DNA from: an uncultured Pseudomonadota bacterium
Lineage (GTDB): Bacteria > Myxococcota_A > UBA796 > SXON01
Assembly (NCBI GenBank): GCA_903875225.1
Contig: CAIQVJ010000028.1
Coordinates: forward strand, 124,001 to 188,000
Direction of reading: 5' to 3'
DNA length: 64,000 nt
Both the position numbers and the translations under genes were made by a program. This document shows positions 1 through 64,000 of this stretch, piece by piece. Under the pieces are notes generated by a model that did not search any database, was not told where the DNA came from, and was given only the letters and a program-made list of their open reading frames with translations. Positions within the stretch are counted from its first letter, which is position 1; the number at the start of each line of letters is the position of its first letter.

Positions 1-426
1 AGCGCGACGGGGAAGAACATGCGCCCCCGGCTCGCCGCCGCCGAATCGGACGCGAAGGACCTCCTGCACGAAGCCGCGCCCTGGGCGAGACCGCTCGGCC
101 TCCTGGTTCGCGCGGGGGTGCGCGGCGCCCGGGGCGAGCGCCCGACGGACGACCTGACCGAGGCGCTGGCCCTGTTCGAGGCCCAGGGCATGGCGCTCTA
201 CGCCGCGGCTGCGCGTCGTCGACTGGCCGAGCTCCTCGGCGACGCCAACGCTGTACATGCGGCGTTCTCCGGTTTGAAGGTCGTGCACCCCGGCCGGATG
301 ACGGGCATGCTGGCGCCCGGCTTCCCCCGCGCCGCCGCACTGGATCTCGCGCCCCCGAAGCGTCTGGTGGTGGCCGTGGGGCGCGCGCTCCCGGAGGAGT
401 GGGAGCGGGACCGGCCCGCTACTTGA
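1..426 (+). CDS. C-terminal end of a Ser/Thr kinase-type regulator (5' truncated by window edge)
   Basis: The reading frame is open from base 1 and stops with TGA at 424-426, so the visible 141 codons are the tail of a longer gene; the first ATG at 19 is probably internal. The stretch with ALALFEAQGMALYAAAARRR, followed by a motif ending in MLAPGF, resembles the C-terminal TPR-like tail of large myxobacterial Ser/Thr kinases with an ATPase/TPR regulatory half. No kinase motif is visible here, so the family call rests on the tail alone. It converges on the minus-strand gene ending at 419, with an 8-bp overlap. Confidence 0.55.
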   Translation, partial: SATGKNMRPRLAAAESDAKDLLHEAAPWARPLGLLVRAGVRGARGERPTDDLTEALALFEAQGMALYAAAARRRLAELLGDANAVHAAFSGLKVVHPGRMTGMLAPGFPRAAALDLAPPKRLVVAVGRALPEEWERDRPAT

Positions 427-622
427 CCAGCACCAACAGGGTCCACGCCAGCGCGGCGATCGCGAAGCCACCGTGCAGGGCTCCCTCGATGACCTCCAGG
501 CGGCGTGCTTCGACCTCGGCCCCGAGGCGCCCCCGGACCCGCCGGGCCGCCTGGGGGTCCAGCGGAAGCTCTCCGAGGTGCCGAGCCACGTGATCATCGA
601 GAGGATCGAGGGGATCGCTCAT
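419..622 (-). CDS. small single-pass membrane protein, putative anti-sigma factor
   Basis: This encodes 67 residues. The ATG at 622-620 overlaps the TGA of the upstream sigma factor gene (ATGA), which predicts translational coupling. The N-terminal half is charged and soluble (residues 1-45); the C-terminus is one hydrophobic segment (about residues 50-66). That topology and the coupling to an ECF sigma gene suggest a membrane-tethered anti-sigma factor. It lacks a recognisable zinc anti-sigma HxxxCxxC motif, so the role is inferred from context only. A longer frame reaching 916 is rejected because its extra part lies inside the sigma gene. Confidence 0.55.
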   Translation of the reverse strand: MSDPLDPLDDHVARHLGELPLDPQAARRVRGRLGAEVEARRLEVIEGALHGGFAIAALAWTLLVLVK

Positions 623-1224
623 TCCAGAGCCTCCTTGAGCGCCTTGCGGGCCCGTGCCAGCCGTTGTCTCGCCGCTTCTGGCGCGATGCCCAGGATCCCC
701 GCCGCCTCGGTCGGCTCCAGCCCCTCCTGTGCGACGAGCAGGAAGACTTCGCGCTGCGCCTCGGGCAGGGCCGCCAGGGCCCGCTCCACACGCAGGGCGG
801 TCTCGCCCGCTGCAGCAGCCTCTGCGGGGGTGGGCGGCCGCGCAGTGAAGGTCTGCTCCGCCAGTTCGATCAGCCGCGTCCCGTCGAGCCAGCACCAGCG
901 CCGGTGCGAGACCCACAGGTTCCTGGTCACCGCGTAGAGCCAGGCGCCCACCCGCGTGTCGTCCCGCAGCCTGGGCGCGTGCCTGGCGAGCCGCAGGAAT
1001 GCCTCCTGCACGAGCTCCTCGGCGACGCTACGCGACGCGCCCATGCGCAACAGCCAGCCGTTCAGGCGGGGCGCGAACACCGCAAATGCGATGTCGAACG
1101 CTCGCGAGTCCAGGGCCCGCAGCCCGGGGAGGGACACACGATCCTCCTCGGCCCGGAGCGTGTGCCGCTGGGCGATGCGGTAGTCGGCGGCTGGCGTCTC
1201 TTCCTCTCGCATGCATCCTGTCAA
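619..1224 (-). CDS. ECF-family RNA polymerase sigma factor
   Basis: This is a 201-residue sigma-70 family protein of ECF size. Sigma region 2 spans about residues 40-112, including the helix with SVAEELVQEAFLRLARH and the DNA-melting segment GAWLYAVTRNLW. Region 4 spans about residues 147-199 with the helix-turn-helix EPTEAAGILGIAPEAARQRL. No regions 1 or 3 are present. A second ATG four codons in is an alternative start. It lies 51 bp downstream of a lipoprotein gene on the same strand and is coupled to a small membrane protein downstream. Lipoprotein, sigma factor and small membrane protein may form one envelope-sensing unit. Confidence 0.9.
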   Translation of the reverse strand: MTGCMREEETPAADYRIAQRHTLRAEEDRVSLPGLRALDSRAFDIAFAVFAPRLNGWLLRMGASRSVAEELVQEAFLRLARHAPRLRDDTRVGAWLYAVTRNLWVSHRRWCWLDGTRLIELAEQTFTARPPTPAEAAAAGETALRVERALAALPEAQREVFLLVAQEGLEPTEAAGILGIAPEAARQRLARARKALKEALE

Positions 1225-1275
1225 CGCGCGGGGAGGCCGAGCGTGACGCCGATTATCCGAAGAACCGAGCGGGGG

Positions 1276-2787
1276 TCAGGAATGGATCGAGAGCGTGTAC
1301 AGGGTCGAGCAACTGCCCGCGGGCCAGGTCGTCGCGTAGACCCGCACCGCGAAGTGGTCCTCGCCGTCATCGAAGATGTCGCCCGCGTAGCTCACGGTCA
1401 GGCTCGCCGAGCCCGACGCCGTGTCCACCACGGAGCCGGTGTCGAGGCTCCAGAGCTCCAGCACGTAGGTGCCCGAAGAGGGAAACCCCGTGGCTGTCGC
1501 GGAGATGCTCACGTTGTCCCAGTACTCGTCGACAGCGTTCCACTCGAACCAGTCCTCGTCGACCGGGGAGGAGATGGTGAGGGCCGAGAGACTCAACGTG
1601 GCGCCGGTCCACAGGAAGCTCACGTCCACGTCGCCGCAGTCGTAGCCGGGGGAGACGTCGTTCACCTCGTAGGTGTCCATGTCGTCGTCGTTCACCTGTC
1701 CGTCGCAGTCATTGTCCAGCGAATCGCAGACATCGGTCGCTCCGGGGTTGATGCTGCCGTCGGCATCATCGCAGTCGCCCTCGTTCTCGGTCCAACCGTC
1801 GCCGTCGTCGTCGCGGTCACTCGGGTCGTACACGGTCACGACGATGCTGTCGGAGCCTGTCTTGCCATCGACGTCCGTCGCCGTGAGCGTCACGGTGTGG
1901 ATGCCAAGGGAGAGGACCGGGGCGGTGGAGGTCGCCCCCGCGGAGTCTGCCGGGTTGGTGGAGAGCTCGCCGTCGACGTCGCTCGCCCAGCTCAGCAGCA
2001 GGGCCTCGGGATCGGTGTCGTCGTCGGCCACGGTCCCGCGAAAGCTCGTCTCGGTGCCGACCGGGATCTCGGTTCCATCCGCTGGGGTGTCGATCGTGAC
2101 GTGGGGACGCCCGTCGTCGATGATGGCGAAGTCCACGGTGGCGGTCCCCACGTTGAGATCGGAGTCCGTGGCGTTCACCGTGAGCTGGTGGTTGCCGATC
2201 GACAGCGCCATCGGGACCGTGAGCGAACCGGTGGAGGTTGGGTTGCCCACCCAGAGCGAGCCGTCTGGCACGTCGATCAGCTCGACCTGCAGCGTGTCGT
2301 AGGGGTCCTCCGCATCGGTCACCGCGGCGACGAGGTTCAGCACGTCGGTGGACGCGATCTCCTGGCCCTCCGTCGGGCCGAGGATCACGACGGCCGGTGA
2401 TCCGGGCCCGCCCGGGCCAGTCCCCACGTGCAGCTGGATCGTGGACTGGGCCGAGAGCCCCTGCTCGTCCACGGCCGTGAGCGTGACCGCATGATCGCCG
2501 CCCATGAGCGAGGACGAGGCGAAGTACACGCTGCCATCGACCGCAGCCGGGGTGGTGTCCAGCTCACCGTCGAGATCGCTCGCCCAGCTCACCGCGATGG
2601 ACTCGGGGTCCGTCTGCGCGTCTCCGACCACACCGTAGAATTCCACCAGCGAGCCAGCATCCACCGCCGTGCCGTCCGCTGGTGCGAGGATGCTCGTCGT
2701 CGGCTCGGTGTTGTAGACACTCACACCCTTGTCTTGACAGCCTGTGAAGACGACAGGGAGGAGCAGGAAGAAAAGACGAGAACGCAT
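1276..2787 (-). CDS. lipoprotein with Ig/PKD-like repeats and a MopE-type metal-binding motif
   Basis: This encodes 503 residues. The N-terminus is a lipoprotein signal with lipobox FTGC (C17). Three Ig/PKD-like modules follow, recognisable by repeated PADGT/PTEGQ openings and the WASDLDGELDTTPA / WASDVDGELSTNPA motifs near residues 65 and 260. Around residues 325-370 is an Asp-rich MopE-type motif (DDDGDGW, then GDCDD, PGA and DNDCDGQ), which in relatives binds Ca or Cu. The C-terminal domain (380-503) is an all-beta pre-peptidase-like fold containing DEDWFEW. It is probably anchored in the outer membrane facing outward. It is divergently placed from the sulfotransferase gene with 31 bp between starts. 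Confidence 0.85.
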   Translation of the reverse strand: MRSRLFFLLLPVVFTGCQDKGVSVYNTEPTTSILAPADGTAVDAGSLVEFYGVVGDAQTDPESIAVSWASDLDGELDTTPAAVDGSVYFASSSLMGGDHAVTLTAVDEQGLSAQSTIQLHVGTGPGGPGSPAVVILGPTEGQEIASTDVLNLVAAVTDAEDPYDTLQVELIDVPDGSLWVGNPTSTGSLTVPMALSIGNHQLTVNATDSDLNVGTATVDFAIIDDGRPHVTIDTPADGTEIPVGTETSFRGTVADDDTDPEALLLSWASDVDGELSTNPADSAGATSTAPVLSLGIHTVTLTATDVDGKTGSDSIVVTVYDPSDRDDDGDGWTENEGDCDDADGSINPGATDVCDSLDNDCDGQVNDDDMDTYEVNDVSPGYDCGDVDVSFLWTGATLSLSALTISSPVDEDWFEWNAVDEYWDNVSISATATGFPSSGTYVLELWSLDTGSVVDTASGSASLTVSYAGDIFDDGEDHFAVRVYATTWPAGSCSTLYTLSIHS

Positions 2788-2818
2788 TGTGCGATTCTAC
2801 ACCGGTTAGCGGACGCCC

Positions 2819-4726
2819 ATGCCAGCACCCGTATTCGTCCTCGGCGCCCCCCGTTCCGGAACCACGCTCCTGCGCGTGATGCTCGCCGGTCACCCCTCAC
2901 TCTTCTCGCCCCCGGAGATGGTCATCGCCCCCTTCGCCACCATGGCGGAGCGACGAAAGAAGCTCGACGAACGCTTCTGGGAGAAGGGAGGCCTGCGTCG
3001 CACGCTGATGGAGCTGTACGGGATCGACGTCGACGCCGCAAAGGCGATGGAGCTCGACTGGGAGTCGCTCACCGTGCCCGAGGTGTACCAGCGGTTGCTC
3101 GATGCGCTCGGGGACCGGCTCCTCGTAGACAAGTGCCCACACCTCTCCGCCGACCCCGCGGCCCTCGCCCGACTCGCCCGGTGGTTCCCGGACGCACGCT
3201 GGGTGTGGATCGTCCGCCACCCCGGCAGCGTGACCCGCAGCATCGAGAACATGCCGATGGCCGAGGTGATCCTCCAGGGCTACGCGCCGGACGCCCGCAG
3301 CATCTGGTATTACGCGAACCGCAACATCCAGTCCTTCCTCGGGCAGATCCCCGCGGACCGCCAGACGAGCGTGAGGTACGAGGATCTGGTGCAGACCCCC
3401 GAGGTCCCGCTGCGCAGGATCACCGATCTGCTTGGCCTGGACTACGTTCCCGCGATGGCTCGACCGTACGAGGGCGACCGGATGCGGGAGGGCCCCCCGG
3501 GGGCCCGCGCGGTGGGCGATCCGAACCTCGCGGGGCGCGGCAAGCTGGAGCCCGAGTTGGCCACGCGCTGGCTCGAAGGGTTCGACCCCGCGAGCGTCAG
3601 CCCCGAGACGCACGGGCTCGCCCGCACACTCGGGTACGACCTCTCGTCGCTCCCGCCCCCGCCGATCACGGCCGTGTCGGAGGCGATGGGAGCGTTCTTC
3701 CGTCGTGCGGTGGAGATCGAGCAATCGCTCGTCGTGCCCGACGATCTGGACGCGTTGGAGGGCCGCCGCTTCCTCTCGCGCATGGTCGCGCAGAGCCTCG
3801 ACCTGTTCGTGGAGGAGAACGACGCCGACCGCCCGGCATTCGCGCACGCGGAGGGGCCCACGCGCAAGATGTTCGCAGACAACCCGGACGCCGACTATCT
3901 CCGCGCGCCGATCCGGATGGACGTTGGCGCCGACGGCAAGGGCGCTCGTTACCGGATCCAGGGCAGGCTGGCCGAGGGCACGGTCTACGTCGGCATGCTG
4001 CTCTATGGCAAGGGGGGGCGGGTCGCAGCCCGACTCGCGGACCGCCACTTCGTACGTTCGGACCGCACGTTCGACGTCTGGATCAGCCAGGAGCAACCGG
4101 CGGGCGTGCCGGAAGGCTGCTGGCTGAAGGCCGACGGGGACGAGACGGCGGTCTTCGTGCGCCAGTACTTCTCCGACCGGAACACCGAGCGCCCCGTGGA
4201 GCTGCACATCACGCGGGTCGGTGATCTGCGCTCGGACCGGCTGGATTCCCCGACGCTCGCCCGGCGCTACCAGCTTGCCCGCCGGAACCTGGACGGCGTG
4301 TTCGTCCGGACGGCGGAGGCCCGCAAGATGGCGCAGGCGATGGCGCTCAACCGGTTCATGCCCATCGGCGGAGAGGCGCTCTTCCCGACACCCGACAACA
4401 GCTACCTCGTGATGTGGTACCGCCTTGGGGCAGACCAGCGGATGTTCATCCGGGGGGAAGCCCCGACCGCACGGTACTGGAGCTTTGTACTGTACAACAC
4501 ATGGATGGAGTCACTGGAGTACCGGCACCACCCCGTGCACCTGAACCACGCGCGGGTCGAGATGTCGAGCGGGCGCTACGAGATCTGTGTCGGCCACGCG
4601 AATCCGGGGCACCCGAACTTCCTCGATACTACCGGCCATCTGGCGGGGTACGTGCTGCTCCGTTGCCTCCTGCCCCATGGGGAGATCCCGGTGCCACAGG
4701 TCGAGGTGCGGTACGACAGGGAGTGA
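2819..4726 (+). CDS. sulfotransferase fused to a C-terminal DUF1214-like domain
   Basis: This encodes 635 residues. Residues 1-280 are a PAPS-dependent sulfotransferase: the 5'-phosphosulfate loop LGAPRSGTTLL is at 8-18, and a 3'-phosphate segment WVWIVRHPGSVTRS lies near 128-141. The middle (290-370) is a linker. The C-terminal 250 residues resemble DUF1214 proteins, with FMPIGGEALFPTPDNSYLV and ARYWSFVLYN and a terminal beta region. The likely reaction is sulfate transfer to a carbohydrate or lipid acceptor; the role of the DUF1214-like part is unknown. A GT2 gene follows 18 bp later, so the pair may build a sulfated glycan or glycolipid. Confidence 0.8.
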   Translation: MPAPVFVLGAPRSGTTLLRVMLAGHPSLFSPPEMVIAPFATMAERRKKLDERFWEKGGLRRTLMELYGIDVDAAKAMELDWESLTVPEVYQRLLDALGDRLLVDKCPHLSADPAALARLARWFPDARWVWIVRHPGSVTRSIENMPMAEVILQGYAPDARSIWYYANRNIQSFLGQIPADRQTSVRYEDLVQTPEVPLRRITDLLGLDYVPAMARPYEGDRMREGPPGARAVGDPNLAGRGKLEPELATRWLEGFDPASVSPETHGLARTLGYDLSSLPPPPITAVSEAMGAFFRRAVEIEQSLVVPDDLDALEGRRFLSRMVAQSLDLFVEENDADRPAFAHAEGPTRKMFADNPDADYLRAPIRMDVGADGKGARYRIQGRLAEGTVYVGMLLYGKGGRVAARLADRHFVRSDRTFDVWISQEQPAGVPEGCWLKADGDETAVFVRQYFSDRNTERPVELHITRVGDLRSDRLDSPTLARRYQLARRNLDGVFVRTAEARKMAQAMALNRFMPIGGEALFPTPDNSYLVMWYRLGADQRMFIRGEAPTARYWSFVLYNTWMESLEYRHHPVHLNHARVEMSSGRYEICVGHANPGHPNFLDTTGHLAGYVLLRCLLPHGEIPVPQVEVRYDRE

Positions 4727-4744
4727 TCATGGTAGGCTGCCCAC

Positions 4745-5470
4745 ATGCCTGCCCCTGCCCAGACTCCGCTCCGCGATGCCGCCATCGTCCTCCTCACCCT
4801 CAACGAGATCGAGGGCCTGCGCACCCTGTGGGATCGCATCCCCCACGGTGAGTTCCGCGAGTGCTTCGCCGTAGACGGCGGCAGCAAGGACGGCACCGTC
4901 GAATTCCTCGCCGAGCGGGGGATCCCCGTGGTCACCCAGCCGATCCGGGGACGCGGCGTGGCGTTCCGTTGCGCGGCGGAGGCGAGCCACGCCGAGCGCC
5001 TCATCTTCTTCAGCCCGGACGGGAACGAGGATCCCGCCGACATCGTGCGGCTGGACGACCGCCTGCTCGACGGTGCGCGCGTCGCCATCGCCCGCAGGTT
5101 CGGACCGGGCGCGGTGAATGAGGAGGACGGGGAGACCATCCGGCTGCGCGCACGGGTGAACGACACCCTCTCACGCATCGCCAATGGGCTGTTTCACCAG
5201 GGACAACCCCGGGTGTACGACACCATCAACGGCTTTCGCGCGCTGCGTCGAGCTGATCTGCTCGAGCTGAACACCACGGTGAAGCGCTTCCCCATCGAGT
5301 ACCAGATCACGATCCGCAGCCTCTCGCGAGGGTGGCGGGTGGACGAGGTGCCGACCATCGAGGGATCCCGAATCGGCGGGGTACGCAAGGCGTCGAGCTG
5401 GCCGGTCGGAGTCGACCACCTGAAGGTGCTCGCCACCGAGCTCCCCAACGTGCGGTGGCTCCGGGCCTAG
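4745..5470 (+). CDS. family 2 glycosyltransferase
   Basis: This encodes 241 residues. The GT-A fold is indicated by the beta-strand start AAIVLLTLNEIEGL (12-25) and the nucleotide-binding motif DGGSKDGT (44-51); SPDGNEDPAD near residue 95 sits where family members carry the metal-binding acidic motif. It resembles polyprenol-phosphate sugar transferases in size, but no C-terminal membrane segment is present. It lies 18 bp after the sulfotransferase gene and probably shares its transcript. The stop (TAG, 5468-5470) overlaps the stop of the convergent membrane sulfatase-like gene. Confidence 0.85.
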   Translation: MPAPAQTPLRDAAIVLLTLNEIEGLRTLWDRIPHGEFRECFAVDGGSKDGTVEFLAERGIPVVTQPIRGRGVAFRCAAEASHAERLIFFSPDGNEDPADIVRLDDRLLDGARVAIARRFGPGAVNEEDGETIRLRARVNDTLSRIANGLFHQGQPRVYDTINGFRALRRADLLELNTTVKRFPIEYQITIRSLSRGWRVDEVPTIEGSRIGGVRKASSWPVGVDHLKVLATELPNVRWLRA

Positions 5471-7704
5471 TCCAGGATGATGGGCATGTGGCCCACCTTC
5501 ACCCAGTCCGTGTCGTCCCAGCTCACCTCGATGTCGAGGTCTGCCGCCGTGGCGTCGTCCGGAACGGGGACAGCGAACCCGTCGTCCACCGACCAGCCGG
5601 GGCGCCACTTCCAGGTGGGCCACACCTTCGTGAGCGGTCGAACGGTCGTGACCTGGCTGCCGAACCGCACATAGAGCGGCAGCGACGCGCGGATGGGCGC
5701 GTCCGGACGCCAGGAGCAGTTCACCCAGAAGGTCTGCCCCGGCACGGCGTAGTCCTGCTCGGTCGCGCACCGCATCAAGTCCATCCCGGGCCAGTGATGC
5801 TGGGCGGGCCCGGAATCGGGCCGCTGATCGCTGTTGACCCAGCGCTCCTCGAGCTCATCGTACCGCCCGTTCACAGCGGCGCGCCAGTCGCGCAGCTCTG
5901 CCCTGCGCGCGGGCTTGTCGGTCATGGTGGAGCCGAGGCTGTCCAACTCCAACGGGTCCTTGGGGATGTCGAACAGCTGCATCGCTCCATCGCCGTAGAG
6001 GTCGATCACCTTCATGCCGGCCTGATCACGCTCGGCGAGGCAGCGGTGGGAACGCCAGCAGGAGTGGTGCAGCACCCGGTCCGGCGCGGGTCCGAGGAGG
6101 CTGGAACCCCGCACGCTCCCGGAGAGCTCACCCTTCGCAAGCTGGACGATGGTCGGCAGCACGTCGATCTGCTGCCTGTCGCCCTCGATGGTCCCCCGGG
6201 GGATGCCCGGTCCCCACATCACGAAGGGGATGTGCAACCCTTCGTCGTAGATGACCATGTCGTGCACGTACCGGCCGTGCTGGCCAAACGCCTCTCCGTG
6301 GTCGCCGAGCACGATGAACACCGTGTTGTCGCCCAGGCCCAGCCGCTTGTAGCTGTCCACGAGGCGCTTCACGAAGTCGTCGCTGTACCGGATGTTGTTC
6401 AGGTAGTGGAGTTCACGACCGGATTTTCCAGCAAACGGCGGGTAGTTCCAGTCGGGGAGCACCCCGTAATCGTGGTGGGTGGCCAGCGTGAGATACGCAG
6501 CAAAGAACGGCGTCTTTTGCCGCGATGCCCAGTCGATGCTGGGGGCAAGCATCGCACGGTCTTCCAGACCGAAGTAGTTGACCTTGGAGAAGTCCTTCGA
6601 CCCGGCGCTCGCCAGCAGGCTGTCCCGGCCCCGGAAGAACTGGAAGCCAAACCGGTGCACGAGCTCGGTCCGGCGCTCGAAGGCCTCGTTCGCCGTCTGG
6701 AAGAACCCCGTGGCGTACCCGAGGTCCTTCAACAGGTCCGGCAGGCATCGCCCGGGCACCCCGCCAGGCTGGGCCTCCCCGATCTCGGAGCGCAACAAGG
6801 GCCAGTCCCCGCACATCGTGGTGACCAGCGCCTTGGAGGTGTGAGGCACGACCGCGTACATGTGGTCGGAGGTCAACCCATCCTCGGCGAACTGGACAAG
6901 CCAGGGTGTCGTGGCGAGGTTCCCGCCGAACGTGGTGGCCTGCCAGCCGACCGACTCCAGCAGGATCAGCACGATGTTCGGGCGGTCACCGCCCACGGGG
7001 TGCGCCACGCGCGGCTGGACGTCCGAGGGGGCGGGAGGGATCGTGGTATCGCCGAGTCGATCGAGGCCGTCCCAATAGAGCTGCTCTTCGAGGGATGGCT
7101 GAAGCTCCTTGAGCGGCCCGTGCACGGTGGCGCGGCCATTGTGCGCGATCCAGAGGGCCACCCCCAGCGCGGGCATGCCCGCCAGTACTCCCCACGGCGG
7201 GTCCCACCGGATCCGGAGCTTGAGCGGCAGGAGGCACAGGAGCAGCGCGCCCAACGCGGCCAGGACCTCTGGAGCGTGAAGTTCGCTCAGCGCGACCGGA
7301 GCCACGTTCCGGATGTCGCCGAGCAGGAAGTCGAGGGCATCCCAGTCGATACGAGTGCCGAACACGCCGTAGAACGCAAGCTCGAAGCCGTTCAGCGCCA
7401 TGAAGACGAAGCAGAGCACCTGGAACAGGGCCTGCAGCGGGAACTTCGCGCGCTGCGGCGCCCACCGGATCACCACGGCGGCGACGAGCCCCACCGGCAG
7501 CCAGAACTGCAGCTCGCCCCCGCTCATGTCGATCAGCTCGACATCCGCGTCGTACACCCTGGCGAGCACCCAGCGGTACAGGCAGAGCGGGGTCAGGACG
7601 ATGACGAGCGTGAGCATCGCCGGGAGCAGCTCAGGAAGTCCAGGCAGCACACGGAGCGCACGCCGGAGCCACCGCAACGGTGCGGCCAACAAGGCGTCAC
7701 TCAC
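5467..7704 (-). CDS. membrane phosphoglycerol-transferase / LTA-synthase-like sulfatase-family protein
   Basis: I place the start at a GTG (7704-7702) preceded by GAGG with a 5-nt spacer, giving 745 residues. About five hydrophobic segments occupy residues 20-200. The catalytic domain opens with PNIVLILLESVGW, whose Glu matches the metal ligand of LtaS/OpgB-type enzymes. It continues with PHTSKALVTTMCG, holding the Thr/Ser nucleophile region, and DHGEAFGQHGRYVHD with metal-binding Asp/His. Such enzymes move phosphoglycerol or phosphoethanolamine groups to glycans outside the membrane. The open frame runs to 8187, but the extra part lies opposite the lipid kinase gene. An ATG at 7836 has GGAGG only 3 nt upstream and would start on the neighbour's start codon. 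Confidence 0.85.
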   Translation of the reverse strand: MSDALLAAPLRWLRRALRVLPGLPELLPAMLTLVIVLTPLCLYRWVLARVYDADVELIDMSGGELQFWLPVGLVAAVVIRWAPQRAKFPLQALFQVLCFVFMALNGFELAFYGVFGTRIDWDALDFLLGDIRNVAPVALSELHAPEVLAALGALLLCLLPLKLRIRWDPPWGVLAGMPALGVALWIAHNGRATVHGPLKELQPSLEEQLYWDGLDRLGDTTIPPAPSDVQPRVAHPVGGDRPNIVLILLESVGWQATTFGGNLATTPWLVQFAEDGLTSDHMYAVVPHTSKALVTTMCGDWPLLRSEIGEAQPGGVPGRCLPDLLKDLGYATGFFQTANEAFERRTELVHRFGFQFFRGRDSLLASAGSKDFSKVNYFGLEDRAMLAPSIDWASRQKTPFFAAYLTLATHHDYGVLPDWNYPPFAGKSGRELHYLNNIRYSDDFVKRLVDSYKRLGLGDNTVFIVLGDHGEAFGQHGRYVHDMVIYDEGLHIPFVMWGPGIPRGTIEGDRQQIDVLPTIVQLAKGELSGSVRGSSLLGPAPDRVLHHSCWRSHRCLAERDQAGMKVIDLYGDGAMQLFDIPKDPLELDSLGSTMTDKPARRAELRDWRAAVNGRYDELEERWVNSDQRPDSGPAQHHWPGMDLMRCATEQDYAVPGQTFWVNCSWRPDAPIRASLPLYVRFGSQVTTVRPLTKVWPTWKWRPGWSVDDGFAVPVPDDATAADLDIEVSWDDTDWVKVGHMPIILD

Positions 7705-7834
7705 AGCAACCTCACCAACCCGACCTCCAGCGGAAGTCCGGCCTAACTCCGCGAGGAGTGCCCGGTGACCATTCTGTGTCACGAGCAGTCCTGAGTTTGC
7801 GCAGCCCCCGAGGAGCGACGCGATAGCGGCAGAC

Positions 7835-8845
7835 ATGCACCTCCTCGTCGGGAACCCCACCGCCCAGTCTGGCAGAAACAAGGATCGCATCGACCGCGCG
7901 CGGGAGCTGATGGACATCCACGGTTTGAAACATGAGTTTCTGTCCACCCTGCCGGGCGGGGCCACCGTCGATGCCGTCGCCGGTGCGCTCCGCACGGGCC
8001 GGTTCAGCACGGTCGTCGCGATGGGCGGCGATGGGACCTTTCGCGAGGTGGCCGCCGGGATCCTCGACAGCGGCGTCCCGGTGGTGCTCGGGATGCTGCC
8101 CACGGGCACCGCGAACGACCAGGGACGCAGCTTTGGCATGAGCGCCGCGCCCGAGGCCCTCGATCGCAACGTCGCCACGCTGGCCACCCGTTACATCGTG
8201 CCCCTCGACGCCGGCCGGCTGAGCCCGCTCGGACCGGACCACAAGCCGAGCGGACCGAGCACGTGGTTCTTCGACAGCGCGGGCTGGGGAATGTCTGCGC
8301 GCGTGCTGCGGTGGCGCAACGAGGACCGCGCGCTGGTCGGTCAGGTCCCCCTGGTCCGGGAGCTCTACCGCGACAAGTTCGTCTACGCGGGCGCGGTGCT
8401 GCAGGCATTCCTCGCCAGCTACGTGGAGGAGCAGGACTTCGACTGCGCGATCCAGACGCCCACCGGCCCGGTCCACCTGCAGAGGATCACCGACCTCATC
8501 ATCAAGAACACGCGGTACTACGCAGGCGCCTGGATCTTCGACGAGTCCGCCTCACCGGAGGACGGCCTCATGGAGCTCGTCCCCCTGCGTGGGCGCAACG
8601 AGCTCATCGCCCGCGCCCTGGTGGCGCACGAGCAGATCCCAATGTTCGCAAAAACGCTGCCCCCCGGGTTCCAGCTCTCGGAGATCGTACGGGCCCCCTG
8701 GTTCGAGCTCGACATCTACGAGCGGGGCGTACCCGTGGAGGCGCAGGTGGACGGGGAGGAGCACACCTCGGGCACGCGCTGGCGCATCGACGTGGTCCGG
8801 CATGCGGTCCAGTTGATCGTGCCCGAGCTGGGGGGCGAGGAGTAG
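7835..8845 (+). CDS. diacylglycerol kinase-family lipid kinase
   Basis: This encodes 336 residues with the DAGK catalytic fold of YegS/BmrU/DgkB. It has NPTAQSGR at 7-14, the nucleotide-binding motif GGDGTFREV from residue 64, and LGMLPTGTANDQGRSFG near 90-106. The C-terminal half is the beta-sandwich lid ending in VEAQVDGEEH. It probably phosphorylates a lipid such as diacylglycerol using ATP. It is divergent from the phosphoglycerol-transferase-like gene. That is a sensible partnership, because enzymes of that class release diacylglycerol, but the link is inference. The shine-dalgarno is weak. It is followed by a strong hairpin at 8875-8902. Confidence 0.88.
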   Translation: MHLLVGNPTAQSGRNKDRIDRARELMDIHGLKHEFLSTLPGGATVDAVAGALRTGRFSTVVAMGGDGTFREVAAGILDSGVPVVLGMLPTGTANDQGRSFGMSAAPEALDRNVATLATRYIVPLDAGRLSPLGPDHKPSGPSTWFFDSAGWGMSARVLRWRNEDRALVGQVPLVRELYRDKFVYAGAVLQAFLASYVEEQDFDCAIQTPTGPVHLQRITDLIIKNTRYYAGAWIFDESASPEDGLMELVPLRGRNELIARALVAHEQIPMFAKTLPPGFQLSEIVRAPWFELDIYERGVPVEAQVDGEEHTSGTRWRIDVVRHAVQLIVPELGGEE

Positions 8846-8874
8846 GGCGAACGGAAGGCGCTGGCCAGCACGAA

Positions 8875-8902
8875 ACCGGACCGGAGCGAACTCCGGTCCG
8901 GT
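8875..8902. terminator. perfect 12-bp hairpin between convergent genes
   Basis: ACCGGACCGGAG and its exact reverse complement flank a 4-base CGAA loop. It lies 29 bp after the lipid kinase stop and 22 bp before the stop of the convergent lipoprotein gene. There is no T run on either strand, so it is more likely a bidirectional pause or rho-assisted terminator than a classic intrinsic one. Confidence 0.6.
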
Positions 8903-8924
8903 CGGCATCTCAGCCAGGCTGGGC

Positions 8925-9665
8925 TCACCCGCCGGAGTTCATGCCCGTGTCACCGGTGCTGCCATCGGAGGGGTCGGAGCCGCCGCCTGTGTCCGCGCCG
9001 GTATCCGCGGTCGGCTCGGTCGGGTGCTCGACCACCCCGGTGTCGTCCTGCCGCATCTCCGGGGAGCCCGGATCGAGCGATACCGTCACGTGGTAGCTGC
9101 AATCGGCGCTGCTGATGGCGAGCTGGCCGACGGCGTGGTTCTCGGGGTAGATGGTCGCCTCGAGGGTGGCCCAGGCTTCGCCCGCCTGCGGGGGACGATC
9201 AGCACCGCCGGAAGGCTGGCCTCCGTTGCTGGAACCGCTGGAGCCCGAGCTCGATCCGCCGCGGCCCGCAGGCGCGCCGGTGTCCGCATAGTCGACGTCC
9301 CCCTCCGCAGGCCGGGTGGTGGGCGGTTCGTCTTCGGCCGGAGGAGAGAGCAGCGAGCCGGAGACGGTGAGCGAGCCCGGGTACATGTTGCCGCGGAGCA
9401 TCACGCCCTGAAGGTTGAAGGTGACCCCGCCGCCCTCCATCCCGTGGCCGGCGGTGAGGACGCCCCAGGCGACCTGACCCTGGAACTCCTGTGGGGACGC
9501 GCCGCGGCACTGCGCGTCCTGCACGGAGACGACGGTGACCTTGTAGTCGCCGCCGTCGAGAACGGGTCCGGGCTCGCCCCTGGGCTCGCTGGGCATGGGC
9601 TCCGGGCTGGGGGCGCAGGAGTTGGCGGAGAGCGCGAGGACGACGATGGCGATGATGAGAATCAT
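8925..9665 (-). CDS. hypothetical lipoprotein with low-complexity Gly/Ser/Asp linkers
   Basis: This encodes 246 residues. The N-terminal hydrophobic stretch MILIIAIVVLALSANSC ends at a plausible lipobox Cys (C17). Residues 35-110 form a beta-rich module with MEGGGVTFNLQGVMLRG; a Gly/Ser/Pro linker (140-165) leads to a second short beta module (165-205). The end is a Thr/Gly/Asp tail like those of other secreted proteins in this window. No known domain is recognised. Upstream lie a near-consensus sigma-54 element (9695-9711) and a perfect 7-bp inverted repeat (9713-9736), suggesting conditional expression. Confidence 0.7.
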   Translation of the reverse strand: MILIIAIVVLALSANSCAPSPEPMPSEPRGEPGPVLDGGDYKVTVVSVQDAQCRGASPQEFQGQVAWGVLTAGHGMEGGGVTFNLQGVMLRGNMYPGSLTVSGSLLSPPAEDEPPTTRPAEGDVDYADTGAPAGRGGSSSGSSGSSNGGQPSGGADRPPQAGEAWATLEATIYPENHAVGQLAISSADCSYHVTVSLDPGSPEMRQDDTGVVEHPTEPTADTGADTGGGSDPSDGSTGDTGMNSGG

Positions 9666-9694
9666 GGTGAACCTCTGGGGTTGCCTGTCCCTAT

Positions 9695-9711
9695 TTCAAG
9701 ACTCGTGCCAA
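9695..9711 (-). promoter_or_regulatory. near-consensus sigma-54 promoter for the lipoprotein gene
   Basis: Reading the minus strand, TTGGCACGAGTCTTGAA matches the -24 block perfectly (TTGGCACG). It carries TTGA where the -12 block should read TTGC, so the GC doublet is GA. The predicted start would fall near 9684, about 19 bp before the ATG at 9665. One deviation is at an important base, so activity is uncertain. A perfect sigma-54 site lies on the same strand at 11231-11248. Confidence 0.4.
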
Positions 9712-9712
9712 G

Positions 9713-9736
9713 CATGTAAGTGCCCGGAATTACATG
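9713..9736. promoter_or_regulatory. inverted repeat, possible operator
   Basis: CATGTAA and TTACATG form a perfect 7-bp inverted repeat with a 10-bp spacer, immediately upstream of the near-sigma-54 element. This geometry suits a dimeric DNA-binding protein. It is centred about 40 bp upstream of the predicted start, closer than usual for an enhancer site. A second dyad (GGACC/GGTCC, 9736-9759) adjoins it. Confidence 0.4.
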
Positions 9737-9876
9737 GACCGAGGACGAAGACCTGGTCCGGAGCACGACACGGATGTCAGCGTGGGCGTGCGGTGAGGGT
9801 TCCCCCCAGCTTCGCCCGGACAATCAGGCAAACGGCTGACTCCCGGCTGGGCACCCGGTCCGGCACCACGCGCAGC

Positions 9877-9915
9877 AAAACGGAGAACCCCCCGCACGCT
9901 TGCGCGTACGGGGGG
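9877..9915 (-). terminator. intrinsic terminator at the 3' end of the structured RNA
   Basis: On the minus strand, CCCCCCGTACGC pairs with GCGTGCGGGGGG around a GCAA loop (9888-9915), a 12-bp stem with one G-U wobble. The wobble is allowed only on the minus strand; the plus strand would have a C-A mismatch. It is followed by TTCTCCGTTTT (9887-9877), the expected U-rich tail. This sets the probable 3' end of the RNA. Confidence 0.65.
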
Positions 9916-11221
9916 CAGACACCGGTTTTCACCGAACAGTTTTTGGAGACCCGCGTCACGCCGATCCTTTCGGACCACCGCGCCGCGCGAATGAAGTTCA
10001 GAAGAGAAGTGCAGTACGGCCGCACCCGAAGACGCGAACCGACCCACCCCGCGAGATTTGCTACGTTTGACCTTCCAGGACCAGACCCGACTTCAGCGGC
10101 ACCGTATGGCTTGGGTGCTCCCCGGCATGAGGTTCTCGACTGGTGTGTGCACCGAAGTGCGCATCGCCCGTTGTTCCTCTGCCCGGAGTTCAGGGTCCAC
10201 CGTCCGGCACGTCCACTCCCGAAGGAGCGGGCATCGCCGCGTGTACCCCGCGCTGACGTCGAGCTGGGAAGAGATGCTTTCACACCTGTTCCCTGCCCTG
10301 CGTGGCCTTGAACGTCCGGCTGACCGACCTTTCGGTTGATCGTGCTACGTCGATTTTTCAATCGAATCGCCCGGAATCCGCAATCGATCCGGTTTCCCGG
10401 CTCGCCTGCGCGCTCATCTCCCTGCCCGGTGGAACCGGACAGTGACCCTTCACGCGTTACCGCATGAAGCGCTTTCCTCTGCTTGCATTTTCCAAAGATC
10501 GCCCCTTCGTCGCTCCCGAATCGTCGAGTCCACTCCCAAACCGGATTGCTCCGGTTCTTCGTCGGTCGGCCGCTACGCCTCCCGCCCGTTCCGACCTTGT
10601 GGTTTCACACCACTTCGCCGGCTTACTCCTCGTCGATCCTGTCCGCACTGTTGCAGCGGCTCACGACCCTGGGGTTCATCGTCGTTTCACCCGCGCCTCC
10701 AAAACCGAAGTTCCGATGGCTGCTCCTATAGAAGCTGCGAGATTCCCGCGATGCGTTTCTGCCCTTCGAAGCTTTCCCTCCGCCGATAGCTGTAGTCGCT
10801 GGACGCTGTGGAGGCACCTTGCGATGCGCACCGTCCATGCGGGGAGGCTCTCACCTCCTGCCCGGTTGTCACCCTGCTCTGCTGCTCGACTTGCGCCGAG
10901 CCTTGAAGCCTGCGAATCCTGTCATCCCGAAGGACCCTCGAATCCGCACCCGAAACGCTCACGCGCTCCGAAAGTTCACCAGCCGCCTTGCCGCCTCGTC
11001 CTTCGGGTGTCATGGGAAGTTTCCTTCTCACTTCACTCGCGAACCTCGCGGTCTTTCTCCATCGTCGGGTCCGTTGCGCGATCGCCGTTTCCAGCTCTCG
11101 TGCCCGGTGCTCCCGTGGGCTTGGGCTCCTCCTGCTTTCGCAAAGAGGAGTCAGTACGTCAAAGATAGGTTCTTGCGAACCCGCCTTTCGGCATTGACCG
11201 TTCGGCTTTCGCCGGTGTCGT
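9877..11221 (-). ncRNA. candidate giant structured non-coding RNA, about 1.35 kb, family unknown
   Basis: No credible protein is encoded here on either strand; short frames are Arg/Ser/Pro-rich shadows like those seen opposite rRNA. The minus strand folds locally into many tetraloop hairpins. GNRA loops cap stems at 11203-11214, 11183-11192, 11168-11181, 11126-11150, 11016-11027, 10949-10972 (10 bp), 10843-10858, 10539-10556, 10389-10400, 10350-10365, 10327-10336, 9962-9977 and 9888-9915. UUCG loops cap 10924-10935, 10699-10716, 10213-10230, 10149-10160 and 10021-10036. Several stems contain G-U pairs that work only on this strand. The predicted sigma-54 start at 11221 falls just before the first hairpin, and a terminator closes the 3' end. 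It is not recognisably rRNA, RNase P RNA, tmRNA or a group II intron. Its size and ornament recall OLE, ROOL and GOLLD, but no shared sequence was recognised. Confidence 0.75.
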
Positions 11222-11230
11222 GGGGGTCCT

Positions 11231-11248
11231 AAGCAAGCGCCGTGCCAA
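11231..11248 (-). promoter_or_regulatory. perfect sigma-54 (RpoN) promoter for the structured RNA
   Basis: The minus strand reads TTGGCACGGCGCTTGCTT, matching the full -24/-12 consensus (TTGGCACG, four bases, TTGCT) with the required 10 bases between GG and GC. With the C at -12 (11233), transcription would begin at A11221, seven bases before the first hairpin. Sigma-54 promoters need an ATP-driven enhancer-binding activator, consistent with the paired dyads upstream. Confidence 0.8.
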
Positions 11249-11289
11249 CGCCCTCCGAACAGATGAACGCCGGTTTTGATGCAGCATCA

Positions 11290-11307
11290 TGGGAAATGCA
11301 GATCCCA
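11290..11307. promoter_or_regulatory. proximal 18-bp dyad, candidate enhancer (UAS) site 1
   Basis: The sequence fits TGGGA-nn-TGCA-nn-TCCCA, a dyad symmetric at all fixed positions. Its centre is about 77 bp upstream of the predicted start of the structured RNA. A near-identical dyad lies 76 bp further upstream. The DNA between them is unusually AT-rich for this window (11349-11363), which may favour bending. Confidence 0.55.
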
Positions 11308-11365
11308 CATCGCGTGCGACAGATTGCTTGTGGAGAAGTATCGCGCGTATATCGCATATTATTCG

Positions 11366-11383
11366 CGGGATCTGCGATTCCCA
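11366..11383. promoter_or_regulatory. distal 18-bp dyad, candidate enhancer (UAS) site 2
   Basis: The sequence fits CGGGA-nn-TGCG-nn-TCCCA, the same pattern as the site at 11290-11307 with two changes. Its centre is about 153 bp upstream of the predicted RNA start and 82 bp upstream of the divergent dioxygenase ATG, so it could serve either direction. Confidence 0.5.
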
Positions 11384-11464
11384 CATGACACGCCGACCCG
11401 CGCACGACTTCACCGGGTCACCTCACGCTCTTGGTCGGAAAGGGGCAGTGCTTAGCTTCGCGCG

Positions 11465-12259
11465 ATGGCCCGACTCCCGACGATCTTCCTCCCCCACGGC
11501 GGCGGCCCGTGCTTCTTCATGGACTGGACCCCCGCGGACGCGTGGGACCGCATGGCGAGCTGGCTGCGTGGGATTCCAGGTTCGCTGCCCGAACAACCCA
11601 AGGCGCTCCTCGTGATCTCAGCACACTGGGAGGAGGCCCTGCCCACGCTGCTGACCAGCCCGGCCCCCCCGCTGCTGTTCGACTACTACGGGTTCCCGCC
11701 CCACACGTACAAGCTGGCGTGGCCAGCCCCGGGCGCGCCTGAACTTGCGCTGCAGGTCGCGGCGCTGCTCCGAAACGTGGGGATCACGACGGCGACGAAC
11801 ACGGAGCGCGGCTATGACCACGGCGTCTTCATTCCCTTGAAAGTCGCCTTTCCCGACGCCACGGTCCCCACCCTGCAGCTCTCCCTGCAGGTCGGACTCG
11901 ATCCGGCCGTACACCAGGCGATCGGTCGCGCCCTCGCGCCGCTGCGCGACGAAGGCGTGCTGATCGTCGGCAGCGGCATGAGCTTCCACAACATGCGCCT
12001 GTTCAACCAGCCGCAGGCAAGGGCGATCTCGCAGGCGTTCGACGCCTGGCTAGAGGACGCCGTCTCCTCCAACGCCAGCGAGCGGGCCGACCTGCTGACC
12101 ACGTGGTGGCGGGCGCCGCTCGGACGGGAGGCGCACCCGCGCGAGGAGCACCTGATCCCCCTGATGGTCACCGCTGGCGCCGCAGGGGGGGACCCCGGCC
12201 GCGTCGTCTTCCGCGACACGGTGCTCGGAGCGGTGGTCTCGGCGGTGCAGTTCGGCTGA
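11465..12259 (+). CDS. class III extradiol dioxygenase (LigB/DODA, YgiD-like)
   Basis: This encodes 264 residues, the usual length for the 4,5-DOPA extradiol dioxygenase/YgiD group. Metal-ligand regions are visible: FLPHGGG (His11), VISAHWE (His54) and GYDHGVFIPL. SGMSFHNMR near residue 170 is also typical. The enzyme is expected to open a catechol-type ring with O2 using Zn or Fe; the natural substrate cannot be told. It is transcribed away from the structured RNA, and the intergenic DNA holds the two enhancer-like dyads. Its 3' end faces the molybdopterin enzyme gene with 12 bp between stops. Confidence 0.88.
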   Translation: MARLPTIFLPHGGGPCFFMDWTPADAWDRMASWLRGIPGSLPEQPKALLVISAHWEEALPTLLTSPAPPLLFDYYGFPPHTYKLAWPAPGAPELALQVAALLRNVGITTATNTERGYDHGVFIPLKVAFPDATVPTLQLSLQVGLDPAVHQAIGRALAPLRDEGVLIVGSGMSFHNMRLFNQPQARAISQAFDAWLEDAVSSNASERADLLTTWWRAPLGREAHPREEHLIPLMVTAGAAGGDPGRVVFRDTVLGAVVSAVQFG

Positions 12260-12271
12260 GCGAGCGCGCCG

Positions 12272-14266
12272 CTACGCCCGCGTCACGCTGCAGGCGAGAC
12301 CATCCCAGGAGGGAGTGCCGACGAAGGGATCCAGCGTGTCGTCGGGGATCAGTCGCGCCACGGGAACCACGTAGCCGGCGGGCAGGTCGACCGTGTCCGG
12401 GCGGAGTTCGGGGTTGAGGTGGACGGTCGCCTGGGCGCTCCCCGCCCGAGTCCGGATGTGCACGAGCTCGCCCTCGGCGAACCCGGAGTCTGGGTGAAGG
12501 CCGACGCCAGGGTCCATCGCGTCGTCGCGGTCCACGGCCGCGAAGGCGGCATCCCGGGCGGAGGAGGTCTCGAGCCAGTGCGTCTGCCCTGCCCCGAGGC
12601 GCGGCTCGACCAGTCGACCGAGGGCCTCGGCGATCGGCGCTGGTAGCAGCCGGATCCGGTTGTCGGCAAACGAGACCCGCCACGTCGCGCGGTCGACGTC
12701 CCCACCGTCCCACCCCTCGCGCTTCAGCGCAGCGAGCGACCGGGCGGGCGTCTCGGCCAGCGCCTTGTCGAACCAGCCCATCACGTCTCCACGCGCGATC
12801 AGCCCGGCCTTCAAGCGGAGGTGTGCGCCGAAGGGGCTCTTGAGGGACGGACGCTGGGTGGCGAAGAGATCACGCAGGATGCTGTCGGTGGACCGGGAGT
12901 CTCCGCGCGGCGAGAGCAATGCAGGCGTCCAGGCCACCTCGCGCCGCGGGTGCACGACGGTGTCGAGCAGCCGGAGGTCCTCGCGCTCGAACGGCGCGAG
13001 CGTCGGCAGGACGAAGTGCGCCAACGCCGTGGTGGACGTGGGGTTGGTGTCCACCGCCACGAGCAGATCGAGGGCTCGAAGCGCCGACTCCACGCGCGGC
13101 CCGCAGAGCTCGGTCGCGGGGTCGGCGGTGAGCGTGACCAGGCCTCGCACCTGTCCGTGGCCTGGCGTCAGGATGCGATCCGGGAGGTGATGCGCGCTGG
13201 CCTGGGCGAGCAGCATCGGCATCCCGCAGAGCCGGGGCGCCTTGTCGCTCCCCAGGCCCGCCATCAGCTGCTGCGTCGGGCCCACGCCCTTGTTCTCGTA
13301 CAGGGCGCCGGGCCGGAGCAGGTTGGCGGTGACACCGTGCAGCGCGAGCGCCGCCCATGCAGTGAGCGTCGGGTGCGGCCCACGCAGCCCGGAGTGCCCG
13401 AGATGGGTGACCGCCATCGCAGCACGGCTGAACTTGAGCGCCACGCCCCCGAGATCCCCGCCGGACACCCCACAGATCCCTGCACATCGGTCCACCGTCC
13501 ACGGCGCGAGCGCGGCGGTGAGCTCGGCCAGGCCCTGTGTCCAGTCGTCGGTGTACTGGACGTCGTGCCAGCCATTGTCGAGGATGTGCCGGATCAGTCC
13601 GAGCAGGAACCAGAGCTCGGTGCCGGGCCGGATCGCGAGGTGCTGGTCCGCGCCGGCAGCCAGCGGGGTCTTCCTGGCCCCGGCCGTCACGAGCTTCGTG
13701 CCCCTGACCTTGCGGGCCATCGTCAGCTCCGCCTCCATGCCCGGAGCGGCCTCGAGCGGACCCCAGCCGGCGACCACCTGGTTGGCTCCGAACAGGACGG
13801 CGTAGTGCGCACGCGCCACGTCGGCCTGGAGCGCGACGGGATGCCCGAGGACGAGCTCCGCAGCCCGGATCCACGGCGCTCCATGGTCGGCGAGGTGGCT
13901 GTGCAGCGAAGCCGGTCCCAGGGCCATCTGGACGGCCATCGCACGCACGCTTCCCGCGCTGTCCGTACCGAGCCGCGCACCGGCGAGCATCGCGGTCTCG
14001 CTCCCCTGGCTCCTGATCGTACGCAGCCGGTCGCCGATCTCGCGGATCGCGCCATCCCAGCTCACGTCTTCGAGCCTGTCTCCCACCCGTCTCTGTGGCT
14101 TGAGGAGCCTCGCGCGGGCTGCGGGCAACCGGGGGGTCGGGCCGGGGCGGACTGGCACCAGCCGCACGACGGCGCCGTCCTCGACCGTGGCTTGCACCAT
14201 CTGGAGGTGAGCGTCTGCGCGAGACCAGGTGCGAACCTCGGTCGAGTTCGGGAGGGGGGTCGGCAT
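12272..14266 (-). CDS. molybdopterin-dependent oxidoreductase lacking the N-terminal Fe-S motif
   Basis: This encodes 664 residues of the DMSO reductase/formate dehydrogenase family. The large subunit fold is seen in GDRLEDVSWDGAIREIGDRL (about 60-80), VLFGANQVVAGWG near 155, TADPATELCGPRVE and the C-terminal molydopterin dinucleotide-binding domain from about 540. Family members usually begin with a CxxC...C 4Fe-4S motif; here the first 60 residues contain no Cys, and no Cys or Sec Mo ligand is obvious. It may be an Fe-S-free type or need a partner. The ATG at 14266 is 98 bp from the divergent PHP gene. Confidence 0.8.
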   Translation of the reverse strand: MPTPLPNSTEVRTWSRADAHLQMVQATVEDGAVVRLVPVRPGPTPRLPAARARLLKPQRRVGDRLEDVSWDGAIREIGDRLRTIRSQGSETAMLAGARLGTDSAGSVRAMAVQMALGPASLHSHLADHGAPWIRAAELVLGHPVALQADVARAHYAVLFGANQVVAGWGPLEAAPGMEAELTMARKVRGTKLVTAGARKTPLAAGADQHLAIRPGTELWFLLGLIRHILDNGWHDVQYTDDWTQGLAELTAALAPWTVDRCAGICGVSGGDLGGVALKFSRAAMAVTHLGHSGLRGPHPTLTAWAALALHGVTANLLRPGALYENKGVGPTQQLMAGLGSDKAPRLCGMPMLLAQASAHHLPDRILTPGHGQVRGLVTLTADPATELCGPRVESALRALDLLVAVDTNPTSTTALAHFVLPTLAPFEREDLRLLDTVVHPRREVAWTPALLSPRGDSRSTDSILRDLFATQRPSLKSPFGAHLRLKAGLIARGDVMGWFDKALAETPARSLAALKREGWDGGDVDRATWRVSFADNRIRLLPAPIAEALGRLVEPRLGAGQTHWLETSSARDAAFAAVDRDDAMDPGVGLHPDSGFAEGELVHIRTRAGSAQATVHLNPELRPDTVDLPAGYVVPVARLIPDDTLDPFVGTPSWDGLACSVTRA

Positions 14267-14364
14267 GTGCGCGAGTGTAGCGGAGTCGGGCTGCGCGCGC
14301 TCTGTGCACGATCCCGCTTTGGGTTACCCGATCCGATGTTCTGCATTGTCCAGCGGGCCGACCC

Positions 14365-15195
14365 GTGACGCTACGGCTCGATCTGCACTGTCACTCCACC
14401 GCGTCGGACGGGCGATACCCCGCGCCCTTCGTGCTGGAGCGCGCCCTCGCGAGCGGGCTCGACGTCCTCGCGCTCACGGACCACGACCTCGCCCCCGTGC
14501 TGCCGCATGGGTTCATGGAGCGCCCCGCCGACGCCCGGGGCCGGACGCAGAAGCCGCTGCGGATCGTGCACGGAGCCGAGATCACCGGCGCCCACGAGGG
14601 CAAGGAATACCACCTGCTCGTCTATTTTCCCGGCGAGATGCCCACGAAATTCGCCGATTTCTGCAAGTCCAGAGCGCGATTTCGCGCGGTCCGGTACGAC
14701 AGCACCTGCGAGCGCCTGGGGCTGCCCGATCGCGCGAGCCCGGAGGCGCTGGCCGGCGACCGCGCCCTCACCCGCCACCACCTCGCGCACGCCCTGATGG
14801 CACGGGCGGGCGAGAACGGCGAGGTGCGCACCTGGATGGACTGCTTCGGGCTGCTTCGAAACCCGCTGAACGTGCCGCTCTGCGATCTCCCCTACACCGA
14901 GGCCATCGCGATCGCCCGCGATGCCGGAGGCACGACGTCGTGGGCCCACCCGCCCCTCGACGCCGCCCAGCGCTTCGTCGAGGTCTTCGCCCGCGCCGGG
15001 CTTCAGGCGCTGGAGGGTGTTCGACCGCGCACCGACAAGCCGACGAAGAACGGGTTGAAGCGCCTCGCCGCCAAGCACCGGCTGCTGCTCACCGGTGGGA
15101 GCGACTGGCACGGTTGGACCGATGATTTCGGCCACTTCTCGCTCGCGGGCGAGCACTCCGACCGCTGGATTGCCGCGCTGGACCGCCAGGCGTGA
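14365..15195 (+). CDS. PHP-domain phosphoesterase
   Basis: This encodes 276 residues starting at GTG. The PHP metal site is evident: LDLHCHSTASDG (6-17), ALTDHDL near residue 40, a middle His/Glu motif (IVHGAEITG), and GGSDWHG near the C-terminus. Relatives include nucleoside 3',5'-bisphosphate phosphatase (RNase AM/YciV) and other metal-dependent phosphoesterases. The exact substrate is unknown. Its TGA overlaps the GTG of the next gene (GTGA at 15192), so translation is probably coupled. Confidence 0.85.
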   Translation: MTLRLDLHCHSTASDGRYPAPFVLERALASGLDVLALTDHDLAPVLPHGFMERPADARGRTQKPLRIVHGAEITGAHEGKEYHLLVYFPGEMPTKFADFCKSRARFRAVRYDSTCERLGLPDRASPEALAGDRALTRHHLAHALMARAGENGEVRTWMDCFGLLRNPLNVPLCDLPYTEAIAIARDAGGTTSWAHPPLDAAQRFVEVFARAGLQALEGVRPRTDKPTKNGLKRLAAKHRLLLTGGSDWHGWTDDFGHFSLAGEHSDRWIAALDRQA

Positions 15196-15821
15196 TCCTG
15201 GTCATCGGCGGAGGCGTGATCGGCGCCGCCGTGGCGCGAGTCGCGGCGCGCACCGGCGCGGTGATGGTCGGCTCGCTCACCCCCCGGCCACACGTCGGCC
15301 TGTGGTTCCGGTTCGACCTCACGAAGGACACCATCCCCGCCGGGCTCCCACCCGACGCGCGCATCATCGTCGCCGTGGGCGGCGCCGAGCCCGGTGCCGT
15401 CCGGGCGCTGGCGGCCAGCACGACACGACCGGTCACCGTCATCCTGCCAGCGACTGCCCCCCGCATCCCCGGCACCGCCTGCGTGCGGGCGAGCCCCGCC
15501 TGGGACCTGCACGAGCGCTCGCTCCAGCCTGTCCTCGACGCCATGCGCCAGGGTCGGACCGGCCGACTTCCGCGCGGACTGCCGCCGCGGAGATGGATCT
15601 GGGCCGAGGACGTCGCCCGGGCAGCGCTCGACGCGGGCCGGGGCGAGGACCTCGCCCTGTGTGGCCCCGTGCTGCTCGACGGCGACGCGGTGAGGACCGC
15701 ACTCGCGGCCCGCGAACGCGGCACCTGCGGGGTGAACGTCTTCCGCACCCTCACCGTCGCCCCGGACCCGGAGCGGGATGATTGGGACGACGTGCGTTGG
15801 GGTCAGCGACGCAGGCTCTGA
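15192..15821 (+). CDS. Rossmann-fold NAD(P)-binding protein, epimerase/NmrA-like
   Basis: This encodes 209 residues. The N-terminus [16 protein letters not shown] is a classic dinucleotide-binding GxGxxG. The later segment [16 protein letters not shown] resembles the VHVxDVAxAI region of atypical short-chain dehydrogenases. The YxxxK catalytic motif is not seen, so it may be a regulator or an assembly-type reductase. It is coupled to the PHP gene by a 4-bp overlap and followed at 15859 by fumarase. Confidence 0.65.
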
Positions 15822-15858
15822 GAGAGGCATCGGCCGGGCCTCGGGGTTAGGAAAGCCC

Positions 15859-17484
15859 ATGCCCGACTTCACCTTCCAGGACATGTTCCCGCTCGCCCAC
15901 GCCGAGACCCCGTGGAGGTCGCTCGGCACCGATGGCATAGGCGTGGACAGGTTCCGCGGCCAGCCGATCCTCACCGTCGCCCCGGGTGCCCTCACCACGC
16001 TCACGGCCGCTGCGATCCGCGACATCTCGCACCTCCTCCGGCCCGGCCACCTCGCCCAGCTCCGAAAGATCGTCGACGATCCGGAGGCGAGCGGCAACGA
16101 CCGCTTCGTGGCCCGCACGCTGTTGCAGAACGCGAACATCGCCGCCGGCATGGTGCTCCCCGGCTGCCAGGACACCGGCACGGCCATCGTGATCGGCAAG
16201 AAGGGGCAGTCCGTCTGGACCGGCACGGACTCCGGGCCCGCGAACGACGAGGAGGCCATCGCGCGCGGGGTGTACCAGACCTACACCGACACGAACCTGC
16301 GCTACTCCCAGCTCGCCCCGCTCTCGACCTTCGAGGAGGTCAACACGGGCACCAACCTCCCCGCCCAGGTGGACCTGTACGCCGTGCCGGGCGACGAGTA
16401 CAGGTTCCTGTTCATGACCAAGGGCGGCGGGTCTGCCAACAAGACCTTCCTCTTCCAGGAGACCAAGGGCCTCCTGAACCCGTCCTCGCTGATGAAATTC
16501 CTCGACCAGAAGCTGCGTACGCTCGGCACGTCGGCCTGTCCGCCCTACCACCTCGCCATCGTGATCGGCGGCACCTCGGCCGAGATGACGCTCAAGACCG
16601 TGAAGCTGGCGTCCGCCAGGTACCTCGACGGCCTTCCGACCTCGGGAAACAAGGGTGGCCATGCCATCCGCGATCCCGAGCTCGAGGCGCAGGTGCTCAC
16701 GCTCACGCAGCAGATGGGCATCGGCGCCCAGTTCGGCGGCAAGTACTTCTGCCATGACGTGCGGGTGATCCGGCTTCCGCGGCACGGCGCATCCTGCCCC
16801 GTCGGCATCGGCGTGAGCTGCTCGGCCGACCGCCAGGCCCTGGGCAAGATCACCGCACAGGGCGTGTTCCTCGAACAGTTGGAGACCAACCCCGCCCAGT
16901 ACCTCCCCGAGCCGACCGGGATCGCCGACGACGTCGTCCACGTGAGCCTGAACCGGCCGATGGCCGAGATCCGCGCGGACCTCTCCCGCTACCCGATCCG
17001 CACCCGCCTCGCGCTCACGGGCACCCTGGTGGTCGCGCGGGACATCGCCCACGCCAAGTTCCTCGACCGGCTGCAATCCGGTCAAGGGCTCCCTCGCTAC
17101 CTGCTGGACCACCCGGTATACTACGCGGGACCGGCCAAGACGCCGGCCGGGATGCCTTCGGGCAGCTTCGGGCCCACCACCGCCGGTCGGATGGACTCGT
17201 ACGTGGATGCGCTCCAGGCCGCAGGAGGCAGCATGGTGATGCTGGCGAAGGGGAACCGTTCCAAGGCCGTCACGGCAGCCTGCAAGAAATACGGAGGTTT
17301 CTACCTTGGGAGCATCGGTGGCCCCGCCGCCATCCTGGCCAAGGAGAACATCCGCAAGGTGGAGGTGCTCGACTACCCGGAGCTCGGGATGGAGGCGGTG
17401 TGGAAGATCGACGTCGAGGACTTCCCGGCCTTCGTCGTGGTCGACGACAAGGGGAACGACTTCTTCGCGGAGTTCATGGGGTAG
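15859..17484 (+). CDS. fumA: class I (iron-sulfur) fumarate hydratase
   Basis: This encodes 541 residues, close to E. coli FumA. The chosen ATG gives [12 protein letters not shown]; the frame extends back to 15778 but inside the preceding gene. The 4Fe-4S ligands of the class are present at Cys103 (VLPGCQDTG), Cys227 ([15 protein letters not shown]) and Cys321 (GVSCSADR). KFVDRL-type and GPTTAGRMD motifs and the terminal [13 protein letters not shown] also match. It interconverts fumarate and malate in the TCA cycle. It follows the Rossmann protein gene by 37 bp and may be in the same transcript. Confidence 0.95.
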
Positions 17485-17490
17485 CTCCGA

Positions 17491-17517
17491 CCCCGGCCCC
17501 GCAGGGCCCCACCGGGG
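17491..17517. terminator. GC hairpin between convergent genes
   Basis: CCCCGG pairs with CCGGGG around an inner C/G stem, starting 7 bp after the fumarase stop and ending 13 bp before the stop of the convergent gene. No T run follows, so termination is only a possibility. Confidence 0.35.
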
Positions 17518-17529
17518 ACAGCCCTGGGA

Positions 17530-18534
17530 TCAGCCTGCGATGCGGGCGCACACTGTCAACCTCTCGGAGGGGTAGGCGTAGCCGACGGTGAACGGGTGAT
17601 CGAGCTTGAGCGCCCCGAACGCGCCCTCGGCGACCAGGGCCTCGCACGCGCGCACGAGGATCGGGCGGAAGAAGTGTTCCACGTAGCCGTCGTGTACGCT
17701 CGGGGAGGGCGGGAGCCCGCCCTTCGGGAGCTTGCCGGAGACCGGGAGCTCGAACTCGTGGAACAGGTGCCACCGGTAGAGGCCGACCTCCACCTCGTCG
17801 TGGGCGTCGGGGCGCGTCGCGTCGTCGAAACAGCCGGCGAAGAACTCGTTGTACGGGTCGGCGTCGAAGGCGAAGGCGCACACCCGTGATCCGGGGTGGG
17901 CGCGGCGAAAGGCGGTCACCGCCTTCTTCCCCTGCGCGACGAGCTTCGGGACGAACACCTCGAACTCGGGTGGCCTGGGCGCGGGCAACGGCCTGCCGGC
18001 GGCGATGGCCCGCGCCTTCTTGAGCACGGTGGCGGCGGCCTTCGCCTCCCATTGCGCCGGGTGGCGGGCGATCCACCGCTCCAGCGGGCCCACGGCCGTG
18101 GCGTCCACCACGAGATCGATCGCCGGGATCAGCTGGCTGGCATGGAGCTTCGGCTCGTCCCGATCGAGGAAGCGGAGCAGGTGCGGGAGCGCGCGCCGGT
18201 CACCGACGAAGGCGAGGGTGGCCGCCGCCCCGACGGAGCGCCCGGCTTCCACGCAGGCGAGCAGCGCATCCCGCGTCTCGGCGGAGGGGTCGCGCCCGAG
18301 CGCGTACTCCACCGACGCGAGGAGCCCGTCGTTCTGCAACAGGGGGAGCAGCGCACCCCGCCAGCGCGGATCCCGCCTTTTCGCGCTCGCAAGCTTGAGG
18401 AGCACGGCATTGGCGGAGCGCGGGTCGGCGCTGACAGCGGCCGGGTCGAGGTAGCCGCCGAGCCGATCATAGGCGTCCGGGGCGGCGAGGCGGCGGACGG
18501 CTTCGTCCAGTGAGAGGGCGGGCAGCGGGGTCAT
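17530..18534 (-). CDS. HEAT-like repeat protein of unknown function
   Basis: This encodes 334 residues from the ATG at 18534; a TTG eight codons upstream is an alternative. Residues 1-185 are helical repeats of HEAT type (PLLQNDGLLASVEYALGR, ALPHLLRFLDR). The C-terminal half is a mixed alpha/beta domain containing VCAFAFDADPYNEFFAGCFD and YRWHLFHEFELP, resembling small regulatory or immunity-type domains that I cannot name with certainty. No signal peptide, so probably cytoplasmic. It lies 66 bp downstream of the beta-helix lipoprotein stop on the same strand. Confidence 0.6.
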   Translation of the reverse strand: MTPLPALSLDEAVRRLAAPDAYDRLGGYLDPAAVSADPRSANAVLLKLASAKRRDPRWRGALLPLLQNDGLLASVEYALGRDPSAETRDALLACVEAGRSVGAAATLAFVGDRRALPHLLRFLDRDEPKLHASQLIPAIDLVVDATAVGPLERWIARHPAQWEAKAAATVLKKARAIAAGRPLPAPRPPEFEVFVPKLVAQGKKAVTAFRRAHPGSRVCAFAFDADPYNEFFAGCFDDATRPDAHDEVEVGLYRWHLFHEFELPVSGKLPKGGLPPSPSVHDGYVEHFFRPILVRACEALVAEGAFGALKLDHPFTVGYAYPSERLTVCARIAG

Positions 18535-18600
18535 GGCGGGCTCGGGTACGGGGCGCAAAAGTATCGCGTGCCGCCCGCGACGACGTCCCGTTCGACAGAG

Positions 18601-20163
18601 CTACCAGCGGCCGGCAGACCCGCCATAGGCGCCGATGTCGCTCCGGCTGCCGTCCGCGTCGAGGATCGCGGGGTCCCCCGCGTCGTGCGTGGGAGAGCTC
18701 GTGTGCACGTTGAAGTCGTCGTTCGTCCAGTCGCCGTCGTCGCTCGCGGCCATGAACCGCGGGTCGGAGCTGATGTTGGAGGCGCCGGTGAGGCCGCTGT
18801 AGTCCACCTCGTTGCCGTACACGAGGTTGTAGGTGAACGTGCTGTCGATGCCGTCTTCGGAGTAGGCCCCGACGCCGTGGTTGTACGCGATGATGTTGTT
18901 CACGAACGTGGGGGACGTGCGTCGGTACTGGCACACGCCAGCGCCGAGGTCGGTGTCCGTGACCTCGTTGTACACGATCGTGTTGTTCTCGATCCGCGCC
19001 TCGCCGTAGCTCGCATTGTCCTCGTAGGTGACGATGCCGCCGCCGAACATGCCGGCCGTATTGTCGGAGATGACGTTGGCGATGACCCACGTCTCGATGC
19101 TGCCGCCGATCTGCACGTTGATGCCGCCACCCTGACCGCCCGCGTCCGGATCGTTGTCCACCGCGGCGTTCCCGGAGATCCAGTTGTGGGTGACGATCGC
19201 GTCGGAGTAGGCAAGCCACAGACCGCCGCCATCGCCCGCGGTGTTGTCCACGATCAGGTTGCCCTCGATGTACGGTGACCCACCGCGCACGTCGAGCCCG
19301 CCGCCGTCGGAGCCGTTCTCATCCAGGCCGTAGCCGGCGTCGTTGTCGGAGATCGTGTTGTCGAGGATGGTCGGTGAGGCGTTGTAGAGCCGCAGCCCCC
19401 CCCCGAGGTAGGTCGCGACGTTCGCGACGTTCCCGGTGATGAGGTTGCCCTCGATGGTGGGATCGCTGTCGTGGATCGAGATGCCCGGTCCGTCCGCACC
19501 GCCGCCGTTGGTGATCGTGAAGTCGTAGACCCGCGCGTCGGCCGTCTCCCCTGACTGGAACGTGATCACGCTGGTGATTCCACCGCCGTCGATGACCGTG
19601 CTGCTCGCCCCGGAGAGGCTCTCGAGGTTCACGGGCCAACCGTCGAAGTCCACGTTCTCCACGTACGTCCCGTAGAACGCGCGCGCCTCGTAGCAGCCGC
19701 TGCTCCCCGCGAGGTCGACCGCCTCCTGGATGGTGCCCACCGGGTCGGAGTAGCGACCATCGCCGGCCGCGCCGGGGAATGCGTACACCGGGCAGTAGTC
19801 CTCACAGTCGGCGATGCCGTCGCTGTCGATGTCGTCGTCCGCGTCGGAGTGCCCGTCGCAGTCGTTGTCCTGGCCGTCGCAGAGCTCGGGGGCGCCGGGG
19901 TACACGGTCGCGTCGCTGTCGTCACAGTCGTCGCCGCCCTCGACCTCGGTCACGTGCCCGTCCCCGTCGGCATCGGTCAGCGGTGGCGTGCCGGTGTCGC
20001 TGTCGTGGCCGCCGGTGTCGGTGTCCGAATCCCCGGTGCCCGTGTCATCCGAGCCCACAGGGTCGTTCCCCTCATCCTTCCAGTTCTTCGAGCAGCCGGC
20101 TCCGGCGAGCAGGCTGGGCAGGAGGAGGCAGGGGACCAGCAGCGAGAGGGAGACACGTGACAT
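18601..20163 (-). CDS. beta-helix lipoprotein with MopE-type metal-binding motif
   Basis: This encodes 520 residues. The signal peptide ends in GAGC (Cys24), followed by a Thr/Asp/Gly linker. A MopE-type motif sits at about residues 65-110 (DADGDGH, GDDCDDSD, YPGAPELCDGQDNDCDG). From about 150 to 500 is a right-handed parallel beta-helix, marked by repeating short strands such as EGNLITGN, LDNTISDN, EGNLIVDN and ENNTIVYNE, as in polymorphic outer-membrane and pectate-lyase-like proteins. It is probably a surface-exposed adhesin or carbohydrate-interacting protein. It ends at Trp520. Confidence 0.85.
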   Translation of the reverse strand: MSRVSLSLLVPCLLLPSLLAGAGCSKNWKDEGNDPVGSDDTGTGDSDTDTGGHDSDTGTPPLTDADGDGHVTEVEGGDDCDDSDATVYPGAPELCDGQDNDCDGHSDADDDIDSDGIADCEDYCPVYAFPGAAGDGRYSDPVGTIQEAVDLAGSSGCYEARAFYGTYVENVDFDGWPVNLESLSGASSTVIDGGGITSVITFQSGETADARVYDFTITNGGGADGPGISIHDSDPTIEGNLITGNVANVATYLGGGLRLYNASPTILDNTISDNDAGYGLDENGSDGGGLDVRGGSPYIEGNLIVDNTAGDGGGLWLAYSDAIVTHNWISGNAAVDNDPDAGGQGGGINVQIGGSIETWVIANVISDNTAGMFGGGIVTYEDNASYGEARIENNTIVYNEVTDTDLGAGVCQYRRTSPTFVNNIIAYNHGVGAYSEDGIDSTFTYNLVYGNEVDYSGLTGASNISSDPRFMAASDDGDWTNDDFNVHTSSPTHDAGDPAILDADGSRSDIGAYGGSAGRW

Positions 20164-20197
20164 GGCAAACCCGGAGTGGGGCGCCTCTTACGGATTT

Positions 20198-22801
20198 TCA
20201 AGAAGGTGTCAAGGCGCCGAACCCAAGCTCGCCCACCCGGGCATCGAGCGCAGCCTGCCGCCGGACCCCCTCGCCACGGGTCGCCATAGGCCCTTCGGCC
20301 CATGCGACGGCCAGCGCGGCCTCCACGCGCAGGCGGCCCGGCACCCCGACGCCCGCCAGCAACCGCTCGGCCTCGCCGGTCCACCGCGCGAGCCCCCGCG
20401 CATCGCCCAGGCGAGCCACCACGCGGGTGTACACCGCCCGTGTGAGCGCACCCCACCCCTCCGGGTCCACCGACATCGGCGCGGCCGTCAGGAGGGGCAG
20501 CAGGCGGTCCTGCGCAGCGGTGGCCGCTGTCTTCCGGGCTGCGACGTCCGCCGCGCCCTCTCCCCGGGACGACATCCGCATGCCGAGATCGGCCCGCAAC
20601 ACGTGAGCGATCAGCCGCTCTTCCCTCATGTCCGTGGCGCGCGCAAGGGCCGACGCGTCGGCCAGCGCCGTGGTCGCCTCGGCGAACTGCCCGGCGTCCA
20701 TGTACACCCGTCCGAGGCAGCGCGTGGCGAGGCACTCCAGCGCGCGGTCCCGCTCGGCCTGCGCGATGTCCACGGCGCGCCGAGCCGCCCGAACCGCGTC
20801 CGCCATGTCGCCCGCCATGGCCCGGGCCTCCGCGAGGTTCACGCACGCGAGCAGCAGATGCCCCCGCGCGAGCCCCGCGCTCCCCGGCAGCCCCGCCTCC
20901 GTGACCGCCTGGCTGAACCGGTCGAGCGCGAGCGACAGGTTCCCGAGGTGCAGAGCCGTGGCCCCGGCGCCGATGGCGGCGCGGGCGCGCAGCAGTCCTC
21001 CGGGCGCCCCCGCGAGCACGGCGTCGAACGCATCGGCGGCCCCCGAGAGGTTGCCCACCCGCCAGTAGAGTCGCCCCAGCAGCAACTGGCGGGGCAGGGT
21101 GTCCGGCTGGGCGCTGAGCAGGGCGATCGCCTCGTTCTGCCGCCCCTCCGCGTCGTGCCGATGCGCCTGGGCGAGCAGCGGGTCGGTGTCGTCGGTGTCG
21201 TCGGGCGGCAGGCACGCCACCGCCCGATCCAGCAGGGCGTCGGCATCGGGCACGCGCATCAGGATGGGCTCCCGCAGCGCCTCTGCGAGCAGGCGCCACT
21301 GGCCGCCCTCGGACTGCACCACGACGCCCCGCTCCTCGAGCTCGGCAAGGGCGTCGGCCGGCGGGATCTGGGCGATGCGCGCGAGCAGGTCGGCATCGAG
21401 CGAGCCGGGCACCGCCGCCAGGGCGCCCGCCACGGTGAGCGCCTCCAGATCCAGCCCGTCGAGGAACCGGTCGGCGTTCACCAGCGGCGGTACGTGCCCC
21501 ACCACGAGGGTGTCCCCCTGCGAGCAGGCCCCAACCAACGCGAGAAACAAGCCCGCGTTTCCGCCACTCCAACGGTGCAGCAGGTCCGCGACGCTCGCGA
21601 GCTGCGGGGTGTTCGGCGAGAGCGCGTGCGTGGAGCGCCGCACGTCGGCGAGCGAGAGGGGGTCGAGCTTGATCGTGCGGTCGGGGTGTCGCCAGGGGAA
21701 CGTGCGCGCGGCGCTGAGCACGAGCAGCGCTTCTCCGGCGTTGAGACGTTCGCACGCGGCCTCGAGCGTTCGGGGATCGTCTGCGGTCGTCACCCGGATC
21801 CCGCGACGCTCGCCGGAGTCCCGGGCCACGTCGGCGAGCCACCCGCGACCCGAGAGCGGCGCACCCCGGACCGCGACGAGCAGGCCGACGCCGGAGGCCA
21901 CGACGTCCAGCGCCCGCGCGATCGCATCGATGGCAGGCTGACGACCCGCGAGGGGACGGCCCACCGGGGCAGCCGGGCCGAGCGAAGCTGCCGCCACGTG
22001 CAGGTCGAGGAACCGGTCCGCCGGATCCCGGTTGAGCAGGCGCAGGACGAAGGCCTCGAGATCCGCCGGGATGGTGGGGTCCAGGCTCGACGGCGGCCGG
22101 ATCTGTCCGCCCAGCACGCGTCTCAGGATCTCGGCGGGCTCGCTCGCCTCGATGGGACGCTGGCCCGTGAGCAGGAGGTACAGCGTGGCGCCGAGCCCGT
22201 ACTGATCGGCGCGCGCATCCACGTCGCCCCCGGCGAGCTGCTCCGGTGCGGCCCAGGCCGCCGTGCCGACCAGGGTGCCGGATTGCGTGACCGGATCGTC
22301 CGAGTCCAACTCCGCGACCACGCCAAAGTCGGTGAGCACGACGTGCCCGTCGGGCGCCAGGAGCACGTTGGCGGGCTTGACGTCGCGATGGACCAGCCCC
22401 GCGTCGTGGATGCACGCGAGCGCCTCACACAGGTCGACCGCGAAATCGCGAACCCTCGCAGCGCGTTCGGCCGGGGGTCGCTTGCGCAACGTCATCGCGT
22501 ACTGCGCGAGATCCGGCCCGTCCACGAAGGCCAGCGCCATCCACGGGCGTCCCTCGGCCTCCCCCGCTTCGAGCACCCGCGCGACGCCCGGGTGGTCGAG
22601 GTGTTGCATCACCCGGATCTCCCTGGCGAACCGGGATCGGATGCGGACGCTGCTCGAGTGCAGCCACTTGATCGCGGCCATGTGCCCGAGCTCCCCAACC
22701 GGGACCCGGTCGTCGATGCCGAGCAGCACCGTGGCCATCCCGCCCTGCCCGAGCAAACGATCGATGGTCCAACGACCGATCCGGGGAGGGAGGTCAAACA
22801 T
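20198..22801 (-). CDS. Ser/Thr protein kinase with ATPase/TPR-type regulatory half
   Basis: This encodes 867 residues from the ATG at 22801. The kinase domain (about 8-270) has the Gly loop LLGQGGMATV (16-25), Lys45, HRDVKPAN (138-145), DFG from Asp158 and APEQLAGG. The remainder lacks a membrane segment. Residues 300-520 resemble a degenerate STAND/AAA ATPase (no clear Walker A), and 540-867 are TPR-like helices (GNLSLALDRFSQAVTEAG). It is a cytoplasmic signalling kinase, a class abundant in myxobacteria. The frame continues upstream to 22927 without support. Confidence 0.88.
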   Translation of the reverse strand: MFDLPPRIGRWTIDRLLGQGGMATVLLGIDDRVPVGELGHMAAIKWLHSSSVRIRSRFAREIRVMQHLDHPGVARVLEAGEAEGRPWMALAFVDGPDLAQYAMTLRKRPPAERAARVRDFAVDLCEALACIHDAGLVHRDVKPANVLLAPDGHVVLTDFGVVAELDSDDPVTQSGTLVGTAAWAAPEQLAGGDVDARADQYGLGATLYLLLTGQRPIEASEPAEILRRVLGGQIRPPSSLDPTIPADLEAFVLRLLNRDPADRFLDLHVAAASLGPAAPVGRPLAGRQPAIDAIARALDVVASGVGLLVAVRGAPLSGRGWLADVARDSGERRGIRVTTADDPRTLEAACERLNAGEALLVLSAARTFPWRHPDRTIKLDPLSLADVRRSTHALSPNTPQLASVADLLHRWSGGNAGLFLALVGACSQGDTLVVGHVPPLVNADRFLDGLDLEALTVAGALAAVPGSLDADLLARIAQIPPADALAELEERGVVVQSEGGQWRLLAEALREPILMRVPDADALLDRAVACLPPDDTDDTDPLLAQAHRHDAEGRQNEAIALLSAQPDTLPRQLLLGRLYWRVGNLSGAADAFDAVLAGAPGGLLRARAAIGAGATALHLGNLSLALDRFSQAVTEAGLPGSAGLARGHLLLACVNLAEARAMAGDMADAVRAARRAVDIAQAERDRALECLATRCLGRVYMDAGQFAEATTALADASALARATDMREERLIAHVLRADLGMRMSSRGEGAADVAARKTAATAAQDRLLPLLTAAPMSVDPEGWGALTRAVYTRVVARLGDARGLARWTGEAERLLAGVGVPGRLRVEAALAVAWAEGPMATRGEGVRRQAALDARVGELGFGALTPS

Positions 22802-23007
22802 TGCCCCGTGTGGGTAATCCGAAAAGGGTGCGGCAGCCCCTTGCCGGCAGCCCACCGACCGTTGTCGGACGGGGGTGACAGGGATCTGCCGCTCCGGGAT
22901 GTCGCCATCACCCTCGAACCTTGGCAATTCTGTGGCCCGGGACCTGCGTAGAGCCCGGCCGCACCTGTCGAGGCGCCCATGGCCCCGACCCCAACCCGGA
23001 GCCCCTC

Positions 23008-23421
23008 ATGACCGCCTTTCCCGACCTCACCTGGACCGTCGCCGATCAATCCTTTCGCCTGGTGCCGCCCGCCATGGCGGACGCAGCGCCCGGCGCAACG
23101 CTGGTGCTGCCTGATGGTGGCACCGTCTCCCTCCCCCTGGCGGCGTGGGTCGCCCTGCGAGACGCGCTGCACCTGCTCTCGCCGGCACGCCGGGCTGGTG
23201 GCCCGACGAACCGCGGCAAACCCTGGGACGCCGCCATGGAGGAGCGCATGGCGACCGCGTTCGGCGCAGGCGACGATCCACAGGAGATCGCCCTGGCGCT
23301 CGGGCGCACGCGCGGAGCAGTGCTCGCCCGCCTCGTGCGACTCGGCCTGATGGACGAGGCGACCGCGGGGCTGCGATACCCGGCGCGCCCGGCGCCCCGG
23401 GCGGAGACGCCAGCCTCCTGA
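23008..23421 (+). CDS. small protein with SANT/GcrA-like helix-turn-helix
   Basis: This encodes 137 residues from the ATG at 23008, preceded by GGAG 6 bp upstream. Residues 68-115 (GKPWDAAMEERMATAF, then PQEIALALGRTRGAVLARLV) form a three-helix domain as in GcrA/SANT-type DNA-binding proteins. The first half carries a small beta segment of unknown role. It is probably a DNA-binding regulator. It is divergent from the kinase gene and convergent with the TSUP permease gene, 9 bp between stops. Confidence 0.65.
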   Translation: MTAFPDLTWTVADQSFRLVPPAMADAAPGATLVLPDGGTVSLPLAAWVALRDALHLLSPARRAGGPTNRGKPWDAAMEERMATAFGAGDDPQEIALALGRTRGAVLARLVRLGLMDEATAGLRYPARPAPRAETPAS

Positions 23422-23430
23422 CCGACCCCG

Positions 23431-24213
23431 CTACCCCCAGGCGTCGACGGCCAGCTTGGCGCACAGCCCCAGGCACACCGCCAGCACCACCCAGCGGATG
23501 AAGCCGTCTCCCCCCCGGATGGCCGCGCGCGCTCCGAGGCTCGCACCGGTGAACTGCGCGGCTGCCATCGGCAACGCCACCGACCAGACGACCTGCCCCT
23601 TCCATGCGAACAGGCCCAACGCTGCGAGGTTGGAGGCGAAGTTCACCACCTTCGCGTTGGCCGACCCCGCCTGCATCGAAACACCGAGCAGGAGCACCTG
23701 CCCGATGATCAAGAAGGTGCCCGTGCCCGGCCCGAAGAACCCGTCGTAACAGCCGATCAGCAGGGACAGCCCCACCGCGATCGACCAGCGGGCACGGTCG
23801 GACAGCGCCCTCGGCCGTGGCTTCAGGGGCGGCCGGAACGTGAGGAACACGGCGACCACGACGAGCAACACCATCACCACCGGGCGAAGCACGTCGCTGC
23901 TGATCCACAGCAGCAGCGTGGCACCGCAGAGTGAACCCGCGAAGCCTGCGAGGAAGCTCGAGAAGGCCCGATCCCGCTCCACAAGCCCGGCGCGCCAGTA
24001 GTGCAGCAGCGCCGCACCCGAGCCCCACACCGCCTGGCCCTTGTTGGTGCCGAACGCCATGTGCACCGGCAACGGGGTGGCCAGCAGCACCGGCACCGTC
24101 ACCAGTCCCCCGCCGCCCGCGATGGCATCGACAAAACCCGCGGAGAGCGCCGCCACCAGCAGGCCGACCACCATCCAAGGGGTGAGCCCTGCGGCGGCCC
24201 AGCCACCGATCAC
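23431..24213 (-). CDS. TSUP (TauE/SafE) family membrane permease
   Basis: This encodes 260 residues from a GTG at 24213 that overlaps the TGA of the lipid kinase gene (GTGA). Eight or so hydrophobic segments are visible. Family motifs are GFVDAIAGGGGLVTVP (about 25-40), AFGTNKGQ, and in the second repeat GCYDGFFGPGTGTFL and ASNLAAL. TSUP proteins export or import small organic anions such as sulfite, sulfoacetate or taurine. It is the last gene of the kinase/UbiA/lipid-kinase cluster. The longer frame reaching 24582 runs inside the upstream gene. Confidence 0.87.
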   Translation of the reverse strand: MIGGWAAAGLTPWMVVGLLVAALSAGFVDAIAGGGGLVTVPVLLATPLPVHMAFGTNKGQAVWGSGAALLHYWRAGLVERDRAFSSFLAGFAGSLCGATLLLWISSDVLRPVVMVLLVVVAVFLTFRPPLKPRPRALSDRARWSIAVGLSLLIGCYDGFFGPGTGTFLIIGQVLLLGVSMQAGSANAKVVNFASNLAALGLFAWKGQVVWSVALPMAAAQFTGASLGARAAIRGGDGFIRWVVLAVCLGLCAKLAVDAWG

Positions 24214-25190
24214 CGTGGCCCGCCGATCCTCGGGGTACCGAGCCGCAGCTCGGGCCCGACGACGACGAGCACCTCCCGTCCGGCACGGTGGAAGTCGCCG
24301 TCGATCATGTAGACCAGGTCGGCATCGCCCGTGAGCTTCAGCGTGCGCGGGAGCCGGTCCACGACCGAGGGATCGTTCATCGCCCAGGCCATCCACACGC
24401 GCGGGAGCTGCAGGATGAAGGCGAGCGCCGAGCACGCGATGCCGACGGCCTGCATGTGACCGGGGTGCGCGAGGCACCGGAAGAACACACGGAAGCCGAA
24501 CCCGATGTCGTCGACAGTCCCCGCGCCGACAGCGAGGTATTCGGTGTGCGGCCACGGCTCCCCGTCGGACTCCACCCTGCACCGGGCGGGCTGCATCAGC
24601 CGCCGGATCGCGGCGCCGTTCACGAAACCCGAGAGGATCCCCCGCCCCAGGATCACGAGCGCCTTGGCCGGAGTGGGTTCGGAGCCCTCGTAGTAGACGT
24701 CCAGGAAGTTCGAGATCAGGCCGTTTCCGAAGAGGAAGCCGTACTGGGGCACCCCGCTGCCGTCGACCCGGAGCACATGGCGACGGGCCACCGGCACGTC
24801 TGCAGCCGTCGGGTAGGCGAGCAGCGCAGCGAGCCAGGCCTCCGCGCTGTGACCGAAGAGCCCCAGCATCCGCCCCCGAACGCCGTAGCCGCCCGAGACC
24901 GTGTTCATGGTGCCCCCGGGCAGCACCTGGACCAGCGGTAGTTCGCGGTGCCCGAGGTGGTTGAGCGCCGCCGTGAGCACCACGTGAACGGTGCCGTCCC
25001 CGCCGTTGATCCCCAACACATCGGGTCCGCCATCCGCGAAGATCGCCGATATGGCGGCGATCAGGCTCGGCTCGTCCCCCGCCGGGTAGACCTCGCCGCG
25101 GTCTCCGAGCATCACCCGGAGCCGGTCGGCGAGTCCCGGGTCCCGCCTGTTCTGGCGGGACTTCGGGTTGGTGATGATGGCTACGCGCAG
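24210..25190 (-). CDS. diacylglycerol kinase-family lipid kinase, probable CTG start
   Basis: The conserved DAGK opening LRVAIITNPKSRQNRR is present only if translation starts at CTG 25190. There is no ATG, GTG or TTG between that codon and 25115, and none upstream before the stop at 25236-25238. AGGAGG sits exactly 6 nt before the CTG. This gives 326 residues, with GINGGDGTVHVVL and LPGGTMNTVS as nucleotide-binding motifs. The C-terminal segment YMIDGDFH also fits. It is between the UbiA gene (stop 10 bp upstream) and the TSUP gene (overlap). It likely phosphorylates a diacylglycerol- or sphingoid-like lipid. Confidence 0.85.
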   Translation of the reverse strand: MRVAIITNPKSRQNRRDPGLADRLRVMLGDRGEVYPAGDEPSLIAAISAIFADGGPDVLGINGGDGTVHVVLTAALNHLGHRELPLVQVLPGGTMNTVSGGYGVRGRMLGLFGHSAEAWLAALLAYPTAADVPVARRHVLRVDGSGVPQYGFLFGNGLISNFLDVYYEGSEPTPAKALVILGRGILSGFVNGAAIRRLMQPARCRVESDGEPWPHTEYLAVGAGTVDDIGFGFRVFFRCLAHPGHMQAVGIACSALAFILQLPRVWMAWAMNDPSVVDRLPRTLKLTGDADLVYMIDGDFHRAGREVLVVVGPELRLGTPRIGGPR

Positions 25191-25196
25191 CGGCGA

Positions 25197-25202
25197 CCTC
25201 CT
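25197..25202 (-). promoter_or_regulatory. AGGAGG ribosome binding site deciding a CTG start
   Basis: A perfect AGGAGG on the minus strand, overlapping the end of the UbiA gene, lies 6 nt from CTG at 25190-25188. No ATG, GTG or TTG codon in the same frame lies between this site and 25115. Confidence 0.7.
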
Positions 25203-26121
25203 ACGCCGGGACCAGCGCGTGCGGCGCGAAGAAGATCACGGCCACGGCCGTGAGGACGTACAGCGCAACCGTCACCAGAATGGGCACGTCCTTGAAGAGC
25301 GTCTCGTCGGGAGCTGCGCCCTCGCCCTTCTGATCCACGAGGTAGATGTAGCGGAATATGCCGTACAGCACGAACGGCAGGGTGAGCAGGAGCCAGGGGG
25401 TCGGGGAGCCGAGCACCGTGTACAGCGCGTAGCTGATGATCGTCCCGCTCGTCGTGATGGCCTGGAACTCCTGGAGCATCGCCGGCGAGTAGTGATCCAG
25501 GGCCTTCCGGGTGCCTGCGCGCTTTCCGTCGAGCAGCATGATCTCGCCGCGGCGCTTGTTGAACCCCAGGAACAGCGCCAGGAACGCGGTGCAGAGCAGG
25601 AGCCACGGGGAGATGGGTACGCTGATCGCGACGGCCCCCGCCACGGCCCGCCAGAGGTAGCAGGCCGAGAGGAACATCACGTCGAGGATGACGAAGTGCT
25701 TGAAGATGCTGGAATACGAGAGCGTCGTGGCAAAGTAGAGCAGCGCACACACGAGGAACGATGGGCCCACCAGGGACGCGACGCTCAGGGAGGCGATCAC
25801 GCACACGACCATCAACACCCATGCCCCACGCGGCGACAGGTCTCCCGCGGCGATGGGCCGGAAGCGCTTCTTGGGATGGGCGCGGTCGGCCTCGGCGTCA
25901 CGGAGGTCGTTGAACACGTATCCGGTGCTGGAGAGCAGGCAGAAGCTCACGAAGGCACCGATGCACAGGGTCCAGTCGTCGAGTCGGCCAAAGCTGTTCG
26001 AGAAGACGAGGGCGACGAACAGGAGGCCGTTCTTGACCCACTGTTTCGGTCGCAGGGCCGCGATCGCGGCGACCGGCAGGGAGCGCGGAGCGCCCGCGGG
26101 CCGGGGCAAGGGGTCGGTCAC
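25201..26121 (-). CDS. UbiA-family transferase, decaprenyl-phosphate phosphoribosyltransferase-like
   Basis: This encodes 306 residues from a GTG at 26121, one base after the kinase stop. About eight hydrophobic segments are seen. The motif NDLRDAEADRAHPKKRFRP with IAAG resembles actinobacterial DPPR synthase (Rv3806c type), which moves phosphoribose from PRPP to a polyprenyl phosphate, and differs from quinone-type UbiA. KQWVKN near the start and DGKRAGTRKALDHY are also typical. The product would feed a cell-surface arabinose or ribose donor. The longer frame to 26352 lies inside the kinase gene. Confidence 0.85.
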   Translation of the reverse strand: MTDPLPRPAGAPRSLPVAAIAALRPKQWVKNGLLFVALVFSNSFGRLDDWTLCIGAFVSFCLLSSTGYVFNDLRDAEADRAHPKKRFRPIAAGDLSPRGAWVLMVVCVIASLSVASLVGPSFLVCALLYFATTLSYSSIFKHFVILDVMFLSACYLWRAVAGAVAISVPISPWLLLCTAFLALFLGFNKRRGEIMLLDGKRAGTRKALDHYSPAMLQEFQAITTSGTIISYALYTVLGSPTPWLLLTLPFVLYGIFRYIYLVDQKGEGAAPDETLFKDVPILVTVALYVLTAVAVIFFAPHALVPA

Positions 26122-26122
26122 G

Positions 26123-27982
26123 TCACTGTCCTCGAGGGGTCGGCGCGGGCACGGAAACGGGTGCCGCCGCGGGGGTGAAGTCGAGCAGCCGCACCTGGTT
26201 GGCTGCGAGCTGCAGGTGGGCCTCCACGGGACCGTAGCCGGGGCCCTGCACGCGCAGGACTGCCGCGGTGTTGGCCTTGAGCGAGGTCGTCCACGGCGGA
26301 GCGCCGGGGAGCAGCTTGCCGTCGAGCGTGGCGGTGAACCCGGATGGCGCATGGATCTCCACGGCGGGAGCCGCCAGGAGCGCCGCGGGTGCGGCGTGCG
26401 TCACGGCGGTGCGTCCGAGCAGGACCCCGAAGCCGAGCCCGAGCAGGAGCGTGCAGAAACAGACGATCACGTAGGCCAGGTGCACGTGGTTGGGCGTGCG
26501 GTACACCACCCGGGCGCGCGGCTCGGCGGGGACCGGGACCTCGATCCGACGAGGAACCTCGGTGGGCCTTTGGTCCACCGGACCGCGAGGCGCCTCGTCC
26601 AGGGAAGGCCGACGCATGACCTGCCCACGCTCGCTCGGGGCCTCGCGGACCGCAGCGCCCCGCCCGACGGTGGGGGGCGGCATGCTTCGGGTGAGCGGAC
26701 GCTGGGGGGGCGCCGGGGCGAACGGGTCGGGCCGGATCACGGTCTCCATGTCCGACCACTGGGACGGCGGCCCGGGCTCGACACCCCGCTCCTTCGCCAT
26801 CTCCTTCGCGACCATCGCGTCGATGGTCGGGTTGCGGATGAGCGTGGACTCCTCCCCGATCCCGGGAGCCGGCAGCGCAACGGCCTCCGGCGCCGTCGCG
26901 GTGCGGACCGCAGGAGCGCGGGCGGCGGGTGCCGATGCCGCGGCGGGTGCCGATGCCGCGGCGGGCCCCGACGGGGCGGCGAGGCGACGCGAGCGGGCGA
27001 ACGGACCGGTATCGGCCTCCGAGGGCTTCGGCGGCGGGCGGTCGCCCTCACCCTGGAGCAGGTCCCGCACGAAAGACGAGAGCTGGGCTGCAGAGAAGAT
27101 GAACTGCGAGTCGTGGAAGAACGTGTTCAACGCGTCCTTGAAGGCCGTCGCGCTGGCGTAGCGCTGGTCACGATCGACGCGCAGGGCCCCAGCGATGATG
27201 ATGTCGAGCGCAGCCGGGACGTCCGGGTTGATGGTGCTGGGCGGCACGACCGTCCCCCGACGCACGGCGTCGAGCGTGCGCGCGTCCCCCGCCTGCCGGA
27301 AGGGATGCCGCCCGGTGAGCAGCTCGTAGAACACCACACCGGCGGCGAAGAGGTCGGCGCGCTGGTCCACGTCGCGCCCCGCGGCCTGCTCGGGCGCCAT
27401 GTAGTCGAACCGCCCCTTGATCACCCCGGCCTGCGTCTCCATGCTCTTCACAGCCGCCTTGGCGATCCCGAAGTCCGTCAGCTTGACTTCCCCCTGCTGG
27501 CTCACCAGCACGTTTCCAGGGGAGACGTCCCGGTGCACGATGTCGAGCGGCACCTGCTTCCCGTCGCGCACGACCGTGCGGTTGTGGGCGTACTCCAGGC
27601 CCTTGAGCATCTCGATGAGGATGTAGACGGCGTGCGGAAACGGGACCGTGATGCCCTTTTGACCGCAGCGCTCCAGGATCTGCCCCAGATCCTTCCCGTT
27701 CACGTACTCCATGGCGATGAAGTACTGGTCGTCGACCGCCCCGAGATCGAGGATCTGGACGATGTTCGCGTGGGAGAGCAGCCCCGCGATCTTCGCCTCG
27801 TCCACCAACAGGTCGACGAACTCCGGGTTCGAGGTCAGGTGCGGGAGGATCCGCTTGATCGCGTAGGTCCGGTGGAACCCGCCGATGCCCTCGAGGCGAG
27901 CCTTGAACACCTCGGCCATGCCGCCTGCGGCGATTCGCTCGATGATCTGGTACTTGCCGAAGCGCTGGGGTTCTGGGGGCAC
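26123..27982 (-). CDS. transmembrane Ser/Thr protein kinase with PEGA-like C-terminal domain
   Basis: This encodes 619 residues. The kinase domain (about 10-290) has the loop IAAGGMAEV, Lys42, HRDVSPGN (149-156) and DFG from Asp169; Ser replaces the usual Lys in HRDxKPxN, as in many myxobacterial kinases. A proline/alanine-rich linker (300-490) leads to one membrane segment (about 500-525) and an extracytoplasmic PEGA-like domain ending near 610. It begins an operon with UbiA (1-bp gap), lipid kinase and TSUP genes. It probably senses envelope state. A divergent promoter region of 285 bp separates it from the Big2 lipoprotein. Confidence 0.9.
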   Translation of the reverse strand: MPPEPQRFGKYQIIERIAAGGMAEVFKARLEGIGGFHRTYAIKRILPHLTSNPEFVDLLVDEAKIAGLLSHANIVQILDLGAVDDQYFIAMEYVNGKDLGQILERCGQKGITVPFPHAVYILIEMLKGLEYAHNRTVVRDGKQVPLDIVHRDVSPGNVLVSQQGEVKLTDFGIAKAAVKSMETQAGVIKGRFDYMAPEQAAGRDVDQRADLFAAGVVFYELLTGRHPFRQAGDARTLDAVRRGTVVPPSTINPDVPAALDIIIAGALRVDRDQRYASATAFKDALNTFFHDSQFIFSAAQLSSFVRDLLQGEGDRPPPKPSEADTGPFARSRRLAAPSGPAAASAPAAASAPAARAPAVRTATAPEAVALPAPGIGEESTLIRNPTIDAMVAKEMAKERGVEPGPPSQWSDMETVIRPDPFAPAPPQRPLTRSMPPPTVGRGAAVREAPSERGQVMRRPSLDEAPRGPVDQRPTEVPRRIEVPVPAEPRARVVYRTPNHVHLAYVIVCFCTLLLGLGFGVLLGRTAVTHAAPAALLAAPAVEIHAPSGFTATLDGKLLPGAPPWTTSLKANTAAVLRVQGPGYGPVEAHLQLAANQVRLLDFTPAAAPVSVPAPTPRGQ

Positions 27983-28267
27983 GGGGGTCCGGATCTCTGC
28001 TCGCGCTCGGACGAGCGTGGGCGGGGACGCGGCCCGCTATCGCGATGGCACCCGACAGGGGTGTCCGGCCGGTTCGCTGGCTCAGAAAGGCGCGTCCCCC
28101 GAACCTGGAAAAACAAATTGTGCCTGAAGATACAAAAATCTCATCCTTTTGCGTTGCATTTCGTGACGCATCACTTAGAGCGCGCCCGCTTTTTCCGCCG
28201 GACCGATCCTGGCCCGACTGGGAAGCTTCTCGGGGTTCAACCCCCGCACCCTCTCTGGAGAACTCCC

Positions 28268-28876
28268 ATGGTCGCTCTTCTCGCACTCGCCCTCACCGGC
28301 TGCAGCCCCACCCCCGCCTCGATCAAGTTCGACGGCGAGCCCACCGCCACCGTGCACACCCTCGACGCCGTGCCCGTGAAGAAGGCGACCGTGCTCGACG
28401 CCGACGGCAAGGCCCTCGAGCCCCAGCCCACCACCGAGCTCTCCTGGTCCGTGACCCCGGCCACGGTGGCGACCCTCGACAAGGCCAACGTGAAGCCCGT
28501 CGGCAACGGCGACGCGACCGTCGAGGCCAAGGTCGGCGACGTGAAGGCGTCCTACAAGTTCGTCGTCGCCCTCCCGGACAAGGTCGAGATCGCCGGCTAC
28601 ACCGCGGGCACCCCCGTGGCTGTCGGCGCCACGCAGGCTCTCACCGCGAACGTGATGGCCGGCGCGGACAAGGTCGAGGGCATGACGGTGACGTGGGAGT
28701 CCACGAACACCGCAGTCGCCACCGTCGATGCCTCCGGCACCGTCACCGGCGTCGGCCCCGGCGCCTCGACCGTCAAGGCGACCGCTGGCGAGCTCTCCGC
28801 CACCGTCGACGTGACGATCGGCGATGCCGCTGCTGCCCCCGCAGTGGCCGGCGACGCAACCGCGGCGCCCAAGTAG
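28268..28876 (+). CDS. Big2 (Ig-like) domain lipoprotein
   Basis: This encodes 202 residues from the ATG at 28268, which follows GGAG by 7 bp. The lipobox is LTGC (Cys12). Two Big2-type Ig-like domains follow: residues 20-105 (ELSWSVTPATVATLDKANVK) and 110-190 (VTWESTNTAVATVDASGT). An Ala/Pro tail closes it. Such domains mediate surface adhesion or structural roles. The huge frame reaching 25853 runs opposite the kinase and is rejected. AT-rich DNA at 28105-28160 is the best candidate for its promoter. It ends with a strong terminator at 28908-28945. Confidence 0.85.
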   Translation: MVALLALALTGCSPTPASIKFDGEPTATVHTLDAVPVKKATVLDADGKALEPQPTTELSWSVTPATVATLDKANVKPVGNGDATVEAKVGDVKASYKFVVALPDKVEIAGYTAGTPVAVGATQALTANVMAGADKVEGMTVTWESTNTAVATVDASGTVTGVGPGASTVKATAGELSATVDVTIGDAAAAPAVAGDATAAPK

Positions 28877-28907
28877 TCCACGGGGGCTCGTCCCCCGCGT
28901 TCTCGCC

Positions 28908-28945
28908 GACAGCCCGGATCGCATGATCCGGGCTGTCTGGCTTTT
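28908..28945 (+). terminator. rho-independent terminator after the Big2 lipoprotein
   Basis: GACAGCCCGGATC and its exact complement form a 13-bp stem with a GCAT loop (28908-28937), followed by TGGCTTTT. It lies 31 bp after the stop of the Big2 gene and blocks read-through toward the FHA gene. Confidence 0.85.
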
Positions 28946-29118
28946 GCGGCTCCCCTTTCAGGGATTTCGCCGGGAGTCCGGGGGCGCCGCTGATCGCCGC
29001 GCGATCGGCCTCTCGCGCCGAGGCGTGGGCAGCGCCGTCCGCCGACCCGACCTCAAACTGCAACGGCCCTGACGCGCGTGCCCGCGCGTTCGGGTTACTT
29101 CCCCCGGCCGGAGTGGTG

Positions 29119-32100
29119 ATGGCCCAGTTCTCCGACTTTATCAACCGCATCTTCAGCAACGAACGCACGCAGGGCCTCTCGGGGGGCGCCGAAGCGGTGA
29201 TCGAGGCCGACCCCGCCAGCGCGTTCTACGCCGCGCGGATGCGCAAGCACCGCACGGACGAGGATCTCGTGGCGTCCCCTGAATACCTTTGGGCCACGCC
29301 GAGTTTTGGTGGACGCAAGGGGGGGCTGAGGGCCCACCTGCAGGCCGAACGTGGGGATGGGATCGCCAACTTCACCGACGTGCTGCTGGTGATCAACCAG
29401 CCCGACGCGCGCCGCGCTGCCGTGGTCGAGGGCGAACCCTGGACCGAGCGGGCCGCGCGGGCCGTGGGGGACCGGTTCAATCAATTCTGTGAAAAGGAGA
29501 AATTCGAACTTCGCTATGGCACGCGCCCCCTGCGCTTCTGGATCGTGGCCGACGGCGGCAGCGAGATGCTCAACCAGGGCTACGGGCTCGGCGCTGGCGA
29601 ATTCATCAGCGGTCTGGTGCCCAATCTCTACGTCGGGCCCGCCCCGCGATCCCGCCCGGTGCTCGCCGTGCACCTGAACCTGCCGGGCGCCTGGGAGGGG
29701 TACCGTGAGGTCGGGCGCATCTACAGCGACCAGATGCTGTTCACGCTGGGCCGGCACTGGCTCGACAATTTCCACCATCCCGCGCTCCGCGAGCCCGGCC
29801 TCTACCGCCTCCAGCAGTACCCGGACGGCAGCCTCGTCCACACGATCAGCCCGGAATTGCAGCACCGCTACCTGGTCCGCTCCGACCAGGTCGAGGGCGG
29901 CGCCAGCGTACTCACGATCGCCGAGTGGGGTGGATCGCCCGTCGCCTACCTGGTGCTCGCCGTGATCGACGCCCCGGTCTCGGACACAGCCGCGCTCGAG
30001 GTCCCCCCTCCGGCCCCGACGCCCGCGACCACCGCCCAGGCCCCCGCTCCCCCGGCCCGCTCCCCGGAGGTCATCCCGTCCGCCCCCTCGATGGGGCACA
30101 GCTCCGCGACGCCCCGCCGCACGTTGAGCAACGACAAGCACACGAAGACCATCGTTCCCGGAGCCGTGGACGCCCGCATCCTCACCCTCCAGGAGCGCGG
30201 CGCGCTGCTGCAGAAGGTGCACTTCGCCAACTACATGGAGGGCTACGACGTCTTCATCGGGGCTGGTTCCGCGGTGGCCACCCAGATGGCCGACCCGAAA
30301 GCCACCTTGCAGGTGCGCGGGGGCAGGGTCTCCCTGCTCGTCAACGACCCCAACGTTCGCGTGGATGGCCAGCCGGCCGCCGTCGGCAAGGCGCGCCTGC
30401 TCTCGGGTGAGGTGTCCATCGACGTCGATGGCAACCCGATCCTGTACCGGGATCTCTCGACCGTTGGCGCGGAGGGCTGGCCGTACCTCGGCGAGCTGCG
30501 GAGGGCCGGCGGAGGTACCTACCTCGACTTCGGCAGCAAGCAGCGCATCGGCCGGGATCGCCGGTGCAAGGTGCGCCTGCCCGACGAGCCGCAGAACGGC
30601 AACATCGCCTGGCTCCCCTCGGTGGGCGGCGGCACGACGATTCGTTCCCGAACCGGCGACATCCCCAAGTCCCGCTTCTACACGGACTCGATCATGGTGG
30701 CCTCGGAGCACGCCGAGATCGACCTCGACGCGGAGCCCGTGCTGCGATCGCTCGCGCGCCAGTGCTACACGTTCGTCCGTCGCGGTAGCCAGATCTTTCC
30801 GCTCGTCCCCCGCTCGGACAGCTTCACAGGCCCCTACGAGATGGCGCTGCAGCCCGATGACGAGGTGCTCGTCGGCAACTGCCTGTTCCAGGTGAGCTTT
30901 CCCCCCAACGAGAAGGACGCCGCCGCCAGCCTCAAGCCGATCGTCATGCCCGAGCCCCCGCCGCCGCCCATGGCGCCAGTGGACCTCGACGACGCCTCCG
31001 ACGTGCCTGCCGCCCCCTCGCTCCGCGAGAAGCAGCCCGCCATCGAGAAGCTCACGCGCACCGCAGACAGCGTCGCAGCCGGCTCGGTGAGGCGGCAGCG
31101 GGGCCTCACGCTCGACGTTCCCGCCGCCTTCGGGCTGGGGGAGGCGGGTGCCGCGCCTCGGCCCGTACAGCTCGGCATGGCGAACGCGAGTGAGAACATG
31201 CACCGCGAGCCCGAGGACTTCACGGCCCCCGTGGATCGCCCGACCCCTGCGCTTCGTACCGGCCCCGCGATCGACGAGCGACCGATCCCCGACCCCGCGG
31301 CATCGCTGCAGCCGCACGAGCGGACTCCGCGGCTCACGCGCCCTCCCGACGGCGGCAGGCCGCCCCCTCCGATGCTCGTCGAGGGCAGCGGCCTGGACGA
31401 GCCACCCCGCTCGCTCGAGATTGACCCGGACACCGAGGCGGACGAGCCACTGCTTCGGTTCAACGAGCGCATCGAGGGGCCCCCGGCGGCCACCCCCGGG
31501 CGGCTCGAGCCCCTGGCGCCTGAGGATCCTGAGCAGGCCGTGCTGAGCGTCGAGGAGGCCCAGTGGCAGTTCGAACTCTCCCGGCCCGGGCAGCTTGTCC
31601 AGGTCGGCTGGATGGTCTCGGGCGACGTCGTCGTCGGAAACCACCGCGGCTGCGGCGTCGTGATCCCGGAGGTACGCGCGTTCCCCGAGCAGGCGTTCAT
31701 GACGCTGGACTACTTCCGGCTGAACGTGCGCGGCAAGCGGGGTCGCATCGAACTCCTGCAGGAGGGGGAGGCCCGGGTGACCGCGAACGGGATCGAGGTG
31801 AACAGCTGCGACAACCTCGACACCGCGCGCATGCAGATCGTCCGGAGGGACCAGAACCTCGAGCCCGACTTCGACGTCGCGCTCGATCTGCAGTCCGACC
31901 CGGCGCTTCCGGACCCACGTGCTCGACTCCTGAGGATCGACCTCACGGACCGGCTCACGGCTGCCCTGTTCACCACGGGCCTGCCGCTGAAGGCGGGTCG
32001 GCGCGTCCGGCTGGGGCCGATCGAGGTCACCGCCACGTTCGATGGGCAACGGCTGGTGCTCTCCGACTACCTGGCGAGCTACCGCCAGCCCGGCGGAGGG

Positions 32101-32232
32101 TTCCGTCCGTGCTTCTACCGGGACGGCGCCAAGCCCTACCGCACGCTGCCAGAGGACGGCAGCCCGGTCTCCCTCGCCGCGGGGGACACCCTGATCGCTG
32201 GAAGCTGCGCCTACAGGTTCCAGCCCGCATGA
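29119..32232 (+). CDS. large FHA-type protein with Pro-rich linkers
   Basis: This encodes 1037 residues from the ATG at 29119, with GGAG 5 bp upstream; two GTG codons just before it are alternatives. Three folded regions are separated by Pro-rich linkers (about 295-335 and 610-800). Residues 460-540 look like an FHA domain (IGRDRRCKVRLPD, then SEHAEIDLD). Residues 820-1037 include VVVGNHRGCGVVIPE and are FHA-like again. The N-terminal 290 residues have no named family. FHA domains bind phosphothreonine. The TGA overlaps the ATG of the PP2C gene (ATGA), so the pair likely works together in kinase signalling. Confidence 0.75.
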   Translation: MAQFSDFINRIFSNERTQGLSGGAEAVIEADPASAFYAARMRKHRTDEDLVASPEYLWATPSFGGRKGGLRAHLQAERGDGIANFTDVLLVINQPDARRAAVVEGEPWTERAARAVGDRFNQFCEKEKFELRYGTRPLRFWIVADGGSEMLNQGYGLGAGEFISGLVPNLYVGPAPRSRPVLAVHLNLPGAWEGYREVGRIYSDQMLFTLGRHWLDNFHHPALREPGLYRLQQYPDGSLVHTISPELQHRYLVRSDQVEGGASVLTIAEWGGSPVAYLVLAVIDAPVSDTAALEVPPPAPTPATTAQAPAPPARSPEVIPSAPSMGHSSATPRRTLSNDKHTKTIVPGAVDARILTLQERGALLQKVHFANYMEGYDVFIGAGSAVATQMADPKATLQVRGGRVSLLVNDPNVRVDGQPAAVGKARLLSGEVSIDVDGNPILYRDLSTVGAEGWPYLGELRRAGGGTYLDFGSKQRIGRDRRCKVRLPDEPQNGNIAWLPSVGGGTTIRSRTGDIPKSRFYTDSIMVASEHAEIDLDAEPVLRSLARQCYTFVRRGSQIFPLVPRSDSFTGPYEMALQPDDEVLVGNCLFQVSFPPNEKDAAASLKPIVMPEPPPPPMAPVDLDDASDVPAAPSLREKQPAIEKLTRTADSVAAGSVRRQRGLTLDVPAAFGLGEAGAAPRPVQLGMANASENMHREPEDFTAPVDRPTPALRTGPAIDERPIPDPAASLQPHERTPRLTRPPDGGRPPPPMLVEGSGLDEPPRSLEIDPDTEADEPLLRFNERIEGPPAATPGRLEPLAPEDPEQAVLSVEEAQWQFELSRPGQLVQVGWMVSGDVVVGNHRGCGVVIPEVRAFPEQAFMTLDYFRLNVRGKRGRIELLQEGEARVTANGIEVNSCDNLDTARMQIVRRDQNLEPDFDVALDLQSDPALPDPRARLLRIDLTDRLTAALFTTGLPLKAGRRVRLGPIEVTATFDGQRLVLSDYLASYRQPGGGFRPCFYRDGAKPYRTLPEDGSPVSLAAGDTLIAGSCAYRFQPA

Positions 32233-33116
32233 ACCCAGGCGGGATCTACCGCGTCGGCGTCGCCTGCACGGTCGGCGTCGGGTCCGCGCGCGGCGGTCGC
32301 GCGCGTAACGAGGACAACTACCTGATCGGGCTCGACGGGCGACTGCGGATGCGCGTGGGCGAGCGGGAGCAGGGGGAGGACGCTCCAGACGACGCAGCGC
32401 CGGTGTTCGCCGTAGCCGACGGCATGGGGGGCCACGAGGACGGCGAGATCGCCTCCACCACGACGGTGCAGGCGATCGCGCGGCTCTACGGTCGCGCGAG
32501 GCCGCAGGACGTCGAGGGCGCCCTGCGCGACTTCCTCCTCGACACCCATCACCGGCTCCGCCCCACGGTCTCGGTCGGCGGGGTGGTCAAGATGGGCACC
32601 ACGCTCACGGTCGTGTGGATCGTGGGCGGGCGCGCGTTCTGGGCACACGTAGGGGACAGCCGGCTCTACCTGCTCCGCTCCGATCGCATGACGGCCATCA
32701 CCCGGGACCAGACCCGCGCCGAATTCGCCCGGCGCGACGGTCGACCCGAGCCGCCCTATCCCCACCACCTTTCCCAGAACTTCCTGTACGGCTCGCGGGG
32801 CCTCGGCAACGACGAGTCCCTCCGCATCGACAGGGGGGTGGACACGGGCAGCTTCCGGCTCAACACCGGGGACCGCGTGCTGCTCTGCAGTGACGGGCTG
32901 CACGGGTTCTTGAGCGAGGCCACGATCCAGCAGACGCTGTCACTGGGCGATGCCCCCACAGCCGCCAGCGCCCTGACACAGGCCGCGATGCGTGCCGAGA
33001 GCGACGACAACGTCACCGCGCTGGTCCTCCTGGTCGCGGGCGATCCCGGCATCCACACGGAGCCCGACGGCAAGGACGACTGGGCAGATCGGGACACCAC
33101 GCTCGTCCCGCTGTAG
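32229..33116 (+). CDS. PP2C-family Ser/Thr protein phosphatase
   Basis: This encodes 295 residues from the ATG at 32229. Metal-binding motifs are all present: RNEDNYLI near 27, VADGMGGHEDGEIAS near 60, GTTLTVVW and VGDSRLYLLR near 140, CSDGLHGF near 220 and SDDNVTALVL near 260. It is a soluble PPM-type phosphatase removing phosphate from Ser/Thr. It overlaps the FHA gene by 4 bp. Together with the kinase genes nearby this suggests a phosphothreonine signalling module. The longer frame to 31563 is inside the FHA gene. Confidence 0.92.
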   Translation: MNPGGIYRVGVACTVGVGSARGGRARNEDNYLIGLDGRLRMRVGEREQGEDAPDDAAPVFAVADGMGGHEDGEIASTTTVQAIARLYGRARPQDVEGALRDFLLDTHHRLRPTVSVGGVVKMGTTLTVVWIVGGRAFWAHVGDSRLYLLRSDRMTAITRDQTRAEFARRDGRPEPPYPHHLSQNFLYGSRGLGNDESLRIDRGVDTGSFRLNTGDRVLLCSDGLHGFLSEATIQQTLSLGDAPTAASALTQAAMRAESDDNVTALVLLVAGDPGIHTEPDGKDDWADRDTTLVPL

Positions 33117-33131
33117 GCCACGTGGTGCGGG

Positions 33132-34391
33132 CTAGAACCCGGTCCAGTCCCCCGGCATCGCGGCCCGTGCCACGAAGAAGTGGCTCGCATCCACGCTGGA
33201 CCCGGAGGATCCGAAATACTCGGAATTGTAGTTGATCCCGTCGGTGCTCGACTGGGTGGACCAGTACTGGAAGCCGTCGATGTTCCCGTCGGTGTCGCGC
33301 TCCCAGTCGATGAAGATCACGCTGTGCCCGCTCCCCGAGTTCCGCCAGAACTGGATGAAGTCCCCCGGCTGCACGTCGTCCCACGAGGTGACCTGCTCCC
33401 CGAGCCCGTAGCTCTCGAGCGCGGTGACCACGCCGTCGCCGTACAGATCCCGCACGAACCAGTCGATGCGGAATTCGTCGAGCTGCGCGACGCTCATGCC
33501 GTTCAGGGTTCCATCCCCACCGGTCGAGCGGTTCACCGAGTCGAACGCCCGCATCATGACCTCCCAGGTCAACCCCACGCAGTAGCAGCGCCCCTCGGGA
33601 TCCCCCTCCGCCACCACCTGGTCCCGGTAGGTGATGTCCCGGGTCGTGCCGTACCACCCGCTGTCCTCGGGCCAGTAGTACTGGTTGGTCCCATCGGTGG
33701 GGTAGGACTCCAGGACATCGAGCACGACGGCGTTGAAGCCCGATGCCGCGGGCGCCGAGCCAGCCTCGACCGTGAGCGTGATGCTGTCGGAGGCACGCAT
33801 GCGGCCCTCGCTCGTGTACCCCCGAGCCTCGACGAAGTGCGCGGCACCCTCGCCCGGAATGTCGGCCGTCAGGAGCCCGTCTGCGTCGACCGAGCCGATC
33901 GAGCTGCCATCGACGTAGATCTGCATGTCGGCCAGGTCCGCGGACCCGCTGATCACGAACGGCACCGGGTTGTAGACGTGGTCGCCCTGGGAGGGGCTCT
34001 GTATCGTGACCCAGCTCGATCCCGCCGCTGCCACACGGATCTGGAGCGAGTGCGAGGAGAGCTCGGAGTCCCCCGCATCGAAGCCCGTGAGATCGATGTC
34101 GTGCAGCCCGTCGTCCAGCGTGACCGTCATCTCCCCATCCGACACCTCCGCGGTGCCGTAGGTCGCGCCATCCACAGCGAGCGCGACATGGTCGACGTTC
34201 TTGCCGGCATCGAACGTGAGCACGAACGGGCTCTCCACGGTCTCGCCGTTCGTCGGGCTGGTCACCTGCACCGTGTCCGCCCGCAGGAACGTGGCGTCGT
34301 CCCCGCCAGACGCGTGCTTGTTCTTTCCGGCGCCATTCGACGCACAGGCTGCCACCAGAACCAACCCGGACAGAGCGATCCTACCCTTCAT
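33132..34391 (-). CDS. lipoprotein with Ig-like domains and a C-terminal NlpC/P60-CHAP-like domain
   Basis: This encodes 419 residues. The signal ends in VAAC (Cys16). Two Ig-like modules (residues 40-120 and 125-215) each begin with VxSPTNG or IQSPSQG motifs. The C-terminal domain (235-419) has a Cys nucleophile region GRCYCVGLTWEVM and a later His in DFIQFWRNSGSGHSVIFIDW, consistent with papain-like amidases of the CHAP/NlpC type. It may cut peptidoglycan stem peptides or an outside protein. It converges on the PP2C gene with 15 bp between stops. Confidence 0.75.
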   Translation of the reverse strand: MKGRIALSGLVLVAACASNGAGKNKHASGGDDATFLRADTVQVTSPTNGETVESPFVLTFDAGKNVDHVALAVDGATYGTAEVSDGEMTVTLDDGLHDIDLTGFDAGDSELSSHSLQIRVAAAGSSWVTIQSPSQGDHVYNPVPFVISGSADLADMQIYVDGSSIGSVDADGLLTADIPGEGAAHFVEARGYTSEGRMRASDSITLTVEAGSAPAASGFNAVVLDVLESYPTDGTNQYYWPEDSGWYGTTRDITYRDQVVAEGDPEGRCYCVGLTWEVMMRAFDSVNRSTGGDGTLNGMSVAQLDEFRIDWFVRDLYGDGVVTALESYGLGEQVTSWDDVQPGDFIQFWRNSGSGHSVIFIDWERDTDGNIDGFQYWSTQSSTDGINYNSEYFGSSGSSVDASHFFVARAAMPGDWTGF

Positions 34392-34415
34392 GACAGACCT
34401 CGGTCAGGGCAGGCG

Positions 34416-35105
34416 CTAACCGGTTTTCCGGCCGAGGGCGGTGATGACGCTGCGAACGAGCGTCAGCTCCGACGAGGTCAACCCCGCGCGCAGGAACGCC
34501 GTGCGAAGGCTGCGAAACGTGCGCGTTCGCAGCCCGGGCTCGCTTGCCCAACCGGCCTCGTCGAGCCGCTCCTCCAGAAAGCCCAACACCCGACGCTGCT
34601 CGCCCATGACTGCCGGCTGCACGCTCGTGCCCTCGGGCGCGGCCCCCGCCGCCCACTCCCACGCCACGATCGCCACGGCCGCCCCGAGGTTGAGCGCGCG
34701 GGCCTGCTCGGTCGTGGGGATCGTGAGCAGGGCGTGCGCCCAGGTCAACTCCGCGTAGGTCAACCCCGAGCGCTCCGGCCCGAACACGATCGCCGCCCCT
34801 TCGTCCCACTGCGCCGCAGCCTGCCGTGGGCTCTGGATCGGCTTTCTGAACTCCCGATGCATGGCGCTGGTCGCCCAGACCCGGGTCCGGTCCGCGAGCG
34901 CGGCGTCCAGGCTGTCGAACACCCGCGCCGCGCGAAGCACGGGCTCACCGTGTGTCGCGGTGGCGATCGCCCGCTCCCCCAGCGGCTCACACTGCGGGCA
35001 GACGAGCCGCAGGTCCCCGAGGCCGAAGTTGGCCATCGCGCGCGCGGCGGCTCCCAGGTTCTCCGGGAGCGTGGTGCCCACCAGCACGATGCTGGGCCCT
35101 GTCAC
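34416..35105 (-). CDS. trmJ: SpoU-family tRNA 2'-O-methyltransferase, TrmJ-like
   Basis: This encodes 229 residues from a GTG at 35105 overlapping the TGA of the upstream TonB receptor gene. SPOUT motifs are IVLVGTTLPENLGAAARAM (motif 1), AAIVFGPERSGLT (motif 2) and LNLGAAVAIVAWEW (motif 3). A C-terminal helical region of 60 residues is as in TrmJ, which methylates the ribose of tRNA position 32. Coupling to a TonB receptor is unexpected for a tRNA enzyme. The frame upstream to 35741 is antisense to nothing real and is dropped because it lies in the receptor gene. Confidence 0.85.
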   Translation of the reverse strand: MTGPSIVLVGTTLPENLGAAARAMANFGLGDLRLVCPQCEPLGERAIATATHGEPVLRAARVFDSLDAALADRTRVWATSAMHREFRKPIQSPRQAAAQWDEGAAIVFGPERSGLTYAELTWAHALLTIPTTEQARALNLGAAVAIVAWEWAAGAAPEGTSVQPAVMGEQRRVLGFLEERLDEAGWASEPGLRTRTFRSLRTAFLRAGLTSSELTLVRSVITALGRKTG

Positions 35106-37687
35106 TGGTACACGCCCTCGATCCCGAAGATGGGCAGGGTGGTCAGCCCGAACCCATAGGCCTGCACGGTGTACACGTCGGAGATCCCCGTGATCACCGG
35201 CTCCGGGATGCGCCGGTCGTACACGTTCTGCACGTCGAGGTACACGTCGAGGCCGAGCTTGTGCTTTACGACGTGCCTCGAGATCTTGAGGTCCAGCGCG
35301 TGGAAGGCCGGGAGTCGGCCGTGACTGTCGCGGGTGAGCGGCACGGCCCGGGAGGTGAGCACGTCGTACGCGGTGGCGCTCGGATCCGACGGGGCGGGAA
35401 ACCCGCTGGCATACCGGAACCGGCTCGACAACGTCCAGCTCTTCCCGAGGTCCTCGCTGCCCACGAGCACGAGCGTGACGGGCTGATCGTAGATGGCCGG
35501 CGTCCAGGCGGAGCTCGACTCCTCCCGCCGCAGGCTGCGGGACCAGGAGAGCGAGAGCCACCCGGCGAACCTGCCCATCGCAAACCGCGTCATCGTCTCG
35601 ACGCCGAGCGCCAGTCCCTGGCCCTGCCCCAGCGAACCATCGGCATCGTACTGTGTCAGGTTGTCGATCTTCCGACCGAACGCATCGGCATCCACCGTGA
35701 ACGGCCCCTGCCGCCACGTCGCTCCCGCGCCTCCGCCCCAACTGTACTCAAGTCGCAACGCGGAGCCCTCCGGTGGGCCCAGCATCAGCTCGTAGGGCGG
35801 CGGCTGGTGGTACACACCGGCATCCGCACGCAGGTCGAGGGAGGCGGACACCGGGTGGATGAAGGACGCCCGGGGCGAGACCGAGAACCTCGGGAGCTGG
35901 TCGGTGACGAGCTCCGTGTCGGTGCGCAGCCCGGCGACGATGCGCGTGGTCTGCCCGAACCGGACGTCACCGTAGGCCTCGGGCGAGCCGATGATCCCGC
36001 CGCGCGGGATGTCGTTGTAGGCGAGGCGCAGTGAGTCCACGCGCACATCCACACCGGACGACCATCCGACGCGCCCGAGCCCGTCGTCCTGCACCTCGGC
36101 CCGGGCGCCCACCCCCAGGACCAGCCTGTCCTCCTGCAGATCTGCCGCAGAGATCGTCACCTGGCGCAGATCGTAGGAGAGGTAGGGGCGGATCACCGCT
36201 GGCTTTCCGAGGGCCGTGCCCGTCCAGTCTCCCTGGAGCTGCTGGTTGTTGAAGTCGACGACGATGCGTTGCCCAACGCCGGTCGAGCCATCGAGCGTGT
36301 CCACGAACCCGAAGCCGAACAGGCGGAAGGCCCCGGGCGCCAGCTGAGCGTCACCGCGCACCTGCCAGTCCCAGAACCGCGGGGCGATGTTGGCCTGCTC
36401 GTCGGTGATGGTCGGGACCGCCCGGAGCACGGCATCGAGGTACGAGCGGCGAAATCCAGCCGCGAAGCCCCCTACCCGCGCCCCGGCGCGCTGGATGGGC
36501 ACGGAGAGGTAGGCACCCGCGAGGATGATGTTCGCGCCTGCGCGCACCTCCACGTTGCCCGACGGCGCCTTCGTCACGAGGTCCACGACCCCCGCCGTGG
36601 AGCGCCCGTACCGGGCGGACTGCCCGCCCGGCATGAACTCGACGTGGTCGATGAAGCCCGGGTGGATGATGCTGGTGAACCCGCCGAGGTGGTAGATCAA
36701 CGGGACCCGCACACCGTCGATGTACACGCCGGTGTCGCGAGGATCGCCGCCGCGAACGATCAGCCAACCGGCGTCGAGCGGCGTCCGCACGGCCCCTGGC
36801 AGGTTGGCGATGGCGCGGAGCGGGTCTCCCATCGTGCCGGGCGTGGTCCGGACCTCGTCCGCGGAGAGCGTGTGCTTGACCACCTCGGCGCGCACGCGGT
36901 CGTAGGTCGCCAGGAGGCCCTGGCTGGCGTCGGTGACCGGCACGTGGGCGTAGAGCGTCACGTCCGCGACCTCGGAGGCTCCGATGTGTACGGGCTGGCT
37001 GTCGAGGTAGAGCTCCTGGCCTCCGGCTACGAGGGGCTCGATGACGACGGTGTAGTCGCCATCGGGCAGATCGCGAACGTGCACGGTGCCGGAGGCGTCC
37101 GTGGTCGCGGTACGCACGGTGCCGTCCGCGCCCCGCACCTGCACGGGCACCCCCGCGATGGGGGCGCCGTCCTCCCGCACCACTCGCGCGGCGAGCCGGA
37201 CCGGCGGAGGCTTGAACGGGATGGTGAGGGGCAGCTCCACCGCGACGGGCTGCCCCGCCTCCGTCGCAGGGGCGAACCGGAGCTGCCGCGTGAGCGCGAC
37301 CGCCCACGCCGACCAGCTTGCGAGCGCCGCCTCGTCGAGCGGCACGGCGTCCCCCGTCGCCACCGGAGCGGCCAGGGGGTCGGGGAGCACCGAGAGGATC
37401 GTCACATCGTCGACGGTGCCCTCCACGCCGATCCGGAGCACCAGTTCGACGGTGACAGCCCCGCCCTCGGCGTCGGCCCCCTCGGGCCAGGGAAAGAGCA
37501 GCGGCGAGATCGGCACGGGCGGCACGAAGGCGTCGACGGGCGCCGGAGCACCCGGGCCGGGCGAGTCGAGGCCTCCCGCAAACGAGCTCGGAAGCGCGGC
37601 GAGCCCGAGGAGCGCGAATAGACCCAGCACCGCGCTACGGTAGCATGCCCCGACGCGCCCGCAGCCCGGGGCCCGCAAGTTCTGCAT
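35102..37687 (-). CDS. TonB-dependent receptor with N-terminal TonB_C-like and carboxypeptidase-regulatory-like domains
   Basis: This encodes 861 residues. The signal peptide is around 18-38 (LGLFALLGLAALPSSFA). Residues 70-155 resemble the TonB C-terminal (energy-transducer) fold, with VTVELVLRIGVEGTVDDVTI, where one would not expect it in a receptor. A carboxypeptidase-D regulatory-like module follows (160-225), then the plug (about 275-385: PGTMGDPLRAIANLPGAV, GGQSARYGRSTAGVVDL) and the 22-strand barrel to the C-terminal aromatic end IFGIEGVYQ. It is an outer-membrane importer of siderophore, cobalamin or glycan type. It is divergent from the response regulator gene. Confidence 0.85.
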   Translation of the reverse strand: MQNLRAPGCGRVGACYRSAVLGLFALLGLAALPSSFAGGLDSPGPGAPAPVDAFVPPVPISPLLFPWPEGADAEGGAVTVELVLRIGVEGTVDDVTILSVLPDPLAAPVATGDAVPLDEAALASWSAWAVALTRQLRFAPATEAGQPVAVELPLTIPFKPPPVRLAARVVREDGAPIAGVPVQVRGADGTVRTATTDASGTVHVRDLPDGDYTVVIEPLVAGGQELYLDSQPVHIGASEVADVTLYAHVPVTDASQGLLATYDRVRAEVVKHTLSADEVRTTPGTMGDPLRAIANLPGAVRTPLDAGWLIVRGGDPRDTGVYIDGVRVPLIYHLGGFTSIIHPGFIDHVEFMPGGQSARYGRSTAGVVDLVTKAPSGNVEVRAGANIILAGAYLSVPIQRAGARVGGFAAGFRRSYLDAVLRAVPTITDEQANIAPRFWDWQVRGDAQLAPGAFRLFGFGFVDTLDGSTGVGQRIVVDFNNQQLQGDWTGTALGKPAVIRPYLSYDLRQVTISAADLQEDRLVLGVGARAEVQDDGLGRVGWSSGVDVRVDSLRLAYNDIPRGGIIGSPEAYGDVRFGQTTRIVAGLRTDTELVTDQLPRFSVSPRASFIHPVSASLDLRADAGVYHQPPPYELMLGPPEGSALRLEYSWGGGAGATWRQGPFTVDADAFGRKIDNLTQYDADGSLGQGQGLALGVETMTRFAMGRFAGWLSLSWSRSLRREESSSAWTPAIYDQPVTLVLVGSEDLGKSWTLSSRFRYASGFPAPSDPSATAYDVLTSRAVPLTRDSHGRLPAFHALDLKISRHVVKHKLGLDVYLDVQNVYDRRIPEPVITGISDVYTVQAYGFGLTTLPIFGIEGVYQ

Positions 37688-37759
37688 CCACCGGCGGCCG
37701 ACGGACCGCGCCCGGGACGACCGGGCGCGAGCGCCCCGCCGAGGGGGTTAAGCGCAGGC

Positions 37760-38440
37760 ATGCAACGCGTCCTTGTTGTCGACGACGACCCGCACCTGCG
37801 CGAGGTGGTGGCCTTCGCGCTCACGAAGGCGGGGTTCACGGTGCGCGAGGGGGCGGACGGGCGAGCGGCCGTGGCGCACCACGCGGACGCCGACCTCGTG
37901 GTGCTCGACATCGTGATGCCGGAGCTGGACGGGATCGAGGCCTGTCGGCAGATCCGCGCCCGATCCAGCGTGCCGATCGTGTTCCTCTCCTCGCGTGACG
38001 AGGAGTTCGACCGCGTGCTGGGCCTGGAGCTCGGCGCAGACGACTACCTCACCAAGCCCTTCTCCCCCCGTGAGCTCGTCGCGCGTGTACGCGCCGTCCT
38101 CCGCAGAGCCGCTCCGGCGCCGGGCCCGGCCACGCCCCTGCTCTCGCTCGGCCCAATCCACCTCGATCCGATCGAGCACCGCATCACCGTGGAGGCCGAA
38201 GGCACGGTGACGGAGCTCCCGTTCACGGTCACCGAGTTCGCGATCCTCAAGGCGCTCCTCGGGCGACCCGGCAAGGTCTACACGCGCGACGAGCTGACCG
38301 AGCTCGCCTACGGTGAGCACCACCACCTCTCCGACCGCACGCTCGACTCGCACATCCGCCGCATCCGGGGGCACTTTCGACGGTTCGCGCTCGACCCCGT
38401 GGAGACGGTCCACGGGCTCGGATACCGGCTGCGCAAGTGA
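37760..38440 (+). CDS. OmpR-family response regulator
   Basis: This encodes 226 residues. The receiver domain (1-118) has the acidic pocket DDD (8-10), the phospho-acceptor Asp50 and Lys99. The winged-helix DNA-binding domain covers 130-226 and ends in the usual ETVHGLGYRLRK. It is the first gene of a two-gene operon with the sensor kinase, overlapping its GTG by 4 bp. It is divergent from the TonB receptor gene (72 bp), so the receptor may be one of its targets. Confidence 0.95.
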   Translation: MQRVLVVDDDPHLREVVAFALTKAGFTVREGADGRAAVAHHADADLVVLDIVMPELDGIEACRQIRARSSVPIVFLSSRDEEFDRVLGLELGADDYLTKPFSPRELVARVRAVLRRAAPAPGPATPLLSLGPIHLDPIEHRITVEAEGTVTELPFTVTEFAILKALLGRPGKVYTRDELTELAYGEHHHLSDRTLDSHIRRIRGHFRRFALDPVETVHGLGYRLRK

Positions 38441-39906
38441 AGGAGCCGAGCGCCGGCCGCCCGGTCCGCGGGCTCCCGCTCCCCACCCTCTCGCTGCAGC
38501 GCTGGCTCGTGCTCTCCCATGTCGTGGTCCTGGCGCTCCCGTTGGTGACGCTGTACGGCACCGGCGCCCTCGCGCACGATCTCGAGGAGCAGACGCACGA
38601 GGACCTCGACCACCAGGCATCCCTGCTCGCCCTGCACATCGGTTCGGAGTTGGGGCATGCGCCCGCCGGCTCGGGGATCGGGGACATCTCCGACGACATC
38701 ACGCACCTCCTCGTCGACGCCAAGCAATTGACGCTCGCCGGCTTTCGTGTGGTGGACGGCACGGGCGTCGTGGTCGCGAGCTCCGGGGATGGCGTGGGCG
38801 ACGACATCGGCGACGAGGACGAGGTCCGCGCCGCCCTGACGGGGTCCCCCGGCCTGGCCCTGCGCCCCCGGCCGACAGACGGGAGCCGCACCCAGCCGCT
38901 GTCGAGCGTGAGCCGGAGATCCAACGTCCGGGTGTTCGTCGCCCGGCCGGTCCGGTCGGGGGGACAGGTCGTCGGCGCGGTGGTGCTCTCCCGGACGCCG
39001 CGCGAGGAGTGGCAGACCCTGTGGCAGATGGCTCCCCAACTCTGGGCGGGGGCACTGTTCGCGCTGCTGACCACCACGGGATTTGCGTTCGTGATCGGCT
39101 ACTTCCTCTCGCGATCGGTGGCCCGCCTCTCCGGCGTGGGCGCCCGGATCGCAGCCGGGGAGATGGGCGTGGACGCGCCCCTGGCGTTCGCCGAGAACTC
39201 CCGGGTGGTGGAGGTGCGGGACCTGGCGGCGTCGCTTCGGACCATGTCGGAGCGCCTGCGCGAGCGGCTCTCCTACATCTCCGACTTCGCCGCGAACGTG
39301 TCCCACGAGTTCAAGACGCCCGTCTCGAGCCTGCTCGGGATGATCGAGATCCTGCGTGACGACCAGTCCGCGCCGGAGCTCACCGCCGAGCAGAAGATCC
39401 GCTTTCTCGACAACGGACAGCAGGATCTGGAGCGCCTCTCCCGGCTCGTGAGCGGGCTCCTTCGACTGGCGCGGGCAGAGGAGGGCTCCGACCGTGAGCT
39501 CCTGGACCTGACTGCGCTGGCGCGCGACGTCGCGGCCCGCCTGGAGGTCACAGTCGTGGAGGCGGGAGCCGGCGCCCAGCGGCTCCTCGGGAATGCCGCC
39601 GAGCTCCGCAGCGTGCTCACGAACCTGATCGAGAACGCCCAGGTGCACGGGGGTGGGCGGGTGTGGGTGGAGCTCGTCCCGGGCGGCTTCGACGTCGTGG
39701 ACGACGGGGCCGGGATCTCCGCGGGAAACCTGCCACAGGTTTTCGACCGCTTCTTCACCACCCGCCGCGACGTAGGGGGAACGGGGCTTGGGTTGGCGTT
39801 CGTGCGCGCAGTCGTGGTGGCGCACGGCGGGAAGGTTGGGGTCACCTCCACGACCGGCGAGAAGGGGCGCGAGACGCGCCTCTCGGTGAGACTGCCGGGG
39901 CGTTGA
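38437..39906 (+). CDS. sensor histidine kinase
   Basis: This encodes 489 residues from a GTG. Two membrane segments (about 27-47 and 205-228) enclose a periplasmic sensor region of about 155 residues. After a HAMP-like stretch (230-280), the dimerisation helix holds the phospho-accepting His290 in FAANVSHEFKTP. ATPase boxes follow: N box NLIENAQVHG, G1 DDGAGI, F box DRFFTTR and G2 GGTGLGLAF. It is the partner of the OmpR-type regulator 4 bp upstream. The stimulus cannot be read from sequence. Confidence 0.94.
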   Translation: MKEPSAGRPVRGLPLPTLSLQRWLVLSHVVVLALPLVTLYGTGALAHDLEEQTHEDLDHQASLLALHIGSELGHAPAGSGIGDISDDITHLLVDAKQLTLAGFRVVDGTGVVVASSGDGVGDDIGDEDEVRAALTGSPGLALRPRPTDGSRTQPLSSVSRRSNVRVFVARPVRSGGQVVGAVVLSRTPREEWQTLWQMAPQLWAGALFALLTTTGFAFVIGYFLSRSVARLSGVGARIAAGEMGVDAPLAFAENSRVVEVRDLAASLRTMSERLRERLSYISDFAANVSHEFKTPVSSLLGMIEILRDDQSAPELTAEQKIRFLDNGQQDLERLSRLVSGLLRLARAEEGSDRELLDLTALARDVAARLEVTVVEAGAGAQRLLGNAAELRSVLTNLIENAQVHGGGRVWVELVPGGFDVVDDGAGISAGNLPQVFDRFFTTRRDVGGTGLGLAFVRAVVVAHGGKVGVTSTTGEKGRETRLSVRLPGR

Positions 39907-40269
39907 GGTGCGCCTGGGGGTGTTCCACAGCTCGTCAGCGCGTTCAGTTGGCGGATGTCTCCGAATCACACAGGGGCACGTCGCCGTCCGCCGCGCCGTA
40001 GGTGCAGTTCCTGTCGCAATCCAACACGCGGCGACCGTACCAGTACGAGTTGCCGCCGCAGTAGACGTTCACGTCCGTCCAGGACTCGACCGCGACCAAC
40101 CTCCCGCGTGCAGACAGCCAAAATTCATCTTGCATCCAAGCATGACCATGACGCCCGCTGCCCCGCGCCGGGCTGGAGCGGCGTTCCACGACAGACGACG
40201 GACCCCGGGACCGGCCGAGCGAGCCGCCCCAGAGCAGGCCCTGCCGTTCCCGCCGGATTAAGCCCCCGC
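39907..40269. other. 363-bp interval between histidine kinase and icmF
   Basis: This interval holds only one possible coding stretch, the Cys-rich frame on the minus strand described separately. The stretch at 40136-40269 has no clear promoter motif. No repeat or terminator was recognised. The icmF ATG at 40270 has no convincing Shine-Dalgarno. Confidence 0.5.
39944..40135 (-). CDS. small Cys-rich ORF, possible gene remnant or secreted peptide
   Basis: The frame gives 63 residues from the ATG at 40135. The last 40 residues are unusual: VYCGGNSYWYGRRVLDCDRN, then CTY and PLC, four Cys in total. Third codon positions in this part are almost all G or C as in real genes here, while the first 15 codons are mixed. 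This suggests the true coding end of a degraded secreted protein, or a small disulfide-bonded peptide. The frame stays open to 40297 but then overlaps icmF. No signal peptide or homologue was recognised. Confidence 0.3.
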   Translation of the reverse strand: MQDEFWLSARGRLVAVESWTDVNVYCGGNSYWYGRRVLDCDRNCTYGAADGDVPLCDSETSAN

Positions 40270-43200
40270 ATGGAAACCGAACGCTACACCCCCGCACACA
40301 AGGTCCGCATCGTCACGGCGGCAGCGCTGTTCGACGGCCACGACGCCAGCATCAACATCATGCGCCGCATCCTGCAGTCCAGCGGGGCCGAGGTGATCCA
40401 CCTCGGTCACAACCGCTCGGTCTCGGAGGTGGTGGAGGCGGCGATCGAGGAAGATGCGCAGGCAATCGCGATCTCCAGCTACCAGGGCGGGCACATGGAG
40501 TACTTCCGCTACATGCGGGAGCTGCTCGATCGCGCGGACTGCAAGCACGTGAAGATCTTCGGCGGAGGCGGGGGCGTCATCGTGCCCGACGAGATCCGGG
40601 AGCTGCAGAAAGAGGGCATCGAGCGGATCTATTCTCCTGAGGACGGGCGGCGCCTCGGGCTGCAGGGCATCATCAACGACATCCTGCGGCGCTCGGACTA
40701 CGACCCGATCGACGTGGCGGCGATCGATCTGGCGGCGCTCCGGGCGGGCGAACCCTCGAACCTCGCGAGGGCGATCACCGCCGCAGAGTCCCACCGGGAT
40801 CACCTGCCGGCCGCGCTCGCGGCAGTGCTGCACTCCGTCGCCTCGAACCCGGCGCCGGTCGTCGGCTTCACGGGTACGGGCGGCGCGGGAAAGTCGAGCT
40901 TCGTGGATGAGTTGGTCCGGCGGTTCCGGATGGATTTTGCGCGACCGGGCGAGGCCAACCCGAAGCGGATCGCGGTCCTGTCGATCGATCCCACCCGCAA
41001 GCGTTCCGGTGGCGCGCTGTTGGGCGACCGCATCCGGATGAACGCAGTGCACGGACTGGCGGCGCCCGGCGCCCCTGAGCTGGTGTTCATGCGCTCGCTG
41101 GCGACGCGGGACGAGAAGGGAGAGCTCTCGGCGGCGACGAAGGACGCGATCCGGCTCTGCCGGGAGGCAGGCTACGACATCATCTTCGTGGAGACCAGCG
41201 GGATCGGGCAGGGCGACGCCGCGATCGTGGACGTCGCAGACATCTCCGTGTACGTGATGACCCCCGAGTTCGGCGCCCAGAGCCAACTCGAGAAGATCGA
41301 CATGCTCGATTTTGCGCAGATGGTGGTGGTCAACAAGTTCGAGCGGCGCGGCGCCGAGGATGCGCTGCGGGACGTACGGAAGCAGGTGCGGCGCAACCGC
41401 GAGCTTTGGGAGGCGGACGACGAGAGTCTGCCGGTGTTCGGCACGATCGCTTCCCAATTCAACGACGCGGGCGTGAACGCCGCCTACCTGCACCTCTGCA
41501 CGCTGCTGCACGAGGCGACGGGGCTGCCGTGGGCCTCGCGGCTCACCGCCCCGGCCCAGAAGGCGAGCCCACCGCGGCGCCGGATCCTGCCGCCCGATCG
41601 CTCCCGATATCTTGGGGAGATCGCCGACACGGTCCGCAAGTACCGGGCGGGCGTGGAGGAGCAGTCGAAGAACGCGCGGCGTCGTTGGCGCCTCGAAGGC
41701 GCGACCGAAGAGTTGGCCCCGGACGACGACGCAACGCGCGCAACCCTGCTGCGGGCGCGCGACGCGATCCCGCTCACCGCCGAGGTGGCCAACTACGTGC
41801 GTTGCTGGCCCGCCCTCCGACAGAGCTACCTCGGCGAATTCTACAGCTACGAGGTGCGCGGCAGGACCCTCAAGCAGCCGATGAAGGTGGAGTCGCTCTC
41901 CCACCTGCAGATCCCACGGGTGTCCGCACCGCGGTTCGAGGACGCCGGCGAGATCGTCCGCTTCGGGTTCCTCGAGAACTTCCCGGGCCTTTTTCCCTAT
42001 ACTGCAGGGGTGTTCCCACTCAAACGCCAGAACGAGGATCCCAAGCGGATGTTCGCAGGCGAGGGCGGCCCGGCGATGACCAATGCGCGGTTCCACTACC
42101 TGTGCAAGGGGGAGCCGGCCAAGCGGCTCTCCACCGCGTTCGACAGCGTGACCCTGTACGGCGAGGACCCGCACGAGCGCCCCGACATCTACGGCAAGAT
42201 CGGGGAGAGCGGGGTGAGCGTGCCCACGCTCGACGACATGAAGATCCTGTACGGCGGATTCGACCTGTGCGACCCCTCCACCAGCGTGAGCATGACCATC
42301 AACGGGCCCGCGCCCATCCTGCTCGCCATGTACTTCAACACGGCGATCGACCAGCAGTTCGACGTCTTCCTGGAGAGAGAGGGGCGCGAGCCCGACGAGG
42401 CCGAACGGGCCGCCATCCGGGCCCGGACCATCAGCACGATTCGCGGCACGGTGCAGGCCGACATCCTCAAGGAGGACCAGGCCCAGAACACCTGCATCTT
42501 CTCCACCGAGTTCTCGCTCAAGTTGATGGGGGACATCCAGCAGTACTTCGTCGATCACGACGTGAAGAACTACTACTCGGTGTCGATCTCGGGCTACCAC
42601 ATCGCCGAGGCGGGGGCCAACCCCGTCAGCCAACTGGCGTTCACGCTCTCCAACGGGTTCACCTTCGTGGAGTACTACCGCTCCCGCGGCATGAGCGTCG
42701 ACGATTTTGCGCCCAACCTGTCGTTCTTCTTTTCGAACGGCCTGGACCCCGAGTACACGGTGATCGGCCGTGTCGCCCGCCGGATCTGGGCCATCGCGAT
42801 GCGCGAGTTGTATGGGGCGGACGACCGCAGCCAGAAGCTGAAGTACCACATCCAGACCTCCGGCCGCTCCCTGCACGCCCGCGAGATCCAATTCAACGAC
42901 ATCCGCACCACCCTGCAGGCCCTGCTCGCGCTGTTCGACAACTGCAACAGCCTGCACACCAACGCCTACGACGAGGCGGTCACCACCCCCACCGAGGAGT
43001 CCGTGCGCCGGGCGATGGCCATCCAGATGATCATCAACAAGGAGCTTGGCTGGGCCCGCAACGAGAACCCGCTCCAGGGCAGCTACATCGTGGATGAGTT
43101 GACGGATCTCGTGGAAGAGGCGGTGCTCCAGGAATTCGAGCGCATCGACGGCCGCGGCGGTGTGCTGGGCGCCATGGAGACCCAGTACCAGCGCGGGAAG

Positions 43201-43551
43201 ATCCAGGAGGAGTCCCTGTACTACGAGCAGAAGAAGCACGACGGCAGCCTGCCCATCGTCGGGATCAACACGTTCCAGGACCCGACCACCCTCGGCGCGG
43301 ACTGGGAGCCGGCGAAGATCGAGCTGCGACGTGCCTCGCCCGCCGAGAAGACCGCCCAGATCACGGCCCTCCGCGTGTTCCAGGCCCGGCATGCTGCCGA
43401 GTCGGGCCCTGCCCTGGAGCGCTTGCGCCAGGTCGCGCTGGGCACCGGAAACCTGTTCGAAGAGCTGATGAGCACCGTCCGGGTGGCCAGCCTCGGGCAG
43501 ATCTCCCGGGCGCTGTACGATGTGGGCGGTGAGTACAGGCGGAATTTGTGA
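40270..43551 (+). CDS. icmF: fused isobutyryl-CoA mutase (IcmF)
   Basis: This encodes 1093 residues, the usual IcmF length. In order: B12-binding domain (1-140; FDGHDASINIMRR with the cobalamin-ligating His and SSYQGGH), a MeaB-like GTPase (about 190-420; Walker A GFTGTGGAGKSS from 198) and the acyl-CoA mutase barrel (about 540-1093). The barrel has YYSVSISGYHIAEAGANP and QTSGRSLHAREIQFNDIRTT. It interconverts isobutyryl- and n-butyryl-CoA (or pivalyl/isovaleryl pairs) using adenosylcobalamin, with its own G-protein chaperone. The upstream frame to 39955 lacks support. Its stop overlaps the GTG of the next gene. Confidence 0.95.
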   Translation: METERYTPAHKVRIVTAAALFDGHDASINIMRRILQSSGAEVIHLGHNRSVSEVVEAAIEEDAQAIAISSYQGGHMEYFRYMRELLDRADCKHVKIFGGGGGVIVPDEIRELQKEGIERIYSPEDGRRLGLQGIINDILRRSDYDPIDVAAIDLAALRAGEPSNLARAITAAESHRDHLPAALAAVLHSVASNPAPVVGFTGTGGAGKSSFVDELVRRFRMDFARPGEANPKRIAVLSIDPTRKRSGGALLGDRIRMNAVHGLAAPGAPELVFMRSLATRDEKGELSAATKDAIRLCREAGYDIIFVETSGIGQGDAAIVDVADISVYVMTPEFGAQSQLEKIDMLDFAQMVVVNKFERRGAEDALRDVRKQVRRNRELWEADDESLPVFGTIASQFNDAGVNAAYLHLCTLLHEATGLPWASRLTAPAQKASPPRRRILPPDRSRYLGEIADTVRKYRAGVEEQSKNARRRWRLEGATEELAPDDDATRATLLRARDAIPLTAEVANYVRCWPALRQSYLGEFYSYEVRGRTLKQPMKVESLSHLQIPRVSAPRFEDAGEIVRFGFLENFPGLFPYTAGVFPLKRQNEDPKRMFAGEGGPAMTNARFHYLCKGEPAKRLSTAFDSVTLYGEDPHERPDIYGKIGESGVSVPTLDDMKILYGGFDLCDPSTSVSMTINGPAPILLAMYFNTAIDQQFDVFLEREGREPDEAERAAIRARTISTIRGTVQADILKEDQAQNTCIFSTEFSLKLMGDIQQYFVDHDVKNYYSVSISGYHIAEAGANPVSQLAFTLSNGFTFVEYYRSRGMSVDDFAPNLSFFFSNGLDPEYTVIGRVARRIWAIAMRELYGADDRSQKLKYHIQTSGRSLHAREIQFNDIRTTLQALLALFDNCNSLHTNAYDEAVTTPTEESVRRAMAIQMIINKELGWARNENPLQGSYIVDELTDLVEEAVLQEFERIDGRGGVLGAMETQYQRGKIQEESLYYEQKKHDGSLPIVGINTFQDPTTLGADWEPAKIELRRASPAEKTAQITALRVFQARHAAESGPALERLRQVALGTGNLFEELMSTVRVASLGQISRALYDVGGEYRRNL

Positions 43552-45197
43552 TCCTGCTGCTCCTCGGCTGCACCGCCGATCCCGGGCTCCCCGATCCGAC
43601 GCTCACCCCCGAGCAGCGGCTCGACGCGCTGGCCCCGGGGCTCGCCGCCGAGGTCGCGAAGTACACCGACGACCTCGACCCGGTGGCGGACGTGCTGGAG
43701 CGGGCGAGCCCCGACCTGCGCCCGTTCCTCATGCCGAAGGACTCGGGCATGCTCCCGGACGACGTGGGAGAGCTCGCCGTGGGGCCCGACATCGCGTGGG
43801 TGCAGGTGTCCCGCAAGCGCAACGGCGCGCTCTGGACCTACACGGGGCACGTGGAGGGCACGGACCTCGCGCAGGTGCAGCTCTTCGTGAACACCCGGGG
43901 CGGCCCCGCGCCAGACTCCCGCATCGACCTCGGCAGCACCCTGATGCAGTCCAGCGTGATCCCCGGTGGGACCACCGTGGAGAACACCGCGGCGATCCCC
44001 GGCCAGGGATCCCACGACGCGCACGGGTGGGACTTCACCTTCGGCCTCGAGGCAGGCACGGGCCCGGTGCAGATCGTGGCCCGGGCGCTCGCCCCGGAGG
44101 ATCCGGACAGCCCAAAAGCGGAGCGGGATCGCGTGGACGACGCTGCTGGCGGCGTGTTCGGCTCGGTCACGCACGTGCCCGAGCTGGTGGTCGAACTGCT
44201 GGCGGATGGGGCCTCCGACCCGGATCTCCTCGTCGCCATCGCGTCCACGTGGGGTCCCTGGCTCGACCTGGTCGAGCCGGGCGGGCGGCCCCAGGTGCAC
44301 GCCGATGCGAAGGCGCGGCTGCGGTACGCTACCGAGGTCGACGAATGGTTGAGCGCTCAGGGCCGCGACTGGTCCGTGCACGCGCTCGGCCCCGTGCAGA
44401 AGCTGCTCTGGGCCTGGCCCGGCGGAGAGGGCGCCGTGTACGGAGCCCGGCCGCTCGCGTGGGAATCCGGCCTGCTCTCTGCCGAGGCCTGGCGCTTTCA
44501 CGTGGCGGGCGTGGACACCTTGCGGGTGCTTCGGGACGAGCTCCCGCTCGGGGATGACCCCTCCGCCACGGCCGACGCCCGGGACAGCCGGGTGTGGGGC
44601 GAGATGGACTACCGGGCAGATGACGCCGGGATGCAGGCGCTGTGCGACCAGGAGCGTCTGGACCGCCGAACCTGCTTCAAGTGGGAGCACGACCGGAAGG
44701 AGGGCCGGTCGCTCGGCTCCGTGGACGGCGTGCCGGTGCCCCTGTACCTCGGGACGAGCGCGAGCTTCCAGACCGACCGGTGGGTGGACGAGGGCACGTT
44801 CGTCGGCGACTGCTCCACCGCCACGAGCGTGATGATCACCGCTCTCCAGGCCGTGGGCCTCTCTCCCCTCGCGCTCGGTTGGGCCGGAGAGACGTGGTAC
44901 GAGCCGACGCACAACCTCCCACTCGTGTGGGACGGTCGCCGGTTCAGCCCTACCCAGGCCGGGCCCTCGGGCAAGTGGAACGGCCACCTCACGTTCCTGT
45001 ACGCCGCGGTGCCCTTCTTCAATTCCGGGTCCCTCGCCGTGGGCTGGGGGGGCTTCGGCGCCACCGGCTCGGCGGTCCCTGGAGCCGTGACCACCTACGG
45101 GGACCTCAACACGCTGCTCGATGACGGCATCGCTCCCGAGACCGTGCTGCGCTGGATGACGGACGCGCGGACGGGCGGGTGGCCGGGCATCCAGTGA
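43548..45197 (+). CDS. lipoprotein with transglutaminase-like C-terminal domain
   Basis: This encodes 549 residues from a GTG overlapping the icmF stop by 4 bp. The signal is short with lipobox LLGC (Cys8). The first 350 residues have no recognised domain. From about 405 to 490 the segment GDCSTATSVMITALQAVGL followed by YEPTHNLPLVWDG resembles a transglutaminase/cysteine-protease core (Cys, then His, then Asp). It is probably anchored at the periplasmic face. The link to icmF is positional only. Confidence 0.65.
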   Translation: MILLLLGCTADPGLPDPTLTPEQRLDALAPGLAAEVAKYTDDLDPVADVLERASPDLRPFLMPKDSGMLPDDVGELAVGPDIAWVQVSRKRNGALWTYTGHVEGTDLAQVQLFVNTRGGPAPDSRIDLGSTLMQSSVIPGGTTVENTAAIPGQGSHDAHGWDFTFGLEAGTGPVQIVARALAPEDPDSPKAERDRVDDAAGGVFGSVTHVPELVVELLADGASDPDLLVAIASTWGPWLDLVEPGGRPQVHADAKARLRYATEVDEWLSAQGRDWSVHALGPVQKLLWAWPGGEGAVYGARPLAWESGLLSAEAWRFHVAGVDTLRVLRDELPLGDDPSATADARDSRVWGEMDYRADDAGMQALCDQERLDRRTCFKWEHDRKEGRSLGSVDGVPVPLYLGTSASFQTDRWVDEGTFVGDCSTATSVMITALQAVGLSPLALGWAGETWYEPTHNLPLVWDGRRFSPTQAGPSGKWNGHLTFLYAAVPFFNSGSLAVGWGGFGATGSAVPGAVTTYGDLNTLLDDGIAPETVLRWMTDARTGGWPGIQ

Positions 45198-45219
45198 GTC
45201 AGCCCCGGCCAGGAATCCG

Positions 45220-45699
45220 GTGAACCCCCTGTGGCCCGCTCCGGGTCCCGAAGGCGCCCAGTGTCGGACCTGCGTCTGGCACTTCTACGGCGGGCGGGGA
45301 AGGCCCGTGGATCGCTGCCGACGGCACCGCAACGAGCCCGTCCCGCCCCTCGCGCCCGCCTGCCCGGCGCACACCGCATCGCTCGACTGCCTCACCTGCG
45401 GCGCGTGCTGCCGCGAGGCCTACCATGCGGTGGAGGTGGCGGCGCGCGACCCGTTCCTGAGGCTGCACCCGGAACGCGTGGAGCTCGACGAGAACCGCGG
45501 CGGGGCCGAAGGCCCTCGTCGCGTGGTCCAGCGCGTTCCGACCGCCACGGGAACGCGCTGCGCCTGCCTGGGGGACCCGCCCGAGGGGACCGACTACCGG
45601 TGCGTCGTCTACGCGGATCGGCCGAGGACCTGCCGGGAGTTCGAGCAGGGCGGCATCAACTGTGTCGAGGCCCGACGGCGCGTGGGGTTGACGCCGTGA
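45220..45699 (+). CDS. YkgJ-family cysteine cluster protein
   Basis: This encodes 159 residues from a GTG at 45220. The cluster SLDCLTCGACCREAYH (about 54-69) and later Cys in RCVVYADRPRTCREFEQGG match the YkgJ/UPF0153 group, which coordinates zinc or an Fe-S cluster. An additional N-terminal pair (QCRTCVWHF) is present. No signal peptide, so cytoplasmic. The exact role is unknown. It lies 22 bp after the lipoprotein gene and 19 bp before a membrane protein gene; the three may share a transcript with icmF. Confidence 0.8.
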   Translation: MNPLWPAPGPEGAQCRTCVWHFYGGRGRPVDRCRRHRNEPVPPLAPACPAHTASLDCLTCGACCREAYHAVEVAARDPFLRLHPERVELDENRGGAEGPRRVVQRVPTATGTRCACLGDPPEGTDYRCVVYADRPRTCREFEQGGINCVEARRRVGLTP

Positions 45700-45718
45700 G
45701 CGCGACCGCGACCACACC

Positions 45719-47230
45719 GTGAGCCCGCGGTACGGTGCCCGGCTCTCCGCCTGCGTGCTCGGGATCGCGGTGCTCTGGGCGGGGCGGCATGCGTTCGACC
45801 CCTCGCTCGGGTTCGTGGAGCGCGACGCCCTGTTCAGCGACGTCGCGCTCCAGCACCTTCAGGATGTGCTGCTCACGGGCGGGGACTGGCGCGCGACGCC
45901 GCTCGCGTGGCCGCTCCACGACACCATCACCCAGACGGACTGGATGGCCGGCGAGGCGCTCGTCGGCCTGCCCCTGCGCCTGTTCGCGCTCGATCCGCTC
46001 CGCATCTATGCGATCGTGAGCCTGCTCGGGCTCTTCACGACGGCGTGGGCGTGTGATCGCGCGGCGGCAGGCCTGCTCGGCGAAGGGCTGCACACCTGGG
46101 CCGCGGGCATCGTGGGCGGGCTCGCGCCGGCACAGATCCTCCACGCACAGCACGTCAACCTCGTGTGGCACGGCTTCGGTCCCCTCGCGGCGCTGGCGTT
46201 CGTCACGGCCGTCCAACGCGGTCGACCGGCACTCGCCGGGGTAGCCGGAGCGCTGGCGGTGCTCGCGTTTCACTTCGGCGCGTACGTGGGGCTCCACGCC
46301 GTCACGATCCTCGGAGTGACAGGGCTATTTTCGTCGTTCCAGGGCGCGGGCGCGAGACGGGTCTGGCTCCACGCCGCAGCCGGCGCCGGGCTCGCCGCGC
46401 TCACCCTGGTGCCCGTCGCGCGGGTGTACGTCGGCGCATCGTCGGCCGCCCGCTTCGACCTGGGCGAGCTGGCAGGGGAGTCGCTGGACCTGCGCCACCC
46501 CACGACACCAGCGCTCGATCCGCTCTTCCAGGGAGCCGTCCAGCTCGGCCTGCTCGGGATCGGGGCCTGGACCCAGCGGCGTGCAGGCTGGGTCTGGGCA
46601 GCCGCCGGCGTCCTGGTCCTCGCGCCCATCGCCCTCGCGCTCGGGCCTTACGTACAGTGGGCCGGCCGGGCGATCGTGGCCGGACCGTGGGCCTGGGTCG
46701 TCACCCTGGCGCCGCCGCTGGGGTCGCTCCGGGCGCCGGCGCGGTGGATGATGGTGAGCGCCCTCGCGGCTTCACCCTTCGTCGCGGCAGGCATGAAGCG
46801 GATCCGGACCTGGAGGCCGCTCGTGAGCTGGATCGCGCTGCTGGGCCTCCTGGCGGAGCTCCCGAGGATGGGCCTCGGCCCGCTCGCCTCGATCGAGCCC
46901 GGGCGCGGATACGAGCTGCTGGCCGCCTCCCCCGTGCCCGGCCCGGTGTTCGACAAGCTGGGCCGGGGGTGCCGCGAGACCGGGGAGCAGAAGCTGCGGG
47001 CTGCGCTCAGCCACAGGCGTCCGCTGGTCGGGGGGATCTTCGCCCGGCAGACCTTCGACCTCTCCGCCGTCAACCACGCGGCAGACGGATGGCCGCGCGC
47101 CGAGGCGATCACATGGCTCCGCGCCAACGGAGTCCACCTCGTGTTCGAGCACCCGCCCCTGGCCGCCCAGCCCGAGGGGGTGTCGTGCGAGGTGGCGTTC
47201 GGGCACCGGCTGTGTGTCCTGGACCCCTGA
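45719..47230 (+). CDS. polytopic membrane protein, possible GT-C-type
   Basis: This encodes 503 residues from a GTG. Roughly nine to ten hydrophobic segments are seen between residues 5 and 395, and a soluble C-terminal part of about 110 residues follows (LGRGCRETGEQKLRAALSHR, WLRANGVHLVFEHPP). The arrangement with a first extracytoplasmic loop containing DALFSDVALQHLQD is like GT-C glycosyltransferases and YfhO-type proteins. The C-terminal segment resembles that of O-antigen/teichoic acid glycosylation proteins. The acceptor is unknown. It converges on the next gene with 5 bp between stops. Confidence 0.6.
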   Translation: MSPRYGARLSACVLGIAVLWAGRHAFDPSLGFVERDALFSDVALQHLQDVLLTGGDWRATPLAWPLHDTITQTDWMAGEALVGLPLRLFALDPLRIYAIVSLLGLFTTAWACDRAAAGLLGEGLHTWAAGIVGGLAPAQILHAQHVNLVWHGFGPLAALAFVTAVQRGRPALAGVAGALAVLAFHFGAYVGLHAVTILGVTGLFSSFQGAGARRVWLHAAAGAGLAALTLVPVARVYVGASSAARFDLGELAGESLDLRHPTTPALDPLFQGAVQLGLLGIGAWTQRRAGWVWAAAGVLVLAPIALALGPYVQWAGRAIVAGPWAWVVTLAPPLGSLRAPARWMMVSALAASPFVAAGMKRIRTWRPLVSWIALLGLLAELPRMGLGPLASIEPGRGYELLAASPVPGPVFDKLGRGCRETGEQKLRAALSHRRPLVGGIFARQTFDLSAVNHAADGWPRAEAITWLRANGVHLVFEHPPLAAQPEGVSCEVAFGHRLCVLDP

Positions 47231-47235
47231 CGCTC

Positions 47236-47892
47236 TCAGTGTCCGGGCGCCCCGATGACCGTGAGCATCAAGGATCGGCCGCCGTAGGGCGTGTCCCCCG
47301 CGAGGAAGTAGGTGCCGGAGACGAGCTGCACCTGTACGCCCGCGGCGTCGCGCCAGGTGATCGCCTGCTGGTTGACCGAGGTGAAGTTGGTGTCCAGCGG
47401 GGGGGGCTCGGGATCGATCGTGACCGTCCACGAGCCGCCGAGGCAGGCCTGAACGAGCGCGCCGAGCTGCGGCGTCCAGATCTGCAGACGCTGCTGGTCG
47501 GCCTGGAAGACGGCGGGGTCACCGAATGCGCCGCCGTTGGAGGTCGCCAGCATGCAGGATGCCGAGGGGCCGGGCGGACTCACCGGGGAGCACACCGCCT
47601 GCGCGCCGGAGAACGCGGGGAGGTCCCGCGCCGCCACGGTCCTCAGGCTGGCGAAGGGCTCCGGCTCGCGCGCGCGGACCAGGAGCCCGTCCAGCGTGGT
47701 GCAGAAGGGCTCCGATCCAGGCAGGGATGGGGACGCAGGAGGGGGGAAGGCGGGCAGCACCACGGTGCGCACGTCGACGGCCGGCGCCGGGGCAGCGGGC
47801 GCGGGCGCTGGCGCGGCGGGCGCCGGTGGCGTCGCAGGGGTTTCCGCGAGCGCCGCGGAGATCGCCAGGGTGAGGTACGACAGGAGAAGCAT
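47236..47892 (-). CDS. secreted protein of unknown function, Pro/Ala-rich N-terminus
   Basis: This encodes 218 residues. A signal peptide (MLLLSYLTLAISAALA) precedes an Ala/Pro-rich stretch (17-45). The remainder is a small beta-rich domain with three Cys (FCTTLDG, VCSPV, SCMLATSNG) and a later QACLGGSW. No family recognised. It is periplasmic or secreted by its signal. It is on the same strand as, and 65 bp downstream of, the WD40 protein gene stop. Confidence 0.65.
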   Translation of the reverse strand: MLLLSYLTLAISAALAETPATPPAPAAPAPAPAAPAPAVDVRTVVLPAFPPPASPSLPGSEPFCTTLDGLLVRAREPEPFASLRTVAARDLPAFSGAQAVCSPVSPPGPSASCMLATSNGGAFGDPAVFQADQQRLQIWTPQLGALVQACLGGSWTVTIDPEPPPLDTNFTSVNQQAITWRDAAGVQVQLVSGTYFLAGDTPYGGRSLMLTVIGAPGH

Positions 47893-47957
47893 GGCTCCAT
47901 CCTACCGAGTCCGGCGCCTCCGCGCACGTGGGGCCGTTCGCTCGATCAGCGGGGCCC

Positions 47958-50900
47958 CTACCGGGTCACCGCCCAGACCCCGCTGGCCCGCTCCACACCC
48001 TCGACCCGCACGCCGAGGGCCGCCTTCACGAGGCACTCCCCCACGGCTGCCGGGACCGTGCTGCCATCGAGCAGGACGACGTCACGCATCCGCCCCTCCT
48101 CCACCCGCCAGCCCATCCTCGCCTCGCCCTTCACGCCCTTCTCCGTGCAGCCCGCAGGTGCCTTCGCGAGCGCAGCCGAGAGCGTGGACTCCACCGCCGG
48201 GATCGTCCGATCATCGTCGCCGGCGAGCCCCAGCGCGCGAACCGCACCGTCGCCCACGACCACCCAGCGTGCTCCGAGGTCCATCCCCTCGGTCTCGAGA
48301 TCGAAGCGCATGGCTTGCATCGCACCGACGAGGCATCCGGCGAGCGCGTCGCTGCCCGACGTGTTCTTCACCACCCGGATCCGCTGGAGGCTGCCCGCCG
48401 AGAGGACCCAGGAGAGCTCCACGTCCGCACCGGGGGCCGCACCCGGGGCCACCCGGAGGCAGTCCTGCACGACGGGGCTCTGGTCTGCAACCGCCGCCTT
48501 GATCATCGCCGCCACCTTCTCCCGGGTCTTCGGCTCCACCGCGCCCCCGTGGTTGTAGAGCAGCGGGGATGTGCCGTCCCGGAGCGACTGGCTGGCGATC
48601 TGCACGCCGTCGAGCCGGTCGCTCACCCAACCCCCGTCGTCCAGCATGGTCAGTCGCGCGTAGGGCAACTGGCTCGCCTCGTCCCACAACAGGATGTGGC
48701 CGAGAGCGTCGGCCGAGGCGAGCCGGCCTGCCTTCAGCCGCACCCACAATGCGGGGGAGTGCAGGAACGCAGGCGCGGCCTCCGCCTGCGTGGGCTCGCC
48801 CCCGGCCGCACCGTCTTCGTCCATGGCGACGCGCCAGTCGAGCCCGCCGAGCGTTGCCGTCAGGCGGGAGAGGCCAGGCAGCCATTGCAACGCCCCGACC
48901 CCCTGGAACGGCGTGATCGTCCAGTGGACGAGCGGCTGCCCGCTCACGAGGTCCCACACGCGGAGCACGCCGCGGTCCGAGAGCGCGGCGATCCTGCCCC
49001 CCGCACCCTCCTGCCCCAACGCAACGGCCGCCACGCCCTCTCCGAAGGTGAGGAACGAGTAGTCGTCGACCTTGGTGACCACGTCGAACACGCGAACCGT
49101 GCCGTCGGAGCTCCCCGCCGCGATCCAGCGTCCATCCGCCGACGCCGTGAGCGCGTGGACAGGCCCCACCGGGCCGATGAACGCGGTGCTCTGGATCGCC
49201 TTGTCGACGTCCCACGCGCGTACCAGGTTGTCCCCCTGGCCCGAATAGAGCACGCGCCCGTCGGGCGAGGCCTCCAGCACATGGACGTCACCCACAGGCG
49301 TCACCGCTCCGGGTGGCCGGATGGCGACGGCTCCGCCCGCGTTCGACATCCACAGCCAGGACCGCACCTGGCCGCTGGCGTCGCGCCCGTACACCTCCTG
49401 CCCGTCGAACCAGAGGCGTTCCTGGAGGGGAGAGGCGTTCGGCGCGCCGGGAGCGATGCCCGCCGAGAGCATGTGCACCTCGCGGAACGGCAGCCCGACG
49501 AGCGCAACCCGGTTCTGATCGTCCGCGATGGCGAGCAGCCGCCCATCGCGGATCATCGCGGCGGCGACGGGGTTCGAGCCGGGGAGCGGGGTGGCCTCGA
49601 AGGGGCCGGCAGGCGGTCCGATGACGAGCGAGCGGTCCTTCACCCACACGTAGTTGGCCTTGTGCGCGGCGATCGGTCGGGTGCTGGGGTCCCACAGCCG
49701 ACGCCCGATCGACGAAGACGAGCCCGGCGCGAGATCGACGTAGCCGAGCGGCTGCCCGACCTTGTCGAGCAGCGTCGCGAAGCGGCCGTCGTGCGACTCG
49801 ACGCGGCCGACACCCGCGGGGATCTCGACGCTCTCGACGATCGTGCCCTGCCCGAGCTCCAGCTGCGTGAGATGCGTGGCGTCCTTGCGAACCCAGACGG
49901 CACCGGGCCCGACGACGTCGGTGATCAACTGCCCGTGCGTGACGATCTCGGTGGCGAGATCCTTCTTCGTCCCGCTCACCGCGCGGACAGGCGGCGGATC
50001 GGCCTCGTCGAGCACCGGACCGAAGTCGAACCAGGGATCCTCGACCGTCTGGCCGCTCGCCCCCGCCAGGGCCACCGCGGCATCGACGCTCCACACCTCG
50101 AAGCGCCCGTCGCTCTGCAGGAAGGCGATCTGCTTCGCGTCGTCGTTGAACCGGCAGCCGAGGATCGGCGTGCCGATCGGCGCGAAGGATCGGCCCTCCC
50201 TGGCCTCGAACCCGTCCCAGAGCGTGAGCACGTCGGCATCCACGGTCGCGAGTCGGGCGCCATCGCGGCTCTCGCACAGCTCATGTCCACGAAGCCTGTC
50301 CACCCCCGCAGCCGGGGCGATGGGCACGGTGCGGGCGTGCCCGGTGGGGTCGATCCACCGCACGGTCTCGCCGGGCCCGAAGGCGGCATCCCGCGCGGCG
50401 AAGTCCAGGGTGAGGCGCCGCCCCCCGTTCCGGAGGTCCAGCACCGTGGTCTCGAGGTCGGTGCGAACGATGGCCTCGTCGCCGCGGAGCACGACGGTCG
50501 CCGTGGTGCCGTCGACCACCCAGGTGAACCCCTCCGATCCGCCGAGGATCGAGGAGCTGATCTGGCCGCGACTCGACGGATCACGCAGCAGGAGCCCCAC
50601 GCCGAGCGTGGGCACCGGATCCTTCGACGCGGGATCGGCGACCCGCGGGCCGACCGAGACCGCCCGTTGGCCATCCGGGCTGCTCGCGATCGCCACGACC
50701 GGACCAGCGTGCACCGTGTAGACGCGAGGCGCCGCGCCGCCGCCCGTGAAGGTCACGTCGCCGGTGCGCGAGCCCCAGACCACGCCGGGGGTGGTGCCGG
50801 TGGCCGCGACGGTCGCGCCGGAGAGATCCTTGATCAGCGCGAGGGCGGCGCCGGACTTCGCGGTGGCGCGTACGCTCCCGTCGTCGCCGACCACGATGAG

Positions 50901-52238
50901 GCGCTCCCCGATCAGGCTGGCGGAGCGCGCCGGCTGGGTGAGGGCGTGGCGCACCCGGATCCTGCCGTCCGGTCCGAAAACCGCGAGATCCTTGCGCGTG
51001 GCGTCGTCCACCCACACGGAGTTGCCCGAGGCATCGGTCGCCAGCCGCGTCCGACCGGCCGGTGCCGACCACAAGGAGCTCGGGGAGAGGGTGTCGCCCA
51101 TCGTGTCGGAGACAGTGGAAAACCGGACGGGAAACGTCGCCCCGCGCGCAGGGCGGTGGTGCGGCACCTCGCGCAGGGACTCGCCCCGCGGCATGTTGAA
51201 GCGCCCCGGGCGCTGCCACACCCGGCTGAAGCCCGCGCCGTCCGAGCCGGTGAGCGTGACGCCCCAGGGCGCGATCCGGAGCTTGGGGCGCGGCGGCAAG
51301 CCGCTGCCGGACGGGCTCGGAGCCGGCACCGACTCCCGGAAGTCGGGCACGTCGTCGATCAGGTCCCACACCTCGAATTCCAGCCGCGTCGGACCCGCCC
51401 CGCCGATGCGCGAGACCGCCGTGATCTGGGAGCCGTCGAGCGCCCACGACACGTCCACCACGTCGCCTTCCCCAAAGTCGAGCGTTCGGATGGATCGCCC
51501 GGTCGTGAGGTCCCACATCGTCACCCGGCCCTCACCCTGCCCCGTCAGGAGCCGCTTGCCGTCTCGATCCAGCGCCACGGCGTGCACCGGGTCCGACCCA
51601 CCCCGTCGAGCGGTCGTCACCGCGCGTACGAGTCGCCCCGTCTGCCCGTAGAGCACCGCGGCACCCCGCTCCCCGCCGACGACGAAGTACCCCCCCGACG
51701 TGCTGGCCGTGGCCGAGCTGAGCACCCCGAGATCCGGGTCCCGGGTCCAGCGGTGGGCACCCGTGCGTGCGTCGAGGGCGACTGCGGCCGACCCCCGGGC
51801 CTCGACCAGCATCGGCGAGCTGGTCACTGCACCGCCGGCGTCGGAGACGTCCACGATCCCGAGGGCAAGCGCGGTCGCCCGGCCCCGCGTCTCCGCGAGG
51901 GCGGAGCCCTCGGCGCCGTCGTAGACGCATACGTGACCATCCGCCGAGAGCTCGGCGAACACCTCGCTGGCCCCGGCGCTCGCGGCATCGCGGAGCACAT
52001 CCCCGCAGGGTCGCCTCGACTTGAGCACCCCGAGATCGGAGTACAGCCCCTCGACCCCCACGAACCCGATGTCGTCCCGGGCAGCCCACCCCAGGAAGGG
52101 CGTGGGGAGGTCATAGAGCGCGGTGGACGGCATCACCTCGGTCTCGGTGGAGCGGGTGAACACCGGTCGTGCGTCCGCCCACGCAACCCCGAGGCCGACG
52201 AGGGCCGCGATCCCCGCGACCAGCCCGGACCGCCTCAC
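47958..52238 (-). CDS. giant secreted WD40-repeat protein with two AgmX/PglI-like C-terminal domains
   Basis: This encodes 1426 residues from a GTG at 52238 overlapping the TGA of the peroxiredoxin gene. The signal segment is GLVAGIAALVGLGVAWA. Most of the protein is WD40/beta-propeller repeats (such as VTMWDLTTGRSIRTLD, VRVFDVVTKVDDY and LRVWDLVSGQPLVHW), probably three or more propellers. The last 170 residues contain two copies of an AgmX/PglI-type module (DCLRVAPG to AGCLVGAMQAMRFD, then GCTEKG to GECLVKAALGV). It is probably a periplasmic scaffold. The longer frame upstream to 52607 is inside the peroxiredoxin gene. Confidence 0.85.
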   Translation of the reverse strand: MRRSGLVAGIAALVGLGVAWADARPVFTRSTETEVMPSTALYDLPTPFLGWAARDDIGFVGVEGLYSDLGVLKSRRPCGDVLRDAASAGASEVFAELSADGHVCVYDGAEGSALAETRGRATALALGIVDVSDAGGAVTSSPMLVEARGSAAVALDARTGAHRWTRDPDLGVLSSATASTSGGYFVVGGERGAAVLYGQTGRLVRAVTTARRGGSDPVHAVALDRDGKRLLTGQGEGRVTMWDLTTGRSIRTLDFGEGDVVDVSWALDGSQITAVSRIGGAGPTRLEFEVWDLIDDVPDFRESVPAPSPSGSGLPPRPKLRIAPWGVTLTGSDGAGFSRVWQRPGRFNMPRGESLREVPHHRPARGATFPVRFSTVSDTMGDTLSPSSLWSAPAGRTRLATDASGNSVWVDDATRKDLAVFGPDGRIRVRHALTQPARSASLIGERLIVVGDDGSVRATAKSGAALALIKDLSGATVAATGTTPGVVWGSRTGDVTFTGGGAAPRVYTVHAGPVVAIASSPDGQRAVSVGPRVADPASKDPVPTLGVGLLLRDPSSRGQISSSILGGSEGFTWVVDGTTATVVLRGDEAIVRTDLETTVLDLRNGGRRLTLDFAARDAAFGPGETVRWIDPTGHARTVPIAPAAGVDRLRGHELCESRDGARLATVDADVLTLWDGFEAREGRSFAPIGTPILGCRFNDDAKQIAFLQSDGRFEVWSVDAAVALAGASGQTVEDPWFDFGPVLDEADPPPVRAVSGTKKDLATEIVTHGQLITDVVGPGAVWVRKDATHLTQLELGQGTIVESVEIPAGVGRVESHDGRFATLLDKVGQPLGYVDLAPGSSSSIGRRLWDPSTRPIAAHKANYVWVKDRSLVIGPPAGPFEATPLPGSNPVAAAMIRDGRLLAIADDQNRVALVGLPFREVHMLSAGIAPGAPNASPLQERLWFDGQEVYGRDASGQVRSWLWMSNAGGAVAIRPPGAVTPVGDVHVLEASPDGRVLYSGQGDNLVRAWDVDKAIQSTAFIGPVGPVHALTASADGRWIAAGSSDGTVRVFDVVTKVDDYSFLTFGEGVAAVALGQEGAGGRIAALSDRGVLRVWDLVSGQPLVHWTITPFQGVGALQWLPGLSRLTATLGGLDWRVAMDEDGAAGGEPTQAEAAPAFLHSPALWVRLKAGRLASADALGHILLWDEASQLPYARLTMLDDGGWVSDRLDGVQIASQSLRDGTSPLLYNHGGAVEPKTREKVAAMIKAAVADQSPVVQDCLRVAPGAAPGADVELSWVLSAGSLQRIRVVKNTSGSDALAGCLVGAMQAMRFDLETEGMDLGARWVVVGDGAVRALGLAGDDDRTIPAVESTLSAALAKAPAGCTEKGVKGEARMGWRVEEGRMRDVVLLDGSTVPAAVGECLVKAALGVRVEGVERASGVWAVTR

Positions 52239-52726
52239 AGGGCCTTCAACGCAGCGGCAACCTCGGAGACATGGCCGTCGACGCTGACGGGATCCCACAC
52301 ACGCCGGATCGTGCCCCCTCCGTCGACCAGGAACGTGACCCGACGCGCGACGCCTCCATCCTCGACCCCCCACCTCCGGGACAGCTCCCCCGTCGTGTCG
52401 ACGAGCAGCGGGAAGTTCAGGTTGTACTTCTGCTTGAACGCACCGTGCGAGGCTCCGCCGTCCTTCGATGCGCCGAGCACGCGCACCCCGTCCAGCGTCG
52501 GCAGCGCGTCGCGGAACGCGCAGCTCTCCTTCGTGCAGCCGGGCGTGTCGTCCTTCGGGTAGAAGTAAAGGATGAACGCCTGCCCCTTCACGTCTGCGAG
52601 CGTCCATCGTCGCCCGGTTTCATCCTGGGCGCCGAGCTCGGGCGCTGCGTGCCCCGCCTGCAACGACGTTTTCCGGGCGAGGCCGAGTGCGCCCTTGATC
52701 TTGCTCTTCACGGACGAGAGGTTCAT
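52235..52726 (-). CDS. bcp: thioredoxin-dependent peroxiredoxin (Bcp/PrxQ)
   Basis: This encodes 163 residues. The active site DDTPGCTKESCAFRD gives a peroxidatic Cys64 and a resolving Cys69, the pattern of PrxQ enzymes. Other conserved parts are FILYFYPKDD and a later WGVEDGGVARRVTFLVD. It has a short basic N-terminus (SSVKSKIKGAL) but no cleavable signal. It reduces H2O2 and organic peroxides using thioredoxin. The stop overlaps the GTG of the WD40 protein gene. The same-strand sulfatase-like gene lies upstream, 45 bp away. Confidence 0.93.
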   Translation of the reverse strand: MNLSSVKSKIKGALGLARKTSLQAGHAAPELGAQDETGRRWTLADVKGQAFILYFYPKDDTPGCTKESCAFRDALPTLDGVRVLGASKDGGASHGAFKQKYNLNFPLLVDTTGELSRRWGVEDGGVARRVTFLVDGGGTIRRVWDPVSVDGHVSEVAAALKAL

Positions 52727-52771
52727 CGCGGGCGACTATCCCGATCGTCAGGGGGAGCCGCGCTCGTCGAA

Positions 52772-54772
52772 TCACCAGTACCCCTCCTTGCGCAGGGTCT
52801 CCTTCTCCGCCGCTGTCAGCACCGACGGCGTGCCGGGCGGGGCTGGAACGCCCGAGAGGGCTGCGCGCTCCGAGAGCATCTCGTCCGCTCCGGTGAGGTC
52901 ATCCGAGTACTGCCACCCCTGATCCGTCGCGCGTCGGAGCCTCCACGTGCCGCGGTGCACCACGTACTCCAGCCAGAGCGCGCCGTGGATGAGCACCTCG
53001 GTGGCCTCGCCCGGTGCGCCATGGCGGTTCGCGATGGCCTGGGCGATGACCCCCCGCGACCTCAGCCGCTCGCCCGCCAGCGCCGGGACGATGCTCTGGC
53101 CGTCCAGGGTCGCTGGCGGCGTCGCCTCCACCAGTTCGAGGATCGTCGGGAGCAGATCGACCAGGCTGACGTCGCTGTCGACGCGAATTCCCCTCGGGTG
53201 CGACTCCCCGTCGTCGAGGGGCAGTCGGATTACGAGCGGCACATTCAGCACCTCGGGCTGCAGCAACCCCTGGTGCCCGATGTTGCCCTCCTCGCCGAGC
53301 GCCTGGCCATGGTCCCCCGCCACGATCACGATCGTGTGGTCCAGGGCTCCGCGCTCGCGCAATCCCGCGAGGATGGCGCCGAGGTGGACGTCCGCGCGGG
53401 TGAGCGCGGCGTCGTACAACCCGCTCAACTGGGCCTTCAAGGCGGGGTCCGACTTCATCTGGGCGACCATCCAGTCGTCCGGGTTGATGGACTGGTTCGG
53501 TGCGTCGCGCCGCGCACCCCACTCCTGGATCCTCGGGTCGACGGGCTCGTCACTGCGGCCGCCGATGTAGGGCGGGTGGGCCTCCTTCAGGTGGATCACA
53601 GCGAAATAGGGCTCGGAAGAGCCGATCGCGTCGAGCGCCTCCTGGTCCCCGCCCTCGGCGCCGGGCATCGATCGCTCGATGAAGACCGAAAACCCACGTT
53701 CGAAACCGTATCCAGCGCTGAAGCTCGCGCGACTGGGTACCGGTGTGTACGCCACCGTGTGGTAGCCGTACAGCTTCATGATCTCCGGGAGCGTGGGCAC
53801 GTCGGCGCGGATCGAGTCCACGGTCGCCATCACGCCGGCTCGAGATGGCAGGAGCCCGGTGAAGATCGAGGCGTGGCTCGGCAACGTGAAGGTCGCAGGG
53901 GCCCACGCATGGGTGAACCACACCCCGCTCGCCGCCAACGCGTCGAAGGTCGGCGTGACGGCGTCGGAGTCCCCGCCCGGCTCGGTGTGGTCCTCGCGAA
54001 CGGAACACAACGTGACAAGAAGGACGTTCGGAGGGCGGTGCGGATCGCGCGCCGGCACCACGGGTGCCGCGGGTGCGGGCGTCGGCACCGCGACGGCGGG
54101 CGGTGGCGGAGCTGCGTAGTTCATCACCTGTTCGCCAGCGGAGGCGATGTAGCGCCACGCCCGCGCCCACAATCCAGGAGCCTCCTCGGGCGCAGCCACG
54201 GGCTGGGCTGCCGACTGCGCGGTCGGAGGCCGGGGCGTAGCCCGCGCGTTCGGCGGCCCGGCCGGGTGTTGCACGATCACCGCGGGCGAACCGGCCGGTC
54301 CGTTCGGAGGGCCGGCTGGGTGCTGAACGATCACTGCGGGCGAACCGGCCGGTCCGTTCGGAGGGCCGGCTGGGTGCTGCACGATCACCGCGGGCGAACC
54401 GGACGGCCCGTTCGGTGGCCCGGCTGGTTGCTGCACGATCACCGCGGGCGAACCGGACGGCCCGTTCGGAGGGCCAACCGGGGGCTGCGCGTCCGACGGC
54501 CGCGGAGCCGCGGCACCTGGGGAAGCATTGGGCCCGGGCTCCCCGGACTGGGCCAGGCGGGGCGACTCGGGTGCGGTCTCGGCGGGAGGTGCTTCGGGCG
54601 GCGCGCTCGGCGCCAGTGCCAGCTCCAGGATGGGGACGACGTAGCTCTGCAGCCATCCGATGAGGCCAACCCCGATCATCACGACTCCGAGGCCCCCGGT
54701 GAGGGCAATCAGCAGGCGCTCGGGCGACGCCCGACGCCGCCGACGGCTCCGATTGCTCCGGGCGCGAGTCAT
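52772..54772 (-). CDS. membrane-anchored sulfatase-superfamily enzyme with tandem Pro-rich repeats
   Basis: This encodes 666 residues from the ATG at 54772. A single N-terminal membrane segment (20-43) follows an Arg-rich stretch. Residues 103-174 are four 18-residue repeats (PPNG, SPAVIV). The catalytic part (about 240-580) starts with PNVLLVTLCSVREDHTE, where the usual Asp metal ligand (TLDTxRADH) is Cys. The nucleophile position reads TLPSHASIFTG with Thr, not Cys/Ser. A C-terminal GDHGQALGEEG (Asp/His) is kept. It may bind a sulfated or phosphorylated ligand or use altered chemistry. The frame upstream to 55807 lies in the divergent gene. Confidence 0.8.
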   Translation of the reverse strand: MTRARSNRSRRRRRASPERLLIALTGGLGVVMIGVGLIGWLQSYVVPILELALAPSAPPEAPPAETAPESPRLAQSGEPGPNASPGAAAPRPSDAQPPVGPPNGPSGSPAVIVQQPAGPPNGPSGSPAVIVQHPAGPPNGPAGSPAVIVQHPAGPPNGPAGSPAVIVQHPAGPPNARATPRPPTAQSAAQPVAAPEEAPGLWARAWRYIASAGEQVMNYAAPPPPAVAVPTPAPAAPVVPARDPHRPPNVLLVTLCSVREDHTEPGGDSDAVTPTFDALAASGVWFTHAWAPATFTLPSHASIFTGLLPSRAGVMATVDSIRADVPTLPEIMKLYGYHTVAYTPVPSRASFSAGYGFERGFSVFIERSMPGAEGGDQEALDAIGSSEPYFAVIHLKEAHPPYIGGRSDEPVDPRIQEWGARRDAPNQSINPDDWMVAQMKSDPALKAQLSGLYDAALTRADVHLGAILAGLRERGALDHTIVIVAGDHGQALGEEGNIGHQGLLQPEVLNVPLVIRLPLDDGESHPRGIRVDSDVSLVDLLPTILELVEATPPATLDGQSIVPALAGERLRSRGVIAQAIANRHGAPGEATEVLIHGALWLEYVVHRGTWRLRRATDQGWQYSDDLTGADEMLSERAALSGVPAPPGTPSVLTAAEKETLRKEGYW
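54251..54466 (-). repeat. four tandem 54-bp in-frame repeats (18 residues each)
   Basis: Four copies of a 54-bp unit run head to tail, with a fifth partial copy ending near 54490. Each encodes 18 residues with PPNG and SPAVIVQ cores. Copies differ by only a few bases (HPAG vs QPAG, GPA vs GPS), showing recent duplication in the linker of the sulfatase-like protein. Since the unit is a multiple of three, changes in copy number would not shift the frame. Confidence 0.9.
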
Positions 54773-54895
54773 ACGCCTGCAGCGTAGCCCGTTGGGGTTA
54801 CCGGAGAGCCCCCCGATGAGGTACAGTCCCCCGATGAGCCGCCCCCCCCGCGCATCGTCGGCGTTCGAGCGCCCCAGCCCCTGCCCGGGGAGGCG

Positions 54896-56491
54896 ATGAT
54901 CTGGAGCATCTGGCCGCTGCTCGCCGCGTTCGGCCTCATCGCGGTCTGGGCCCGGAGCACCGCATCGCCGCCCGTCCCCTCCACGGCTGAGGCCCCCCGC
55001 CGCTGGCGGTTCGGCGCGCTCGAGGTCTTGATCGCGCTCGCGTCCGCCGTGACGTACGGCGTGCTGGCCGGATTGGACCTGCCCCGCTACCACCTCGGCG
55101 GCGGGGACTACGGCGAGGTCGATTTCGCAGGGTACTGTCGCTCTCTCGGCGCCCTGCGGGACGGCGTCGGGGCCGACTGGGGAGCGAAGCACTCGCTGTT
55201 CGCCGGACTCGCCCTGCTGCCCCTCACCCGGGCCATCGGGGTGCTCGGCGCGCTCACCGCCGGCGCGCTGGTGTCCGGGGGCGCGTTCGGGCTCGGAGTG
55301 TACCTGTGGGCGAGGATCGCCGGAGGCCGCGTCGCGGGGGTCTGCGCCGTCCTCTTCGCCGCCGCGAACCAGAACCTCGTCTGGCTGAGCCGGAGCCCTT
55401 CGTTCTACCCCGAGACCACGGCCGCTTCCGTCCTGGGCGTCGCGGGAGTCGCCGCGGCGCTGCGGTGGAGGACGCTCCCCGCGCTGTTCGCGGGCGGCTG
55501 CGGGGTCGGCGTCATCCTGGCGAGCGACGTGCGCTACCTGACGGTCGGCCTCTGGTGTTGGGCGCTTCTGCTGCTCGCCACGTTCTGGGGTCGGCCCCCC
55601 GCGCTGCCGGGCCGGCTGCTGGTCTCCCTCGCGCCGATCGTCATCTCCTGGTGGCTCGCCCACCTGGCCCAGGGCAGTGTGGTGGGGATGCCCGAACCGG
55701 CCGGCGCCGTCCGGCAGGCCATCGGCTTTCTCGGTGACGTGGCCGGATACCCGGGACAGGAGGACCCCAACGTGCTCGAGCGCACGGATTTCGTGTGGGG
55801 CGTGCATCCGGTGTGGCGGCTCCCGACGACGCTCACGGAGCTACGCCACCTCTCCAGCATGCTCCCGCCAGGGGCGGGCGACGACGCCACCCTTGCAGCG
55901 GCACGCGCAACCTACCTGGCTCCGTGGGTCATCCCGCTCTCGGCGGCATTCCTGGCCAGCATCCCCATGCTGCGCGACCGGCGTTGGTCCTGGCTCGCGG
56001 CGACCGCGCCGACCGCGCCCTTCCTGTTGAACCTGTACGTGGTGCTGCACACCCTCGCGAGGCCCGTCGGCTACCCGCTCGGCATGACCCCGTTTCCCGT
56101 GCTCCTCGGAGTGGGGGTCGCCGCGTGTGGCGGCGCCCGGTGGCCGCGGTTGCCGGCGGCCGTCCTGGTCGTCGGCCTTCTCCTCGTGGTGGTCGGGGTC
56201 ATCCCGTCGTTCTTCTCGCCCATCGCCGCCTGGCGGGTTCCCGACATGACGCACAACAGGGTCTACGACGCATTGGCCCGCGCCACGGGGGGCACGCCTG
56301 CCCCGGGGCTGATCCACGAGTGGCCCAGCGGCCAGGACGCGGTCCAGTGCGTCCGCGTGATCGAGGCCGACGCTGCGCGGGGCCTCACCTGGATGCCGTT
56401 TCCGGACACGCCGCGGCCCATGATCCGGCAGCCGTTCGGCCTCGCCCCCTCGCCCGCGAGCCCGCCGCCCGCCCTGCGTGCGCCGGAATAG
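54896..56491 (+). CDS. polytopic membrane protein of unknown function, GT-C-like
   Basis: This encodes 531 residues from the ATG at 54896; GGGGAGG directly precedes it. At least ten hydrophobic segments are seen (such as MIWSIWPLLAAFGLIAVW, AVTYGVLAGL, LLVSLAPIVISWWLAHL and VLVVGLLLVVVGVI). A periplasmic loop after the second segment contains GGGDYGEVDFAGYCR, with acidic residues like those in GT-C enzymes. The end is a short Pro-rich tail. It is divergent from the sulfatase-like gene by 123 bp. Confidence 0.6.
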   Translation: MIWSIWPLLAAFGLIAVWARSTASPPVPSTAEAPRRWRFGALEVLIALASAVTYGVLAGLDLPRYHLGGGDYGEVDFAGYCRSLGALRDGVGADWGAKHSLFAGLALLPLTRAIGVLGALTAGALVSGGAFGLGVYLWARIAGGRVAGVCAVLFAAANQNLVWLSRSPSFYPETTAASVLGVAGVAAALRWRTLPALFAGGCGVGVILASDVRYLTVGLWCWALLLLATFWGRPPALPGRLLVSLAPIVISWWLAHLAQGSVVGMPEPAGAVRQAIGFLGDVAGYPGQEDPNVLERTDFVWGVHPVWRLPTTLTELRHLSSMLPPGAGDDATLAAARATYLAPWVIPLSAAFLASIPMLRDRRWSWLAATAPTAPFLLNLYVVLHTLARPVGYPLGMTPFPVLLGVGVAACGGARWPRLPAAVLVVGLLLVVVGVIPSFFSPIAAWRVPDMTHNRVYDALARATGGTPAPGLIHEWPSGQDAVQCVRVIEADAARGLTWMPFPDTPRPMIRQPFGLAPSPASPPPALRAPE

Positions 56492-56503
56492 TCACCTGCG
56501 CAC

Positions 56504-57601
56504 ATGCCCTTCCCCGCCCCTGTCACCCTCCTCCTCGCGCTCGCCTGCGCGCGGTCCCCCGTAGCCTCCCCCGAGGCACCGCTCCGGCCGGCACCGGTCG
56601 CCCATGCAGCACCGATCGCCAACGCCGCCCCCCGCGACGAGGACGCCGCAGAAGCCGCCGAGGAGGCCGCCGAGGACCGTGCAGACGAGGAGGCCGCGCA
56701 GAAGGGCCCGATGGTGCCCGCCCCCCCGCACGAGCCGATCCCAGCGGACATCGGAGTCGTCTTCTTCGGGGACGCAGGCACCGGACACTGGCGGCAACGA
56801 CGCGTCGCCGACCGCATCGGCGAGTTCTGTGCCACCGCCCGCTGCGACGCCGTGGCGCTCCTCGGCGACAATTTCTACCCCTCGGGCGTCACCTCGACCA
56901 CAGACCCCCAGTGGCAGTCCAAGTTCGTGGACGTCTACGGCCGACTGGGGCTCCCCTTCCACGCCGCGCTCGGGAACCACGACTACCTCGGAGACCCGGG
57001 GGCCGAGGTGGGCTGGCAGGTGCCCCCTGGCACGCCGAGTACCTGGGACATGCCCTCCCGCACCTACACCTGGACGCTCGGCCCCATCACCTTCATCGTG
57101 CTCGACACCTCCAGACCCACGGAGGACCAGAAGGCCTGGTACAAGCGCCAGCTCGGCGCCGCCCGGACGCAATGGACCGTGACCTACGGTCACCACCCGC
57201 TCTGGTCCGGGGGCCAGCACGGGGACACCACGGATCTCGAGAGCTGGAGCGACCTCATCGAAAGCGGGGATCTGTACCTGTGCGGCCACGACCACGACCA
57301 GGAGGTGATCCACCGGCCGGGGCTGGTCGAGGTCGTGATGGGAACTGGCGGCGCGGGGCTTCGACCCATCGCGGCCGCGCCCGGAGCGAAGCTCGCGCGG
57401 GAGGGCTTCGGGTTCGGCTACCTGTCCGTGAAGGGGGACAGGCTTTACGTCACCGTGGTGGACGACGACGGAGCGGTGGTGGCCACCTCCTCCTGGACGC
57501 AGGCGCAGATCGAAGCGGCGGACCAGCCGGGAGGTCCCGACGTGTCTCCCCCGGTCCCGGCGGGTGCCGGCGGGGTCGCGCCCCACCCCGCCAAACGCTA
57601 A
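56504..57601 (+). CDS. secreted metallophosphoesterase, purple acid phosphatase-like
   Basis: This encodes 365 residues. The signal has a lipobox-like LALAC (Cys15), then an Ala/Glu-rich linker (50-70). The metallophosphoesterase motifs are in order: FFGDAG, LLGDNFYPSG, ALGNHDYL, TYGHHPLWS and CGHDHDQEV. This is the pattern of tartrate-resistant (type 5) acid phosphatases. It probably dephosphorylates organic phosphates outside the cytoplasm. It begins 12 bp after the previous stop, suggesting an operon with the membrane protein upstream. Confidence 0.88.
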   Translation: MPFPAPVTLLLALACARSPVASPEAPLRPAPVAHAAPIANAAPRDEDAAEAAEEAAEDRADEEAAQKGPMVPAPPHEPIPADIGVVFFGDAGTGHWRQRRVADRIGEFCATARCDAVALLGDNFYPSGVTSTTDPQWQSKFVDVYGRLGLPFHAALGNHDYLGDPGAEVGWQVPPGTPSTWDMPSRTYTWTLGPITFIVLDTSRPTEDQKAWYKRQLGAARTQWTVTYGHHPLWSGGQHGDTTDLESWSDLIESGDLYLCGHDHDQEVIHRPGLVEVVMGTGGAGLRPIAAAPGAKLAREGFGFGYLSVKGDRLYVTVVDDDGAVVATSSWTQAQIEAADQPGGPDVSPPVPAGAGGVAPHPAKR

Positions 57602-57677
57602 GGCCCCCCGATGTGCCGCCGCTCGCCAAACGCCCCGTGGACCGCCCCCGACCCCGCGCCCGTGGCGAGCTAGCCCG

Positions 57678-58556
57678 ATGCCCAACACGCCGATGCCCTC
57701 GGATCCCGGGATCGCAGGAACCGTGCTCGATGCCCTGCGCCTGTTGAGCTCGCAAGTGCGCCACTGGCTGCCCATCGTCGCAGCGCTCTCGATGATCGCG
57801 GCGGTGCCCGAGGCGGTGATCGAGCACTACATCCCGGACCCCATGACCATGATGAGCACGCTGGCCCAGATGGACGTGCAGCTCATCCTCGCCGGGCTCG
57901 GCACAGTGCTGGTCCTGCTCGCGCTCAAGCTCCTGGTGGAGCTCGTCGCGCTCATGTTCGCGTTCGTGATCCTCGCAGACCTCTCGGCCGGCCGCACGCC
58001 GGACATCATGCAGGGCATGCGCCGACTCGCGAGTTGGAAGCTGCAGTTTGCCTGGCTCGCCGCCGGCGTGTTCGAACAGACCGCGATCAGCATGTGGTGG
58101 CTCGGCGGCACCCTGCTCCTCCTGCCCATCGGCCTCGTCACCACCGTGGCGTACGAGGAGGACAGCGGCTTTGCGGCGTTCCCGCGCGCGCTCCACCTCG
58201 GGTTGATGGAGATGGGCCCGGCCCGGCCCGGAATGCGAATCGCCGTCGCCGTGACCATCGGGTTCTTCGTCGGCTTTGTCGTGAGCACGATCATCTCGTT
58301 CGTGTCGTGCGCGACCTCCGCGGCCACCTCGGGACCAGGGCTCCTCGACATGTACACCACCCTCCAGGGCGGCGCGATCCCGACAGCAACGCCCGGTCCG
58401 ACGGGCACCACCGGTGCCGAGTGGCTGGGAACGGCGTTCAACATCCTGCTCTCCCCGCTCGCCATGCTCCCGACCGTGTTCATGATGACCGTGCAGCAGA
58501 TGACCTACTGGCAGGCCAGGCGGTTCGAGGAGGGCTCCACCGCGGCCACGCCGTAG
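57678..58556 (+). CDS. polytopic membrane protein of unknown family
   Basis: This encodes 292 residues from the ATG at 57678. Five or six hydrophobic segments are seen (HWLPIVAALSMIAAVPEAVI, LILAGLGTVLVLLALKLLVE, WWLGGTLLLLPIGLVTTVAY, VTIGFFVGFVVSTIISFV, LLSPLAMLPTVFMMTV). No catalytic motifs are visible. The organisation resembles Yip1/DUF-type membrane proteins of unknown role. It follows the phosphatase by 76 bp and converges with the DUF350 gene at 58565. Confidence 0.6.
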   Translation: MPNTPMPSDPGIAGTVLDALRLLSSQVRHWLPIVAALSMIAAVPEAVIEHYIPDPMTMMSTLAQMDVQLILAGLGTVLVLLALKLLVELVALMFAFVILADLSAGRTPDIMQGMRRLASWKLQFAWLAAGVFEQTAISMWWLGGTLLLLPIGLVTTVAYEEDSGFAAFPRALHLGLMEMGPARPGMRIAVAVTIGFFVGFVVSTIISFVSCATSAATSGPGLLDMYTTLQGGAIPTATPGPTGTTGAEWLGTAFNILLSPLAMLPTVFMMTVQQMTYWQARRFEEGSTAATP

Positions 58557-58564
58557 CCCTCACG

Positions 58565-59101
58565 TCAGGGCGCGAATTCCACCTGCCCCATCGAAGGTTG
58601 CGGGATCAGCGCCTTTGTCAGGCCCGAGACGCCGTCACTCATGAAGCTCGAGAACACGAGCACCACCCCGCCGAGCACGATGCCGACGGCCACGTTCCCC
58701 TTCTTGAGCTCCTCTCCCTCCCGCATGCCCGTGCTCAACCTGCCCCAGAACCGCAGCCCGAGGGAGATGGTGAACACCGCCACGATGAACACCAGCGTGA
58801 CGTGGCCAATCGCGATGAACGCCATCTCGGCCGGCGAGATCTCCCAGATCGGCGAGGTGAACTGCAGGCGCAACAGGTTGACCACCGGGTAGATCCCCTG
58901 CTTGATGATCGAGCCGCCGCCGATCATCATGGCGGCCAGCAGGATCGCCACGGCGATATTGCCTTTCTTCAGCTCCTCCACCGCGTCGTAGTCACTGTTG
59001 GTGAGGACGTACATCCGGTTCTGGGCGTAGATGACGAGCATCGAGAGCCCTGCCGTCAGGATGAATTCAAAGACAGCGAGGATCACCTGCAAGGGGGACA
59101 T
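58565..59101 (-). CDS. DUF350 (YjfL/UPF0719) family membrane protein
   Basis: This encodes 178 residues from the ATG at 59101. It is a duplicated two-segment unit: the motif EELKKGNIAVAI occurs at about 42 and EELKKGNVAVGI at about 130, the signature of DUF350 repeats. Six hydrophobic segments are expected in total. The family is widespread but its function is unknown. The longer frame to 60043 is inside the neighbouring gene. It is 29 bp downstream of the transglutaminase-like gene on the same strand. Confidence 0.85.
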   Translation of the reverse strand: MSPLQVILAVFEFILTAGLSMLVIYAQNRMYVLTNSDYDAVEELKKGNIAVAILLAAMMIGGGSIIKQGIYPVVNLLRLQFTSPIWEISPAEMAFIAIGHVTLVFIVAVFTISLGLRFWGRLSTGMREGEELKKGNVAVGIVLGGVVLVFSSFMSDGVSGLTKALIPQPSMGQVEFAP

Positions 59102-59130
59102 GGCACACCGGTGGTGGGAAGGGACGGCAG

Positions 59131-60114
59131 TTAGAACAACCAGTCGATGCGCACGCCAGACATCGCCTTGAGCGCGGACTGGGTGCTCGGCGAGATGACA
59201 CCCGGCGGGAGCAGCGCCGGCCCCGAGGCCTCGATCAGCACGTAGGGCTCGCCCTGGTACCGCACGAACGCATCCCCGGAGCGCGGAACGCGGTCGATGC
59301 CCACCAGGTAGTGGCCGGGCACGTGGACGCCCACCATGTGGGCGGCGGAGAAGTTGGAGACCACGGCGGCGAGCAGGGCCGACTTGGTGTCGCAGTCTCC
59401 GGCACCCACCTCGAGCGCGCGTGGGGCTGGGTAGAACCCCACGATCTGTCGACCCGCCTCCGTGTTCGGAGGCCTCCGGTACTCCATCGCGCCCTGCACG
59501 AACGCGACGGCGACCCCCAGCTCCTCGTCCGAGGTGTAGCCCCGGCTCTGCGCGAGCGCCTGCAGCGCCGAGGCCACCGGACGGACTCGCACGCCGTTGC
59601 GGCGCACAGAGGCGGGTACATCGACCGAGAGGCTGGTCGAGCCGGTCGAGAGGTGCTCGGGGATGAACCCGTGGTCGCGGTAGTACTGGTCGACGCGGGC
59701 GAGGACGCCCGACGCGTCGCAGCCGGCGCAGGATGCGTAGATCGCCTTGACCTCGGAGTCGGAGTAGCCGAACTCTGCCATGGCGGACCGGGGGGCCGCG
59801 CCGTCGAGACGGAAGCTGAGCGAGATCGGGCTCGCGTCCGGAGCGCGGAACGTGGCGTCGACCCGGGGCCCTGTCGTCACCGTGTAGGAGGGGTCGTCGG
59901 CTCCCGCGCCCCTGGCGAGGAGCCCGAGGAGGAGCCCGCACAGCGCCACGCGAGCGCCGGGCAGGCTCCTTGCCCGGGCGTGACGGATCGCCCCGGGGGC
60001 GCGGTTCGAGCGGAGAGAGGGCAAGGGCCAAGCGTACTCGCAAGCAGCGAGGGGATCAACCGGAACCACCCGGGTTGACTCTGGGGAGCAACGCCCGGAT
60101 ACGTGGCGGACCAT
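59131..60114 (-). CDS. secreted transglutaminase-like protein
   Basis: This encodes 327 residues from the ATG at 60114, 18 bp after the QueG-like gene stop. A hydrophobic signal-like stretch (VALCGLLLGLLARGAGA) is at about 56-72; a nearer start there is possible, since the first 50 residues are Arg-rich and not conserved-looking. The catalytic core of a transglutaminase/peptidase fold is evident: Cys in GAGDCDTKSALLAA (about 235), His in HVPGHYLVG (about 265) and an acidic residue in YVLIEASGP. It may act on a cell-envelope protein or peptide. It is in a possible unit with the DUF350 gene. Confidence 0.7.
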   Translation of the reverse strand: MVRHVSGRCSPESTRVVPVDPLAACEYAWPLPSLRSNRAPGAIRHARARSLPGARVALCGLLLGLLARGAGADDPSYTVTTGPRVDATFRAPDASPISLSFRLDGAAPRSAMAEFGYSDSEVKAIYASCAGCDASGVLARVDQYYRDHGFIPEHLSTGSTSLSVDVPASVRRNGVRVRPVASALQALAQSRGYTSDEELGVAVAFVQGAMEYRRPPNTEAGRQIVGFYPAPRALEVGAGDCDTKSALLAAVVSNFSAAHMVGVHVPGHYLVGIDRVPRSGDAFVRYQGEPYVLIEASGPALLPPGVISPSTQSALKAMSGVRIDWLF

Positions 60115-60132
60115 GCCGCCCCCGCCGAACCC

Positions 60133-60963
60133 CTAAGCCCCCTTCACGTCCACGCGGGCCCGCCAGTCACCCCAGTGCGGGCCGACGCCCTCGAACCGGT
60201 CCCCCTCCGGTTCGATTCCGAGTCGACGCCGAAGGGCCTCGCGGCCACGCGCGCGATCGTAGTGGTAGACGATCTCGTCCGGGTCGTACCGCTGGTCCGC
60301 GCCGACCGGACAGGCCTCCCGCGCGCTGCAGTTGCTGGCGCACGTCGGGGAGACGTGGTGCCACGTGGAGCAGAGGTCCACCGCCCAACGGCCGTTCGGA
60401 AACGCCCCTCCGGGGCAGGCCGCGACACACCGGTGGCAATCCCCGCAGTGTTCGCTGAGCCGCGTAGGAGCGTCCTCTGCGAGCCCCAGCCCCGGGAGCA
60501 CGGGACCGGGCGCGGCCACGAAACAGGCGGCCCGAAGCCCGACCCAGGGGCCGTGGACATCGTCCAGGAGGAGCCCGAGGCGCGAGGCGCGGCCGATGCC
60601 GGCGAGCTCCGCCAACACCCGGAAGTCGATGTGGACCTCGGCTTGCGCAGCAGCCCAGAACCAGCGCCGCGGAAGATCGCCGAGCGAAGCATCCGCGCCC
60701 AGCACCGCGCGCTGGACGAACGCGTCGAAAGGATGCTCCTCCTCCACCAGCCGGCGGGGATCCTCGTGCAGGTCCGCCAGGAACGAACGCCAGAGGGTCG
60801 GCCCCCCGTTCGCGACGACGACGATCGCGGTCGTGCCGGGAAGCAGGTTCTCAGCCCGACGGGACGGGGTCATCGCGGCGTCCCAGTCGACCGGGCTCGC
60901 CACCCCGTACATGTTGAGGCCGAGCGGCGCGAGGGTGGGCTTCAGCGTGTCGAGGATCTGCAC
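60133..60963 (-). CDS. QueG-like 4Fe-4S protein (epoxyqueuosine reductase family)
   Basis: This encodes 276 residues, shorter than QueG (about 350). A bis-4Fe-4S-type motif is near 173-185: CGDCHRCVAACPGGAF, with a second set CASNCSAREACPVG further on. A hydrophobic N-terminal domain (GTTAIVVVANGGPTLW) is as in the cobalamin-binding part of QueG. It may reduce epoxyqueuosine or another substrate; the shorter C-terminus (no HEAT repeats) makes a different substrate possible. It is divergent from the next gene and upstream of the transglutaminase-like gene. Confidence 0.7.
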   Translation of the reverse strand: MQILDTLKPTLAPLGLNMYGVASPVDWDAAMTPSRRAENLLPGTTAIVVVANGGPTLWRSFLADLHEDPRRLVEEEHPFDAFVQRAVLGADASLGDLPRRWFWAAAQAEVHIDFRVLAELAGIGRASRLGLLLDDVHGPWVGLRAACFVAAPGPVLPGLGLAEDAPTRLSEHCGDCHRCVAACPGGAFPNGRWAVDLCSTWHHVSPTCASNCSAREACPVGADQRYDPDEIVYHYDRARGREALRRRLGIEPEGDRFEGVGPHWGDWRARVDVKGA

Positions 60964-61004
60964 TCCGGCATGCTATCTTGCTCCACCCCCCTCCTGGCGT
61001 CCCC

Positions 61005-62087
61005 GTGTTGGCTGCTGTCCCCTGTGCCCTGATGCTCATGTTGAGTCGGGCATCCGCTGCGGGCCTGGTGGTACGCGTGGACCTCTCCTCGGCCGCTGCT
61101 CACGAGGGCGAGGTGGTCGTACACCTCAAGGGCGCCGCAGACAGCAAGGACGTGAAGGTCCACGACGATGGTGCCCGCCCCGACGTGGCGGCCGGAGACG
61201 AGGTGTACTCGGGTACCGTGTGGCTGGACGCCGATGCCTACGACGCCTCGCTGTCCCTCGGCACCCACCTGCTCCCGGGCGGCCCCGTCTCCTGGGACCC
61301 CGCCAACGTGATGCGGGACCTCGACATGTCGGTGGCCGGGGAGACGCTCACCGCCTCGTCGGCCGCGCAGAACCCCAACCAGGGCGGGAGCACCGGGGCG
61401 CAGGACCGCGGGACCGGTTCCAACCCCTCGGCTCGGCCGGGTGGCAGGCCGCCGGCTGGCGCCACGCCAGCCCCGGTGGCGGCCGAGAAGGACACCAGCA
61501 ACCCGATGCTCTTCGCGGGAGTCGGGCTCGGACTCCTGCTGCTCTCGGGCGTAGCCTACTGGACCACGCAGGGTCGCGTCGGCAGCGAGCTCGCTCCGCT
61601 CCCCGAGCCGGGCCTCGTCGGCCCCACAACGCCCTCCCTCTCGGCGGGGCTGTCGGTGTGGGAGATCGACCCCGAGGATGCGGCCGATCTCGCGGATGCC
61701 CTGCTCGCCACGCTCGCTCGTCACCGATGTGTGGTGGTCGCCGCGGACCCCGGCTACACCCCCGCGGCCGTGTTCGGGGGGCCGGTGTACCGCGCTGACG
61801 GGTGCACACCGGCTGCGATCAAGAAGATGGTGGACGCCGCCGACGAGGAGGCCGGGCCGCGCATCGCCGTGCTCATCCGCTGCGAGACGGACCCCGCGCG
61901 ACTCAAGGCGCTGGTCGATGCGCTGCACGGCACCGGTGGCGTCGTGGTCACCGGGGATGCCGGGTACACCCCGCTGCCCATCGTCCACTGTCGGCGCGGG
62001 CCGGGGCGCTCGTGGAGCTTCGCCACCGCAGCGGGCGAGGTGCAGGCCCACCTGGGGCCGGGTGGGCTCGAGCTGGTCGAGGGGTGA
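61005..62087 (+). CDS. membrane-anchored protein with periplasmic N-terminal domain and cytoplasmic C-terminal domain
   Basis: This encodes 360 residues from a GTG at 61005; a TTG at 60978 is an alternative. A signal-like N-terminus (LAAVPCALMLMLSRASA) leads to a small beta domain (20-120; VVHLKGAADSKDVKVHDDG). A Gly/Pro-rich linker (125-165) is followed by a membrane segment (MLFAGVGLGLLLLSGVAYW). The C-terminal 170 residues form a cytoplasmic alpha/beta domain of unknown family (DLADALLATLARHRCVVVAA, RCETDPARLKALVDAL). No function assigned. It is 41 bp from the QueG-like start, divergent. Confidence 0.6.
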   Translation: MLAAVPCALMLMLSRASAAGLVVRVDLSSAAAHEGEVVVHLKGAADSKDVKVHDDGARPDVAAGDEVYSGTVWLDADAYDASLSLGTHLLPGGPVSWDPANVMRDLDMSVAGETLTASSAAQNPNQGGSTGAQDRGTGSNPSARPGGRPPAGATPAPVAAEKDTSNPMLFAGVGLGLLLLSGVAYWTTQGRVGSELAPLPEPGLVGPTTPSLSAGLSVWEIDPEDAADLADALLATLARHRCVVVAADPGYTPAAVFGGPVYRADGCTPAAIKKMVDAADEEAGPRIAVLIRCETDPARLKALVDALHGTGGVVVTGDAGYTPLPIVHCRRGPGRSWSFATAAGEVQAHLGPGGLELVEG

Positions 62088-62114
62088 GCCCCCTGCTCCG
62101 AGTGAGGCTGCCGA

Positions 62115-64000
62115 CTACGCTGGCTTGAACGCCGAGTAGATCACCCAGCGCCAGCAATCCCGGATGGCGCCGGAGGGCGAGATCTCGAACGGGTGCACCG
62201 CACGGACCTCCTCCGGGGCGTGCACGTACAGGTCCTTGATCTGGTGACGGTGCAGGGGCGGAGTCTCCCACGTGGCGATCCAGTTGTCGATGTCCTCCCA
62301 CTGCAGGAATTCCTCGGTGGTGACGTCGACGAACCCGGCCCCCGAGAGCAGCTCCCGCATGTCCTCGTCGTAGAGGTTGTTCACGAACAACGGTTGCTTC
62401 TTCTTGACGATCTGGAACATCCAGGGCCCGTCCACCGCGCTGAACGGCACCCACTGCCCCACCACGAACTGGCCACCGGGCTTGATCACGCGGAAGATCT
62501 CGGAGAGCGGGCGCTCGGGCTGCGGCAGGAGGTGCAACACCTCGCGATTGCACACGCCGTCGAAGGTGTTGTCCGCAAACGGGATCTCGTACACGTCTCC
62601 GAGGATCACCTCGTCCAACCGGGTCCTGGCGAGCGCGACCATCTCGGGAGTGAGGTCGAGGCCGATCACGCGCCCGACCTTTCCCTTGAACGACGCGCCG
62701 ACCACCCCGCTGCCACAGCACACGTCGAGGATGACGGAGTCTTCCGACATCTTCGACGACCCGCCGTGAAGGCCGAGCAGGCCGGCGTTCGTGATCCAGT
62801 CGGCGGAGGTGTGCCAGTTCTTGGAGCGGATCCCGAACTGCTGGCGGTAGATCTCCTTGTCGACGAGGTGCTCCACGCGCTCGTACCGGGCGCGCTCGCT
62901 CGCCCGACGGGAGGCGGTCCGGGCGCGGCTCGCCTCGATCGCGCGCCCGACGATCGCCGCGGCCTCGACCGGATGGCCCCGCAACCACGCCGCCAATGCG
63001 CTCCCTACGGCATCCTCGACCGCCCGACCGGCCACCGTGTCGAGCAGCCGGGTCTTGGTCTGACCCTCGAAGTGGGGGTCACGCATCCGGACCGAGAGCA
63101 CGGCCACGAGACCCTCCATCGCGTCGCTCCCGTCGAGCGGCTCGCCCGGGTCGAGCAGGCGCGTCTCCCGGGCGTACCGCGTGAGCGCGTGCCCGACGGC
63201 GGCCCGGAAGCCATCTGCATGGGCACCGCCCAGCGGCGTGTGCACATGGTTCACGAAGCAGACGAGCTCCTCGGCGAAGGCCCGCGTCCACAACAGCGCG
63301 GCGTCCACCTGCGGCTCCCCGGAGGAGCCGGTGACGATCGGCTCCGGGTGCACCAGTTCGTGGGGTCCGCCGAGCCACCGTACGAACCCCGCCAGCCCCT
63401 CATCCGAGGAGAACTGCACCGTCCCGCCGGGGCGGGTGAGCGTACAGGCCAGGCCCGCCGTCAGCCAGCACTGCGACCGCAGCCAGCGCTCCACGGCCTG
63501 CGGATCGGCGCGCTCCCCGCCGAAGATCGTGGGGTCGGGCAGGAATGTCACGCGTGTTCCGGTCACTCCCGTGGTCCCCACGCGGCGGAACGACTCGATC
63601 CTGCGGCCGAGCGCCCAGCGCCCGCTCCACACCTGCCCATCCCGGCGCACCTCGAGCACGAAGTGCGAGGAGAGGGCGTTCACGCACGTGAGCCCCACGC
63701 CGTGCAGGCCTCCAGGCAGCTTGTAGGCGCCCTCCTTGAACTTTCCACCCGCGTGGAGCTCGCTCACGAGGACCTCGGGGATCGGGCGCCCGCTCACGTG
63801 CATGTCGAGCGGCATGCCCCGGCCATCGTCCTCCACCGTCCACGTGCCCTCCGCGTCCACCGTGACGCGGATGTTCGAGGCCTTGCCGGCCAACGCCTCG
63901 TCGAGCGCGTTCTGCAGCACCTCGATGACGAGCTGCATCACCCCCGCGGCGCCGGTGGACCCGACGTACATCGCGGGGCGCATCCGCACGGCGTCGAGGG
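62115..64000 (-). CDS. GyrB-like ATPase/transducer fused to a SAM methyltransferase (5' truncated by window)
   Basis: The frame runs off the window; the visible start LDAVRMRPAMYVGS is the GyrB opening, so only a few dozen residues are missing. Numbering from the ATG at 63989, residues 1-367 are a GyrB/ParE-type GHKL ATPase and transducer: N box QLVIEVLQNALDEALAG, G1 EDDGRGMP, G2 LPGGLHGVG, and the transducer Lys in HFEGQTKTRL. The TOPRIM motif (EGDSAGG) is absent. From about 368 (near 62885) to the stop is a class I SAM methyltransferase: VILDVCCGSGVVG, VIGLDLTPEMVALAR, GDVYEIPFADNTFD and IKPGGQFVVGQW. No stop or Shine-Dalgarno separates the two parts. Confidence 0.85.
   Translation of the reverse strand, partial: LDAVRMRPAMYVGSTGAAGVMQLVIEVLQNALDEALAGKASNIRVTVDAEGTWTVEDDGRGMPLDMHVSGRPIPEVLVSELHAGGKFKEGAYKLPGGLHGVGLTCVNALSSHFVLEVRRDGQVWSGRWALGRRIESFRRVGTTGVTGTRVTFLPDPTIFGGERADPQAVERWLRSQCWLTAGLACTLTRPGGTVQFSSDEGLAGFVRWLGGPHELVHPEPIVTGSSGEPQVDAALLWTRAFAEELVCFVNHVHTPLGGAHADGFRAAVGHALTRYARETRLLDPGEPLDGSDAMEGLVAVLSVRMRDPHFEGQTKTRLLDTVAGRAVEDAVGSALAAWLRGHPVEAAAIVGRAIEASRARTASRRASERARYERVEHLVDKEIYRQQFGIRSKNWHTSADWITNAGLLGLHGGSSKMSEDSVILDVCCGSGVVGASFKGKVGRVIGLDLTPEMVALARTRLDEVILGDVYEIPFADNTFDGVCNREVLHLLPQPERPLSEIFRVIKPGGQFVVGQWVPFSAVDGPWMFQIVKKKQPLFVNNLYDEDMRELLSGAGFVDVTTEEFLQWEDIDNWIATWETPPLHRHQIKDLYVHAPEEVRAVHPFEISPSGAIRDCWRWVIYSAFKPA

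What the first reader, a model, noticed from the sequence alone, without database searches (positions are those of the whole stretch)
9877..11221. Giant, tetraloop-rich non-coding RNA of about 1.35 kb
Seen: no credible ORF, yet the minus strand contains about 18 local hairpins capped by GNRA (GAAA, GCAA, GAGA, GTGA) or UUCG loops within 1.35 kb. The best is the 10-bp stem with a GTGA loop at 10949-10972. Known: such loops are typical of large structured RNAs (rRNA, OLE, ROOL, GOLLD). I recognise no rRNA, RNase P, tmRNA or group II intron signature. Inference: this is a new large ncRNA class or a very diverged member of a known one.
Basis: partly seen in the sequence, partly recalled or inferred. 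Interest (0 to 1): 0.95.

Follow-up and report, generated by a model that had tools for sequence, protein, structure and literature searches.

The report
Sigma-54-switched giant structured bacterial RNA
A 1.35-kilobase stretch of DNA that codes for no protein belongs to a widespread family, matching no catalogued RNA family, of predicted very long folded RNAs in Myxococcota bacteria; it is predicted to be switched on through a sigma-54 promoter and likely works as a free-standing structural RNA particle, which would add a new kind of large RNA to bacterial cells.

Summary
Observation confirmed. The minus strand of 9877-11221 holds 25 GNRA/UUCG hairpins against 1.6 in shuffles and none on the plus strand, and codes for no protein. 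Its 100-nt core has relatives in 65 of 377 sampled genomes of the phylum, own included, and in none of 148 further Vicinamibacteria. Over 95 distinct sequences 97.9% of core pair cells pair, 310 with two-sided changes against 76 in shuffles; 17 of 39 family-level helices covary. No Rfam family matches at cut-off, in the window or 16 homologous loci. The gene looks like a discrete unit: sigma-54 promoter (39 of 41 loci of the order; controls 5 of 253), TGGGA-N8-TCCCA dyad 37-43 nt before it (29 of 40), terminator-like hairpin (44 of 76; controls 1 and 10 of 76). Copies are often multiple, without a fixed neighbour. Outside the order the sigma-54 site is often missing. Function and activator are unknown; I favour a trans-acting structural RNA particle. 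Transcription of this locus is untested.

The parts
9877..11221 (-). giant structured non-coding RNA, predicted +1 at 11221, predicted end about 9877 (1345 nt)
   Evidence: hairpin excess; homologues; covariation; non-coding
11366..11383 (-). distal upstream dyad TGGGAATCGCAGATCCCG (predicted activator site)
   Evidence: 118 nt before the promoter; a second dyad at -116 to -118 in 12 of 14 loci of this family
11290..11307 (-). proximal upstream dyad TGGGATCTGCATTTCCCA (predicted activator site)
   Evidence: 42 nt before the promoter; dyad at -37 to -43 in 29 of 40 loci of the order; background 0.07 hits per 300 nt over 857 stretches
11233..11248 (-). sigma-54 promoter TTGGCACG-GCGC-TTGC (-24/-12)
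11156..11165 (-). conserved 5'-domain box TCTTTGACGT
   Evidence: TTTGACGT in the first 500 nt of 36 of 51 RNAs
10588..10687 (-). most conserved core: three covarying helices, motif CCGKCGRRG..TGNGAAA..CRRGGNCGGAAC
10778..11070 (-). domain closed by long-range helix 11070-11056 / 10793-10778 (14 bp, 7 covarying pairs, 89% of cells paired)
10502..10674 (-). domain around the core closed by helices 10674-10671 / 10505-10502, 10667-10663 / 10513-10509 and 10639-10629 / 10528-10517
   Evidence: the last with 81% of cells paired
10121..10260 (-). 3' domain, helix 10260-10249 / 10132-10121 (12 bp, 8 covarying pairs, 73% of cells paired)
   Evidence: weakly supported, no excess stability of the aligned 3' half
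9877..9916 (-). terminator-like hairpin of 13 bp with GCAA loop followed by TTCTCCGTTTT
   Evidence: a standard scan misses it because the T tract is interrupted, but finds one at this place in G002 and in 44 of 76 loci

Best explanation
This is the gene of a predicted 1.35-kb, highly structured non-coding RNA that is predicted to be transcribed from a sigma-54 promoter under an enhancer-binding activator, and that likely acts in trans as a structural RNA particle (a folded scaffold or multimer, alone or with protein). Shown by sequence: strand, core secondary structure with covariation, promoter and dyad motifs at fixed spacing, terminator-like hairpins, more than one copy in many genomes, no recurrent neighbour gene, no coding signal. 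Predicted: an unknown activator binds the two TGGGA-N8-TCCCA dyads and opens the sigma-54 complex when a signal arrives, so the RNA is off by default and made in a burst, often from several loci. Inferred only: the product is needed as a bulk folded object rather than as a template or a leader, by analogy with OLE, ROOL and GOLLD.
For: Structure and strand. Discrete transcription unit. Promoter apparently dedicated: of 61 dyad + -24 hits in 63 genomes of the order, 30 stretches were fetched and checked; the 11 with a -12 element are all this RNA (10 by the CTTTGA box, the eleventh cut by its contig end), the 19 others lack a -12 element. Stand-alone: no neighbour family in more than 6 genomes. 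Multi-copy: two or more core matches in 21 of 65 carrier genomes, further copies at contig ends. In 6 of 7 within-genome pairs of the window's family the promoter plus RNA is 94-100% alike while flanks beyond -150 are unrelated. CTTCGG, GGCAAC and AACCCCA enriched family-wide.
Against: No RNA-seq of a carrier, no mutant, no structure; the only RNA-level hint is a probably chimeric contig (L060). The sigma-54 site is missing in 11 of 11 loci of family f9 and 22 of 35 loci outside the class's other families, and in 2 of 41 of the order, so the switch is not universal; no dyad at the proximal place in 11 of 40 order loci and 13 of 13 others with a promoter. 30 of 63 genomes of the order had no core match, some for assembly breaks (e.g. 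G006). Near-identity of copies is not general: G044 copies are 71% alike, G002 holds two types, 63% alike, and four of the six near-identical pairs are short contig ends, where assembly favours identity. The aligned 3' half shows no excess stability. The dyad + -24 pattern as such is not enriched (61 hits, reversed control 110); only the -12 element separates real sites. An 11-nt tetraloop receptor pattern occurs in 0 of 51 RNAs. The activator is not identified; RtcR does not track the RNA. Particle or multimer formation is untested.
Confidence: 0.5

Rival explanations
1. Protein sponge: the RNA carries repeats of a short motif or loop that titrate an RNA-binding regulator, as CsrB does for CsrA (recalled).
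For: AACCCCA 42 observed against 2.3 expected in 36 RNAs, at least two copies in 13 of 36; CTTCGG 105 against 16.4.
Against: AACCCCA averages about one per RNA (42 in 36); long-range helices and a nearly invariant core go beyond what a bead string needs.
Confidence: 0.17
2. Large catalytic or RNP-enzyme RNA (a new ribozyme or the RNA half of an enzyme), the conserved core being the active or protein-binding site.
For: A 100-nt core with near-invariant unpaired letters and a stretch of 55 to 2080 nt between promoter and core.
Against: No recurrent partner gene; no match to a ribozyme family at cut-off.
Confidence: 0.15
3. Trans-acting base-pairing regulator of mRNAs made under sigma-54 control.
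For: Conserved, apparently unpaired boxes such as TCTTTGACGT; sigma-54 controlled pairing sRNAs are known (recalled).
Against: Predicted size of 0.95-2.7 kb (25 loci) and elaborate conserved fold are unlike pairing sRNAs.
Confidence: 0.1
4. Selfish or mobile RNA element that spreads as a multi-copy unit.
For: Scattered multi-copy distribution, copies at unrelated sites.
Against: No neighbour family recurs in more than 6 genomes; the 15 recurrent neighbours that I read look like ordinary cellular genes by eye, not by a search; the promoter layout is conserved over the order.
Confidence: 0.05
5. Diverged member of a known RNA (GOLLD, ROOL, OLE, rRNA, RNase P, group II intron) or a protein gene.
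For: Similar size class and tetraloop richness.
Against: 0 Rfam matches at cut-off in the window and 16 homologous loci, only two weak scores in a permissive scan; flat mismatch phases.
Confidence: 0.03

Closest known systems
GOLLD RNA
   Same: very large structured bacterial ncRNA of unknown function; many exceed 800 nt (passages of PMC12286853)
   Different: no Rfam match; in the loci examined it lies in bacterial genomes, not phages (one probable chimera, L060); no tRNA in the window or in 21 of 24 loci scanned; sigma-54 promoter; predicted 0.95-2.7 kb
ROOL RNA
   Same: large ornate RNA without identified protein partner; forms an RNA-only nanocage (passages of PMC12286853)
   Different: no Rfam match, phage context not seen, longer, sigma-54 promoter
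OLE RNA
   Same: large, highly structured ncRNA; dimeric (abstract of PMC12286853)
   Different: about 600 nt, Gram-positive hosts, part of a ribonucleoprotein (abstract of PMC9723947 in the listing); here no recurrent neighbour gene was found
Sigma-54/bEBP-controlled small RNAs (recalled)
   Same: -24/-12 promoter with upstream dyads
   Different: the product here is far longer and elaborately folded

Membership tests
GOLLD / ROOL / OLE | match to the family's Rfam covariance model | tested here: not met
   0 matches at cut-off; (window RNA, permissive): only P11 (E 0.057) and proV (E 0.98), both far under cut-off
GOLLD / ROOL | phage or prophage context, often near tRNA islands | tested here: not met
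   no tRNA in the window, tRNA in 3 of 24 loci; none of 8 window neighbours hits a phage structural or replication family (3 hit families of unknown function or metabolism); the other loci were not scanned for phage genes
GOLLD / ROOL / OLE (works like) | homo-oligomeric RNA particle | not testable with these tools
   needs native gels or cryo-EM
Sigma-54 regulated gene | TGGCAC-N5-TTGC promoter | tested here: met
   full score in the window; 39 of 41 loci of the order, 13 of 35 others, 0 of 11 in f9
Sigma-54 regulated gene | upstream enhancer dyads at fixed spacing | tested here: met
   29 of 40 loci of the order at -37 to -43; 0 of 13 loci outside it
Sigma-54 regulated gene | dependence on RpoN and a bEBP | not testable with these tools
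   needs a mutant; own genome has 31 PF00158 matches, none within 40 kb on the contigs with copies
RtcR regulon | RtcR present wherever the RNA is | tested here: not met
   RtcR in 24 of 60 genomes; no match in carriers such as G002, G019, G020, G044, G047
Protein-coding gene | codon-phase substitution pattern, gaps in threes | tested here: not met

The most novel reading that the evidence does not exclude
The largest stand-alone structured RNA class known in bacteria (to 2.7 kb): a sigma-54-switched RNA particle of Myxococcota, assembled from near-identical transcripts of several loci, which would be a stress- or development-induced RNA-built cell structure.
Probability: 0.25. Interest if true: 0.97.

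Novelty: categorically new. Interest (0 to 1): 0.87.

Why it matters
Few RNAs of this size and complexity outside the ribosome are known in bacteria, and their functions are open. This one comes with a strong handle: a predicted on/off switch (sigma-54 plus a two-dyad enhancer), many natural variants predicted from 0.95 to 2.7 kb sharing one core, and a phylum with culturable, developmentally complex members. It makes the question of what giant structured RNAs do directly testable.

Tried and rejected
Known RNA: Rfam at cut-off for the window and 16 loci, permissive for the RNA: rejected. Protein gene: rejected. Internal repeat modules as the cause of length variation: self-comparison of 16 RNAs and a second look with the core model in 16 loci found no second core. 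Conserved neighbour or host operon: none beyond 6 genomes; a small lipoprotein-like gene recurs in 6 loci of a distant lineage (names by eye). RtcR as activator: rejected. Phage-borne copy: L060 looked like an RNA phage carrying the RNA, but the same phage (L216, 99.87% over 3974 nt) starts at L060 base 1321 without it, and blastn of L060 against 48 related contigs gives no match before base 1321, so L060 is most likely a chimera. Its middle part reminded me of 23S rRNA from memory; searches did not confirm that. L264 was a chance hit in a protein-like stretch. 11-nt tetraloop receptor pattern (recalled motif): 0 of 51 RNAs. Rows dropped: searches use only loci with promoter score of at least 24 and more than 300 nt between promoter and core, which leaves out L118 and L042 (promoter 55 nt before the core) and sites scoring 22-23; one search keeps one RNA per genome, 36 of 48; one search uses 12 of 14 family RNAs, all 14. 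L106 (17 nt upstream) was dropped from the dyad count. In one search the printed window coordinates are one too high; I use those.

Full report
OBSERVATION. The minus strand of 9877-11221 carries 25 hairpins with GNRA or UUCG loops and stems of at least 4 bp; 500 dinucleotide shuffles give 1.6 +- 1.1 (maximum 6) and the plus strand has none; the fold is 7.4 standard deviations more stable than 20 shuffles.

NOT A GENE FOR PROTEIN. Seven pairs of homologous RNAs (66 to 93% identical) show flat mismatch phases (window against G002: 88, 91, 93) and 7 of 103 gaps in multiples of three. Mechanical ORFs exist but the substitution pattern gives them no support.

A FAMILY. The RNA has two further partial matches in its own genome, both running into contig ends, so at least one more copy, and a full-length relative in G002 at 77%. 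By DNA alone 14 of 58 genomes match, own included, a few of them weakly. An exact 30-letter core pattern hit 18 records in the collection of 84,980 species genomes: 9 titled Deltaproteobacteria, 5 proteobacterium or Proteobacteria, 3 Myxococcales or Myxococcota, 1 Vicinamibacteria. A covariance model of the core (21 sequences) matches 33 of 63 genomes of the order, 39 of 71 of the class and 65 of 377 spread over the phylum, own included, under the tool's stricter filters; 21 of those 65 have two or more matches, G068 six (some weak). These are lower bounds: G001, G003, G004 and G006 have promoter and 5' end at contig ends but no core match. As a negative control, 148 other genomes of the Vicinamibacteria class have none, so the L042 contig is probably transferred or misbinned.

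STRUCTURE. In the 21-sequence core alignment 97.8% of 314 pair cells are standard pairs, 43 with changes on both sides (shuffles 13.9; partners slid by 1-3 columns 0-7). In 96 matches, 95 distinct, aligned to the model (which leans towards it), 97.9% of 1413 cells pair and 310 have two-sided changes (shuffles 76.0, slid 15-49). Weaker measures: 28 of 500 shuffles reach the number of pairs with a two-sided change, 12 of 500 the number of pair types, and one closing pair fails in 23 of 91 sequences. For the whole RNA, 12 family members give consensus-fold z of -4.2 to -10.1 in six of the first seven 160-column windows (the other -0.8), in these seven better on the sense strand than on its complement, and +0.1 to -1.9 in the last six, where the alignment is poor. 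With 14 members, 17 of 39 helices have at least two covarying pairs and over 85% paired cells, among them long-range helix 11070-11056/10793-10778. Window against G002 alone: of 445 predicted pairs 283 are unchanged, 39 kept through double changes, 32 through single changes, 59 broken, 32 gapped; slid partners keep 1-6 through double changes.

TRANSCRIPTION UNIT. All 11 copies compared in the genus share TTGGCACG-N4-TTGC followed by CGACACCGGCGAAAGCCG. With a simple -24/-12 score, 39 of 41 loci of the order with at least 700 nt upstream have a site, 13 of 35 other loci (L118 and L042 among them, with the site 55 nt before the core), 0 of 11 in family f9; control stretches 5 of 253. In one search, 29 of 40 loci of the order with a promoter and enough upstream sequence have a TGGGA-N8-TCCCA dyad (8 of 10 letters or better) ending 37-43 nt before the -24 box; 12 of 14 in the window's family have a second at -116 to -118, and 11 others one at -157 to -167; 0 of 13 loci outside the order do at the proximal place. 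A search for dyad plus -24 in 63 genomes gave 61 hits, the reversed control 110; 30 of the 61 were fetched: the 11 with a -12 element are all this RNA, the other 19 lack one. Terminator-like hairpins lie 300-1000 nt after the core in 44 of 76 loci, against 1 of 76 further downstream and 10 of 76 on the other strand; the scan misses the window's own because its T tract is interrupted. Twenty-five loci with both ends predict RNAs of 955 to 2705 nt, median 1486. In the window, C of the -12 GC at 11233 places +1 at 11221.

COPIES AND CONTEXT. No neighbour family recurs in more than 6 genomes. In 6 of 7 within-genome pairs of the window's family the promoter plus RNA is 94-100% alike over 128-452 nt while flanks beyond -150 are unrelated; four between-species pairs are 73-88% alike. 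This suggests homogenisation as in rRNA operons, but four of the six are contig ends of 128-160 nt, where identity is partly by construction; the seventh pair, two types within G002, is 63% alike, and two G044 copies are 71% alike.

TRANSCRIPT EVIDENCE. L060, a 5.3-kb IMG/VR contig, has the core at 562-661 (76 bits) upstream of an RNA phage in the same sense (Phage_mat-A, RNA_replicase_B). Such phages have no DNA stage (established knowledge), so the contig presumably comes from RNA; the join is most likely a chimera because L216 lacks it. It is indirect evidence that a family member is transcribed.

MECHANISM. Shown: motifs, strand, fold, unit. Predicted: an unknown bEBP at the dyads switches on sigma-54 transcription. 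The own genome has 31 PF00158 matches, the nearest on the window's contig 42 kb away, none on the two other contigs with copies; RtcR is excluded by its distribution. Inferred: a trans-acting structural RNA. The argument is size, elaborate conserved fold, lack of a partner gene and multiple copies; the analogy is GOLLD, ROOL and OLE, which form homo-oligomers (passages of PMC12286853). Sponge, RNP enzyme and pairing regulator remain open.

NOVELTY. Seven searches of open papers for such an RNA found no description in their listings; one paper, PMC11109978, was searched for Myxococc, Sorangium, Haliangium and Deltaproteobacteria, 0 occurrences in the main text. Most subscription papers, and preprints, were not covered. 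I rate it categorically new as an RNA class; that it may work like the large ornate RNAs is a separate, untested matter.

Noticed in passing
L060:1-1320: Contig of an RNA phage with the core of this RNA near its 5' end; most likely a chimera, since the same phage in L216 lacks it.
   Followed up: yes
L042 and L118: The sigma-54-like site lies only 55 nt before the core, which would give a variant without the 5' domain; L042 is titled Vicinamibacteria.
   Followed up: partly
5' domain of L097, L101, L106, L130, L150, L030, L031: The TTTGACGT box extends to the self-complementary TTTGACGTCAAA in 7 of 51 RNAs, a possible dimer-forming site.
   Followed up: no
window 11250-11285 minus strand, and the same place in other loci: A further stretch resembling GAAAA-N-CGGCGTTC-N-CCGT recurs by eye between the proximal dyad and the promoter, perhaps another factor's site.
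   Followed up: no
L054, L055, L116, L123, L125, L131: A small lipoprotein-like gene of unknown function recurs near the RNA in this distant lineage.
   Followed up: partly
families f9 and f16 (e.g. L153, L160): The core is kept, several f16 loci keep a CTTTGA box and a terminator-like hairpin, but no sigma-54 site was found; another promoter must be used.
   Followed up: partly
window 8925-9665 minus strand: Lipoprotein-like ORF without a Pfam or PHROGs match just downstream of the RNA on the same strand, beyond the terminator.
   Followed up: no
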